Made by a program: the position numbers and the translations under genes
Source of the DNA: Sthenelais limicola
Taxonomy: Eukaryota > Annelida > Polychaeta > Phyllodocida > Sigalionidae
Direction: 5' to 3'
Length of the DNA: 64,000 nucleotides
Assembly (NCBI GenBank): GCA_942159475.1
Contig: OW804096.1
Span: forward strand, 129,942,941 to 130,006,940
Shown here: positions 1-64,000 of the stretch, piece after piece
Layout: every line of letters starts with the position of its first letter
Position numbering within the stretch: the stretch's first letter is position 1
The notes under the pieces: generated by a model
Told to the model about the DNA's origin: nothing
The model's database searches: none
The model's input: only the letters and a program-made list of their open reading frames with translations

Positions 1-3000
1 AATCGATCTGTCATTGTCATGACGTATCAAACGAATGTGTTTTTCAAATAAGTTCTTCCGAGACCTTCTATCCTCGCCGTCCACCTGACTGACAGATTCT
101 TTTCATAGCTCCTTAATGGTTAGATACTAATAAAAGTGTTCTATTCAATGAAGTCTGTTGATTCTATAGTCTAGAACATTGATTTTCGTCATTATCTCAC
201 CAGAACACACAGCACTATGACCCCCTTTAAGCCTACGGCCAGAATTGGTATGGCTTATTCGTCTGCAGTAACTCACTTTAGCTTACCACTCTGCATCGAC
301 AACTTCACGTTACATCCTCATCTAGTCATTATAACTCTTCTGTCAGAAAATCGCATTTGCCTAGAAAGTTTCCTCCTCCTCCAATTTAGGTCCGCCCCTA
401 ATATCACAATGCACCGCCCCGTGTGCGTAACTCTATGCAGTGATTATGGCGCTTCAGATAATAATAGCATCCAAGGCATTTATACTTCATTGTGCCACCA
501 TTCACGCTTCTATTTATTAATCACACATTATTGCAATGATGGTGTAAGGATATGTAACATACGTTGGTGATGGATTTTCGGGCCAGTATAGAACGCTCAC
601 ATGGCCTATTAGGTAAGAAGAGAAGCATGCAGAAACAGCATACAATGATAATATGGCTTAACGGTTGATGCCAGAGAGCTTTACATGAGGAACCAATGAT
701 ATTCATCGGAGTTCCTATCAAGAACCTGAAACCTGGATGCAGACTGTATGATATATGAATATTTGGAAAGATTATATCGCCATTTTCAATCTGACTCGTC
801 TCGGGAGTGTTTTAAATTCCCACTTGTACAATTCTAGAGCTCGTCTCAGTCACACTAACGATTTGATGTGTGTAATTTAGAAAGCCCCAAGGATGAGGAT
901 GTTTGTTTAGTTTGACAGCAGTTTTTATTATCGCTCAGGACATCATATCTAAAAGACGTTGCAGTCATCTCTCGAGTCCTGATATATTCCTCTTGTTGGT
1001 TTTTGGCCCGACTACTTCTTGGGACACATTTTAGATGCCTCACCGCATATGGGAAACATGAATTAAGTAAGGAATTACAATATGCAAACATATCGTGCAA
1101 GAGTAGCATCTAAATTCATGTCATCAATATTTCCTCTCGCAAATGCCTGGAGATTTGATGCAGGTGTGTAAAGAATACATGTATATTGACATTAAAACAG
1201 ATATTGAAAATTGGCATCACTTCTTTTAGGTAGCGTTGCCACTGGGGATTTTGATTAAAGATTTTTATTCTGCGAAATAACATTACATCAGTTTGATGCT
1301 CTTCTCAGCCATCACAGTAGAACAAATTATTTAAGAAAGGAAAAATGGAGTAGTAAAGGTATAAGATATAAGTTACACAAAATTCTAATTGAACAGGACA
1401 GGATAAACAAGTTTCGGAGTAAGGGTCTAACAATTCATAATTCATAGAAATGAAGAACTAGGGTTATGTCCTAATTAACAATGCAATAACCTGAAGGGCC
1501 AGGTAAAAGATTTATATAAAAGCATGAAAAGTGGCAGTACGATAGACAAATATATATACCAAATGATAAAGCTATCACCAGCGCAGCGAGCACGTACAAG
1601 TTATCAAATCAATACCAAGTGATATGTCTCAAGCAAAAAAAACAAATAATAAGATATAAGTCATAGCATGACTCGAGGCAATACGACTCAAACTAAATAT
1701 TAATCCTAAGCATAGTAAGGTTACGTGTATATAAAGACCACGGGTATAGATATATCGAGCAAAAACAAGTTAATTAAAGACTAACAGTAAATTAATCTAT
1801 CCGCCAGGATTTGGTACATATTCTTAAATTTTACAGTTTTGTTAAAATGTGTGTTTTATGCCAAATAAGTAGAGGAGTTTTTCTCTTATCATTCTGTCTT
1901 AATCGATATCAATCGTTGGTCAGATATATCTATAATAGTACCTGTTCTAAAATGTAGGATGGGGAGGCGTGTCTCCCTTCGGAGGGCTTGGGCTGGTGAG
2001 AATCTATGGTCAAGTTAAAGCTGCCTTCTCAGCTATTATGATAAGAGAAATCTTACCAAATTTTCTCAATACTTTACTGCTTTTTGCTAATTATTTTACA
2101 TTTTGGTCAAACGCCTTTCAGATCCGTAAGAAAGAAGCCCGGGAAATCTTAAATTATTTATCAGTCATGTTAGCTGAGAATGCAGCTTTGATTAAATTGT
2201 GTACAAAATATTATGATGAAAGAAAAAAGCAAACCAAACAGTCCCATCAGGGAAGCACCTGAAGACACCAAATACTAATGGCCTTGACAGAAAAGACAGC
2301 AGTCTTCCTTAGTTCTGCGAGTCACCGCCATATTTATATTCATATAATATATATATAAAAAAAATACCATGCTGCTTTTTTCATCCATTTTATTCACGGG
2401 TATGATTTATGTCTGTTCCGTCTTACTGTCGCTAGCATTCACCTCACTTCATGCCCTTCCTTTACAGTTCCTAATTAAACCTTACCCCCTGATGTTGGAA
2501 ATGGCTTACCGAGATATGGAATAATTGATTGCGTTATTGTCTTCGGCGATCATTTGAACCATGGGCGACCCATGGTCCAATCAACTCCAACATGCTGGCA
2601 TTTTTGCTCGAGCATAGACGGACTCTTATTCATCATGCACCCAGGTATTGCTCGATTGCGAGCTACCGACTTTGCCATCAACCTTGATCTTGGGTGGAAC
2701 CTTGACCTGTATGAGAGAGAACAAGTTTTTTCCTCCCTCTACCCTGAATGATCCATTACTGGGTTGGTGCCTCCAACCCACATAAAGATTCCAAGGACAT
2801 AGCCATTGCCAATATGTATAATAATGTCCGTTAGACCAGATTCAAATACAGTAGTACAAAGTTTGATATACAATTACACATGTGTATGTGTGTTTTTAGA
2901 GGAAGATTCAGTGGATATATATATGTCAACACACTGCTGGGCATTTTAATCTTTTAGGCAGGTGTAACTTACAGGTTCCAAATCAATATATAAATTGTAT

Positions 3001-3862
3001 TTATAATTGTAATGTTACAGTTCATTTCATCAGGCCCGACAAAGTTTGTCAATTGCAGTTTTCAATATGGCACTGCCTCTCAGTGTGCTTGCACTATTAC
3101 AGAGTATTACAGATTTGTATACATCCTGTGCATGTCCTCAAGATTATATTTCATATGATTTTGACACGAAAGGCAGCCGTTAAATCTTTTAGATTCTTTT
3201 AAAACTTATGATTTAATATGATCATATTTTGATAACAGCTACTGGCTGATTGTTAACAAACGGAAGTATTCATTGGGCATGCTCATAGACTCGTATACGG
3301 TCAACAATGGTGGTCCTATTAGAATAGCTGGGGCTTTGAACACCTTTTCGTTTATTCTTATAAGTGCCATGAATATATTTCCCCGTGGTCCTTTAACATT
3401 ACTGTAACAAAGGCAGAACCTCGGGGATTTTGCTAAAGATGACATTTACCATTCCAGAGCCCTGTATAGGAGCAAATAGCCGAATGTATTGTTTTTATTC
3501 ATGTTTATTGCTACATCAAATACATATCTGATATAGAAAGATTTTGATGGGTTTTCAACATAAAATCATTTCTCCAGTCTCTCTCTGTGCTCACTCATCG
3601 TCCCACAACTGATCTGTCCTACCCAATATAGAATTAGGCAACTATAAGATTTTATTTGATCAGATTCTGGGCTTTTTCTTGCCTATAGACCACGTTTGTA
3701 TTGACGGAAGTAGGCCTACCTTATAGGTAAGCTTCCGGTTCAAAGTATGAGCACACAATACCTGTTTTGCAAGGCATATTTGATTTAAATAAATAATTGT
3801 ACAGGTTGTAAAAACCCTCTATTTTGGTATTAATAAGTTGATCTGATCAAATCGCGTCTAAA
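1..3862. other. Host intergenic DNA, no gene recognised
   Basis: This stretch is AT-rich and holds only short open frames (under about 120 codons) with no recognisable domain and random-looking composition. I see no tRNA, rRNA or transposon signature. One TAGGCCTA octamer lies at 3711-3718. It could be intergenic or intronic. Confidence 0.5.
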
Positions 3863-3981
3863 AGCACTATTACCCTCGGTTTGGTGGTTCGTTGTGGTCA
3901 TGGAAACTCTCGGGCGAAGCCCTCTAGTTTCCATGACCACACAGACCACAAGGAACCACCAAACCTCGGGGTGATAATGCT
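3863..3981. repeat. MITE-like imperfect inverted repeat
   Basis: The left arm (about 3863-3908) and right arm (about 3932-3981) are reverse complements over most of their length. The right arm has roughly ten extra bases near 3948-3958. The outer ends match as AGCACTATTACC-like and GGTGATAATGCT-like sequences. The centre contains a small GGGC-GAA-GCCC hairpin. Terminal inverted repeats and the absence of coding capacity suggest a miniature non-autonomous DNA transposon. I could not define a target-site duplication. Confidence 0.55.
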
Positions 3982-4663
3982 ATAACAGTCGGAGGATACT
4001 GCAGTAGATTGCAGAACAGTAGTACACGTTGAAGGCAGTGGAATAAAGCTAGGCCCTCTAGAAAGCTGAGCTCATAGAAAAAAGGGCCTCAAACTCAGGA
4101 TATCGTCTCATATTTAATCACCAAAGGTTTCTACGATGTACCCCCAATTTACCTCCAGTAGGTCTCCCTCGCAGAACACTAATTAGCGTCTCGACTAGTA
4201 TTAGGGAGGTGCTAAACTGAAATCTGGCCGGCAGTGATTAGAGGAATGTTTGTCCGAGCACTTTCTGTAGTGGGAGCAATATCTTGGTACTGGACCAGTT
4301 TTTGCATGCATGCATAACGACCCTTCTCGGTTAGTTCTCCATTAACACTAATAAAGGTAGTGTTGGCAGTGGCTCCGATCCAGAAAGAATGCATTTTGTC
4401 AGATGCAGCAAGAAGAGAAGCGTTTTTAGGAGGTATATGGTAAAGGCAGCTGATAGAGAGGTTCTTTAAGTGCCTTGGCAGGTGGTGAAGTTGAGGGGTG
4501 GGAATTGGTTGCTTTACGCCCCTTTTAACACTATAGTACTTTCGTATAGATCAAATCACGGCGAGAGATGCGATACCCTACTCTTTACTATTATCAGCAA
4601 TGGTTCTTTTACATGCCTATATCTATAGACATCTATGCACATGGCCGAGCCTCTTCAATATCA

Positions 4664-4729
4664 AATATTCAGATCAAAAAGCAGATCGTAAGTAAAATTA
4701 CTTACGATCTGCTTTTTAATCTGAATATT
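4664..4729. repeat. Near-perfect 32-bp-arm palindrome (hairpin)
   Basis: Positions 4664-4695 and 4698-4729 are reverse complements at 31 of 32 positions, separated by only two bases. The symmetry stops abruptly on both sides. Such a structure can extrude as a cruciform or form a long RNA hairpin. The two-base loop is too tight for a typical microRNA precursor, so a palindromic repeat or transposon-derived fold-back is more likely. Confidence 0.8.
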
Positions 4730-7700
4730 AAACGGTGGATAGCTTAAATTATTAGGCAATACTTTATATATTAAATTTATTTTAATGTGGATTACTTGTA
4801 ACTGGTAGAAACACATTCCATTTATTCTGCTTATGTTTATGGTAAGATGCATTTATATTATGATTATTGATAATTATTTCCTCTAAGGATGGATTTTGAC
4901 ATAATGTGAAAACTGAAATGACATAAAACTGTGGGATGTACAAAAATACGTGCTTAAAACTATTAGATTATGCATTTCTTAAAGGCCTACGCAATAAATT
5001 AGTTAGCTCACTTGTGCTTCCCGCAGCACTGCCGGTACACTGTCCAGTGTATTATTTTTTTCCTTTCATATTCCTATATTTATTCCTCCATTTAGGGTAA
5101 AGGCTATAATGAACGACTAATTAAAGAGCCTCATTCCCATGGAGGCTGGATTTACTACTGGTGAATCCTTGAAAGGCCCGGCGCACTGGAGCCATTGAGG
5201 AAACACAATACAAACTCTCGACTACCCTTTCATTAATCAATAAAATCAATGTGGGATGTCTTTTTATGGTGGCAGTTTGAATCAACGTATGGACTCCTTT
5301 CTTGACAAAGGAGGAAATGCTTGATAATGAGGCAAGCCATATATCCTGATAAAGATGGAGAGAGTGGAAAAATGACAGTAATTAGCTGCATTGAGACACG
5401 AAAGGTGTTTAACAGGCCTAAACTTCTTCATTAAACGAAAACATTAAAAACGTCGATAACATTAACATAGAACAGTTTATCTATGAATCTGTGGATGGTC
5501 AAACATGCGTGGCATTTAATCCGCAGAATTTTTAAAAAGTTATAGTGTTTCAGAGAATCACGGAGGAATGCTGATCATCAATTTAAAGGATATATCCAAA
5601 GTCCAGAGGTATTATGTAATATCATTTGGATGCCCATGAATTCCTCCTGGAAGCTTCTCAAACTGGTGAGACCCTGTTTTTCCTCGATTATCTCTGAATG
5701 AGGAATGATTACAATAATACCCTATCATACTTAGAGATCTGTGGTGTCTCAATGATGAGTTCAGTGCAGATAATTACCCCAACTCTAAAAGTTTTAATTG
5801 AGAATTTCAATCGGTGGCAAGACGACTGCGAGAGCTTGGAATGTAAAAGAACCATAATATCCATCCCCAGACCCTCCAAACTAAGTTGCCATGGCAACAG
5901 TCAAAAGGGTGTCTTCCTAGAGACATCCCATGGAAAAATGGAATGCAAGACGCTTGCCTGTGTAACAAGAAATATTCGCCTATCAAATGACGTGTGCTTA
6001 AGGTAGTTGGGATTTGTTCAGCCACCGGAAAGGTCCCTGTTTCACCTCTATGACCTTCAGTGATTGGCACCACAGCGTTATTTTCGCTCTATGCTTATTG
6101 GCCTGGCAGAAATTCACAGATGAGTGGTGTTGCTACGTGAGCAACTCTTTGTGCCTCGGAATCTCTGTGCCCCAGCTACGACGTCCCCTGTGACAGTCTA
6201 ATATGATGCTTTTATAGTGGGACATTGGCTGGAGGAAAGATAGGGGTCGGCCAGGATTGCCCTATGCATTGCTCTAGCTCATATTTATCGTTGCAATGAG
6301 GCCTATTGGCGTGTCTGCTCTCCCAATACAAACGACAAGAGAACGATTTCTCTAAATTTTGCAAGAGAGATTGAAAAATTTCATTGCAATGAATGTGCAT
6401 TAAAGCATACTGGAGAGCAGTTATTAACATGGTACCATCCATATCCTGTGGGAATTAATTTGTTCAAATGTTGAATGTTGTCTGAGGGGTAGCTAATATG
6501 ACTGATTAATCCCTTTGTAGGTTTCCGAGCTGTCAAACATTGACGTAGTTCTCTAATCAACCAACGAGTAATTATATATACTGGTTGAATAAACCCAGGA
6601 ACCTCTGGGTTAACAGCTCTACCCAGTAGCGTCTTCTTAGGACTAATTGAATTTAAAGTCCAGCCGACTCTGATTTGTTGATTTGTGTACGTGGCTACTG
6701 CTAGCTAGTGTTCTTCACTTACCTTTTTAACTCCACACAGTGCCAATAGCAGGAGCCCCCAATGAATTGCTACGGTACAAGAGGACCGCAAAATCAACAA
6801 ACTATCTGAGCTATGCATTGAAGAATAGATTTAATAATATCGCTGGTACAATTATAACAATATAATGATATGCACTGGCTCAGTTGTTCTTATCATAATT
6901 TATTAACTTCTCCATTGTTTGTATATTTCAGAAATAAAGCAGCACTATACAAGGTAAAAACGGTGGCGAATATTTCAACAGAAAGGAAAACGGAGGATCA
7001 TGTATAAGCTTCGGTCGATTGGCATTGGGAATATACACGTAAGTGGCGTTTTCCTTTTGTGAAATCAAGCTGTCTAGCGATCTCCAAACATGACCTTTTC
7101 ATACCCCAAAGGACACTACCCAGTGAATGGCCACTTATACATCAGGGGCACTCTGAATCCCAAAACGTATGTGATGACAGGAGAGCAAACAATCGTTCTC
7201 GGCCGCAGTGTGCAATAAAGCTGGCGGTGATATGCATCCCTTCAGTGCACCCACAAAAGGCTGCGAACAAAACATAACCTAGGTGTCCATGTATGATCCC
7301 TTAAACAAACATTCGGAAACGAATTCAATTTGTAGTAACCCTACTACCATGTACCATAATGTATCGCGCATACCAAGTAAAGTAGAACTAAAATAGGTTA
7401 TTTATATGCATTATATTATTGTTAGACTTCCCCATATATACCAGTACATATCCTAATACTATAGATGCGAACATCAGACAACTAAAAGGATCCTTGGCAA
7501 GATGGAGATTGTACTTTCATTTCAAACTTAAAAGCCCAAGACATGTGATTTGGATCTTCAATCAAGTGATTCATTACTGAGTTCACAACGCAAAGTGAAA
7601 GGGTAAAAAGGCATTCATTTCTAATCATCAATCCCTCTTGTCGACCATCAATACACATTAAATGAAAATTAACCAGCTCTCAAGTAATAAGAGCCTGAGC

Positions 7701-8994
7701 AAGTACACGCTTCTGCCCTAAAACAATGCATGACATCGTTGGGCGCCTAGCTTTGTGGCACGAGGGTATTAGAATTCCCACAATGTGTTAGAAAGCGGTG
7801 GAACTGTGATTAGTAAGGACCCTGCCGAGAGACCACTCATGATTTATCCAGGCCACTAGTCCTGATTAGTTGCCCTACGATTAAAAGGTCAGGGCCATAG
7901 TGCCACGTCCCCTGAGAAGAAGTGCTTTACAGATTCCAGGCTTGTAACGGATCAGTATATAAAGTAGAGATTAAGCCTGGCATACGGCAAATGTGGCCAA
8001 AGGATTGGGTTATTGAGATAGGTGCACTTCGAACACACATAGGCCTAGTTTGCATTGTCCTTGAAATCGAGAATGATATAAAGTCTTGTAGAATGTACGT
8101 TCCTTGCATACTTAATGCCTTCATTTTTATCAGAGAACAAATTGTATCAGAGAACAAATTTATTCATGAATATTATGAACCACTATTTTGTCGAACAAAG
8201 CTGGCGCCCTGCATACCAGTGTTATTTTTTGCGGATAGCAAATGTATGATACTCTCGATCGTTTCCTTTGTGTGGAGTATAACCAAGAGCGCATACATCG
8301 TATCGATATTACCTGTGGTATTCTACCTGTACAACCAGTATCTGTCTTTCTTCCATTACGATGGAGTGGTGCGTGCGATCCTTTTAAAATGCACGTAGTC
8401 TACACTCCCAAATATATCTGACCATGATATCGACCACACACCCCTCACAATTTACATAGTTGTCTATATTTTAGACAAAGTTTGGAGAACGACGTCAATA
8501 CATGATATAAATGATATACAGTAAATGTAAAGCAGCGAACGTGAGCTTCGCGAGTCTTTCGCTTTTATCACTATGACGGCTCCCTAGAAATATGAAGATC
8601 CCCTTAGGATCTCTTGATATGGTTGTGGCAAAATACAAACTTTCAGCTTTTCATATTGAATTACTTCATTCTTAGCTACACTATCAGTTATAAAAATAAT
8701 TTATATTCTACCTGTCAATGTCAGTCAGGTTGGGGAACATACCGAAACCATTTTGAATAGACCGTATTGCAGCGACACATGACTAAACATCGAATTTCCG
8801 TCGTATGGTAACATAATATTATTCCATTACCTCTGCACATCAAAGAAAGCATCGCCCTTGTTGATATGTGTGTCCTAAAGTTTGAGAAACCTCCGAAGGT
8901 ATTGTTATCGAATTCTACTTTCTATTACCGCAAGAGATTGCTATGTAAACTGGCGCGCTTGCAAGAAGTCTTTGATCTTCTGTATACCGGAACT
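4730..8994. other. Host intergenic DNA, no gene recognised
   Basis: No open frame here shows a domain I recognise. The longest, about 158 codons at 7922-8398 and opening with GTG rather than ATG, contains a 16-bp tandem duplication near 8130-8161. It has no family resemblance I can see. One TAGGCCTA octamer lies at 8040-8047. Confidence 0.45.
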
Positions 8995-9058
8995 ACGGTG
9001 GACGAGAATGGTACATACGAACACAACTTCTTCGGTACGGGTTCGGCACGGGTGACGG

Positions 9059-9185
9059 GAGGGGGCGGGAGCGGGGCGGGAGCGGGCGGGGGAGCGGGCG
9101 GGGGAGCGGGCGGGGGAGCGGGCGGGGGAGCGGGCGGGGGAGCGGGCGGGGGCGGGGGCGGGACGGGACGGGACGGGACGGAACG
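9059..9185. repeat. G-rich minisatellite (12-bp units) plus GGACG repeats
   Basis: About five near-exact copies of a 12-base unit of the type GGGGGAGCGGGC are followed by GGACG/GGGAC pentamers. Runs of three to five G recur about every six bases, so G-quadruplex formation on the + strand is plausible. The glycine/alanine-rich open frame through it at 8866-9330 is a translation of the repeat and is not called as a gene. Confidence 0.85.
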
Positions 9186-9335
9186 GGCCACACAGACTAT
9201 TACAAATTATACTATAGTATATAGATATATGCCTATACTCAATACTCCTTTAGTTAATACTACATTGGATTCAAATACTCCCATGGTACAAGATATGGCC
9301 GACAATTGGGGCCGCTCTATATATGTCTGACTGGA

Positions 9336-9424
9336 CTTTCTCCCCCTCTCTCTTCTCTCCTCTCTCCCTCCTTCTCTCCCCCCTTTCTCGCCCTCCCTCC
9401 CTCCCTTCCTTCCTTCCTCTCTCT
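9336..9424. repeat. Polypyrimidine tract
   Basis: This 89-base run of C and T has a single purine (G at 9390). It is made of CTCC, CCTT and CTCT repeats, and further C/T-rich sequence follows near 9480-9530. It precedes an ATAC microsatellite and a long polypurine tract. Confidence 0.85.
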
Positions 9425-9630
9425 ATCCTTGTGTATTTGTGCATACATTGGTCCTGGGTAAGACCTTAAAGTGCCCTGCTGTCTCTTTTTCTCTGTCTCC
9501 ATCTCCCTTCTTCTCTATCTCTATTTCCTGGGTATGATCAAAAACTGCCTTCCTCTCAGCTCTCCCGCCCTTGATATAACCATCTTAAATGTGTTGATAA
9601 GGGCGTAAAACAACCAATCACACTCACTCT

Positions 9631-9950
9631 GTATAGATCTGCATACATATTATGCATACATGCATGAATTTATGTACACATATTATATGCATAGATGTAT
9701 ATCTATGCACACATACATACATACATACATACATTATGTATACATGTACATACTTATGTATACACATTATGCATATATTTTATATGTATACATTATATAT
9801 GCATACATTGTATATGTATTGTATATGTATATACATGCACATACATACATATATACATACATATATATATACATATATACATGTACATACATTTGGATAC
9901 ATACCTGTATACTTATATACATGTATACATGTATACATAATGTATGCATA
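9631..9950. repeat. Degenerate (ATAC/GTAT)n microsatellite
   Basis: The tract alternates TACATA, CATACA and TATATG steps for about 320 bases, with a clean tetranucleotide core near 9711-9735. Long open frames on both strands through it (rich in H, I, Y and T) are repeat translations and are not genes. Confidence 0.85.
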
Positions 9951-9955
9951 AATTT

Positions 9956-10135
9956 GAGGGGAGGGGGAGAGAGGGCATGGGAGGGGGAGATGGATCATAG
10001 AGAGAGGAACTGGAACAGGATGGGGGGGGGGGGGGGTGGACAGAGAGAGGGAGGCAGAGTGAGAAGGAGAAATATCAAGAGATGAGGGACAAGAGGTGAG
10101 AGATGAGGGACAAGAGATGCGGGATGAGAGACACA
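9956..10135. repeat. Polypurine tract with a 15-base G run
   Basis: The sequence is G/A-rich (GAGGGGGAGA, GAGAGAGG, GATGAGGGACAAGA repeats) and includes an uninterrupted run of 15 G at 10022-10036. It is the purine counterpart of the pyrimidine tract at 9336-9424 on the other side of the ATAC array. Confidence 0.8.
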
Positions 10136-10354
10136 AACATGGTCCTTACAAAAATCGTTACCATAAATTTAAAAATTTAAAAATGCAAAATATACCAATG
10201 CACCCAAACAGAAATATAGAGTACCTTCTAAGGATTGTGGAAAATTTTTAATTTTCAAAATCCGTCCATTATTGACATCAATAAAGACCATTTTAAGTTT
10301 AACACCCCTCCACAAGGCTTAGAGTTGACTGGGCCTTGGCGACCTGGCTTCCGT

Positions 10355-10690
10355 TCCGTTCTGTTCCGGCCCGCCCCGCCCCCGTCCCGTCCCGTCCCGC
10401 CCCGTCCCCGTCCCGTCCTCCGCCGTTACCCGTACTTTTCGGAAATTTTCCCGTGAAAAAAATGTAATGTGCGGGACGGGACGGGACGGGACGTGTTAGC
10501 GGTTCGGCACGGAATGTCGCCGAACTTTAGGAGGCCGTCCCGTCCCGCCACCGATACAAGTGGCCCCGTCATGAATATTTCTATAGTAAATGTATGACGA
10601 CACCCATTTTTTTTTTTTTCGGGCGGGCACAGGACGGGACGGAACGGAGCTGAACGGAACGGGCCGCGATGTACCATTCTCGTCCACCGT
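10355..10690. repeat. Inverted CCCGT / GGGAC pentamer arrays
   Basis: CCCGT repeats at about 10379-10416 are followed by GGGAC repeats at about 10472-10494, CCGTCCCGTCCCGC at 10543-10556 and GGGAC-type repeats at 10631-10665. A 22-base sequence at 10669-10690 is the exact reverse complement of 8995-9016, next to the other G-rich array. The locus therefore holds oppositely oriented copies of one repeat family. Confidence 0.7.
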
Positions 10691-13600
10691 ACGGAACCTT
10701 CCCCAAATATCGCGCGTCGAACTGCTTGTTCTTAGCCAACATGGGTGTAGAAACTGATTGTGGCGTTGATTAAGATAGTCTCAAGTGATTTATGCAACGA
10801 TAGTGTATTAATTACTTTTAACTTTCTGTATGAAACTTTTAATCACTATAGATTGTTTCATGAAAGTGAGTGCCTTGACGATGTCACCTTTTCCAACACT
10901 CATTAACTTCGTAATTTCATTAACAAATACTGGGTATATTTCCAACGGACGGGGGCGATTCCCTTAGGCTTAATTGTAATTTCATTTCCCATTACATTTC
11001 CATTGACATTTTATGTTGAAGCATCTCTCTTTGTGAAATTCCTTTGATTAAAATGTCCTGCCCAGATTTTAATTTAACCCTTGATTTTAATTTCAATCTC
11101 TCTTATAAAATTTCCTATTCCAAATAACTGTCCCTTAAAGGACATGTCAATACTAAATGTAAACAAATTGCATGGAGCATGACAAGTTATCATACACCGA
11201 AAATCCCTGCACGATGATTCTCAGATCACTCGCAGAAAATGTGGAAGATTTTGGCTGACATGCGTGATGGAATGTTTACAAATGCATTCAATATCGGTAT
11301 ACAACTGCCTTTTATTTGTTTACCCCACCGATATTCACCCATTAAATTATGATGAATTGTCTTCTCATGTCTGCTAGTTGATTCTATGACGAAAGACTAT
11401 TATGCCTAGCTCATGTATCCTTTTATAGGCTGAGTTGTGCTTTGGTGAGGGTGCATTAACGTCTGTCGTTAATATAGTTGCCCTGGGCTGGAACGATTAG
11501 ATGTAAAAAAAATAAAGAAGAGCAGTTCGGAAGTGGTGTCAATACGATGAGCCATGCAACTTTGCAAGAGAGGGACACCAGGAGTAAAAGAGAACCACGA
11601 AAGGGACCATGCGCATATATTTAGATTTCCGGCGTAGTTCGTGACGGGAACTGACAACGTCTATGAAATAAGAGGTACTGAAGCTTAATGAGCATAGTCC
11701 CATAGTCGAGGAAATATCTCACCATGAATATGCAACTTGGGGTCCCACAACAAGGGCAATAAATAAATAGCCTTCCATGAGCATTACTTTCTTACCATTT
11801 ATGCACCGATTTCAGATACAGATATTTATATGTTTTATCGATTGTAAATTATTTACACGATTCCTTGCAAAGGGACTTTCTTAACTGGAAGGGGGCCAGT
11901 GTGTGTTTAAACATTGATAGGCCTTCTACTTCTGCCGTTTTCTCCTCATGAAATTATTGTATTTCATGACAGTGTATCGCATTTGTACAAGCGGTTAGAT
12001 GACAGGTGAAGTACATGTACTTGGTAAAACCCTTCTATAGATAGATGAAACGCGGTTCTAAGGCCACGTCGGTGCGGCTGTAAATGAGCCAAAGAGGAGC
12101 AACAAACGGTAGAATAGTGAGCTTAAAAGCAGTAAACGTAAACCTTCAAGAAGAAGTCCTCTATAACAATTGGAAACGAAGAGACAGAATAGACTGGGAA
12201 ATGCTCAGGGAAGCGAAAGAGCCAAGTCGGTACTAACGGATTTTCCATCGCATGTCAAAACCGTAAGCACCCTGCATGGGATACATGTTTTGACAATCTT
12301 CGTCTTCCCCCCGACGGACGTCTCAGACGGATCTGAGTTCTAGCCATACCAGGTCTCTGGGCAAAATTAATTATAGTGTTTATCGCTTTGAGAACATATT
12401 TTGCCACCAAGATATGGAAATCCTTTCCGTTGCGGCGTAGTAAGGCCACAAACTCACGCGAGCGTATACGAAACGTGGAAATTTCAGAATCATTGATTTT
12501 CCTCTCAGACGGGAACAACACTCTTAAGGATATGTTGCCCATCCTTCACTTCGAACCAAGGGGTTGGAGGTCATTTCTAGCTCGCACTCACTACCATTGC
12601 ATGATTGGCTATTCAGTGTCGAGGTTACCACGGGGGAATCTTGCTCCCTCCCAGGGGGGCAGGCTTTGTTTGGATGGATAGATGACTTAGGAAGAGCCTG
12701 ATTCATACAAGAGACACTACATTAGCTCAAGGCGTTCTCGCTCACCGTCAAAACCCACCACTGATTTATGTCAAAGCTTTTCTATAAAAGGGGAATGGGA
12801 TCGTTTCAGCAAATGCAGTTGAATAGGGCATGTTCCTGAATGAACTGATATGTTCATTCGACAAGGCTAATCGAACAAATACCCTTTGTAGTAAGTTTGA
12901 ATCAACCCGTTTCAACCCGATTTAATTTGCAAGGTTTTGGATCGTCTTTCTTATTTTAAAACACCGCCAAGCATGTATGGACAACCCTTAGTTTTACTAC
13001 CTTTACCAATTCTCACGTGAATTCAAATTACTCCTTTTGTAAAAAGAAATTGTATTCTGCAATCTTAATACGAGTAATTGAATTTAACGTGATTAGGAAA
13101 TTGTTAAACTCAAAATGATTGTTATGCCCCAGGAAGGTCAGAATAAAACAGGATGTCGACGATGATTTTCAAGTTGGGAAATAGAGTAGAACGTGCGTGG
13201 CTGTCAACCTATACAGGTATGTGTCCCACGAGAATGCTATATATGGCCTAATTGTGATCGTAGGAAGTATGTATGAAGATCCATGTAATAACGGTGCATC
13301 AGAATGCTATAATAGGGCTCTGTCGGAAGAACTGTCTCATGAGAACTGACTGAGACAGGAGACCCATTCTCCATGTAGGCCATACGTATGTAATATGGAA
13401 AATAACAGTTTATATATATATAATAATTATATATATCGCAGGCTAACGATAACTTTGGAGAACATACATTATATGCAAAATGATTTATCTTGGTACCAAC
13501 GGCTTATAGAGCAAATCTTCGTCACTGCTAGAAGTAGGCTAACAACGCCGAAAGCAGGCGCGCTGTAACAGTCATTTGCGGCAGAGGTCCACTGTTGCAT

Positions 13601-16302
13601 CTTGGGAAATACACATTTGCTTGGCCAGCGGCACTGCTCAAGATGTCATTGACTTGAATCCGGCAAATAGAATGGGGTTGAAAAGTGATTTAGGCCTCTT
13701 GTGTTTAGGGAGTTGTCTCGATTCTTATGTCTGGATTTCTATTGGATTATGTGCCTGCGGTATAGAGCATCTTGGAAGGCTTGCAGACGCCTTAAGGGTG
13801 TGAGGATGGAAGCAAGAGATGGATGGGACACAGAGGGTTCTTATGGAAAGGCAATGAATCCTTGTTAGAGCAGGCTGCGATCGAACCGATTTCGACGCTC
13901 CTGGACTTAGGGAACTTTTACCTATACTACTTATTCCTATGTGATATATACTGTTGGGGCCCTGAGTCGTAATCTGTACGATATATATAATATTACAGAT
14001 TTGCCCTCCTTTTTTGCACATATTACACATAGCGTAGTTATAGACACCTTTTCCTATTATTACCAACCAGATATTCCTATTCCTGTAACAAATAGTTTCA
14101 TGGCACGGACTATTTCTTCATTACTGAGTTCTTACTGAGTTACTGAGTTCTCCCATTACAAGGAGTCTTTTTACTGTTACCACTTCTTTTCAAATATGAC
14201 AGTTAGGATTGCTTCCTTTTCGCTTCTTTCCTATTCGTCATGGATAGACCTGCACGCCTTGATTATTTCTATAACCTAAAAAATATGAAAAATATAAAAA
14301 GAAATGCAATTCATCCACACACAACCACTATTTCTTGATGTATAGATCTGCATTACCTACAAAACAATGATTTAACTAATTATTCTTTAGCAGAAATGAA
14401 ATCATATGATAACCAACTTTCCTTTAGTCGGATTTCTGGTATATGAGTAACAGATAGTAATTTGAAAGTAGTATATAAAAATGAGCAAAGGACTCAGGCA
14501 GGAACATTTGAGATATCTTGGTGAAAGAAAGAATTTCCAAAATCCAAGATAGTTTGTGTCTTGATGATAAAATATCCATTAGTTCCATTGAAAATGTGTT
14601 GAAATATCTTGGAAAAAGAAATAGATATTTGAAAAGAAATATGTGGATATTTCCCATTACATATAGACATCCTGACCTATTTGGAACAAAACATTATGCT
14701 ATGTATTTGTCAACACGAGCAATGTCATGTGTTCTTCATTTTGCTATACAACTTGTCCCTAGTACCATGATAAGATGTGGTTCGATGGTTCCATTTTCCT
14801 TACAATGAGCATTTCCTACTTTTCAATATCTTTTTCATTCGGCTGCACAGGAGAGAGACCATTTCTATAAAGATCCCTATACTGATAGCCAAACCTAGAC
14901 ATTTTACACCTCAGATGACAAAAGACTCCACGCAGCTACTATAACATAGAAAACATATATTTCCGGCTTTTGCGAGTATCCCCACGGCTTTTATATCTTT
15001 ACTGGACAAGTACTATGGATGCATCTAGGCGAATATATCGTTATATTTGGGGAAAAGAACCGTCTAGACTAGTAACCTTATCAAACCATTTTATTATATT
15101 CTGGTGGCGGAAGGCCCCCTGGGATGTGCGAAATAAATGATGCAAGCGCTAATACACATGGTCTACATTTATTAGGGCCTAAATGTGGAAGACAACAGGC
15201 GGAATTGTCTCTGGCGATCTTCTGTTTTCCGACGTGTTGACCGCGAGATATCCATCTGATAAATTCTTGGACCGGGCTCATTTCTGAGAATTCCATGATC
15301 AATGTTAGAATAGGCCTAAATCGCTTTGGTGGAAAATATTTTCTTGGCAGAAACACTTTCGACAATGTCAATTTCTTACGTTTTGTGTATTAAAGTTATA
15401 TTTTACGATTAGATACTTGATAGATAATTAACAATTTATGCTTCTACAGCCAAACCCGAGAGCCTCATATGAATCCCTATAATTATGATTTTGACTTGGT
15501 CAAAACAAACATAATATAGGCCTATAGATCTGCAGCCTGTAATTTTATGCTTTCCCCTTTCTGAGGATACGGATCCCGAAGAATGCTCTAAAATGACAGC
15601 AACCTATTTCTCGTTTGCTGGTGTGCGGTGGAAAACATTCGATCGAAACCCAAATTCCAGGCCACCACGCCCCATATATTGAAACCCTCCAGTCACCCAC
15701 ATCCCACTCACTCTCCCATGGCCCATCCTCCTACTCGTTTCCCTGCTGTTCTGCCATTCACACAGCAGCCCCTCCCAGATCAATGCACATTCCTTTCTTG
15801 CCTGGATTCGTTTCCAAGGCTACAAAAGAACATCTTGGTATGTGAGTGTCAGAGTGACATTAGAACGAGGCTATCGAGACGTCTTCCTGTCTTCATAGGG
15901 TGAGCGATAATATAGGACGTCTTGGAGCGAAGCTAGATAGATCCCTGTACGAGTAATGTTAATAATGCCTATATAGCTGCCTCATACCATCTTCCAACTA
16001 GACGATAATAGGAAAGTCCGTGATACCTCTCCTGCATAGCATCGTGCCGTTATGCCATTGTCAGATGAGACCATTGTGTGACCTCTTCATATATTTATAT
16101 ATACTTATTACTTTGTGGTATATGGGTAGGGTCGAACAGACGGATCAGATATGCATATTGTGACTTCTCGGAGTAGTTAGGCCCCTTCATAAGGAATGTT
16201 CAAGGGTTCAATACTGATTCCCAAATATGTCATGGGAATCTCTGGATCTAATATAGCTATAAGCCATATCATTCTCTTTTGTTTAATCTAGTTTATTGGA
16301 AG
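10691..16302. other. Host intergenic DNA, no gene recognised
   Basis: Only short anonymous open frames are visible. A triplicated TTACTGAGTT motif lies at about 14125-14150, and TAGGCCTA octamers lie at 15311-15318 and 15517-15524. No RNA gene or transposon terminus was recognised before the TAGG target duplication. Confidence 0.45.
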
Positions 16303-16306
16303 TAGG
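16303..16306. repeat. Target-site duplication, left copy (TAGG)
   Basis: TAGG immediately precedes the TG of the 5' LTR and recurs directly after the CA of the 3' LTR at 37540-37543. A 4-bp duplication is typical of insertions by gypsy-type integrases. Confidence 0.85.
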
Positions 16307-16476
16307 TGTAGTAACCGTGGTTAACACGAGAGGGCAGTAGGGTGGGTAGTAGGATAGGACATGTTTCTTTTACTGAGGCATGCGCTAAGGGAAGGGGAGG
16401 GGCTAGAGGGAGGGAAAGGTATCATAGGATAAAGGGTCCACCAATACGGATACCCGACACTCACCCCCCCCCGGGG

Positions 16477-16484
16477 TATATATA
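16477..16484 (+). promoter_or_regulatory. LTR TATA-like box
   Basis: TATATATA directly follows a GC-rich C9-G4 stretch, about 170 bases into the LTR. This suggests a U3 promoter with transcription starting about 25-35 bases downstream. The same box is at 37004-37011 in the 3' LTR. The assignment is by motif and position only. Confidence 0.55.
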
Positions 16485-16881
16485 CGGGGAATACTGGGAT
16501 ATACAAATATACATACATAGAAGGGGAGAGACTTGGGACATTCATATAGACTGGGATATAGAGAGATATGCAGTAGATACCAAGACGTACTAGACGCACT
16601 ATGTGCGCTAGAACCAATATATTATACCACCCTGATCTCGGATTGTCATGCAGTAACAACCGTAAGAATACAGGGAAGGAGTCTCATAAGATCTCATATG
16701 ATTCAATGTCTATACTAACATCAACCTAGCATCTATGTACAGGATAAGATACAATACACAAGTAGTGGCGTACTAAAACTCATCGTGTTGTGTTGTTCAT
16801 ACCGGAAACCTACAGCTACTATATATCACCATGACTCTCTATTCAATATCGCCTATCGTCTCCTACAATATAACGTTCTAT

Positions 16882-16887
16882 ATTAAA
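16882..16887 (+). promoter_or_regulatory. LTR polyadenylation hexamer ATTAAA
   Basis: ATTAAA is the common variant of the poly(A) signal and lies about 125 bases before the LTR end. The functional copy would be in the 3' LTR at 37409-37414. A CATAAA variant near the LTR end (about 16984) is an alternative. Confidence 0.4.
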
Positions 16888-17013
16888 CATCATGAGAGGC
16901 AATACCCCGAAGTCCGAGTATATTCGAACGCATATGAACACTAGCTAGATATATTCACCCTGGCCCGATGCACCGCCCAATAGCATAAAGATCCGAAGCT
17001 ACGCGCGCAACAC

Positions 17014-17031
17014 TGGTTGGAGAACCACGGG
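17014..17031 (+). other. Candidate tRNA primer-binding site
   Basis: A TGG trinucleotide begins one base after the LTR terminus, as expected for annealing to a tRNA CCA end, and reads TGGTTGGAGAACC onward. I could not assign it to a particular tRNA by eye. Matching these 18 bases to the host tRNA set would settle it. Confidence 0.5.
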
Positions 17032-17054
17032 ATTGGAGATTGTGTGCAGAGGGG

Positions 17055-17063
17055 AGGGTGAGT
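17055..17063 (+). promoter_or_regulatory. Candidate major splice donor in leader
   Basis: AGG|GTGAGT matches the metazoan 5' splice consensus closely, with the intron starting at 17058. It lies between the candidate primer-binding site and the gag ATG at 17074, where retroviruses place their major donor. Splicing from here to the env acceptor at 31623 would remove gag, pol and the small ORFs. Confidence 0.6.
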
Positions 17064-17073
17064 ATTTGGATAA

Positions 17074-19311
17074 ATGTCGAAACAGGGGTCATCAGTGGCG
17101 GACTTGGTGAAGGAAATACAGGAGAACAATGCTCGAATTACACAAAGTGCAAAGAACTTTGCTGAAACAACAGAACGAATCGGCAAAGTGGAGAGGGAGA
17201 AGGTGTCCATAATCAAAGATGGAATAAAAAGTCTTGCTAAATTAATGGAGAAGAGATTGGCAAGAATGAAGGCGTCCGCAAGACCTAGTGTGGGGGTTCA
17301 TGTGAATAGGGAGGTAAAGACGGAAAGAGAGAGTACAGAAGATTCATCTCCGGACTCTTCTGTCCAGGGACCACCGAGTTACGCTAACTTGAGCGCGGAG
17401 AGTACAGCAGTGGGAGGTGCTAGGCCCAAGAGAAACAATCCATTCGCAGCAGATTTTTGTGATGACCCTAGTGTGCCATTAATACCTGAAGTAACGTGGG
17501 ACGCTGGTAAGCCGCCATATTACACAGAGCCATTAGTGCCACTCCCTTATAATCCAGACTTTGACTACTTAAGCCCGCAAGGGGCCAAAGAGGAGCTGCT
17601 CAGGCAAAGCGTGGATATTGTCAGCAAAGAGTTGCAGAGAACTCAAGCCGCTCTTAAGGCAGCGGAGGAAGATACCCTGAGGACAGTCCAGGATATGAGA
17701 AATGATTGGGAACGAACGAATGAAAAAATGTTAAAAGATGCCGAAGATAGGCACGAAGCTAGGATAAACGTACTAAAACTAGCATGGGAGGAGGGCGCGC
17801 GACGAAGGGTGAAAACTGCAGAAGACGGAAATAGGGATATAATTGTAACGCTGCAGAATGACTGGAAAAATGCACAACAGAAAATGGAAAAAACAGAACA
17901 ACAGAGAAACGAATATATGACGAATGAAAAAGAAAACCATAACAAGGAGTTGGAGGAGCTGAAAAGGGAGCTGGAGGAGGAAAGACGGGCCAGAGCTAGA
18001 GCCAATAGGAAGGAAGAAAGCGATCGGGAGGAGTGGGAGAGGGCAGAAATAGCAAGACACGAAATGGAGGAGGTGAGAGAGGCCAGAAATAGAGAGTGGT
18101 GTGAGGAAATGGAAAAGGAAAACCAAATAAGGGAAGCAAGGGCAAACTGGCTAGCAGAAGAAATGGATAAGCTGAAAATAGAACATGAAAAGGAGAGTGC
18201 CCTATTTAGAGATGCGTCTGTGCGTTACAAACAGGACAGGAAAAACCTTACAGACATGGTCAGAAATCTCACGAACGCTGGAGGGGTAGAGCAGCCTAAA
18301 AATAGCGTACTGCGGACACCCCAGAGAGCAAACCAGCAAGCAACGAAAATAGGTGTTAGTAGCACAATTTGCTCAGAAGATTCCGGGGATATAACCGAGA
18401 TGTATAGGCTACCTAATGTGCTCCCAGCGTTTACCCCTGCACAAACAGGAAGATGGTCAGATAAGTCTAACGAAGGGGGAGGGGCGGCAATGAGACACTT
18501 CATTAGGGGGCCTGAAAATTTTCGGCATTCAACGGCAACCAGAAATGTGTCTGAATTCCTGACAGAGTATGAGGACTATGCAAGTGCCTTGGGCATACCT
18601 GAGATGTACTGGCTGCAGGGGCTGGGTGGTAGATTGGAGGGATCAGCTAAAGCATATTACCAACAAGTCGCATCAGTTGCAGCCAGAAAACGGGGTACAC
18701 TGTCGTACTCAGATATCAAAAGTAAATTCTTGACCAAGTTTCAGGAAATGCCGTATAGTGAGGTGAAGGATGACTATTCCCGGCGACGACAGGAGACAGG
18801 TGAGAGTGTGGAGACATATGCAGACGCCATGCTGGTATTGCTGGCAAGGACATCACTGCACGAGGATGAGAAACTGAAGGCGTTTATAGCAGGTTTAAAG
18901 GATGGATTAGCAGAGAGAGTCCTGACAGAGGCTCCTCGCACTTGTGAAGAGGCTAGAAGAGCGGCCAGAAAACATGAGTTGTCGGACGAGCAAAATGAAA
19001 AAGCACTGAGACTTCACCTAGTGGGATCTACTCAATCAATGATAGCTTCTCTGGCAATGAAGGGTTATGACGTTACTCCCAGTGATGTCAGATCAAACCC
19101 CGGTCCTGCTAGAAGCCTACCAGCAGAGGAGAAAGGAGAATGGACTCCTAGAAGAGGTGAGGAAGAGAGACGCCAGGAAAGAGAATGGACTCCTAGAAGA
19201 GGTGAGGGAGAGAGACGCCAGGAGAGAGATAAGAATAAGAGATTAAGCATTCAGTCACCAAAAACAACTGGGGTGGTGAAAAACGGAGTGTATCGGCAGA
19301 ATTTTCAGTAG
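17074..19311 (+). CDS. gag: Gag polyprotein, 745 aa
   Basis: This is the structural Gag of the LTR element, expected to assemble cytoplasmic capsids around the genomic RNA. The ATG at 17074 is the first one after the LTR and leader. Residues about 1-60 are helical. Residues about 165-390 form a long charged coiled coil rich in E, K and R. Residues about 473-640 match the Ty3/Arc-type capsid region (F-x-x-Y aromatics, GSAKAYYQQV, SDIKSKFLTKF, RRRQETGESVETYADAM, FIAGLKDGL, TCEEARRAARKHE). No CCHC zinc knuckle is visible. The basic tail instead carries two tandem 15-residue repeats starting EWTPRRGE, presumably for RNA binding. Pol begins two bases after the stop in the -1 frame. Confidence 0.9.
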   Translation: MSKQGSSVADLVKEIQENNARITQSAKNFAETTERIGKVEREKVSIIKDGIKSLAKLMEKRLARMKASARPSVGVHVNREVKTERESTEDSSPDSSVQGPPSYANLSAESTAVGGARPKRNNPFAADFCDDPSVPLIPEVTWDAGKPPYYTEPLVPLPYNPDFDYLSPQGAKEELLRQSVDIVSKELQRTQAALKAAEEDTLRTVQDMRNDWERTNEKMLKDAEDRHEARINVLKLAWEEGARRRVKTAEDGNRDIIVTLQNDWKNAQQKMEKTEQQRNEYMTNEKENHNKELEELKRELEEERRARARANRKEESDREEWERAEIARHEMEEVREARNREWCEEMEKENQIREARANWLAEEMDKLKIEHEKESALFRDASVRYKQDRKNLTDMVRNLTNAGGVEQPKNSVLRTPQRANQQATKIGVSSTICSEDSGDITEMYRLPNVLPAFTPAQTGRWSDKSNEGGGAAMRHFIRGPENFRHSTATRNVSEFLTEYEDYASALGIPEMYWLQGLGGRLEGSAKAYYQQVASVAARKRGTLSYSDIKSKFLTKFQEMPYSEVKDDYSRRRQETGESVETYADAMLVLLARTSLHEDEKLKAFIAGLKDGLAERVLTEAPRTCEEARRAARKHELSDEQNEKALRLHLVGSTQSMIASLAMKGYDVTPSDVRSNPGPARSLPAEEKGEWTPRRGEEERRQEREWTPRRGEGERRQERDKNKRLSIQSPKTTGVVKNGVYRQNFQ
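19138..19227 (+). repeat. 45-bp tandem duplication in the gag tail
   Basis: Positions 19138-19182 and 19183-19227 are near-identical direct repeats encoding two basic 15-residue units (EWTPRRGE...RRQER). They sit where a nucleocapsid zinc knuckle would be expected. Confidence 0.9.
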
Positions 19312-19313
19312 AT

Positions 19314-22300
19314 ATGCCGGTTGGAATGTTGCCAGCCATACCGGCAGAAAGGGAGGATCAATCTGAGGAAGATGGAGAGGATGAAAGCGGAAGTTCAGTT
19401 TCAATAGATGACAGTAACATAAGTATGAGTCAAGAGAAAGGAACTCAGGAGGTGCAGGAGATGGCCTTTCGAGAAAAGGAGGTGAAAAAAGCAATGAGAA
19501 AGAGGTGGAACCAGAAGAGGAGAAGATGGAAATTACAGGAGAAGAAGAAAGAGCAACGTAAAAATGAGAGAGCGGTGCAGGAATTGAAACTTCAGAAGAA
19601 AAAGGACAATGGGTTGATGTCCTTAAGTAAACATAAAGAGGTGACACAAAACAGTATAATTAATAGTAAGGAGGGCGATGATCGTTCCTCACGCCTGGTG
19701 TTACAGGACAGTGACGCGGGGAAAGTGACAGTCCAACTGGAAAACTGCAGAACAATTTGCACAGTTGGCTCAGCAAAAATTAGCTGCCTGGTGGACACGG
19801 GAGCTAGTATCAGTTGTATTTCGACTGATACGTTAAACCAAGTAGTGCAGGAAAAAGGGGCGCTGCTCCGCCGTGTACAGACATATCTGGTTATTTACAC
19901 AGCCGATGGGGGGCGCCACAAGTCGAATGAAAGGGTGTTGTTGTCTATTAACATTGGAAAAGTTCGCACTAACGCATGGTTTTATGTTGTGAAGGGTTTA
20001 TCCCTTCAGTGTATCATAGGAGTCGATTTCTTGAAAGCAAGAAAGGCCAAGATTGACTTCCAAATCCAAGACCCTGACCATTACACCGTTAGAATAACTA
20101 AGCCTAAATTAATACCTCCGAAATCAGAATTTACTTGCATGGCAGTGGTTTCGGCGCATCAAAATTTAAATCATGCAGTAGGAGTAGTTGACAATTTGAA
20201 AAGATGTGTGCAGGTCCCATTTGCGGTCAAGAGAGCCCTCGTGAGGCCACAGCGGGGGGGAAACAATATACCGGTTACCGTATTTAACGCTGCTAACACG
20301 CCAATAAAATTGGGAAAGGGTTCGGTTTTGGCAGCATTTTCAGTGGTCAATGAAGATGATTATGTAAAAGCTGGGGTTCCCGGTCAGTCTGAGCGACCGA
20401 TCGAGGAGGTAGGTAGCACAAAATGCAGTGAGACTAGGGTTGATTACACCCTAGGCGAGAATCTGTCGGCGGAGCAGAAACTAAGTATGGCGAGTTTGCT
20501 ACAGCGTTACCGCGCGGTCTTCGCCACAAAAGATTCGCCGATATCGACAACTGACATTTTTGCACATAAAATAGAGTTGAAAGAGGATTACGTGGCCCCT
20601 ATTCGAAGTCCATACCGTACAAACCCTCATATGACAAGGGTACTGGAAACAATGCTGGAAGAGCAGATGCGTTTGGGCATTATTGAACGAACGAATGGCG
20701 AGTCTGAATTTGCTGCGCCATGCTTTCTAGTGGAGAAAGGGAAAGCAGCTGCAAGACAGGACAAAAAATATAGAATTGTCATAGATTACAGAAAAATTAA
20801 TAAATGTATAAAGAACGAATGTAGGGTCTTCCCTTCAGCAGACGAGACGTTGGAAAACGTCGGGGGACTAGGGGGAAGATTTTTCTCAAAATTGGATTGC
20901 CATTCAGGATTTTTTCAAGTGCCTCTAAGGCCAGAAGACAAGCCCAAAACTAGTTTTGTCACACCCAGAGGGGTGTTCCAGTACAAGGTCATGCCTATGG
21001 GGCTCAAAACTTCGCCAAAAGCGTTTCATTCGGTGATTGAGAGCGTTTTAAAATATGTGCCAAATGCACTGCCCTACATGGATGATGTAATTATAGCATC
21101 ACAAACATGGGAGGAGCATCTGCAGCACGTGGAAGAGGTATTGCAAGCATTCCAAGTGGCGAAGCTTAAGTTCAGGGCGGAGAAATGTGCGTTTGGGTAT
21201 GAAATAATGCAATTTCTAGGGTTTGTAGTAACGAAAGATGGGTTGCAGCCGGACCCAGAGAAGGTTCGTATAATTCGTTCATATCCAATACCAAAAACTG
21301 TCAGGGAAATGAGGGCCTTTAACGGTCTGGCAAATTACTATAGGACATTCATTCCAGGGTTTGCAGATAAAATGGTCCCCTTGTACCAGCTGACGAAGAA
21401 GCTTGGTAGAAGAGAGCGTTTTCAGTGGAATACAGAGGCAGATAGAGCGTTTAAGGCAGTAAAGCGGTCAATGTGCGAAGATGTCGTTCTAAGATACCCT
21501 GATTATTCTAAAGGGTTCACTATCTGGTGTGATGCTTCTCGAATTGGGATTGGCATCGTGTTGACACAGCTCCATGATAATTGCTTCCATAGGCCGGTTG
21601 CGTTTGCAGGAAGAAGCCTGTCTTCCGCTGAACAAAATTTCTCGGCGACAGAAAAAGAATTGGTGGCGGTCCGGTATGGCTTGGAAAAGTTTAAGCATTA
21701 CGTTCTGGGCAGTCACTTTGAGGTATACACTGATCATGCGGCATTATTAGCCTTAAACGCTAAACAGGATCTTACAGGAAGGATGGCTCGTTGGATCGAC
21801 TGGTTCAGTAATTTTGATTTCACCTTGCGGCACATCAAAGGAAAATGCAACATCACAGCCGATATTTTATCAAGAATGCCATATTTTGGGGATGGCATTA
21901 CAGCAAAAGAAGAGCAGGGACCGCAGCAGAGGCAGGTAAGATTCAAGGCGGTGAATCACATCCGATTCTTTGATAAAGAGGAGGTACTGGGAGCATCGCC
22001 CATCAGAAAGTATAGGAGACCGTCAATCTTAAAAAATGGACGTCTCAGAAATAAGAGGCGAGATGAGAAGGATGACACGCCAATTATCCAGGTAAGTGCA
22101 CCAGAACCAGAGCAAGACACAGCACCTATCGAGGATGATAGTAGGGACTTCCCAAGAGTCGATGGCACAGTGGTGACACGCCTGGGCACGCCAGGGGAGC
22201 AAATAATGATGGTTACTAGAAAAAACCCGCGTGTAACGGAAAGGATGGCGCTATATATCGAGGAAAGAGACAAGGCAAGGAAATTAGGGGAGGAAGACTC

Positions 22301-24035
22301 AGAAGAGGGGGATAGTCAGTCTGATACTGGCAACCATGACACACCAGCACGAGAGGAGGAGACAGAGGCTGAGGAAGAGACACCAGAGGGGACAGACCTA
22401 ATCCACAGAGGAGTGTCAAGACGGAGGAAGACTTTGGGAGTCCCGTCATTGGTTGGTAAGTATCAAAGAGAGAAAAGACGAAAGGGAGTAAGGGCTAGAG
22501 AAGTGCAAATCACCGATACGGCGTTCTATGAAAGGCTCATCACTGAGTATGGGACTTTAGGTACGAGAGAGGTGTTCGAGAAGGAGCAAATAACTGACGA
22601 GTTTTGCAGCGATATGACAAATTACATTGAGAGGGAAAAGCTCCCGAAGGATAACACGAGAGCAAGGGGAGTTTTGCTGCAACACGACTGTTTCTTGCTA
22701 TCAGGCGGCATCCTGTACAGGGTACCACCAAGGACGAGAAAGGCACAGATAGAAGAGAGAGCGCAATTAGTGGTCCCACAATCTATGGTAGAAAAATTAT
22801 TGAATCAAATACATGACGTCGGTTTGGGCGCACATATGGGTATAAAAAAAATGCTTAGCATTGCTTCACCGCGGTACTACTGGCCATCAATGGCTAGAGA
22901 CATAGGTGAGTATATTGGGTCTTGTCAGAAATGTCTGGAGGTGAAACCAAATCCTAATCCTATCAAGGTACCTATGACCGTTAAGGAGCTGTCACAGGTA
23001 CCATGGGACGCTATCGAGATTGATACCATAGGTCCACTGCCTGAATCGAGCAGAGGCTATAAATATGTGCACACGGTCTGTGATGTAGCCACAAGGTTCT
23101 GTGTAGCTTGGCCAACAAAAGACATAAAATCTGAAACCTTAATACCTGAATTCTTTGAGCACGTAGTGTCTGTCTTGGGCGTGCCATGCACTCTTTTCAG
23201 CGATAACGGTTCTTCATTTACTAGCAAATTGTTCAGAAATTTCTGCACAGTAATGGGGATTAGGCAGGTCCTGGGATCTAGCTACTATCCTCAGAGTCAG
23301 GGTCAAATCGAGAGATTTAATCGTAGCCTGAAGACGGCCCTGAGAGCATACGTAAATAAAGATCAGAAAAATTGGTGTCAATTTGTGGCCCCGATTGTAT
23401 TTGCGATGAATGCGTCGGATTCAAGCGCGACAAACTACCCAGCATACCTGCTAATGTATGGAAGATTCCCACGACTTCCTCACGAAAATGTTTTAAAGGA
23501 ATACGAGGGAGAAATGAGGCCCCTTCTGGAGCAGCTAGGCAAGATCGTCGAAAAACAAGAGATCTATGGGGACCTAGCTCGGGAAGCATTACTGACGTCA
23601 CAGGCGAAAATGAAGGAATATTATGATAGGCAGGCGAATGCACACAGGTTGAGGTCAGGATCGTTGGTATATATGAAGGTGAATCGCCTACTACAACCTG
23701 GAACTGCATATAAGTTGCAGAAGAATTTCTGTGGCCCCTTTGTCATCTGTGCAAGACCCACAGGGTGCACAGCCAGACTAAGGAGGATGGATACTGGAGC
23801 AACACTGCCTAAACCAGTGCATGTATCTCATTTGAAACCGGTCAGTGTGTCCAAAACCAGTCACTTTATGGAAAGACTGCTCTCACCAGATTTACTACCT
23901 TTGCACGAGTATGAAGAGAAGGGCCCGCTGGATGAGAAGGGATGGCAGGACATTGCCTGCACAGAAGAAATAGGCTGCAATTGGCCTGAAGAGGAGGGAG
24001 AGAAGGATAAGAATGAGATAGGGGATACACAGTAG
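19314..24035 (+). CDS. pol: Pol polyprotein (PR-RT-RNaseH-IN), 1573 aa
   Basis: This encodes the replication enzymes of the element. An acidic/basic N-terminal stretch leads to an aspartic protease with DTGAS at 161-165. The reverse transcriptase lies at about 390-700, with YMDD at 588-591. RNase H follows, with D740 and D807 (TDHA). Integrase has an H1167-H1174-C1204-C1207 zinc finger, a D1237-D1297-E1333 triad (D,D35E) and a GPF motif in the C-terminal part. A linker of about 250 residues between RNase H and integrase, rich in E, R and K, is unusual. The frame is -1 relative to gag and is open from 19239, overlapping gag by about 70 bases. I see no canonical slippery heptamer in the overlap. 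The ATG is two bases after the gag TAG, so termination-reinitiation is an alternative to frameshifting. The order PR-RT-RH-IN defines Ty3/Gypsy. Confidence 0.95.
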   Translation: MPVGMLPAIPAEREDQSEEDGEDESGSSVSIDDSNISMSQEKGTQEVQEMAFREKEVKKAMRKRWNQKRRRWKLQEKKKEQRKNERAVQELKLQKKKDNGLMSLSKHKEVTQNSIINSKEGDDRSSRLVLQDSDAGKVTVQLENCRTICTVGSAKISCLVDTGASISCISTDTLNQVVQEKGALLRRVQTYLVIYTADGGRHKSNERVLLSINIGKVRTNAWFYVVKGLSLQCIIGVDFLKARKAKIDFQIQDPDHYTVRITKPKLIPPKSEFTCMAVVSAHQNLNHAVGVVDNLKRCVQVPFAVKRALVRPQRGGNNIPVTVFNAANTPIKLGKGSVLAAFSVVNEDDYVKAGVPGQSERPIEEVGSTKCSETRVDYTLGENLSAEQKLSMASLLQRYRAVFATKDSPISTTDIFAHKIELKEDYVAPIRSPYRTNPHMTRVLETMLEEQMRLGIIERTNGESEFAAPCFLVEKGKAAARQDKKYRIVIDYRKINKCIKNECRVFPSADETLENVGGLGGRFFSKLDCHSGFFQVPLRPEDKPKTSFVTPRGVFQYKVMPMGLKTSPKAFHSVIESVLKYVPNALPYMDDVIIASQTWEEHLQHVEEVLQAFQVAKLKFRAEKCAFGYEIMQFLGFVVTKDGLQPDPEKVRIIRSYPIPKTVREMRAFNGLANYYRTFIPGFADKMVPLYQLTKKLGRRERFQWNTEADRAFKAVKRSMCEDVVLRYPDYSKGFTIWCDASRIGIGIVLTQLHDNCFHRPVAFAGRSLSSAEQNFSATEKELVAVRYGLEKFKHYVLGSHFEVYTDHAALLALNAKQDLTGRMARWIDWFSNFDFTLRHIKGKCNITADILSRMPYFGDGITAKEEQGPQQRQVRFKAVNHIRFFDKEEVLGASPIRKYRRPSILKNGRLRNKRRDEKDDTPIIQVSAPEPEQDTAPIEDDSRDFPRVDGTVVTRLGTPGEQIMMVTRKNPRVTERMALYIEERDKARKLGEEDSEEGDSQSDTGNHDTPAREEETEAEEETPEGTDLIHRGVSRRRKTLGVPSLVGKYQREKRRKGVRAREVQITDTAFYERLITEYGTLGTREVFEKEQITDEFCSDMTNYIEREKLPKDNTRARGVLLQHDCFLLSGGILYRVPPRTRKAQIEERAQLVVPQSMVEKLLNQIHDVGLGAHMGIKKMLSIASPRYYWPSMARDIGEYIGSCQKCLEVKPNPNPIKVPMTVKELSQVPWDAIEIDTIGPLPESSRGYKYVHTVCDVATRFCVAWPTKDIKSETLIPEFFEHVVSVLGVPCTLFSDNGSSFTSKLFRNFCTVMGIRQVLGSSYYPQSQGQIERFNRSLKTALRAYVNKDQKNWCQFVAPIVFAMNASDSSATNYPAYLLMYGRFPRLPHENVLKEYEGEMRPLLEQLGKIVEKQEIYGDLAREALLTSQAKMKEYYDRQANAHRLRSGSLVYMKVNRLLQPGTAYKLQKNFCGPFVICARPTGCTARLRRMDTGATLPKPVHVSHLKPVSVSKTSHFMERLLSPDLLPLHEYEEKGPLDEKGWQDIACTEEIGCNWPEEEGEKDKNEIGDTQ

Positions 24036-25015
24036 ATTCTCCAGATCCTGTAGAACGTTAATAGAATAGATGGAATAAGTGTAGTACGTAGTACCTTGGC
24101 AAGGGCGCATTAACAATATATAACAGGCACGGGAGCTCGTGCAGACGCGGTGTTTACATTCTCGAACAGCTGTGGTGGTTATAGGGTTGTAACCACGAAG
24201 CGAGAGCTGCAAGCCAGCAACAGTGGTTTTATGTGAAAGTAATACGGGGAAGTGAATGGGAGTGAGCCGCGCCTGGTGTGAGGAGTTATCTCAGCAAAAA
24301 TGGGGTTTAATCACGAGTGAATAAAAAGGGAGGTTGGGTTGGAATTGAGGGTAGAAAAAGAAAGACACAAAAAAAGAAAACAAAAAACAAACTAAACAGC
24401 TCCTGTGCGGGTTCAGATGGAAGGAGGGAGAGAATCTAATGCCGTGACTACAGTCTGGCATGGGAGAATACCCTAGTATATGCTATAATAATTTCTTAAA
24501 GAGTTAATATTATGTAAAGGTCTAGGAAAGCTTTGCTTATCCGAGAAAAAGGGTAAGCAAAGTTAATTGTCACTAACAGTTCTCATTGGGTAAATAAAGG
24601 ACTTATACAATGGATAGTAAGTGGGGAAGGGAGATGCGGGTGAAATAAGGTAGAATAAAGTCGCTTGTCGACTAACTATGGGTGACATTCTTGTGACAAC
24701 AATGCTCGGCTAATATGAGAAATCCCAGGCGTAGCAGATACGTAAAACAGGAGAAATGATGTATCACGAAGTTGAAAGGGTATGGCCAGAATACGCATAA
24801 GGCATGGTGAGTAAGATATGAGAGACAAATGGTAACAGCAAGGTAAGCTGCTCCAATAAGTCAAGCTTGGAGATGACTTATGGGATAGTGCCAGAGTGTC
24901 AGCTGCCCCGGAAGAAGGTAGGGGTTGAGCAATTAAAAATAAGATGGGAAATAAGGGCTGCCCAGTGGCACTAAAGTGGAGAGGAAGGAGCGCTCATCGC
25001 CGTTGATGTCGAAAG
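24036..25015 (+). other. Non-coding interval between pol and accessory ORF A
   Basis: No substantial + strand open frame is present in these 980 bases of the LTR element. The sequence is purine-rich. Weak acceptor-like sites occur (for example before 24973), but none is convincing. Confidence 0.6.
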
Positions 25016-25510
25016 ATGAATAAGTTGCCTGGTGCAGCATTAGGGGTACAGGATATGTACGACATAGAACGTCTGATTATAAGATTGATAAGAATATTTA
25101 CCATACATCCAGCTCACAGGTACGGAGGATGTCCCGAGAAGAGGTTGACAAACGAGTGGTACCTGTGGCACATGTATGCTGATCTGAGATTGCCAGACAA
25201 CGAGGTGAAAAGCATCACAGATGTGTTCCCATTGGCAAGGACAAAATACCAGCAGCATAAATATATTGCCCACGTATTAATACGTCGGGTAATATGCAAT
25301 ATTTTATCGTTAGAAGCAGAGCAGAAACGATTGGCATACGAACAATGTGATAGAGCGGTTCTTTATCAATATATAAGTGGTCTAACCTTCATCCCAGCAG
25401 ATAAAATTAACGCAGTTTTCACGGAAGAGGTGGACCTGCTAAACATTAAGGAGCTGTGTCCAAGCGCATGGGCGAAAGTCAAGGTAAGTGTATTCACTTA
25501 TAGGCAGTGA
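25016..25510 (+). CDS. Accessory ORF A of the LTR element (family of five)
   Basis: I do not recognise this 164-residue protein from any known family. It is the first of five related ORFs between pol and env. A hydrophobic helix (about 19-31) leads to P32-x-x-R35-Y36, then R43-L44 and E47-W48-Y49. The C-terminal block has SGL near 116-118, then VDLLNI and P149-x-x-W152. At 25483|25484 the frame runs into AAG|GTAAGT, a perfect splice-donor consensus, just after the PxxW block. The last eight residues may therefore be intronic read-through and the ORF may be an exon. The frame is closed by TGA at 25004-25006 upstream of the ATG. No signal peptide or cysteine motif suggests a function. Confidence 0.7.
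   Translation: MNKLPGAALGVQDMYDIERLIIRLIRIFTIHPAHRYGGCPEKRLTNEWYLWHMYADLRLPDNEVKSITDVFPLARTKYQQHKYIAHVLIRRVICNILSLEAEQKRLAYEQCDRAVLYQYISGLTFIPADKINAVFTEEVDLLNIKELCPSAWAKVKVSVFTYRQ
25484..25489 (+). promoter_or_regulatory. Splice-donor-like site ending accessory ORF A
   Basis: AAG|GTAAGT matches the 5' splice consensus and falls between complete codons (phase 0). It is in the same protein context as donor-like sites in the other four accessory ORFs. Confidence 0.5.
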
Positions 25511-25591
25511 GAAGGTATTTTTAAAAGTGGGTGGGGACACAGTATACAGTTTTATAGGCCTGTGAGCATTGAATACTGACTATCGAGGAGA

Positions 25592-26047
25592 ATGTGTAGA
25601 CCTATAACCAGGGGAGAGAAGGCAGAGGTAATACAGGTGATTCGATTGGCTCGTCTGTATATGCAGAAACCACACCTGAGATTCAGAGGGGCTAACGCTA
25701 GGAGGCGAATTGAAATGGAAACACATTTAAAAAATATCTGGTGGGGAGCCTCTCGTTTCTTGATTAGAGAAATGCCAGATAGGAGGGAGAGAATAGCCGT
25801 CAATCACATGAGCTGGGAGGATCGATCACGAAAGCAGCAGTATATATACCTGTCGATGCTAAAAAGTTATTTCGTCGGGACGATGTTAAAAATAGAATCT
25901 TGCAACTACCCAAGAGATATTATAATTAAGTTGTTGGCATGTAACACTGGGATGACAGTTAGTGACTTGGAAAAACTGGCGTGTGAACGATGGAGCTGGA
26001 TTGAGAAAACATTGGAAAAATGGATTCCGGTGTCTGAGGGTAGGTAA
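25592..26047 (+). CDS. Accessory ORF B of the LTR element (family of five)
   Basis: This 151-residue ORF has no family I recognise, but it shares the accessory blocks. A hydrophobic helix (about 12-24) is followed by P27-x-x-R30-F31, R39-I40 and E43-T44-H45. A C-terminal NTGMTVSDLEKL segment leads to W144-I-P. The frame ends at GAGG|GTAGGT (26039|26040), a donor-like sequence in phase 1, a few codons before the stop. An acceptor-like CAGTTTTATAG ends at 25557, about 35 bases before the ATG. The protein is basic (many R) and predicted mostly helical. Confidence 0.65.
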   Translation: MCRPITRGEKAEVIQVIRLARLYMQKPHLRFRGANARRRIEMETHLKNIWWGASRFLIREMPDRRERIAVNHMSWEDRSRKQQYIYLSMLKSYFVGTMLKIESCNYPRDIIIKLLACNTGMTVSDLEKLACERWSWIEKTLEKWIPVSEGR

Positions 26048-27662
26048 CATATCTGACTCGATCATGTTATGTATAACTAGAGATACGGGGTCTTTGAGAT
26101 GTTACAGGGAGCAGTTATTTCCAGTGGAGCAGTTTCTAAGACAAGGACAGGTTTATAAGCAGGGAAAAATAAATCAGAATGAAATAAAAAGGTATACAAG
26201 GCGACTTACCAGTGCGAGGTGTGGGGAAGGTTGGTTGTGGTGCAGAAGCGGAGGGAGTGCAAGGAGGGGTAGGGAGAAAGAGAGTAGGATATGAGTGTTT
26301 CTTGAGTATAATAATATATGATAGATAATATGGGTTATTATAAAAGAATAAGAAAAACTAAAAACAAACTACGTAACTACTATAACTAAAATCGACTGGG
26401 ATATACTAAAAATGTGCTACTCGTTGGCCCAGCGGCGGTATGCCCTGAAAACAAGGGCACACGCCCGCCCATAAAACCACCGAGCGGCCTTCAAAGACAG
26501 GCCATAGACGAGGAGCCGAGCTAAATCGCTCAGGCTCCATACATCCCTGGTTTCGACAATGACAATGTCATTGTCGATAGCCAGGTAAAGTTCTCGGCCT
26601 GCCATGGTTTCCAATAGGTTTGAAGATCGGGAAAATATATATAGGAGATAGGAGGCTGGTGTAGAGGGTCGGCGGAGATTGGGTGCTGCTGCGAAAAAGT
26701 GAAGCTGGAAATGATGTCTACAGGCTGCCAAATGGGGAATTTGCCTAATCAAAGAAACCACTCTGATATCATTGTAGGGAAACGCCAATTGGCTAAAAAG
26801 ATTTGATTGACGTAATAAATGAACAAAGGGGAGGCACCGGGGATCGAGTCATGATCGGGTCATAAGATCATGACACCATGACACTCATAGAGATAAGGAG
26901 CGAGGGAATAATGAGAGAATTTTTTTTTAGAATCCATGAATTGAAAATCATATAATTGAATGAAGATTAGAGCGGTGTATAGTTGATGAGTCACTGATAA
27001 GACAAAAGCAGATTGGGTGTGAAAGTCAACGAAAAGCAGAAAGTTTCAATCACTAGGTGACAGGTGGGCATAAAAAACGCTGAGAAACGCTGGTCGTAAT
27101 AAGTTTTACAGATATGGATTTCGTGGGAACGTGGGGGTTCGTTAGGACGAGGTAGTATGTTGTTCGTCGGCTGATTCGAGGATCCGATGTTTACATAAAA
27201 TAACGTGTTGATAGAAATTGGGGAAACAAAGATGACTATAGTTAGGACAGAGTAAACTGAGTCTCAGAATATTCAGGTAAGGGTTCATGGTATTGTCTAG
27301 ATTCTTTTTCGGTATATGAGAATAGCAGGAGTGGTCCAGGGGTGGATTAGTATAAAAATAACATGAAGTAAGCATACCAGCGTCTCCGGGGAAACACTAT
27401 GCCATATAAGACAGGCAGGTGAGGTGACTATGGCAACGCAGGAAATAGACTGATCTATACAGATGAAGGGAGCACGGGCCGGCAGCGACCTAGTAGGCTA
27501 GGTTATACTGATGCATAATTTTAATGACAATAATAATATGAGGGAAATAATCCACCTAGACCCTGGGCATAGAATAGACAGATGAGATTATCAGGAGAGG
27601 AAGGGCGCTGCCGGATGACAAGCCATTTCTGAAGCTTTGCTCGGCTTTGCAATTTGGAGACA
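26048..27662 (+). other. Non-coding interval between accessory ORFs B and C
   Basis: About 1.6 kb of the element lacks a + strand gene I can support. It contains a possible antisense ORF at 26417-26788, listed separately, and otherwise only short frames. Confidence 0.55.
26417..26788 (-). CDS. Possible antisense ORF, about 123 codons
   Basis: An open frame of 123 codons runs on the - strand against the direction of the element. It opens at TTG, and the first internal ATG gives a product of about 62 residues beginning MAGREL. Local base composition is more GC-rich than the surrounding non-coding interval. A TCTTTTTAG acceptor-like sequence lies just upstream on the - strand (about 26795-26803). 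It could be an antisense gene, as some complex retroviruses have, or chance. No family is recognised. Confidence 0.25.
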   Translation of the reverse strand: MAFPYNDIRVVSLIRQIPHLAACRHHFQLHFFAAAPNLRRPSTPASYLLYIFSRSSNLLETMAGRELYLAIDNDIVIVETRDVWSLSDLARLLVYGLSLKAARWFYGRACALVFRAYRRWANE

Positions 27663-28169
27663 ATGTTGGAGCATAGTAAAATAAATATCAAGAACGCGTC
27701 GATTTTGTGTATTAAAGTGTATTCGTTTTGGCTTTTAGCTCCCTGGATTAGATATCCTAGGCAGTTGCCTAATTATCGATTGGAAGTAGAATGGTACTTG
27801 CTATCTTTATACGAAAAATGTGATAAACTCCTACGGTCCCTGAAAGTTAGGCCAGGAAAATGGTACTCTACCAAGCGTTTGCGGGTAATGAGTGATAAAG
27901 ACAGAATGAGTGCGATCTTGCATCAGGTCTATAGGATTTTGGATGTACTATTGGAACTATACTCAACGGATTATTTAAGAAAGCGCTGTTGCCAGAGAAA
28001 AAATCACAAGGAGGCGGACACCAAGCGGTTCATGGCATTGTCAGGTTTATCTAAAACAAAAGTGCAGGAATTGCTTCAAGGGACGGTCAACGTAAGGTCA
28101 CCAATCGAATGGATTAATGGAGATTGGTTGCTGCATGCGGTGGGTCAAGTTTTCTTTCTCTGTCTGTAG
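27663..28169 (+). CDS. Accessory ORF C of the LTR element (family of five)
   Basis: From the first ATG (27663; the frame opens three codons earlier at TTG) this encodes 168 residues. It shows the family pattern: hydrophobic helix (about 13-25), P27-x-x-R30-Y31, R39-L40 and E43-W44-Y45. A later LSGLSKTKVQELL segment is followed by a VNV...W block. The frame enters GCG|GTGGGT (28139|28140), a moderate donor-like site in phase 0, after residue 159. A pyrimidine-containing stretch ending TTTGGAG at about 27658 could serve as acceptor, but it is weak. No enzymatic motif is visible. Confidence 0.65.
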   Translation: MLEHSKINIKNASILCIKVYSFWLLAPWIRYPRQLPNYRLEVEWYLLSLYEKCDKLLRSLKVRPGKWYSTKRLRVMSDKDRMSAILHQVYRILDVLLELYSTDYLRKRCCQRKNHKEADTKRFMALSGLSKTKVQELLQGTVNVRSPIEWINGDWLLHAVGQVFFLCL

Positions 28170-29352
28170 TGACAATCTTGGGGAAGGAGAAAGTTGATAC
28201 ATTTGAATCAGATAGGGAGAGGGGTGATGTCACGGGCTAGCCGGCAAATATGGAAGTGACATATATCATTTTGTAATTCGAGGATTCGGTTTGAATGGAT
28301 GGAATGCAGAATGATTGTTCTTGAAATCGTTTAATGAAAGGAGACGCCTAATGATGATTGAGCGAGACAACGTGTGATACAACGAGGCGTTATCTTATAT
28401 GGTCGTGTAAAGGTGACATGTTGTGATGAATTTGACTCGTGAAGATAACGCTCTGGAAAGCATACATTTCAGATAGAATTAATGAAGGTATGGTTTGCTG
28501 TTAAAACACGCCGTGGTGGTCGTTTTCGGGTGTATCAGGAAAATCACTTCTTGGGAGGCCCTCGGGCTACAAACTATGAGTAAGACATAATAATAAGTGT
28601 ATGTCATATATAATTGTCGTTGCAAGAATGGTTGTTTCAGAATAGAAATAAATAAATCATTTTAAGGTGTGGAGCGCGATGATTTTATGTTATGAAGGGA
28701 GTGAGGGTGAAGGTTACTACAACTGGTCTTTATCTTGAAGACAAAATATATGGGCTATTATTTGGTAATTCGGTGAGTGTCTACAAGGAACTCACTGGGG
28801 ATTGATAGCCTGGGATTTGGGGGTATGTGTGACTAGATGTTGTGTGAGCTTGGGACGATTGGTATCTGTTGATGGTATATAGAGCTTGTGGGATACGAAT
28901 TTTTGTATACCCAATGAGAAAACAATAATCTCTCCTCAAAATATGATGGGAGTGGGCTTGTGGGGTGATGACACTCGGCGCGTGTGTGTTACTGTAAGAT
29001 GTTTATGTCATATTTTGTGGCTTGAAAATGAGTGATGGAACATACGCAAAACTGAAAGTATCGTGTCTGGCGGGGCGGGTGGTACAACATAGGTCGCGTG
29101 CGCAGGAAGTGGGGTCTGGAAGAGTATCAACTCAAAACATTAATTATAAGTGGGAGTCAGGGGTGGTAAATATGGGTAATAAAGCTTGGCAGAGGAAGTT
29201 GGAAGGTAATAAAGGATAATGGGAAGAAGAAAATAACAAATACACGCGGATCTTGAGGGGGGGTCTGAAGTTTAGGGTCTGGAGTTTAGTGTTTGGAGTT
29301 TAGTGTCTGCACTGGTGTCCTAATGTGGCGGTAGTCCTCAACTTTGAATACA
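28170..29352 (+). other. Non-coding interval between accessory ORFs C and D
   Basis: About 1.2 kb has no convincing gene. A 65-codon frame at 29022-29219 lacks the accessory-family blocks. Direct repeats of a GTTTGGAGTTTAGTGT-type motif occur near 29265-29310, just before ORF D. Confidence 0.55.
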
Positions 29353-29982
29353 ATGGAGCTGGAACAGAGACAAATGTGTCGTTTGGAAAAAGCTAGATTG
29401 GGTGCAGACGAGCTGAAGATCTTGAAAAATCAGAAGAGAAACCTGGGGATATTGCTGGTCAGGGCCATTAGGTATTTTCTTGTGAACCCTGTGAACAGAG
29501 GTGGATCCGCACGTATTTCCACGAGAGAGCGATTGGAAAGGGATACATATATATATATTCTGAAGGAACGTTGCAGAATCTATGTTGAAAGCAGGGGTTT
29601 TCGGGCAATAGAACGGCTCACGACACGGGGCGGAAGAATGAGAAGTGTCTTCGAAGCCCAGAAAGCAGTAACTGTGTCCGATAAATTATTACATTTGACA
29701 AAGGCGGTGGGCGAAATGTTGCTAAACATCTTGGACGTCTATTGTGCTGAGGAATTCAGATTAGAATGTATAGAAGATAAACGACAACACAGATTGATTC
29801 CCTATCTGCAGAAGCGCACAGGCCTGGCAAAAAGACTTATAGTCGCTAACTTGGAATCGGATATTGACTTTGCGAACCTGGGTGACGTATTACCAGAAGA
29901 GTATTTGCCAGACATAATGACAAGAAAGGTGAGTTATATGGAGTCTCACAAATTAGTGGAAGAAGGGGGCATCCCCGTGTAA
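29353..29982 (+). CDS. Accessory ORF D of the LTR element (family of five)
   Basis: The first ATG (29353, three codons after a TTG) gives 209 residues, the longest family member. A basic N-terminal extension of about 30 residues precedes the shared blocks: hydrophobic helix (about 31-44), P46-x-x-R49, R60-L61 and D64-T65-Y66. An RTGLAKRLIVANL segment then leads to a DIDFANLGDVLPEEYLP block, matching the PxxW region of the others with Y in place of W. The frame enters AAG|GTGAGT (29928|29929), a strong donor consensus in phase 0, after residue 192. Function is unknown. Confidence 0.7.
   Translation: MELEQRQMCRLEKARLGADELKILKNQKRNLGILLVRAIRYFLVNPVNRGGSARISTRERLERDTYIYILKERCRIYVESRGFRAIERLTTRGGRMRSVFEAQKAVTVSDKLLHLTKAVGEMLLNILDVYCAEEFRLECIEDKRQHRLIPYLQKRTGLAKRLIVANLESDIDFANLGDVLPEEYLPDIMTRKVSYMESHKLVEEGGIPV
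29929..29934 (+). promoter_or_regulatory. Splice-donor-like site ending accessory ORF D
   Basis: AAG|GTGAGT matches the consensus, is in phase 0, and falls shortly after the conserved C-terminal block, as in ORFs A and E. Confidence 0.5.
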
Positions 29983-30188
29983 GCATATACTGTCTATATT
30001 TGTCGTGGTCGATTGGTAAAACATCACCAGTTGCTAGGGAGTGGGAAAAAACAAGACTATAATGGGTAGGTGAAGATGGACCTAGGGTATATAAAGCATG
30101 CCGGTGGAGGGGGGGGGGACCAGGGATATATAGTATTGTCACAGGAGATAGACCTGGTATAGTAGGGTTTGCATCACTGTAGTGAAAG

Positions 30189-30758
30189 ATGGATACAAGA
30201 AGGGGGAGTGAGATGATTAATGCGGAAATTATTAGGAGGACAGATAAGGCTGCCAGAATGGCAGCCATCTTGAATCAACAGGTCAGGGCCAATTGGTTAA
30301 TGCTCGAAATCTTGAAATTCTTCATGTTGTCTCCATATCAGCGATATCCGGAGTTTGAGCCCATTAGAAGGCTGCAAAAGGAGACGCATATCGTTCGCTT
30401 GAGAAAAGCGGCATTTGATTTTTTAAGAGGCCTACGTTATGAGCCTATTCGGTCCTTGACGATTGATATCTCGCAGAGACATACTCTCACGCCATTAAGG
30501 AGGCTACAGGATACGGTATGCATTATCTCGGATTTAACATATGAAATTTTAAACATGTTTCGTCCAAGGGTGAGGGGGATATTCCCTGAAAATATGGAGC
30601 AAGCGGTAAAATTCCTGGACAAGCTAACAGAAATGTCTGAGGCAACTATAAGACATCACCTGTCGTTACCGGTGGATGTATATCAAATCGAGCTAAGATT
30701 GCCTCTGTCATGGATGCCCGTGGGCTTGAAGGTGAGTTTTGGACAGTTGAACCCATAG
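30189..30758 (+). CDS. Accessory ORF E of the LTR element (family of five)
   Basis: This 189-residue ORF shows the family pattern clearly. A hydrophobic helix (about 35-47) leads to P49-x-x-R52-Y53, R61-L62 and E65-T66-H67. The C-terminal part has a LTEMSEATIRHHL segment, VDVYQIEL and LPLSWMP. The frame enters AAG|GTGAGT (30731|30732), a strong donor in phase 0, after residue 181. A TTTGCATCACTGTAG sequence ending at 30182 is a plausible acceptor seven bases before the ATG. It is 0.9 kb upstream of env. I do not recognise a function. Confidence 0.7.
   Translation: MDTRRGSEMINAEIIRRTDKAARMAAILNQQVRANWLMLEILKFFMLSPYQRYPEFEPIRRLQKETHIVRLRKAAFDFLRGLRYEPIRSLTIDISQRHTLTPLRRLQDTVCIISDLTYEILNMFRPRVRGIFPENMEQAVKFLDKLTEMSEATIRHHLSLPVDVYQIELRLPLSWMPVGLKVSFGQLNP
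30732..30737 (+). promoter_or_regulatory. Splice-donor-like site ending accessory ORF E
   Basis: AAG|GTGAGT follows the LPLSWMP block directly and is in phase 0, like the sites ending ORFs A and D. Confidence 0.5.
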
Positions 30759-31597
30759 GTACACAATACATATCTGAAATGTGCAGGGTTATGTTATGAG
30801 GGTGTATATTAGGCTTTATGATACGTTTGGGGCTCTGTTGGATACATGGTGACAAGGTATACATGTAAGAATTATGGAGGTATAAGATGCCTACGTGCAA
30901 CTCACTGGGGTGTCGGGGTTGTGTGGAGAAGCAGGTTTAAAAATTCATGTAAGGAAATTGAAGCGAATTGGAGGCGCATTTACTCTTTTGGTCGAGTATG
31001 ATGTACTGTGCTGGATTGGAGTGTATGGAGCCAGTAACCTAAATGGTGAGATTATTGGTATATTTTGATGGGGGCTGGAACGTATGAAAAGTGGAGCTTG
31101 GGAGGCAAGACAGTTAAAATTAGACACAGCAATTGGGCTCAAGCAGTCGAAACCCATAAGTAGCTTGCAAGCGGTTGGGGGGGGGTTGTTCTATAAATTG
31201 CAAGACAGGCCTCATACACGATTTAAGTGGCTAGGTGTCATTATGCAGTATTTCATCTAGCAGGGGAAGGTCATGAGCTGGGACACCCGTACCCTAACTT
31301 AATATGGGGATGTGTCGTATGCTTGAGAGGGAGGGGGGAAGGAGCAAGCCCAATAGGTCTTGGACTGGTCTGGTCTCAGATATAAGCTCAGCACAGCCAG
31401 AGGGGGAGCATCACTTGACTTTTGTACAGGGATCAGGAACGAACTTGCATATAGAAAGAACGGGGACTAGTATCTTACTACAGGACTAGGATCGCAAGAT
31501 GTTCGGACTCATAATAGGGTGAGTTTACTAGAACTATATCACTTTTACATAGGCCAGTAAAGGCTAGTGTGGATTTCTCAGCATTAAGCCGTTTTTC
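30759..31597 (+). other. Non-coding interval between accessory ORF E and env
   Basis: No gene is supported in these roughly 840 bases. A run of nine G lies near 31178. The interval would be the last part of an intron in any transcript spliced to the env acceptor. Confidence 0.55.
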
Positions 31598-31623
31598 ATT
31601 TTTGGCTAACTTCTTGTTTTTAG
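31598..31623 (+). promoter_or_regulatory. Strong splice acceptor before env
   Basis: A T-rich tract (31590-31621, with TTCTTGTTTTTAG at its end) precedes the AG at 31622-31623. The env ATG follows four bases later at 31628. A TAA at 31607-31609 closes the env frame upstream, so the acceptor defines the start of the env exon. This is the best acceptor I see in the element. Confidence 0.7.
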
Positions 31624-31627
31624 GATC

Positions 31628-34039
31628 ATGATGTGCATGCCATATAGTTGCATGGCTACAACGGTTCTAAGGCACAACTATGGAGTGGTATTCGCTGACC
31701 GTGGTACATTGATAACAGGGGTGGAAACTATGAGTTTAGGCTTCCGTTCTGAGCTGAATATTAGACCTCCACAGCCGATCCAGATAGTTAAGGGAGATTG
31801 GCCAAAAGGTTATGAAATGGTGGGGGAGTCTTTAGACAAGTATATCAGGGAGCTACATTCGAGGGCCGCAAGGGAGTATGAGCGTGCAAATCACTTGAGA
31901 AATATTTTGCAGCGCCCTAAACGATTAAAAAGAAATTATCTGGCCCCGTTTGGGAAAATTGTGGCTGGGATTCTCGATCTATCAACTAACTCTGATTTAA
32001 GAAACGTAGAAAGACACATTATTCATAGGCTTGCACCAGGGATAATAAGAAACCCACACCTGAGGGATGAGGCTCTCATGAAGTTAGTAGCCAATTCCAA
32101 TATCATATTTAGGTTCCTAAGATCGCATGTAAACGAATCAATAAGCGCCATGGATGAATTAGAAGATAAATGGCTACGCTTTGCGAATAAGACGGCTCAA
32201 TTATCGGACATAATGCACGAGGAAGTGGACTCACAGGGGAAAATCCAACAGCAGCTCCAAGGCTCCATTTTGGAATGCCTGGCGATAAGAAATTACATTG
32301 AAGATATAACGATAGTGGGTGATGTCTTAGAAACATTAAGAGAGGGAAAAATACATGAGTCACTTGCCAAGGTATTTATGGAAAGTCAGTGGGAAGAGAG
32401 AGTGAGACAGGTATTAGGAGATAACAGCACTTTGAACATTTTGGGGGATTATATCGACTGGAATACTAACGTTGGGGTACAGATAGGGCCCAACAACACG
32501 ATCAACATACTGGTACCAATTTCCCTAGCAAACGATTCGGAGCCCCTTCAGTTGTATGAAATGGAGGTGTTTGATACGCCATTGCATGTGCACAGGGAAT
32601 CTCAGGATGGATGCACACGATTGAGATCGGCCACACAACGCATGTTGGCCCAACGCGGCTCAGGGGAATTAATGGAGGTAGACGCCATTGAATTAATGCA
32701 ATGTACTAAAAAAGGGAGCTATATATGTCCATTCACCTTCATAGATAATTCAGGAAAGGGTGAGGACTGCATGATCGCTTTATTTAATGACCATAGTGCC
32801 AACGTTCTTAGGTATTGCATGTTTGACATGTACTTGAAGAAAAGGGCGCCAGACATTGTTAAAAACGTGGAGGGGTCAACGTACTTGCTTATAAATAAGG
32901 GACCCAAGGGGTTACTGACATGCAAAAATAGTACAAGGCAGGTCAATATCGTGGGGATCACTGTGTTCGAGGTGTCCTGCGGATGCACCCTGCAGATTGA
33001 CCACCATAGATTGGCACCAAAGGAGCTGACGTGTAGAGAATTAAGCGGGGTAGAGGTTTCTGTGGCGCATGGGTTTAATTTGGCGTTTGCAAAAAGTTTT
33101 GGTATACCGGTGGGAAACTTTTCGGGAGAAAGCCTCACTAATTTCTTAGTACACTTAAATTTGCCAACAGGTAAGGAACTAGGGAAAATGCTAACAGCAA
33201 TGTCCCCCCAGCAGTTTGCAAAAGGAATGGAGGTAAATAAGGTTGCGAGAGAAATTAAGAATAACATGGAGCAAGGTGAAGCATGGCAATATAAGGCATG
33301 GCGAGATCTAACAGATCTAACTGTAACGCCGCAGGTACCACTGGTATTCTGGCTAATAGAAATGATACATGTATTAATAACCATTTATCTTTGCTATAGA
33401 ATTTTCAGAATGCTCGCGATCATTGGATCGTTAAAAGGGGCGTTGGCAGGGAAGATCGGCTCAACCCTGGAACTATTTCCAGAGGATAGTTGGGGCAAGA
33501 TCGATTGGGGAACACAAGGCCCCGCCCTGAACTCAGATTCACTTGAAGCAGGCAAGTCTGGGGAATGGCCATCATATGGTACGATGCTGGCAGGACTAGT
33601 AGTAGTATACGTGTTGGGACAACTAATACGATGGATCTGTAATGGGTGTGGATGTAGAAAAGCTCGAGGCCATAACACGGCAGGACACACAATACTTAGC
33701 CTCCGTGTACAGGAGGGAGAGAAGCGGTATGCTCTTTTCCTGTGTAAATTGGTATATCCAGTGGAGGTACTCAGATCGGCCACGCCACCTGTCGTCACGG
33801 GAATGGTAGCAAAACAGGTTTGCTGCTCGTTCAGGACAGTTGTTCGACTTAGGTGGCTTGGGGGCCTAGAGGTAGAAAATGCTGGTTCAGCAGAAACGGT
33901 CGAGTTGCCAGAAGAAATAGTATTCTGGTCACTAAGACCTGCAGAAAAGATCGAGCTTCTTAACTCCACTTCCAACAGCCGACTCCTGGTAGCCACTAAT
34001 CTCCATGGAAATGAAGCAGCTGTTGGTTCAAAACTATAA
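31628..34039 (+). CDS. env: Env: F-type (errantivirus/baculovirus F-like) fusion glycoprotein, 803 aa
   Basis: This is a predicted class I membrane-fusion glycoprotein of the element. A furin-type site (RPKR 96-99, RLKR 99-102) is followed by a hydrophobic fusion-peptide-like segment with APFGKIVAGIL, in the order seen in insect errantivirus Env and baculovirus F. Heptad-rich helices follow at about 150-260. A cysteine region resembles the Baculo_F family (paired C near 365-372, then LINKG...C and a C-x-C ahead of a D-H-H). Several N-x-S/T sites are present. A transmembrane segment lies at about 571-596 and a second at about 652-672, followed by a long tail of about 130 residues. No clear signal peptide follows the first ATG, so an upstream spliced exon or unusual targeting should be considered. 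The family call is by motif order, not alignment. Confidence 0.75.
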   Translation: MMCMPYSCMATTVLRHNYGVVFADRGTLITGVETMSLGFRSELNIRPPQPIQIVKGDWPKGYEMVGESLDKYIRELHSRAAREYERANHLRNILQRPKRLKRNYLAPFGKIVAGILDLSTNSDLRNVERHIIHRLAPGIIRNPHLRDEALMKLVANSNIIFRFLRSHVNESISAMDELEDKWLRFANKTAQLSDIMHEEVDSQGKIQQQLQGSILECLAIRNYIEDITIVGDVLETLREGKIHESLAKVFMESQWEERVRQVLGDNSTLNILGDYIDWNTNVGVQIGPNNTINILVPISLANDSEPLQLYEMEVFDTPLHVHRESQDGCTRLRSATQRMLAQRGSGELMEVDAIELMQCTKKGSYICPFTFIDNSGKGEDCMIALFNDHSANVLRYCMFDMYLKKRAPDIVKNVEGSTYLLINKGPKGLLTCKNSTRQVNIVGITVFEVSCGCTLQIDHHRLAPKELTCRELSGVEVSVAHGFNLAFAKSFGIPVGNFSGESLTNFLVHLNLPTGKELGKMLTAMSPQQFAKGMEVNKVAREIKNNMEQGEAWQYKAWRDLTDLTVTPQVPLVFWLIEMIHVLITIYLCYRIFRMLAIIGSLKGALAGKIGSTLELFPEDSWGKIDWGTQGPALNSDSLEAGKSGEWPSYGTMLAGLVVVYVLGQLIRWICNGCGCRKARGHNTAGHTILSLRVQEGEKRYALFLCKLVYPVEVLRSATPPVVTGMVAKQVCCSFRTVVRLRWLGGLEVENAGSAETVELPEEIVFWSLRPAEKIELLNSTSNSRLLVATNLHGNEAAVGSKL

Positions 34040-35317
34040 AAACGTAAGTAGGTAGGGTGTTGCGCATGCGAGGGGACCTGCAAAACTTCTTCAAGTTGGT
34101 ATCATACAGATTTTCTTTAATTAAGACAGAAAATACTATAACTATTGGTGGAATATTGAATAATGCATGGCTGCCATAGGCAGAACAAAAGGCCCCTCTA
34201 GGGACTAATGAAAAGTAATAATAATGCATGTAAATATAACATAAAAACCACAAATTAATGGTTGTAACCTCCCCTGATCTTTACCATATGTATGACTGAA
34301 GGAGAGTGAATGAAGCATTACTTAATGGGATAATCAGTGTTGGTAATATAAATCTGTGTATGACCTGTATAGGGATATATACGGTGTCTAAATCCTCCCA
34401 TTTATGACTCATTACAGGAGGAGAACGACCAAGGCCCGTTGGACCACATGGCCGGTAACACTCCAAGCGTGAGTCGGTAAAAAGACATTTTGCATTAACC
34501 TTCAAGCAAGCAGACACCACGTGACGATACCCGGACGAAAAAGAAATGCCATGTTGTCCGTTCGCCCCCACGTGGGCTCTCTCCATCCGGCAAACGGGGC
34601 GGTCCGTTTGGATAAAAAGAACTTTCCTTGTGCTAATGATTCCACAACGAGTTTGGCGCCCACACCCGGCTTAACAGACCACGCGCCACTACTTCACCTT
34701 GCCTGACGCTACAACCTAGTTTACATATACTACTACGCTCATCCCAACGTGGCGGAACTTTCACCTAATTTATTGATACTTAGAATACATGATAGGATAC
34801 TCATTAAAAAGTTAGCTAATATATACTCATTATACTCATAGTTAGCCAATTGGTATCACTTCGTGCTATCTATATTTGTGTGATCAGGATTATCATTGTT
34901 GCTATATTATTGTCTCTTTAATTCGCTTGTTATGTTTCTTCTTGTGCTATCTTACATTTGGATTTTATTTACGGTTTGAGCGAGTAACTATGCAAATGTT
35001 TGCAGCATAAAGCTGGTTCCTTATTTTTAACACAATTTGTCCCCAACGTTTCTCCCTATCCTATATATAGACATATAGATAATACCCAGGTATCCAGCCC
35101 TACCCGGCCCCTTTCCAGACACATTCGAATTGGTTGAGTTGTAATCTTAATTAATTAAGTTTTCTCGCCCACTGCAGGTGTCCTTGTGGCAGGGCCCATA
35201 GATTGTTCATGTGATCTGAATAAGGCTGCATAGGGCCACCTGTCAGTTCCGGCCGAAGGTGCTAATGTATATACCTCATGCATGGCTATTCATGCTGGGT
35301 TGTTTTCCTTTCATTAT

Positions 35318-35337
35318 GGGGGGGGGGAGGGAGGGGG
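35318..35337 (+). other. Internal polypurine tract
   Basis: Twenty uninterrupted purines (G10, A, G3, A, G5) lie 1.5 kb before the 3' LTR. Such a tract resists RNase H and could act as an extra plus-strand primer, as central polypurine tracts do in some retroviruses. This role is inferred. Confidence 0.35.
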
Positions 35338-36560
35338 TAGTACATGCTTCACCATTGCGGTGGCAAGTCACAATATTCAAGAAAATTCAGTGTTGGTGGT
35401 GATTCGGGTATAGGGAGATATCAATAGCTGGATGTTGTATTAGCATTGTAGATTGAAGCCAAGCAGTCAGCAATATAGTAGCCATACAGTGTTGTAGAAG
35501 TAGCTATATAGAATGAGGTCAACACAAAGAACTTAGTTGTATTCCCAGTACTTGTATTATGCTCCATGGCTGGGTGTGCAGGCCCGGAGGCCGCACACCC
35601 CGCCACACTCTGTACATCTAGTATACAATCATGGTATATATGCTCAGGTGGGGAGTGTCAGGTGTATATTCAAGAAAATTCAGTGTCGTAAAAGTATATG
35701 TATATAGAGTATAGAGACACGTATATATCTGCCAAAAACGACTAGTCTTTTGCCGTAGGTCTTTAATCTTACGAGATGTGCGGGCTCACCTTAGGATGAA
35801 GTCTGCCATCTAGCCGGGATGCGGCTCATCATGTAATCACGCATTCTATCTTCCAGCACTGTTGTTTGTCTGACGGCCCTCATGACGCTCAGACACATTC
35901 CTGCATTCGGTCTGATAAAATCATATTGCCACATTGGAATCGGAATTATTTTTGTGCCAAACCTTGGGGAGGGAATATGGGGTAAAGAGATAAAATGCCT
36001 AATATATGGGACTTCCCCCCTTCTATTAGTATATTGAATATAGAGTCCAATGTAGAGTGAATGCTGGGGCCATCTATCCCTTTTCCTACTCTAAAGGCCG
36101 GAATGGGCCTCGTCAATGTCACAAGAAGTTTCTCGTAAAGCTTTGATTGTTTTTGAGTGGGGCACAGTCACCTTCAAGTGTTTGGCTCGGATCGCAGGGG
36201 TGGTTCTGATGGGTCCACGAAGGATCTCTTTACACAATCAATAAATGATAAATTACTTCAAAATAATTAATCTAATTCTCCTCCCATCTGGGACAGTGGT
36301 TCTCCCATTTAACTGGAACACCCCCGTTGTTCCCCCCACATCCTGCATGGTTAGGTGTTTTGCTATGTGCGTTGGTTAACGCGGTTGAATTCGCCATTCG
36401 GGAACACACAAAAGAAGAGTAAAAATAAAAAATATAGTCTCTGCAAGGTTCCGAATTTCCTGTCCTGACTTACATCTTATATTACTATTGCTTATGGCTT
36501 TTGGGTACAAAATACGCCCAATTTAACCCATACCCCATAGTTACCCCTATATAATTACCA

Positions 36561-36790
36561 AGTTTGTGCGTTCAGATTTGTACACGAGCGCGTAGGCGAT
36601 TTTATTGTTAAGATGACGGGAAAAATGTACTACAAGAGGCAGGAGAATGTATTGTATTTATGAGCTACCATGAATCTTGGAGTTTGCGTGCGCGTAAGCG
36701 ATTCTAATTGTTAAGGGAGGAAGATGTGTACCTCCTAGAATTGTTATGTGTATTCATGGCTATATTTATCGAGTGTCGGGACGAAAATTT
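36561..36790 (+). repeat. Diverged tandem duplication upstream of 3' LTR
   Basis: Two units of about 110-120 bases start AGTTTGTGCG (36561) and AGTTTGCGTG (36681). They share GCGCGTARGCGATT, TTGTTAAG and further matches with small gaps. Confidence 0.6.
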
Positions 36791-36823
36791 TTTTTTTAGG
36801 GGGATTTTTCTTGCTTATCGAGT

Positions 36824-36833
36824 AAAAGGGTAG
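36824..36833 (+). other. Candidate 3' polypurine tract
   Basis: AAAAGGG followed by TAG directly abuts the TG of the 3' LTR, the position where plus-strand priming should start. It is short and interrupted by T at 36831, so the assignment rests mainly on position. Confidence 0.4.
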
Positions 36834-37539
36834 TGTAGTAACCGTGGTTAACACGAGAGGGCAGTAGGGTGGGTAGTAGGATAGGACATGTTTCTTTTAC
36901 TGAGGCATGCGCTAAGGGAAGGGGAGGGGCTAGAGGGAGGGAAAGGTATCATAGGATAAAGGGTCCACCAATACGGATACCCGACACTCACCCCCCCCCG
37001 GGGTATATATACGGGGAATACTGGGATATACAAATATACATACATAGAAGGGGAGAGACTTGGGACATTCATATAGACTGGGATATAGAGAGATATGCAG
37101 TAGATACCAAGACGTACTAGACGCACTATGTGCGCTAGAACCAATATATTATACCACCCTGATCTCGGATTGTCATGCAGTAACAACCGTAAGAATACAG
37201 GGAAGGAGTCTCATAAGATCTCATATGATTCAATGTCTATACTAACATCAACCTAGCATCTATGTACAGGATAAGATACAATACACAAGTAGTGGCGTAC
37301 TAAAACTCATCGTGTTGTGTTGTTCATACCGGAAACCTACAGCTACTATATATCACCATGACTCTCTATTCAATATCGCCTATCGTCTCCTACAATATAA
37401 CGTTCTATATTAAACATCATGAGAGGCAATACCCCGAAGTCCGAGTATATTCGAACGCATATGAACACTAGCTAGATATATTCACCCTGGCCCGATGCAC
37501 CGCCCAATAGCATAAAGATCCGAAGCTACGCGCGCAACA
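36834..37539 (+). repeat. 3' LTR (706 bp)
   Basis: It has the same length and apparently the same sequence as 16307-17012, with TG...CA ends. Its TATA-like box is at 37004-37011 and ATTAAA at 37409-37414; the latter would direct polyadenylation of the element transcript. Host DNA starting TAGG follows. Confidence 0.95.
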
Positions 37540-37543
37540 TAGG
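37540..37543. repeat. Target-site duplication, right copy (TAGG)
   Basis: TAGG follows the 3' LTR terminus and matches the four bases before the 5' LTR (16303-16306). Confidence 0.85.
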
Positions 37544-40500
37544 CTACATTTGTTCTACCTATCTATTGAACTTAACTAATGCATTTTAGGATAGTGCCCC
37601 CTAAAAGGCCCATTTCAACTTCATTGTATAGTGCATAGTCTATTCGTTACAAATATTGTCTATTACATACCCATTACACATCCTCTATACACTATTCTGC
37701 ATTATCTGTTTTACTGCACACTGTGTTTAAAGTGTCTCTATACCATAGAGCCCCATGAGTTATATGTAGCAAACGCCATCATCACAAATAGACTCCGCTG
37801 AGAATAATTTGCAGCAAATTACTCCAGGATAATGATGCGCATTGTAGGCCCATAGCTGGTATATTATTCCGGCTTATTGATACTCAATCTACCACGTTTC
37901 CAGGACCAATAAATGGCACATACCCCGAGGTTATGACAATGGTTATTCTGCTCGTCCTAATACAATATGGATAAAAAATGTCGGTTGTTTTCCCATCACT
38001 GACATTCCATCAAATAAATGTGCAGGATTTGTTTCTTGGCATTTGCTGGTCTCTCATGGGCATTGACTCAGGTGTGATCATTCCGGATTTTACGGTAATG
38101 TAGCCCGGGAGTAGCCCGGGAATGTGCCAAGCAAATGAAGGGAAATTGTGGAGGACTAGGCCCAAGTATTGATCTCCAACTATAAGGCAAGTCTGATACA
38201 CCTTCCTACTGGCGTCCTGCTGGTATTGAAATATAACTTCTAGCTATTGATCAGAGAAACAAGTGGGAGGAGGAGACGGCAGAGGATGAAGGGTTATTTT
38301 CTGTCTATAATATTGATTGCAAGCGCAATATTTGGTTAGTTTGTCAAGTGGAACACGCGGTCATATTTTGAGCTTCTTTGTGAAAAACTATTTTCAGATT
38401 GTATGAAATAGCTTTCATATTCGCCAATATGCACTATTACGAGTGCGCGACATATAGCTACTTGCATTATTATCTCCTGTTTTTAATTTATATTATGGCA
38501 TAATCATCAACTTGGCAATAACTATTACAGTACATGTTTAGTACTCAATGACTACCATGGTGGCAAACCTTTAATTCTCTCTTAAAACATCACCTTCCTT
38601 CGATCCTTACCCATACTTGCTTTCATGAATATTGTGTCGCATGCTTAGATTACATGGGAATTCGTTCCATTACCTTTTTTTATCAAGTCTACACCCTGGC
38701 ATTAGATTACAAAAATTTCCATCAATATGATCACATCGACAACATACGCATTCCTCTCGGGAAAATTTTGATCCAGCATGGCACATTTTTACCTCACAAG
38801 AAGTAGAAAACTACTCGACCCCTTTGACTGTGAAAATGTTCTCCGGTGATTATAGGAGGCTGGCTGAATCTGCGGTCCTTGATCTCGGCTGCGTTCACTC
38901 AGACAAAAAGTCTCGACATCGTCCCATTTCCTCCCGTATCACTATACCTATATTGCTGAATCACATTTAGCACAATCAGCCAATGGTGCATTCATGAGTG
39001 TTTTAATGGTAATATAAAGATCTGCTTTTAGGTGCATTCATTTTATGACAACAGTTACTTATTGTAGTCACGGAAGCCTGAGTTGTTGCTTTTCACAGGA
39101 ACATAAAACTGTGTTAAAACCACGTTTGAATGCTTGATCTCTTTAGAATAATTGTATTATAAAGCATCTGTTCACTACGAAGGAAAGAATGGGGGGTCTT
39201 GTTTATTAACAATAATGAAAAGTGTAATCATTCATGACGACATCTCATCTCATTTCACTAACCCGCATTGCCGTGAGTATGACTCCACTTGGATGTCGTC
39301 ATGGCATTAAGCAACCATCACTCACTCACTCACTCTTCATGATGAGGTCCCCCATAAGAAATGCAACTAGAGCATAATATTATTATATATCTGCGATATC
39401 CCACAAATATCTAGGTATGACTCTGCCTCCCAGGTGGAACGGTGTAATCTGTTCTAAATCTGAGTATTATACCAACGATAACCACGCATTTCATTGACTT
39501 AATGCAAGATGACATTTTATCTATGCATTCGAAAACATTTGAATCATCAAACCATTGATAAATTGTGTCAATGGATTTATTTTGAAAATCAATTCCTGGC
39601 GGCCTCTCGGCAAATATGGGATATGGATCTTGGACGGATGCTTTCACTTTACATTTTCGAAGATAACATGTTTGGGATATATAGCTTCAGGCAACCTGTC
39701 ATGCGTCGAACACGGGGAAATGGGAGGAAGAGCAAATTGGATCCATCGGAAATGAGAGTGTATTTTGAATATTGGATTTGCAATTTAGGACTAGTTGAAA
39801 TGGGCTGGAAATTGAATTGGGTTTTTTTCTGCCATTAATTGTATAGCATCATGCTTCAAAACATCTCTATAGTATTTGCATGTGGGGTATGCACATTTCT
39901 TGTTTGTATTAAAGAACATTGCAAAAGTGATTGATGTCTATAATATTGTTATATCAAGAAATGAACATTGGATAGGCTAAAGCAGTAAGTGAATATAGAT
40001 CCCCCTGACAAGTGCCATTTAGATTCGCGCGCCGTAACGAAATTCTGTAAGCTTCATGTCCATTTGATACAGTACATGAGCACCAATAAATGCCACCTCT
40101 GTATATCCAGTCGCGAAGAGTTCGGGTGTTTGTATTCCTCGAAAAGGGAAATTTGTATTTAAAAAAGAATGCAAAACCTCAAGCGAGCCACTTCCTTATA
40201 TATCGTGAGCCCGAGGTCAGTGCACGGAATGAATGTGAGAATAATGGTTTCAGGCTTTTTCATGTGTATTAGTTATCTGGTATCCGCCCCGTCTCGGCTT
40301 TGCTTGGATTGCAACCCAGATGATACGTTTGCTCACTTTCTTTATTAGATACGCATTTCTAGGAAGAAAACAATGAAGTAAAAGCTCTGAAGCGTGAGCC
40401 TTTTGTGAAACTAGGTTGATTAATCTGACCATTAGGCTGGCGGATCACACCCAGCTCGGTCTATGGAATAGGCCCTGGTTCAAGGGGGTAACTAATGACA

Positions 40501-42240
40501 AGGGGACAGTCTCTATTCCCTGCCTTAGTTTACCACACTCCAATTACTTTCTTCAATCAAAATGTCCCCCCTATCTAATCCCATTCCGCGTCTTTTCGCC
40601 GGAGGCTCCAATCAAACGCTCATTCGAAGTTGACGGGTTTCTGGGAGGTCGATCCCGTGGAGGCACTCTTTAAATAGATCATGGATATAAACATAATCCT
40701 TGAAACATAGGTGTTTTTATTACCATATTTACAATAGAATATTACTATGTGAAGTGTTGTTATAGCACAGAACTCATTGAATGACCTGTAATAGCGCATC
40801 TGTCTCATCTCCCCGACCCTGCCGGGACTTGCTTGGCCATCAACGGGGTAAGTGAGGTCTGTTGAGCATCACCAGACAATGCCCTGTCTTGCACATATTA
40901 TATATGGATGTAACCTTCCAAAGATTTGTCTATATTAGTACAGGCATTGGTTTATTGTGTTCTAAAGACTGAAGCCCTGAGCAGGTCTGATGAGCAACTG
41001 CTATCAAAAAAGGCATGCGACGAGAAAAAGATTTATAAGAGAAAATGCATTCACTTGCAAAGTACATCCGATGTGAACTTATGTCGAACGTAGCGGTTAC
41101 TCTGGGCCTTTTGTAAATTTGCTTGTCTACTTGTCGACGCTGAACTGCTGGAGTAAAGCCCGTTCCTGATAGCTTAGAAATAAGATCGCTGCCCGGGACA
41201 ACACTTGAAGCTACCAAAGGTTGGGACACGCAACACAACTAATGAACCGGGCGATGTCTTGCAAAAAAACGTCCTGAGATGAATACTTTTGTCCACATCT
41301 CGAATGTTGTCAATGCATGTGCAAGTGACATATAAAGCAAATTGGTATCGTGGTCAATATAAACCAGCAGATTTAATGCACGAAATCCCGCGAAGCAAAC
41401 GGTTGATGTGTCGCTCGTACCAATCACAACACCCAGCATTTCAACACTTAATTAAGTGATGGAGGTCTTAAAATGGAACCATACCCTTGCCGTCATGTGG
41501 TAACCTAGACCATGATATAATTATTTTATAACGAGGGACTTTGGTAAAATTATGGTAAAAGTCGAAGATGGTCAGGGTTAAAAAGTCCTACTTCGCGGTT
41601 AGGGTCAGTTGTTTAGCTATGGACGCTCCAGTGGGGCGTTTCATATTTAATCCAAAGCACAGTGCGCGTTCATTATGGTAGCGCAACTATGGGTCAGATA
41701 TACCACTGACACGACGCTGTGTTAAAATATGTCGTTCGTTATTTGGTTACGACTGTCGTTAGGTCCTCTAACGCGAGCTGTATTAGATATGAAACGCGGC
41801 GCTGGATACTAAAGACCCCTCAAGGCCTTTCAAAGTTTCACTCAAGTGGCCCAAGGGCATCACATGTATGCTCGCTTATGAATCTTGTCAGCTAGCTGAA
41901 TACAGGCAATTTATATACATGTGTAGCTCGAAAATGCTATTATTTATAGGTTTACTGAACCCATGTTCCCATGACGAATAAACGATTATCAATCAATATT
42001 TACCGAGGGTAAGATACCCATTTATGATTCGATTTGCTCCTACCCAATTCTGGAGGTTTTTAATGTTAGTGAATACATTATGCTGCGATATGTATTTCTT
42101 TGCCTTGATTTATTTCTTACAGTTTAAGCTCTTATACGTGAACTGTGGAATATGAAACAAAATAAACATAATAAATCCTAAATGCGCTAATTGTGACTGG
42201 ACCTTCCTAGTAATTGGCAAGAGTACTATAGGGCTAGGCT

Positions 42241-42640
42241 TTCCCCTGGACCTTCCCCTATATGGGTTTTCTCCTAGGACTGTCCCCCGAGGACACATTA
42301 GTGTAGCGGAAAAAAATATTTTATGAATATGATGACGTCGTCACAACTTTGTCATGTTATATACTATGCTAGTGCAAATACAAATGTTATCTCATAAATA
42401 GGCTACTGAATATATTTCTTATTGTTACAATGCGAAGGTAAGGATATAGTGGGACATGTGTACAGGACCAGTATTTATATTCTCAGTGATATTTAATACA
42501 TTCTAACACATGTATATCCATACATATGTCCGACTATGTCAATAGGGGAAGTCCAGGGGAAATGTCCTATAGTGGGAGAAGTCCAGGGGGAATTTGCTAA
42601 GGCGAAGGTCCTATAGAGGGAAAAGTCTGAAGGGACAATC
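42241..42640. repeat. Inverted and tandem copies of a GTCCAGGGGAA-type motif
   Basis: Positions 42241-42260 are the reverse complement of 42543-42561 with a one-base gap. Right of it, a TCCTATAG...GGGAGAAGTCCAGGGGGAA-type unit repeats two to three times to about 42640. It may be a degraded non-autonomous DNA element. Confidence 0.45.
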
Positions 42641-45600
42641 TAGCCACCGGAAAACCCTTCTCATCAAATACCGTAGGTTATCACTTGGCCGCATTCACTA
42701 TGCCTTTGTCTTAACTTTTCAGAAGAGGCGTGAAAACCGCTATCAAAATATATTTGTCATGACCATTTTTAACTGATAATTTGATTATCAAAGGCAATCA
42801 AAAAGCTTTGATTGGCAAAAAGGACAGGTCATTTGAAAGCGACTGATTACTTGGCCTAAAAAAGCACAGTTCCTCGTCAAAATTAAGTTTTGATGGTCCC
42901 CCTGGGAATCAATGATGACAGACGTACGGCCTTTGCCCTCAACCTACTTCAGTTTGTGACTGCCCCACCAGAGACCAACATCTGTGGATTTGCAAAATGA
43001 TATTTGTGTACTGCATTTATAGAAGCAATGTATGTCAATAAAGGATAAATCTGCGACAGATGAATCCAATAGAACGCTTTATCATCTGGGCATTGAGCTA
43101 ATTTTGCAAAACCTTTAAGTGAGGAATATTTGACAAAACAGAAGAAAGAACTTCCCATATTCATCAACACCCATGTACTCCATTATCTCCTGCTGCTTAA
43201 CCTTAAATGGTGCCCTTGGACCACTTCTGTTGTCCGTTAAGGCATAATTTATGGCGATCATTTTTTGGTCATGAACTAAAACAATTAGATCTCATTGATC
43301 GTCCTTATGCCCTGCAACGTTCCATTGTAAGGCGTTTTATTAGCCGTGGGACAAATCGCTCGTCGTCCCTACCTCCATTAAGTGGGCGTTTGCAAAATCA
43401 ATATGAGGCTATTTCTTGTTTCACACGTTTCATTATTTAAATTCATGATGCGCCCACATGGCTACGCATTGTTTGAATAACTGGTTCTAAATCATCCAAT
43501 ACAAAAGTATTATGGGCTGAGGAGCCAATCACACAGATGAAGGGTTGGCTTTATAGTTTGGTATCTCCTTTTTGAAGAGTACAAATTCCTTTAATAAGAG
43601 ATAACAACTGTACCACCTCTCTAAGTACTGCATTTCCTGGATTTATTGGCATTTGAGAATGGTACGTCCATTTAATGATGCAAAAGAACATACAATAGAC
43701 AAAGGTCATGAGGCCGACCTTCGGTTTAAACATCTATTCGAAGCGCTGCAGCTGCCCAGATACACATAAAACAATGGCTGGGATGCGAAATAATATTTTC
43801 AATACCTTACCAAAACATGCTGATATATGGGAAGATAGGGAAAATATCTTCAGTCCGTTCTCTTAAAATGCTTTGTTAGAGTTCCATCATTGCCAAAGCC
43901 ACACGTAATAAAATATTATTACATTTTCTACTTTTATATTGAGGTAAAATGACGGCGAGTGATGTGGGGAGTATGAGGAGTAGATCATTCTCACGAGCTG
44001 TCTCTCTTTTTGTTGTAGAGCAAAGTGATAATGACATTCTGCAACATCTCTTTACTGTTCATTTTAGGTACAGACAAATTACTTGCCATTTACTGGTGCA
44101 TCTCTCTCAGGAAAGTATGGCTATAAAGGCTGCAAGTCGATACATCTTGTATCTCAAGGTCTAACATCTATGTTACTTCGTTGTGAAGATTTGTAAAGTT
44201 GCCTCACAACAACTATATATATCTAGTAAATCTAAAGTGTACTTCTAGTTAGTAGTTATATTACCTAAATTGCATTTGTATCAGTAATGTTTCGTACAAT
44301 GAAATGTATCACCTAGTGAAATGTGTCACAAAATAAAACTGTTTAAAAAAAACATCTACATGAGGAGATGAATTAAAATTGCTTGCCCTTTAAATTGAAA
44401 TTAAAGTTCAGAATTCAGTAATAATGTTCGAATTCAATATCACTTAGATCTGTTTTTCATGCCTTACTTGTGGGTGTTGTCTCAGGATTCTAATCGGTGT
44501 TTTTGTTTCAAGTTTATATCGAAATACACCATGTCCCGATTTATGAGAAGAGATATATATCGAAATACTGGTGAATCATTTAGATATGTTTAGTCTTTAT
44601 GTACCTATATTTAATGCACTACCTCTCTTCTACGTTTGCCGTGAGCTAGTAAACCTGTCAACATCACTCGTTTCCTTGTAATAAGCCTTACCTATACTCG
44701 GAAGTGAGGGACATAACTCAGAGCAACAAACCACGGTAGGTGGCGTATCCATCAGCCAAACATCCACTGCTTATCCACGTTTGAAGGAAACATGAGTCAA
44801 AGGTGTGCGCCTTTGCTATTTTTGGACAACAATAAAAACTTCTTTCACCTCGTTCATTCTTTTCATAGCATCTCGAAAGTCATTGGTGTGAAATATTAAA
44901 GGCCATCCATTTTTCATACCCTTGCCAGATTTAAGTCTCTGTTTTGCCTCGAACGCACAGATGTTATTTGAAGGGGTCTAGGCCCTGTGGCCCTTGTGGA
45001 CAATTGATAGTATATCCGTCTGAATAGTTAATCTTAATGTCCCAAACATGATCAAAGGTGGTTCCGATTATAAATACTGGAACGATGCTCTCCATTGTTT
45101 CCCAATGGCTATACAATAAAGATTGTCGGAGTATTTATACATTCGGGGAAGATATTTAGTTTGTCGTCATCCGATTTATATTATTCTAATCATTACATCG
45201 ACGCCAAAGAAATGTTAAATTTTAGAATGCCTGAGCTTAGGTTAATATTCTAGATGTATAGGTGAACACACCCAACAAGCCAAAGCTCAGCTCTTGGCTT
45301 TAGCCTTTGCGTAGGTTTGTGTTATTCCATGTATGGTATAGTGATGTCTGTGTGGTATAATATATGTGTATGAGAGGTCGCTGTTCCCATGCCATTATGT
45401 CTATTAGTCTCTGGGTATTTCTCTGCGCAGTGTGCATTATCCAGAGCCATGTCAAGACAAAAGGCCAAGCCCCAAACCATATAAGCCCTAATAGGCATAG
45501 GAGCCTTAATGGACGGATGGATGAGATTCACAGTGGTCAAGTATAGTGCAAGTAGTGCATGGAGACATAAAGCTCACTTTTACCAAAGGAGTCATGTTTA

Positions 45601-48600
45601 AATGTTAACACTAATATTCGCCAAACTGGAGTAGAGGGGATAAATGAGAAAGGGAGAGATGGTGCTGCTTTATTTAACATAATTGTTAAAGGGAATGTTT
45701 CCTATAAAAACCTTACCGCAGGACGCCTGCTTTCTTTAGACTGACACTGACTTCATTTTAGTTGTATTATTTCTTTGTAAACTTAACACATTAATATTTT
45801 CCTAATTTCCACATGTTCACAATTGTCCCAGTTAGATAGGAAGTACAAGTACATCTCAAATACAGAATTTCAGTCTATACATACTGTGGAATGTGAAATT
45901 GAACTTGAAAGGATTTAAAGAAAGAACAAAGATACATTATCAATATGGAATTTACTTGATATGTATTACGGAAAAACGAATTCATGAATGATAGGGGATC
46001 TATACTCAGTCCCATACGGCTAGCCCTAGTACATTCCTCTGAGAGATGTGAGTTAACTGATGTGTCTACCCTGTCCTACTGCCAAGGGAATCAAGTGATA
46101 ACCAGAATCGAGATACAATGGCTAGTGGCAGAAGCCTTTGTCACAGCCAAGTCATTTGGACCTCCCATGCAATACCTCGGCCTTCCCGTGTACTATATGA
46201 AATATCGATGTGATAAAATCCTATATTATTTTGCATATTGGTGTTATTAGTCTTGGACACACAAGGTTATGTGAATTACTTACCATGGGTTTACCAGAAA
46301 TAGTTTGGCAATTGTTGCCAGTTTTGTTCATGTTTGGCTTGCAGTACTGAATTGGCGTTGGAAGTATGTGCATACATGTACCAGTGCCGTTAGCCTTAAT
46401 ACACAGGATCACAGATTGTATAGGGATATAAATAAAATCATATAATCCATTTAAATAATTACAGATTAACAATTGACTTAAATCAGAAATCATTGAATAT
46501 GCCCAACTAATTAAAAAAGTATATAGGATGGAGTTCTCGTTTATGGTATTTTCTCGGACATAGTCATATCCTTCAGTAGGTTTCAAAATAAAGATACCAT
46601 TTAAAAGACGCGATCGGGAGGTCCGTCTGATCAGGAATGATGCAAAGTAGATCAATCTGAAACGGGTTATAGCAGGCTTCTTTTTTAAAAAGCCATTGAT
46701 GACTGATGTAATTAATGTAATTAAAAAGTTACCATTTTGATCAGTCCGATAGAAAAAGTCAAGTATCAGAGCCAGTCCCAGCACAATCAACCTTATCTTT
46801 GCAAAACACTCCCTCAATTTGAATAGGAGCGCTTCTTATACAAAAATAAACCTTGATTGCCTGGGTTCGGCGATACCACGCTCCCAAGAATGAACTACTA
46901 GTAGCTCTGATACAGAAGCTGATAGTGATACTGGATGGAGAAAAACCTCTCAGTGTACTTCATTAAAAGTGCACAGGTTGGCCTTTTTACACTGTCGTAC
47001 ATATTCTATTCCTTTCATTTATAATACAGTGTCCATAATTGTATGATCAATACTCTAGCACAAAACTTTATAATACATACCAACAGATGCAGTCAATTTT
47101 TCGAGGGCTGTCAACCGTTAATAATTTATTATTTATTATTACTACTCCCACCACTAATGTAAATTGATGGACCATGCGCAAAGCATTGCTAAATGTTAAC
47201 TCAAAATATTGCTAGTCGCCATCTGAATCACTACGAAAATCCAGTCATTTATATTTGTTGGGTCTGACCTGAATGCCTGGGGTTGGGCTGTGTCACCAAA
47301 GGCCCCGGTGGAGATGGCCAAACTGAAGCTCCGTCCATTTCTGTCCCGGTTCAGCTGCTTTTAGTACGTAAGGACATTATTAATTTATCTGGGTCTTAAT
47401 GGCTATGTACCCTTGGGCCATTGGATTATTTACAATTCACTTTACATGGTGGGACAGTTATTGGTTTGGGAGTATAAGACATTTGCTGGGAAAATCCATT
47501 TTTTCAATTCAAATCCCTGGTGTTTTGATTATGCTCAGAAACCTAGATGTCAACATAGAAGTGCTTAATAATTAACGTCCCACCTCGATTGGTAAGGTCT
47601 TCTGTAATAAATGTACACGGAGATTAAAAGTTAATGATGTTGATGATGAATATGGAGGATATACGTTTGGAAACTGTTTAGGCAATAATTAGTGTGTTAA
47701 TTAAATCATTCCAAGAGAAAGGTTCCTATAATTATTCTGTACTATATACGAATATCCTAAAAGGCTTGGGTATCTATAGACTGCCTGCCTATCATTTGTT
47801 TGTAACCTGACCAAAGGTTACTGGGAAAGGTCATCAATCCCCTTCAATGTCTAGCATGTGAAGTCAGTGACATGCTGCTCTTGACCGAATCTCTCTATGC
47901 CGACTCGACTATAGGCATTAAGGTCGGTTCAATGATTTTGATGTATAGCTTGCAGATCAACCCTTGTACGGCACCCATATGGATCATCTGGGGAAAAAGA
48001 AGAATAATCGTACCCATCCACACGCGAATATAATTACTGGAGAAACTGTATGAAGGTCTGAAGATAGATGTTTTCTATTCTATTAGAATAATTTTGTTAG
48101 TCTCTGTTGTTCATAATTTTAATAGTCCTTTTGTATGCTAAACCGAGGATCATGTAAATCCTGAATTTGGTGGAGTGTCAGAGCCGTTGGTATCAATTAA
48201 TGATATGTCGTTTTACAATAAAACATGACTGTGAGATGTAATGCAATGAACGCTTCCTTTGGATTTCTGATCATTAATTATACATGTGCTAATAGGATGA
48301 CTTTACCCGAGTACATCTTGTAGCCTATGATTGTTTCATTATATGGACAACATTCATTCCAATATCTTTTATTCAACTTCTTTAATCAGGCTTTGATTTA
48401 CATTAACATCAGGTTGACATAACATATAATTTATTTCTTAACCCCAGCTCACTTATAACTTCAAGGAGATACCAGCATAGCAATTTGTATAGCCCTTTCC
48501 CAGGATCGTCTGTAAAATATATCAAGAGATAATATTACTGTGATACATCAGGTGCCTGCAAGCATTTCTCTCTCAATGATATAACCTAAACATAATATAA

Positions 48601-50748
48601 CCTGGTCATCTACTGGGAGAGATACTTTACTAGCATACAAACACGTGAATCCCTTACCATTTCTGAATGTTTTCTGGCTCACGCTTATACAGCAGAAATG
48701 GCCGACAATAAAAGGACGCCGTACACTATTTCATCCCATTATACTGCCACATTCTGGTGGCAAACCCATGAGTAATAATGGTCCAGAGACGTGACAAGCG
48801 GGACTCGTTGCACCAAACTGATACCGTGTCCACCGTGTTACCTATCTCATACACTAAGAAAACGAGGAAACAAATACAATGGCTGGACATTGTTCCCTGT
48901 TTGGCAAGACAAAACCTGAGGCATTTCATGGAGGAATATAAAGTTGCCGGAATAGATCAATAAAAAGGCGGTGTTATTTATCATAACGTTATGCAACATA
49001 TCTCTAAATATACTAATAATTATAGCATCTTTGATACCTCAGTGGTATTCACATGTCCAATACATTTAACATGTAGCAAGAGCAAGATAATGCAATTAGC
49101 TTTACAAATCGTTTTTATTGCTTCCTTTGTTATAAGTTTTATATATGGCACTTCCAATAGAGATGCTTCTAATTTGCCAACATTTGCAATCCTTTAAAGT
49201 CCATGCACTTCTCCATTCAACTTTATATTTACCCTTCCTAATACAGAGTTTTCTTGTGCTCTGCCGTACGGATACTTGGGGCAAAACAGGACAGTAGAAC
49301 CATCAAGGAATGGTGTAGACAAAAACGCTAATGCCTGTTTTTGTTTTGTCCCGAGGCTGATTTCGTCTGGAGCCCTTTCCTTGATTTGCTAATTACGTGA
49401 ATCGTAGTGCGGAGATCCTAGTAAATTTATCCGCCAGTAATTACGCTGTCACTTCCGGCAATGAACAGCCTTTTCTCTTCGCTTAAAATTGATTTATTCT
49501 TCTCTGTATGTGTTATAGGACTGGGGAATTATCTCAGCGCCCTGGCCTATAATACCGAAGTCCGGGCAGCTCATATAATTTCCTTTGCTCACTCTGATCT
49601 AGTAGAACCAGAGGGATTTTTTTTTACGATCGGTCCATCTACAGATTTACTGCAAAATGCTGATTCTTACCCCAATTTGCTCATTATAAATCAAGGCCTT
49701 TGTTACTCGAGTAGTTATCTTTGGTCTAGGAAAGGTTTATATTACTGTTCACCAAGCATTTATTGGAGGAGGCGGGTGCTAGATGATCCCTCTGTAAGGA
49801 TGGTGAATATCGCCTGATAACTTTCTTTCTTTGACTAACCGACATTTCTATTGCTGTTGTTAACAACATAGCTTGAACAGTGCTCTCTTTTCTTATTTGT
49901 ATCCAGACTGCTTACACAGTGAATAAATTCATGAATGCCAATAACATGTCATTATATATAAATCAAATCTGTTACCGGACACCAACCCAACAGACTGAAT
50001 TAACGAATATCTCATTTTATTTCTGTTGGTACGATTAATAAAATTCAACGTGAGGAAAGCCCTGAGCTCCTATTGATTCCGTAGAGATTGCCCAGAAGCA
50101 ACATTGGACACAATTCCCAAACATGATGCTATTTATGTTGTTTACACCAATGAGATCCAGGAGGTTTTTAAATCAAAGTCGACTTCTGGTATCTACGGTT
50201 ACCATGCCCTTCCTCCTCATGACCTTGACTGAAACCAGTAGAGTAAAATATCTGAATGCAAAAAAACTCTAATATTTCTGTTGATCAATACAGTTTCAAA
50301 GTCCAGGAAGGGTACGTTTTGTATGTACTGCATTGTTTATAATGTCTTACATTATAATTACGAAGTGCTTTGTTCAAATACCCCATCTACTCTGCTACAT
50401 TGTATGTGATATGTCTATAGTGTTTAGGAAAGATACCGTTAGATATAAACTGGTATGTAGTTGCCTGCAATACCATAATAAATACCAGAGATTCCGTTCG
50501 TGTGATGGTATTGTAAGTTGCTATATTTGTCTTAAGCCATTCAAGGCCAGGTTTATTTCACAAGATAAAAGCTATTGATAACTAGCCATTATTTATTCCC
50601 ATAGGCAGATGGTGGCGGGTATTAGTAGCCACAATACCTGATAGGGATGGGGAGTGTTGTGATTTAATCACGGGAATAGATGGTTGTCGCTAATTACCGC
50701 AGTCACTGAATCGTCCCACACATTTCCCTAAGGGACAGTATTGTTGTC

Positions 50749-50774
50749 GGTGATAAATATATATATTTATCACC
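50749..50774. repeat. Perfect 26-bp palindrome
   Basis: GGTGATAAATATA is followed immediately by its reverse complement. The symmetry ends at both sides. The AT-rich centre makes this the kind of palindrome found by chance in AT-rich DNA, but the arms are exact. Confidence 0.8.
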
Positions 50775-53577
50775 AGGCTAGATGTTACGGGCTTTATATT
50801 AGCTACATTTGTGACCGATGATTGGACAGTGCTTGTGCCTAGAGTAGAGAGGGACGGGTTTTTTAATAGAGGTATACGAATAATGTATGCATACTATAAT
50901 ACCCGAGGAGATACTCGACTTCAAAGGGTCAAGGGGAAGACGATTAGATGAGAGGGAAAAGCTTATCATTGCTCTTCCACAAGTCTTGCATTCTATTTGA
51001 ATATCAGTTTGGCTACTGACCATAATATAACATTTACTATTTAATTCGCCACAATCCTTATGCCTCGTGTTCCTTTACTTGACATAAACTAGTGCTAATT
51101 ATCACCGAGCATTGGGCAGTGGGTGAGCCAATTTACTTAATTTTCCTATTCTAGTACTCTTCGGACTAAGTGATCTCATTAGCTGACCAATTGTATTCGC
51201 ATGAGCAGGGCATTTGGCCTCATGTAATGTACATGTCGGATCACGCCTATCGTAAATTCAGAAAAGGTGTAAGCCGTATTCAAACCATTACACATAAGAA
51301 CTGGTATTGCGGCATAAGGCATTTAGTGCACTGGAAATTTGATTTGTTAAATCAATTACACCGAGCGTCCTCCTCTAACCATTTCCAGTATTGTTACCGA
51401 TAATGAGGCAACCCTTGTTTATCTGTCTCTGTAGTATTCTCGGGAAGAGAGTAACGGTAGTTTGCCAAGTAAACACCAAGAAGGAGATGTCTTCTGCGAC
51501 TGCATGAGGCATATAACCTCTCACATTTAATAGACATTTTACTGAGAAATAGAACGACAACAGCCATTCCAGTAGATTATAGAGGTACGTGTACAGTCGT
51601 GAGGATTGATATTGCCAGAAGCCTACAATGTAACCGCCCACCAAGAGATCACCATATTTTAGACTATTTTCATAGAGATGTCCTTGTTTGACAGAAGCCC
51701 CGTGAATACCATTACATTATTGTCATCGAGCAGTATACATGTGCATGTTTGGCAGTAATTCTATGAAGACCATGTCATGTTTCCCTTAGCATGTAAACAT
51801 GCATGACAGCAAAAGAGACCCTTGTTGGAGATGATTGTGATTTGCGATTTGCAGGGTTTGGATTATTCCTCATTGGATTCCAAACACGCCTTTTGTTAAG
51901 GTACAACCACCATTCCATGGGTATACAAAGCAAATAAACGTGTTGCCTTCGTCATAAGGTTGAAGGTGAACACTAACATTCCAAACCTTAACAATTTATT
52001 GTCTGGTTAATTCGACCCCATGAGATCCACATTTCGAGCTTTCGAATCAAACCAGAGTGAAAAATAAATTTACTATTGATATCACTAAATCATTCTATGA
52101 ATGAATGAATGAACAAGAATTAAAGATAAAATACATAATGAAGAAAATTACATCATAATATCTTCTCAAGATTAAGCTGATTAGCTAATAATTCTTTTTA
52201 TATATTGCAATTCCCAGTAAGAAAATGCATTTCGAAGTGGAAAGCATACATTAATCATGTAAGCATTTGAGGCATTCATGTCTTATTCGATTCTCTTTAC
52301 CCGTGATAATTGGCAAATTCATCACCTTCGTGAGGGACCACCATTAGGGAAGTTCTAATTCATTGAACATGTTGGAAAATTGTGAAACTATTGTTCCATA
52401 GTGAAAAAATGGGGTAATCAAACTTGATTGGAGCAGGTATTGCGGAGGCACTATTCATAACCTAATGAAAGAAATTACCAATATTTATGAGGGTATGGTC
52501 GCCCTTAAATCATTCCCTCTGTATCGAAGTGGCCATTACTCTCATGCAGGTAGGAAAATATAACTCTACCAGGTATGAATAATCTCTCCCAGAGTTGGAC
52601 AGAAAATATGATATTAAACTTGATATTCCTGTATCTATAAAGCTATTATGTAATTTTGAAAAAATAAATTTTGAACAAGATCTGCCTTGATCGGTTGTTT
52701 ATTTCGTTTTGATGTTTGCCGTTCACCAAGGTGGCACAAATACATTTGTTTAGCGACGTGCAGATGTTACAGATTGCCATGTAGGCAGTTATATGGTAAA
52801 GGTCGGTTCCTAAGTACTTGGGTATCAACACCATTTCTAGTTTCTTCTTTTAGAGGTATAGGTTTGATTGGGAAGGACTTGGTTGGATGAGAGCCTCAGT
52901 CACTTTTCACATAAATGATTTATTCATACTTTACAAAATGCCCTTCTCAAGTAGCAGTTAGAGCTGTTACCGAGCTCTTAGTAGTTAGGTCAGGTGACTT
53001 GGAAGTCTGGTATATGACTTGGTTAATCTCATAGAAACAAACTCCCTAGCGCTTTGAATGATTATGGATGCTGGAACAGGGGCTGTTTTTGTATGTTATA
53101 AATGATAAGGAGCAGGAAAGGAGCCGGGAGGAACGCCAGTCATTAAAGGGTGGAGTAAAAGGTAGGCCTAGGAGGTGGTGTTGTAAGCTGTCATTAATAG
53201 GGTTGAAGTTTGGAGATACCCAGTGGCGCAATTACGGTCAACGCTGCTATTGGAGTTTTTCGTATATTCAATTCATTACTAAATAATAGAGATGGTGATG
53301 TAGAATAAGTATGCATAAACGATATATTCGGCACTCCATCCTTGGATCAGTATACAGTGAAGGTATCTAGGACATTGTCCTCATATATATATAATTATCT
53401 TGATATGCTAAGGCGTATCTACAATCTCTTCATTATTATGCAATATTTTATTTTATTATCCATCAATATTCAGATTTTACATTTATATAGCTTCATAATT
53501 ATGTATACATATAGATGGATCTGGTCTGCTGACATACACATATATTCTAAAACAATCGTATAGTCATTTAAACATAA

Positions 53578-53595
53578 TTTTTTTTTTTTTTTTTT
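53578..53595 (-). other. LINE poly(A) tail
   Basis: Eighteen T on the + strand form the 3' poly(A) of the - strand LINE. An AATAAA-type hexamer on the - strand overlaps its start (53593-53598). Confidence 0.85.
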
Positions 53596-53966
53596 ATTAC
53601 AAAATGGCCAAACAGTTACATTCATTTTCATTTACAAAAAATACGCGTGTCCACCCGGTGGATGTTTTCCTGCGTTGCCTACAACCTTTATCGTTTACAT
53701 CTGTAATTTAAACATTGTTATAATATTATACGTTATCCACTATAGTTACGTTTATACAATCATTCCTATATATTTACCTCAATACAAGTGACAAACATTC
53801 TTACTCGTTCTTCTCAATATATTCATTTTCGTATCATGCCGTTATATATATATGCAACAAGACTGATCCAGGCTTTAACTCTATGCTGTTAGTAATTAAT
53901 CGCCTAGCCCTTATGAGGGCTGTATCTAAAAATATGGGATTGATTAAAAACTGCTATTCGCAGCAT
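53596..53966 (-). other. LINE 3' UTR
   Basis: About 370 bases separate the ORF2 stop from the poly(A). There is no ORF. A CATCCACCGGGTGGAC-type short inverted repeat is near 53650-53666 and could fold into a stem recognised by the RT, which is an inference. Confidence 0.6.
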
Positions 53967-56813
53967 CTAGACAATATTTTCTTCAAATCTCAACCAATAC
54001 AGGTCCTTCAGTTTTTCACCAAAACCCCTTGCGTCCTCACAATTCCGAATTTGTTCCGGTAAATTATTCCAAATACCAATACCTCTATAGAAGCTACTCT
54101 TCTTCATCCTTTCAGACCTAGGTAAAAAGGTTTTAAATAAAATTCCTCTTTTCCCTCGCAGTTCTTTCACTCTTGGTCCAAGGTCAATATATTTTCTTTT
54201 CTTCCTATACAGGGTTTTTATGAGAGCGATTTCTCTACGATAATTTAGAGGTAGTATTTTCCCCTTTTTTTGTAGCTCTTTTTTTGACATATCCCATCCA
54301 AATGATAGTCTCAGGGCTCTAAAGATTGTTTTTTGTAACTTGTCCTGTATTCCCAGTCTACTATTCATTATTATAGGGCTTGCATATTCAGCCAAAGGTA
54401 GTACATACGTCTTACATAGTAGCCAGCAGATATCACTATTTAAAAATTTTCTTCGTTTACTTATTCCTGCTAAAGTCCACTTTGCCCTTGCGACCATATT
54501 ACTTGCCTGAATATTCATACTCAACTTATCGTCGATTGTTACCCCTAAATATTTGAATGTATGGACGCGCTCTATGGTCTCATTATCACATCTCAGAGTA
54601 ATATTCTCATCATTCCTACTTTTGCTGAAAATCTGATATTTGGTCTTTTTTCTATTAAGAACCAACCCATTACGCTCGCACCATTTACTATATGTATTTA
54701 TCGCAAACTGTGCTTTTGTGGTCAATTCTTCGATACCCTTCGCCATTACTGTAATTACAGCGTCATCAGCGAATAAAATTAGCTTACCACCGAAATCAAT
54801 CTGACCCAGATCATTGCAAAAGATTAAAAACATTAGGGGCCCAAGAATACTTCCTTGGGGTACCCCGTTTGGTACATACTGATTCGATGAACATAACTTT
54901 TTTTGTTTTAAAAACTGTTGTCTGTCGCTAAGGAAATCCTTCAACAGCCCACACAAATTTGGTCCCATTCCCATCGAGTTTAGCTTTTTCAGGAATAAGG
55001 CATGTGATACCGTATTGAATGCCTTCCGGATATCAAAATATATGGAGAGACATTTGTTATTCGTATCTAAATTCTCAAAGATTCCTTCCAAGTTTTCGTG
55101 GATAGCCCCTAGTGTCGAGCAATTTTTCCTAAACCCGTATTGGGCTTCAGTAAAAAAGTTTGATTCTTCTAAATAATTATACAGGCGATCATATACCAAT
55201 CTTTCGATTATCTTGCTCATGGTTGGTACTATAGTGATAGCTCTAACATTATCTAGATTTCTTACATCTCCTTGCTTCGGCAACAATTTTATCGCTGACA
55301 CTTTCCATTGTGATGGAATTTTTCTGTTCAATATACAGCTATTTAACAACTCAGTAAAATACTTAGGATTGTTTCTTAACGCTATACATAGCATGGTATT
55401 ATCGATATCTGCAATTCCAGAACTCTTGTGTACCTTTATCTTTGCTATTTCTTGGGTCACTTCATTCACAGTGAGGTCATTGATAATATCAAATACTACC
55501 GGTACATTATTAGCATTATCCCCAATTGTCACAATATTCTCGTTTCCCAATTGGGCGAAATATCTATTAGCATACTCAAGTGCTGGTAAGTCTGTTATCA
55601 GAGACCCATCACAATAGAATTCGTTCAAGTCTTCATTACTTACATCCTTGTTACCATATATTTTATTGATGTTTTTCCAAAATCCTCTCGGATTATGTTT
55701 ATCTCTCTCAACTGCTGCTATTAAACATTCTCTCTTTTTCTTACGGATAAGCTTTGTTACACTGACCCGCAACTTTTTGGCTTCAATAACCTGATCTTTA
55801 TTATTGTTGCGCTTAGCTTTGCTGAAAGTCTCGTCCCTTTGTTTGATCATATCTTTCACCTCTTGGTCTATATAGGTTTGGGTTTTATATTTAATACGCA
55901 CCCTTATTCTCTTTGAGGATTGTTCAATACATTCTCTTATATCAGAGACGAAGCCATTCCAGCTACTATTTATATCTCTATTCACATTGATATCATACTC
56001 ATTTACTCTCTGACACAAATTTGTTTTAAATTCTCTATGTGTCCTTTCTCTACCTGTCTGGACCCATTTGTATTCACGGTCTTTCAGACTTATTTTTGTC
56101 TTAACGTTTATCACACAGCTAACAGGAAAGTGATCGGATATATGTACTTTATGTATGGTTCCCTGTGATAAGGTCATATTGCTACATATAACATCAAGCA
56201 TCGTTGCTGAATTCAATGTCACTCGTGTACACCCCTTCACCGCTAGACCCAGGTTATATCTTTGCATTAGATCGTTCCATTTTGCAGCCTGGTTATTCGT
56301 ACAACTCAGGTCGATATTAATATCTCCCAGTAACATTATACGTCTCTTACGTCTATTCAAGGTACCTAAAATGTTAGTCAGACATTCCATAAATCTGTCA
56401 ATGGATCCGGAGGGCCGGCGGTAGACATTCACCAGTGCAAAGTTCCCCCAATTACCTATCTTCAAAGAGAGCACCTGAACCTCAATATCTATATTACAAG
56501 TATTCATACCTTCAATTCCCTTGTTGCTAACAGATATTCCATTCTTGATGTACACAGCCAGGCCTCCACCCTTTTCGGAAGTATTATTTATAATTCTATC
56601 TTGCCGGTATATGGTATATCCTTCGTGAGACACATACGAATTTCTGACGTGTTCGCTTAACCACGTTTCACATAGTGCTATAACGTGATACCCTTTACTC
56701 ATAAGACATTCCTGCACCTGTTCAAAATTAGAAACAAGGCTCCTACAGTTATAGGTTACGATTGATTGGCCCATTCGATTGGGGTTTTGATTACATTCAA
56801 ATCTATCAGCCAT
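53967..56813 (-). CDS. LINE ORF2: endonuclease-reverse transcriptase, 948 aa
   Basis: This protein nicks the target and copies the element RNA (target-primed reverse transcription). The N-terminal endonuclease/exonuclease/phosphatase-type domain (about 14-240) has NCRS near residue 23, catalytic E49 (CETW), D164 (LLGDINID) and S-D227-H228. The reverse transcriptase (about 430-740) carries IKLLPKQGD, QYGFRKNCST, FDIRKAFNTVSH, GVPQGSILGPLMF and F681-A-D683-D684. The C-terminal part ends with the GIGIWNNLPEQIRN pattern common in CR1/L2-like elements, and there is no RNase H. The ATG at 56813 is the first in the frame and lies 389 bases downstream of the ORF1 stop, so translation must reinitiate or use an internal route. 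The frame has no stop or frameshift. Confidence 0.95.
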   Translation of the reverse strand: MADRFECNQNPNRMGQSIVTYNCRSLVSNFEQVQECLMSKGYHVIALCETWLSEHVRNSYVSHEGYTIYRQDRIINNTSEKGGGLAVYIKNGISVSNKGIEGMNTCNIDIEVQVLSLKIGNWGNFALVNVYRRPSGSIDRFMECLTNILGTLNRRKRRIMLLGDINIDLSCTNNQAAKWNDLMQRYNLGLAVKGCTRVTLNSATMLDVICSNMTLSQGTIHKVHISDHFPVSCVINVKTKISLKDREYKWVQTGRERTHREFKTNLCQRVNEYDINVNRDINSSWNGFVSDIRECIEQSSKRIRVRIKYKTQTYIDQEVKDMIKQRDETFSKAKRNNNKDQVIEAKKLRVSVTKLIRKKKRECLIAAVERDKHNPRGFWKNINKIYGNKDVSNEDLNEFYCDGSLITDLPALEYANRYFAQLGNENIVTIGDNANNVPVVFDIINDLTVNEVTQEIAKIKVHKSSGIADIDNTMLCIALRNNPKYFTELLNSCILNRKIPSQWKVSAIKLLPKQGDVRNLDNVRAITIVPTMSKIIERLVYDRLYNYLEESNFFTEAQYGFRKNCSTLGAIHENLEGIFENLDTNNKCLSIYFDIRKAFNTVSHALFLKKLNSMGMGPNLCGLLKDFLSDRQQFLKQKKLCSSNQYVPNGVPQGSILGPLMFLIFCNDLGQIDFGGKLILFADDAVITVMAKGIEELTTKAQFAINTYSKWCERNGLVLNRKKTKYQIFSKSRNDENITLRCDNETIERVHTFKYLGVTIDDKLSMNIQASNMVARAKWTLAGISKRRKFLNSDICWLLCKTYVLPLAEYASPIIMNSRLGIQDKLQKTIFRALRLSFGWDMSKKELQKKGKILPLNYRREIALIKTLYRKKRKYIDLGPRVKELRGKRGILFKTFLPRSERMKKSSFYRGIGIWNNLPEQIRNCEDARGFGEKLKDLYWLRFEENIV

Positions 56814-57202
56814 CGCCTTTTCGTTCTAGGTCTACACTCCCTACTCTGATCACATTCGGTATACAATTGTTATAAAAGGCGATTGTAACATCTATCCATA
56901 GGCTCTTGGCCATACCCTATACAATTGATAGAGCAATATACACACTCAATATACACAACAATCTTACACAGTCTCTGTTTATAGTGTAGAGCGCGGACGT
57001 CACTTTGTCCTACATATTGACCTTACAGCTGTTTTACCTAGTGTTTACATAACCAATTTAATGCAAGGGCAAATACAGTATATGTTTCAATCGCTATCAG
57101 AACACAATCAGTGACATGAAAATTGAAATAATTCCTTTATACACATTACTACCAATTGATATATCATACGTTTACGACTCATTAATGATATTGAGAGAGT
57201 GA
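56814..57202 (-). other. LINE inter-ORF spacer
   Basis: These 389 bases between ORF1 and ORF2 hold no ORF. The spacer is longer than in many LINEs and raises the question of how ORF2 is translated. Confidence 0.7.
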
Positions 57203-59059
57203 CTATTTGACTTTTTTCAGTAGATCAAGTTTGGACCCACGACTGGCATTTTGACTCATTCGCTGGTACGATGTGTTTAACAGACTTTCAGAGTTCGGAT
57301 GCGGGGTAGAAATCATTCCTCGTGTTATCCTTGTTCTGAATTCTCGTGCTTCAGTCTTGTGATCATCTAATTGTTCTGGCTGCGTGTCTACAACCTCCAA
57401 AGAGTCATGATCAAGGTAATCCATCATATGTAGAACTCTACTATCTCTGTCATCTTTTTCATGGTCGCTCGGTGGAGGGTCATCATGGACGAGATTGCTG
57501 GCTATAGATACATCTTGGGTTAGAGCAATGGCTTGGTCTTCCTTATTTTCCTCCATGATTTCATTGCCCTCCTTCCCTGGTGTCTTTCTTACTAATCCGG
57601 AACCTGTTCCTAGTGGTACAGCTCGTCTCGTATCTCTCTTTGGTGTTTTGTTGTATTTAAAGACCAAATGATCCCTGTGCTTACGGATAGGTGAAATTGG
57701 TTCGTCAAGAGGGAATTTCGCCCTCATACTTTCCCTAACCTCCATCAGTATCTTTCCTAGTTGGTTTCCACCCTCCCACGAGTGGTCGTCGAGCCTATAG
57801 TTGCCAAGGTAACACCCAGCGCCATATTTCATATTTGGTGTGGCCTCTATTAGCTCGCATCTGCCGAGCCCCACTAATTTTCTCCTTAGCTCTTTATTCT
57901 GCTCGAACTTCGCCATTATGATCTTTTTCATCTCCGTGTCTGCCATCGCTTCCCAGTTGGGATTCGTGGGGATTGCCTCTCCGTATCGCTTGCACATCCT
58001 AGGGTCTCTCGAATTAGTTATCTTTGTTCTAATCCGGTCTTTTTGAAGGATCTCCGCTTTTTTGGCAAAAAAGGCTTGCTCTGACGACGTATACTCAAAC
58101 TCCTCATATATGAATTTAACACCATAGAAGTTCGAGAGGAATGCCCTCTCCCCCTGGAAGGCATAGCCTCCATCCACGGGCACTATTTTCGTTGTCTCGG
58201 GTAGCACTTCTTCTGGGATAGTCTCAAGAAGACTGTTATCATAAATTTTCCCATTCAGTATTAGTTGGTCACCCTTGGCCCTTGTTTCCTCTTCTTTATA
58301 GCCAAGCGCTATCGCCCTCTTTGCGATCTGGTGAGCCAGACTGCGCTTCTGTTGTACTCTCTGTGGTAGGACGTTATTCAACTTCACGAATTTGAGATAA
58401 TTGTACCTTTGGCCCTTAAACTTAGTTCTGTCCTTCAGTACTTTTTGGCCACGGATAAGATCTTCTTTGATGCCTATGTTCGTTAGTTTAACCATCATCT
58501 TCGGTGGTATTTTCCCTTTTTGGTATCCTTGTCGGTATGCTTTCTGTACAAGGTCATGGGTGAAGTGGGGAATTAACAATTGGCAAAGACTTACTACTTT
58601 ATCGATAGGGCTTTCACCCTTATAGAATTCCAGTCCTTCAATCTCTAAGTAGTTCTCCTTTGCCATTGTCTCACATCCGTCGATCTGTTTTTTCAAACAA
58701 TGGATATCTTGGTTCGTATATTCACCCTCTCGTTTCACATCAAATAGAACATCTTCCAATTCTCTTCTCTTTGAAATTTCTCCATCTAAGTCCATGATTA
58801 GATCATTGACAAAATTCGAGTTTACCTCAATCGAACTTTTTAGTTCAGTTTTGTCGTCGCTCAGTCTTTTCTCTACCGATTCTTGAAACTCTTTTTGTTT
58901 CGTCATTAATGTAGCCATCTGCGCACGTAATGTATCCATTTCGGCAGAAACGTCTGGGTTGTATATTGAAGACACTTCCTCAGTATCGCTTTGTGGCGAT
59001 TGTGATGCAACTTGAGCTTGCCTTCTCCTTTTTCTACGCTGGCCACGACCAGCCCCCAT
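57203..59059 (-). CDS. LINE ORF1: coiled coil-RRM-CTD protein fused to a NADAR domain, 618 aa
   Basis: ORF1 proteins of this type bind the element RNA and chaperone nucleic acids. A basic start (RGQRRKRRRQ) is followed by a coiled coil (about 38-130) and an RRM-like region (about 136-225, beginning NYLEIEGLEF). A CTD-like part (about 226-285, with LPQRVQQKRSLAHQIAKRA) follows. This is the type II, Transposase_22-like layout. Residues about 296-450 then match the NADAR (YbiA/DUF1768) family in order: LSNFY 308-312, SSEQAF 325-330, AKF 383-385, LIEAT 403-407, YGAG 412-415 and GGNQLGKILMEVR 430-442. Canonical members have W before the G-x-G; here it is Y. A charged tail (451-618) follows. NADAR proteins act on ADP-ribose-linked substrates, including removal of ADP-ribose from guanine in DNA/RNA, so an anti-ADP-ribosylation role is inferred. 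The frame is intact. Confidence 0.88.
   Translation of the reverse strand: MGAGRGQRRKRRRQAQVASQSPQSDTEEVSSIYNPDVSAEMDTLRAQMATLMTKQKEFQESVEKRLSDDKTELKSSIEVNSNFVNDLIMDLDGEISKRRELEDVLFDVKREGEYTNQDIHCLKKQIDGCETMAKENYLEIEGLEFYKGESPIDKVVSLCQLLIPHFTHDLVQKAYRQGYQKGKIPPKMMVKLTNIGIKEDLIRGQKVLKDRTKFKGQRYNYLKFVKLNNVLPQRVQQKRSLAHQIAKRAIALGYKEEETRAKGDQLILNGKIYDNSLLETIPEEVLPETTKIVPVDGGYAFQGERAFLSNFYGVKFIYEEFEYTSSEQAFFAKKAEILQKDRIRTKITNSRDPRMCKRYGEAIPTNPNWEAMADTEMKKIIMAKFEQNKELRRKLVGLGRCELIEATPNMKYGAGCYLGNYRLDDHSWEGGNQLGKILMEVRESMRAKFPLDEPISPIRKHRDHLVFKYNKTPKRDTRRAVPLGTGSGLVRKTPGKEGNEIMEENKEDQAIALTQDVSIASNLVHDDPPPSDHEKDDRDSRVLHMMDYLDHDSLEVVDTQPEQLDDHKTEAREFRTRITRGMISTPHPNSESLLNTSYQRMSQNASRGSKLDLLKKVK
57710..58174 (-). 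other. NADAR (YbiA/DUF1768-like) domain within LINE ORF1
   Basis: This segment encodes residues 296-450 of ORF1. The series FLSNFY, E327 in SSEQ, AKF, LIEAT, YGAG and GNQLGKILMEVR occurs in the order and spacing of the NADAR family. It lies in frame with, and downstream of, the RRM/CTD part, with no stop between them. Confidence 0.85.
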
Positions 59060-59325
59060 TGTTCAGTGTTTGTTTACCGTGGTTACTGGCGGCAAACTCA
59101 GGTAATGTGCCCCACTATCGCTCAACTCGCACTGGGTATAATAAAATTGTATTATATATCGGTTATCATCCCAAATCGACCAATATATCTTAAAAGTCCG
59201 TGTTCTATGTTCACAAACAGAGCTGTTTTGATGTAGATCGCTACTCAATGATGGGCTGCATTACGATAGATCGTCGATTTAAATTTCCTCGAACCGATCG
59301 GGCGTCTTACTATGCGGCCATCTTG
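59060..59325 (-). other. LINE 5' UTR with YY1-like motif at its end
   Basis: Between the ORF1 ATG and the presumed 5' end are about 266 bases. At 59314-59325 the - strand reads CAAGATGGCCGC, a YY1-type motif. The same kind of site lies at the start of mammalian LINE-1 and positions its transcription start. The boundary is inferred from this motif. Confidence 0.5.
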
Positions 59326-60540
59326 TCATAAAATTAAAATACTTTATTTATTATTTTTTTGAGCGGGAAATCGTGGCTCTAAGGATCTTCCCTCATTCTT
59401 TTCAAGTTTAATTACGGTACATCATTCCCCCCTTTTTCCCGTTTTGTCTCCATGGCTCAGTATGTGGCAAAGCTCTACTAGCCGAGAGACAAGAGGACTT
59501 TGCCTACATAGCATCTGAACATCCACTCCGCCGCATCGCAAGAAAATAACCCTCAAAATCGATACTCCCCGTTATAAGGGGATTGACCATTCTGTTTGTA
59601 CAAAGCGACCAACCCAGAAGGTTTGAGCTCTCGTACTTATAGACTGTAGCAGAAGCGATATACACTATTGCTGGTAAAGGCTCTCTATTTAAGAAATGTG
59701 GGAGCGCATTTTTCTTTCAATTTTACGTGTGGGTTTTATACGATGTCCTTGATAACTCTTTCCTATGTTCACCCTTTCGCACACCCAATATTACCTAATC
59801 TTTTACCTTTATTATTTATTCTATTAACCCCTAACTTTCCCAGTTCCTTACGTGCCCTTTGCCTTAGCTTCCCATAGAAACCCTTAGCATTCCTATTATA
59901 ATGATCTTTCGCTTAGCACTGATACAAGGGAAGTAAATTAAAAGCTCGCAGCAATAGGTATTTATGTGAGTATACTATATGGAACACACTAGACATTGAC
60001 ATAGATTGTAATGTTTTGCTGGCTATTAGTAGAACGCTCATTTATCGTCGTTTTTGTTGCTGGATCGATCTGCACTTTTTTAGAACGCCTGGCTATATAT
60101 GATTCGGAATACATTGTCAGCCCAATAGGATATTTTGAATGACAGCGCTGTATGATCGCGGTTGAAATCCTGCGTAGGCCTATGAAACATCGGCCTCTGC
60201 AATGTTTTATGTTATATCCCTATATATAGATTATAGGCCTATGTGATTTGGGGAGCAGCTTCTTGGATTTAAGAATAAAACGCGGTTATAGATGTCCTCA
60301 TGGCATCAATAAATTTCAGTTTCCATGTTCTATGAAAAGAATATATTAAATTGAGTGCCTATCATCAGATTGGCTGCAAAACACTGATCGCTCTGTCTAT
60401 GGGGCAAAAGCATGTGTATGGAGAATTAGGGTGAATATTTCTCGTATACTTAGGCCTAATACTATTCGAAATAACCCTCTCATGAGCAATAATAGGCCTA
60501 CATATATAATAAAGGTTTACCGCAGTATGCAATAAACATA
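59326..60540. other. Intergenic or intronic DNA upstream of the XK-related exon
   Basis: No ORF with a recognisable domain lies here. Four TAGGCCTA octamers cluster at 60175, 60234, 60451 and 60493. If the acceptor at 60559 is used, at least part of this stretch is the intron that follows a 5' untranslated exon. Confidence 0.5.
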
Positions 60541-60559
60541 TTTTTACTTCTATTTGCAG
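60541..60559 (+). promoter_or_regulatory. Splice acceptor of the XK-related gene
   Basis: TTTTTACTTCTATTTGCAG is a typical 3' splice site with a strong pyrimidine tract. The exon would start at 60560. The coding frame meets TAG at 60561-60563, so the part before 60672 is 5' UTR and an upstream untranslated exon is implied. Confidence 0.7.
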
Positions 60560-60671
60560 GTAGTGATGGGTACATCCCTGGACGCTTGTGATAAACTCTT
60601 CTGTCACCCTCCTCAGTCGGAATCTTTACCTCAGCCTCGTCATCTATCTCAACTCTGATGTCAGTGTCACC

Positions 60672-62300
60672 ATGCCGACGCCGACAGATTCTAGTGCCCA
60701 GCGCCCCCAGCTCCTGGAACCGGAACCATGGCAAGACTTCCGGTGCGCGGATCCAGTCCGTTCTTGCCTTGGCACAACTTCCTTTCTGCTGATCACTGTG
60801 ATCGTGATTGGCGATATCTTCACAGACATATGGATTACGGCCATATTTGGCTTGCGAGGTCACATGATTCTCGCTGGTGTTTGCCTTCTCGTGCTGGTCA
60901 CTAACAGTCTCATCTGTGCTTTCATGTATGCTGTGCTCTTCAAATATGAAGGGAGTGGCGGTAGTGGAGGAGGAAGCAGTGACCCTCCATTTTATTATGT
61001 ACCTGGCTGTTTACTTCTCAATGTGCCCTTTCAGTTGGGAATCATCGGTCATCGCTTCAAACATTTCGGTCAGAGATCCAAACATTGTTGCACTATTGCA
61101 GACCAAAGAAACAGCAAAGAATGGGCTTATGCCAAACTCAAACTTGCCCAGGGCATCTTTCAATCTGCCTCTATGTTGATAATCAACATCTATGCCACTC
61201 TGGTATATTGGAACAGTCACCAAGTAGAAACCATCCAGTATTTCTCTGCGGGATTCTCTTTCGCTTCACTCGTTTCTGGTGCAGTAAATCATGAAAAGGT
61301 GCGAAAGGAACGAGTGCGACATGCAATTGTTGGCGTAGCACAAATATCATGCATTGTGGTGTATAAAACATTAATGCTTGGAGCCAGAATTCTAGCTCTC
61401 GTAAATTTTTTGTACTTTTACCATGAACTTCTTGCTGCCATTTTATTACCACATTTTCTCGTAGTTTTCATCTTCTTCGCGTACGTTTACCGAGCTGTGT
61501 GGAAAGTACGATACTATAAAATATTTCTCCACACAATCTATTGTATCCTGGCATATTTTCCCATACATAATGACTATCGCCCTGAGGGAGAGATCCTCTT
61601 ATACTACACACTTTTCATCATTGAGAACATCCTTATGGTGTCTGTGCCCTACGCATTGAAAACCACACAAGAACGTCCCAAGATCCACCTTCCTGGTTCA
61701 CAATATTACTACGTCATCACTGTTGGTATACTAGTGGGGTCCGCAGTTGGACTCTGTTTCATGGCCATCTATTACTTTCTTTTGCATCGTTCCAAAGCTA
61801 AAATTCAGGAACAGCATTTGAATTGGTTGTCTCGCTTTTGCATCTGGTCCAATAAGGAGGAAGATGCTCCTGCTCGTCCAATGACTACACAATCGTCTCC
61901 AGATGGGAGCAGGTTCTTAGCATGTGAAGAGGAAAACGCCAATATGCACAACACGATGGATGAAAATATTGAACATGAGCATTTGCTGACAGTGACAAAT
62001 GAACTGGATGAATCAGGTCCTCAACCAAGCTATCGGTCAACTTTGAGCTGTCACCATGGTAACTCAACAAACACAAGCAGTAGGGTAAGGGATGGAAGAG
62101 AAATGGGCAGTTCAGATGATGGGGATTATAAAGGGGGTGGAACAGAGAATGGCACAGCCACCAGAGACGGGGGTGAGTATGGGGATGGCACCGACCATCA
62201 TCACACAGGCAGACCTAGTGTATTGTCAGGGGATGATGATATGAGGGATTACGATTCAGATCAGGATCAAGATACAAGACCCCTACATGTCATAGTGTGA
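60672..62300 (+). CDS. XK-related (XKR) membrane protein, 542 aa
   Basis: XK-related proteins are multipass membrane proteins, several of which scramble phospholipids during apoptosis. I chose the ATG at 60672 because it has a good Kozak context (GTCACCATGC); the frame extends upstream only into the 5' UTR. About ten hydrophobic segments are visible (about 33-58, 64-90, 108-127, 155-180, 188-204, 216-250, 252-275, 280-297, 305-328, 346-371). Family features include DIFTDIWIT near 48-56, the QSASMLIINIY segment near 164-174, LLYYTLFIIEN (309-319) and VGLCFMAIYYFLLH (359-372). The C-terminal tail of about 170 residues is acidic, with many D/E and S/T. Some XKRs are activated by caspase cleavage in this tail, but I see no unambiguous site. 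The coding region is in one exon, whereas vertebrate relatives usually have several coding exons. I cannot assign a specific paralogue. Confidence 0.85.
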   Translation: MPTPTDSSAQRPQLLEPEPWQDFRCADPVRSCLGTTSFLLITVIVIGDIFTDIWITAIFGLRGHMILAGVCLLVLVTNSLICAFMYAVLFKYEGSGGSGGGSSDPPFYYVPGCLLLNVPFQLGIIGHRFKHFGQRSKHCCTIADQRNSKEWAYAKLKLAQGIFQSASMLIINIYATLVYWNSHQVETIQYFSAGFSFASLVSGAVNHEKVRKERVRHAIVGVAQISCIVVYKTLMLGARILALVNFLYFYHELLAAILLPHFLVVFIFFAYVYRAVWKVRYYKIFLHTIYCILAYFPIHNDYRPEGEILLYYTLFIIENILMVSVPYALKTTQERPKIHLPGSQYYYVITVGILVGSAVGLCFMAIYYFLLHRSKAKIQEQHLNWLSRFCIWSNKEEDAPARPMTTQSSPDGSRFLACEEENANMHNTMDENIEHEHLLTVTNELDESGPQPSYRSTLSCHHGNSTNTSSRVRDGREMGSSDDGDYKGGGTENGTATRDGGEYGDGTDHHHTGRPSVLSGDDDMRDYDSDQDQDTRPLHVIV

Positions 62301-62989
62301 GGCTCTAGTAATTGGAGATCGAAGGGTGAATAGAAAAGAAGTGAATCCAGGGGACCCTATAGCGACTAGGCCTTTAGGAAACAATGGGATTAGAGCACGG
62401 GTCTGTGATAGAGAATATCATGTTTCAGTGCGTCCTCAAATAATTATAGACACTGTTACTTATATTCTAGCTTAGGTAAAGAGATCCCTTTAAAGATGTA
62501 AATGGCGTTAAGGTTAGTTACAACGGATTGTACACCCAGGCATGAAGCAGCTAATTGAGTCCATATCTCATACTTGAAACTGAGATTACGAATATTAAAG
62601 AAGTTCTATCAGTAGATCTATACACAACTGCATGGGACCTTCTAGATCACGGTAAATCCTAGGGAATGTAAATATCAACAGCTACATATAGAAAGGGAGA
62701 AAGTCAACGAATAAACAAACCAGTTAAGTGATTCTATCGGATGATCGGTCAGTATGCAAACTTTGGACATTGCAAGGCGTTGTTTTCAATTTCAACAAAC
62801 CCTGACATATTAATATACATTTCTCTTTAAACAACTTGAAATATATTGCTTTTTACATTTCGTGATCAAGATTAATTGTTGAAGTAGTTCTTTAGGTGGA
62901 TTTGTTAACATAGAAATATAATGTACTATCATGACCAATTGAATATCAATGTGTTAAGGATGGTTTCTAGGTTCCTAGTGAACAGGAGA

Positions 62990-62995
62990 AATAAA
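62990..62995 (+). promoter_or_regulatory. Polyadenylation signal AATAAA, candidate for XKR
   Basis: AATAAA lies 690 bases after the XKR stop. A second AATAAA at 63381-63386 is an alternative distal signal. Confidence 0.45.
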
Positions 62996-63380
62996 CTTTG
63001 TATAGTTGTTTACGATGGGCGGAAAACTATTTTAATCGCCTCAAACGAGTCCCTGAATCTATAGATGTTTTCCTGAGAACAAGGTGTTTATGCATATCAG
63101 ACCAGTGGGCATGCCTCACACTTTATATTTCTAGGTAATTATAGAACTTAAAATTGTTGAATATTATAAATGAATCTCCTGGAAAGTCAAAGGATCAAAG
63201 GTCACAAGGTTTTCCATAATATGTAAATATATTATATATATGTGTTTCAGTTAAGACACACTTTGATATTGAAATTTTATCTTGGTAATATTATGAGCAT
63301 ATTCATAAATATACAGGTTGAAGAAGACATTGTAGATATCTCATGTACTATAAGAACGATATCTTATTGATATTTACATT

Positions 63381-63386
63381 AATAAA
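63381..63386 (+). promoter_or_regulatory. Distal polyadenylation signal AATAAA, candidate for XKR
   Basis: This is the second AATAAA downstream of the XKR stop, followed by T-rich sequence. Use of either signal needs transcript data. Confidence 0.4.
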
Positions 63387-64000
63387 GCGATTTTAGCTCC
63401 TCTGTTAGTCATTTGATTTGGTCACTTACTACGACTGTGGGTCAATGATGTTTACTCAATCGGAATGATGAAATGCTCCGATTTTAACAACCAAAAGATA
63501 GTACATTCGTGAAACATGATTGATCGATCTCACGTAACCGAACTTGAAGTCTTTCCACATTCACAAGCATCCTTGTCTGCGCCAAGTCAAAACATTGTAG
63601 ACAGTTAAGTTTTATTTTGCCCCAACTGACTTTTCAAATCATGTTATGTCCATTTAATGGTTTGCCTCAGACTGGTTTAGATTTCTCCGACACTGCTGAT
63701 TGGTATCAGCTAGTCAGGGAAAACCAAACATTAAATCATGCATGCATGCCCTTATGAATGGAAGAGCTAGGACTATACGGCAAAAGTACCCACAACTACG
63801 GACTTCGAAAATCCATGAAAATGATATCCTTTCCCCTGATAGAAGTATTTGCGTCTATTGTTTTGATAATTAAACATCGATGAAATTAGCAACAAAAATT
63901 CCCAATTTTTCCCTGTAATTCTAGAGGGTAATCTGTCGTCCATGTAGAACTAATCTGTTTGAGTAACGTGGTAAAGTGACGTGACACTTGTGATGAGTTC

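Follow-up and report, generated by a model that had tools for sequence, protein, structure and literature searches.

The LINE retrotransposon found in the window (the whole 64,000-nucleotide stretch of Sthenelais limicola DNA that was analysed) codes for an ORF1 protein with a NADAR domain. The initial annotation had recognized it as a LINE ORF1 of this kind, and profile HMMs, the other copies in the genome, linkage to ORF2 and the signature of selection all bear this out. Comparative analysis established what the domain is, that it is linked to ORF2 and subject to purifying selection, that its three mapped catalytic positions are conserved, and that NADAR and the element share a history. As the best explanation of the fusion, we tentatively propose, with a confidence that falls short of an even chance, that the NADAR domain of ORF1p would bring a guanine-ADP-ribose (guanine-ADPr) hydrolase to element RNA or cDNA. 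The fusion of a LINE ORF1 with NADAR is not new in principle. The initial annotation had supposed that no ORF1 of this type was described, which proved wrong: PMC12477816 (2025, on Ectocarpus) mentions in passing NADAR in the ORF1 of several Crassostrea gigas Tx1 LINE families, taken from Repbase. Among the matches listed, this was the only report of a NADAR-bearing LINE ORF1 noticed. The features of the window element are as follows.

53578..59325, minus strand: complete LINE copy of 5748 bp, poly(A) included, delimited by comparison of copies
59060..59325, minus strand: 5′ UTR, starting with CAAGATGGCCG, which resembles a YY1 site
57203..59059, minus strand: ORF1, 618 aa, with a basic start, a coiled-coil-like stretch, an RRM/CTD-like region, NADAR and a tail
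58655..58939, minus strand: predicted coiled-coil-like stretch of ORF1, residues 41–135, suggested by profiles A3 and A7, which match coiled-coil proteins weakly
58184..58654, minus strand: putative RRM/CTD-like region of ORF1, residues 136–292, tentatively assigned with hhalign and the mixed profile A3
57722..58150, minus strand: NADAR domain of ORF1, residues 304–446, from PF08719, TIGR02464 and PDB entries 2b3w and 8bau
57206..57709, minus strand: C-terminal tail of ORF1, residues 451–618, faster-evolving, with a conserved end in related subfamilies
56814..57202, minus strand: inter-ORF spacer, 389 nt
53967..56813, minus strand: ORF2, 948 aa, endonuclease and reverse transcriptase, from Pfam
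53578..53595, minus strand: poly(A) tail of 18 A

The window ORF1 (P0001) runs on the minus strand from the ATG at 59059 to the TAG at 57203; the initial annotation had the coordinates right and gave no strand. An ORF2 with endonuclease (EN) and reverse transcriptase (RT), a poly(A) tail and dispersed copies together identify the element as a LINE. Five of six close copies (the window copy, L002, L004, L005, and L006) carry AAGATGGCCGCATAG at the 5′ end, preceded by C in four of them, and copy L003 is alignable only from 59270. A poly(A) run was present in eight of nine copies examined; every run of A in the 801 bases fetched on the 3′ side of L003 was shorter than eight. Copy L002 is 99.8% identical to the window copy over 3621 bp and codes for an identical ORF1 protein, indicating that the family has moved recently; judged from this comparison, the window element is a recently active LINE. 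Candidates for target-site duplications, judged by eye, were short or offset, and comparison of the insertion flanks of the copies by eye revealed no common target. The copy with the L005 and L064 flanks seems, also by eye, to be inserted in the reverse transcriptase of another LINE, with VPQ..LGPLLF and FADDT in the flanks. A YY1-site-like motif, AAGATGGC[CG]G, lies at the 5′ end of the element (59325–59309, minus strand), and 13 further loci have it ahead of ORF1; we take it to resemble the 5′ end of human L1.

The NADAR domain, for which the initial annotation gave residues 296–450, was placed at residues 304–446 by Pfam, NCBIfam and PDB matches. PF08719 matched P0001 with an E-value of 1.2e-26 and 94.3 bits (cut-off 35.1), covering profile positions 9–163 of 163; TIGR02464 scored 80.5 bits (cut-off 73.7), and the PDB sequences 2b3w (E. 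coli YbiA) and 8bau matched at 1.3e-9 and 9.4e-7, respectively. In alignment A1, all 17 copies matched PF08719 at E ≤ 0.001. The genome searched comprised 1.13 Gb, about 99.6% of it in nine sequences. When PF08719 was run against it, every one of the 150 scored matches (the best 150 of 5561 candidates) exceeded the cut-off. This result, together with the PF08719 score of P0001, led us to reject a chance motif match. An internal stop was absent in 148 of these matches; 112 lay in open frames of 480 aa or more, five in frames of 200 aa or less, the frame lengths having been transcribed by hand. A search with the whole ORF1, in which 71 of 5352 first-look candidates were scored, gave at least 73 matches with identities from 100% to 40%, some of which are pieces of one copy. 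Because the best candidates alone were scored, these copy counts are lower bounds, and intact copies are favoured in them. Of 60 ORF1/NADAR loci, 42 had a complete ORF of 480 aa or longer, corresponding to 39 distinct proteins (the other 18 loci were left out), and P0001 matched all 42 complete ORF1s by BLAST, down to 23% identity. As side observations, phrog_1017 of PHROGs, a phage family listed with unknown function, matches the ORF1 NADAR at 1e-32, and three NADAR matches in the genome (C1:94855254, C1:89380390, and C1:66983187) lie in open frames of 162 aa that differ from the ORF1 frames and may be stand-alone NADAR genes or another family.

The fusion also exists in another record. In P0005, a 270-aa ENA protein, the part preceding its own NADAR gave phmmer matches of 1.2e-6 to 2e-4 to the RRM/CTD-like halves of several of the ORF1s analysed here. 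For an assembly artefact, or a chimera in which a host NADAR gene was joined to a LINE, we found no supporting point. Many dispersed copies with the same order of parts in diverged families, in addition to P0005, make such an origin hardly credible, and it was rejected.

The N-terminal half of ORF1 was more difficult to classify. The initial annotation had described a normal basic–coiled coil–RRM–CTD architecture, and this part of its description is weakly supported, by a mixed profile of 13 N-terminal halves (A3) and not by the Transposase_22 HMM or narrower profiles. Profile A3 matched a designed coiled coil (5.4e-5) ahead of human L1 ORF1p (2yko, 1.7e-4), and narrower N-terminal profiles left L1 ORF1p unmatched or reached E 0.047. 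Transposase_22, the check proposed in the initial annotation, had no match in P0001 or in any of the 13 N-terminal halves. Alignment of the N-terminal halves of different families (A7 against A6) with hhalign gave a probability of 98.3 over 159 columns, with values of 27.6 to 99.0 for smaller groups, and phmmer with the N-terminal half of the window protein alone did not reach the L038/L035 group. The N-terminal half is therefore called type II-like here only as a weakly supported assignment. LINE type II ORF1s, as described in PMC4120745 (coiled coil–RRM–CTD; L1, CR1, L2, and R1 clades), share with the window element a probably similar N-terminal architecture followed by an EN–RT ORF2. Among the ORF1 types I–V as listed there, no NADAR type was noticed, in contrast to the window ORF1. 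A hydrolase domain in an ORF1 also occurs in ZfL2-1 (PMC3905857), where the domain was shown to be active; that domain is an SGNH esterase and binds lipids, whereas the window ORF1 has NADAR.

ORF2 (56813 to 53967) gave Pfam endonuclease matches within residues 19–231 and a reverse transcriptase match at residues 512–760, and it contains the motifs FADD (54762–54773) and WNNLP (54057–54071), the latter 29 residues before the end of the protein. An ORF2 match was found 379–809 bp downstream of at least 19 of 30 ORF1 loci, counting the best 48 of 25124 ORF2 candidates. The stretches downstream of nine other NADAR ORF1s, chosen by hand like the rows of alignments A1–A7, code for EN and RT in eight cases; L070 runs off the end and L071 is incomplete, and in the downstream stretch of L072, where the frames are broken, the EN part alone was matched. 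Pfam RVT_1 matched in all five ORF2s tried. A profile of nine ORF2s matched human L1 ORF2p at 2.6e-41 (EN and RT) and R2 at 7e-28, and these were the only LINE entries returned from PDB. The Tx1 clade is characterized by an L1-like ORF2 with a Cys-rich C-terminus; the window ORF2, with two Cys in its last 150 residues, lacks such a C-terminus. A short ORF2 (948 aa) that has WNNLP close to its terminus and is not Cys-rich there is, by motif and length, what we take to be typical of the CR1/L2/Jockey group. By these criteria, ORF2 suggests a possible affiliation with the CR1/L2/Jockey group and not with Tx1/L1.

The closest known systems are the oyster elements. Like the window element, the Crassostrea gigas families in PMC12477816 combine a LINE ORF1 with a YbiA-family NADAR. 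They are labelled Tx1 there, whereas the window ORF2 looks unlike L1/Tx1; compared by description only, the window element and the oyster NADAR LINEs may belong to the same set. The same paper describes NADAR in the Pol of Ectocarpus Gypsy elements, which is, as in the window element, a NADAR captured by a retroelement, and suggests a role of NADAR in processing RNA intermediates.

Catalytic positions were taken from section 12 of PMC11543638 and mapped via the HMMER alignment to 8bau, the NADAR of Phytophthora nicotianae (PnNADAR).

58079..58081, minus strand: E327, equivalent to PnNADAR E43 and E. coli C7 E88, in 39 of 39 distinct ORF1s
58058..58060, minus strand: K334, equivalent to PnNADAR K50 and C7 K95, K in 36 of 39 distinct ORF1s, R in the other 3
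57845..57847, minus strand: E405, equivalent to PnNADAR E125 and C7 D171, in 39 of 39
57824..57835, minus strand: N409 to Y412, which reads D..W in outside NADARs, a departure from the outside homologues

Members of the NADAR superfamily have E, K, and an acid at the positions of C7 E88, K95, and D171, as do E327, K334, and E405 of the window protein. The initial annotation had named the absence of the pocket residues from all copies as an argument against its reading; E327 and E405 are instead invariant and position 334 is K or R throughout. A glutamate at the E405 position, whose role is described in PMC11543638, marks the YbiA subfamily, and Glu, not Asp or His, occupies the position in every distinct ORF1. 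Another glutamate, E440 in LMEVRE, was considered as the catalytic residue and rejected (E in 18, D in 8, K in 7, S in 4, and M in 2 of 39 proteins), because section 12 of PMC11543638 places that residue at PnE125, which is E405 here. E. coli YbiA and PnNADAR belong to the same sequence family as the window NADAR and have E, K, and E at the catalytic positions. They differ from it in having no ORF1 fusion and in having D and W where the window protein has N409 and Y412, and R79 of PnNADAR is absent here.

Outside the catalytic positions, K357 (PnK75) and W369 (PnW89) are each present in all 39 ORF1s, and R at the PnR79 position is present in none, the window protein having E361. Position 412 (PnW133) is Y or F in 20 of 20 members of the window lineage, with W in 19 of 39 overall; position 409 (PnD130) is N in 15 of those 20, with D in 20 of 39 overall. 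Among the outside homologues in alignment A4 (60 of 72), D occupies position 409 in 58 and W occupies position 412 in 59. The window protein thus has E361, N409, and Y412 in place of the PnNADAR ligand contacts PnR79, PnD130, and PnW133, although a PnNADAR-like pocket is not a stated criterion of the NADAR family.

Since these ligand-contact residues differ, the main rival to our proposal is that the specificity of the NADAR half is altered, or that this half serves chiefly in binding; it would then hold RNA, a host protein or a ligand that is a nucleotide or resembles ADP-ribose, and would aid RNP assembly or localisation with little or no guanine-ADPr hydrolysis. We regard this as fairly unlikely. 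The loss of R at PnR79 in all 39 ORF1s and the replacement of W412 throughout the window lineage are in keeping with it, as is the nematode NADAR protein SNA-3, which works with an snRNP and is inactivated by mutations of key residues (PMC9303266; the authors note possible folding effects in the mutants), indicating that NADARs can serve in RNP biology. In contrast, the C7 catalytic positions E88, K95, and D171 are E, K/R, and E in all 39 ORF1s, and such residues are not obviously needed for pure binding.

The NADAR domain has been maintained by selection. Twelve pairs were picked by hand from several subfamilies, and in each of them pN of NADAR was lower than pS: L001 and L008 gave pN 0.14 against pS 0.90, and between L001 and L005 there was no nonsynonymous change against eight synonymous ones. 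The four pairs with unsaturated dS gave dN/dS values of 0.00, 0.10, 0.05, and 0.14, this last value resting on three changes. We conclude from these comparisons that the domain has been retained because it serves a function. In 11 of the 12 pairs, pN was lower in NADAR than in the C-terminal tail, and ten lineage members shared a mean identity of 0.57 in NADAR, 0.59 in the RRM/CTD-like region and 0.38 in the tail. Despite its faster evolution, the tail ends in a motif, ISTP...SY..M..N...SKLD (ORF1 residues about 590–618), that is common to diverged subfamilies. That NADAR is a functionless passenger, captured once and being lost, has little to commend it beyond the possibility of accessory sequence in LINEs and the many matches that are partial over ORF1 or contain stops. 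The consistent excess of pS over pN, which led us to reject a decaying passenger, the fixation of E327 and E405 across ORF1s as distant as 23% identity to P0001 and the near absence of internal stops (in a scoring that favours good scorers) render it very improbable.

The domain was probably captured once by the ORF1 lineage. In a tree of 15 of the 39 ORF1 NADARs and 72 homologues, the ORF1 NADARs formed one split together with P0005 and P0007, with a moderate support of 0.848. The 72 homologous proteins were obtained with the 17-row alignment A1 as the query; homologue searches with the whole ORF1 and with the NADAR part alone returned nothing, and neither viral contigs searched with alignment A2 nor genome contigs searched with P0005 gave relatives. 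Among 10 elements, NADAR distances correlated with ORF2 distances (Spearman 0.56, reached by 30 of 2000 permutations) and with RRM/CTD distances (Spearman 0.87, calculated without permutation). These correlations between distances show that NADAR shares its history with the rest of the element.

In the guanine-ADPr hydrolase proposal, an RNP-forming half (basic start, coiled-coil-like stretch and RRM/CTD-like region) would be joined to a YbiA-type NADAR hydrolase fold. ORF1p would coat the element RNA and, during target-primed reverse transcription, the nascent cDNA, and the attached NADAR would take ADP-ribose off guanine in the coated RNA or cDNA. ADP-ribosylation by host or other ADP-ribosyltransferases would then no longer block translation, reverse transcription and second-strand synthesis. 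The NADARs tested in PMC11833690 and PMC11125620, including E. coli YbiA, hydrolyse guanine-ADPr on RNA/DNA, which makes ADP-ribose removal from the element RNA or cDNA plausible by analogy; with an enzyme core kept intact by selection, the element may be equipped with its own means of cleaning its RNA or DNA copies. According to PMC11833690, no hydrolase family other than NADARs was found to reverse ADPr of the guanosine base on RNA, and removal of ADP-ribose from guanine in DNA by NADARs is described in PMC11543638 and PMC11125620. Macromolecular ADP-ribose has been proposed as the target for the NADARs of eukaryotic RNA viruses (PMC9503650), and a guanine-N2 ADP-ribosylating activity was reported in six edible clams (PMC11209040). 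We counted against the proposal the significantly higher activity of C7 NADAR than of E. coli YbiA on RNA (PMC11833690), the departures at positions 412, 409, and PnR79, the G that P0005 has at the K334 position and the weak RRM/CTD assignment.

Alternatively, NADAR may act on small molecules, such as NAD-derived immune signals, ADP-ribose derivatives or RNA-processing by-products, instead of the nucleic acid of the element. Such substrates have been proposed for phage NADARs, and except in RNA-virus polyproteins the viral NADARs usually occur by themselves (PMC9503650); in addition, YbiA has N-glycosidase activity on riboflavin intermediates (PMC9303266), and TIGR02464 matches the window protein. 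We nevertheless consider this alternative unlikely. The fusion to an RNP-type protein suggests a local substrate, and the SNA-3 mutant positions in PMC9303266 map to E, W, D, and W; the D and a W correspond to N409 and Y412 in the window protein.

A wider reading of the hydrolase proposal, that a large, diverse and active LINE lineage carries a working RNP-bound guanine-ADPr eraser in an arms race with host guanine ADP-ribosyltransferases of the CARP-1/pierisin type, strikes us as doubtful. If it were true, nucleic-acid ADP-ribosylation would be an anti-transposon defence and NADAR a transposon-borne counter-defence, and the amplification and diversification of the lineage would reflect an arms race with enzymes marking retroelement RNA or cDNA. 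The roles of NADARs in eukaryotes, animals included, are called unclear in PMC11125620, and PMC9303266 assigns an animal NADAR a role in nematode trans-splicing. A NADAR domain under selection in an RNP-type protein of an abundant LINE group offers a testable setting for animal RNA/DNA ADP-ribosylation and suggests that retroelements may face and counter this modification.

The window contains two further coding regions. An LTR-type retroelement at 17074–24035 on the plus strand has two open frames, a 745-aa gag-like ORF, for which Pfam gave no match, and a 1573-aa protease–RT–RNase H–integrase ORF. An XK-related gene (PF09815, 9.9e-31) occupies a single open frame at 60588–62300 on the plus strand, about 1.3 kb from the 5′ end of the LINE and on the opposite strand.
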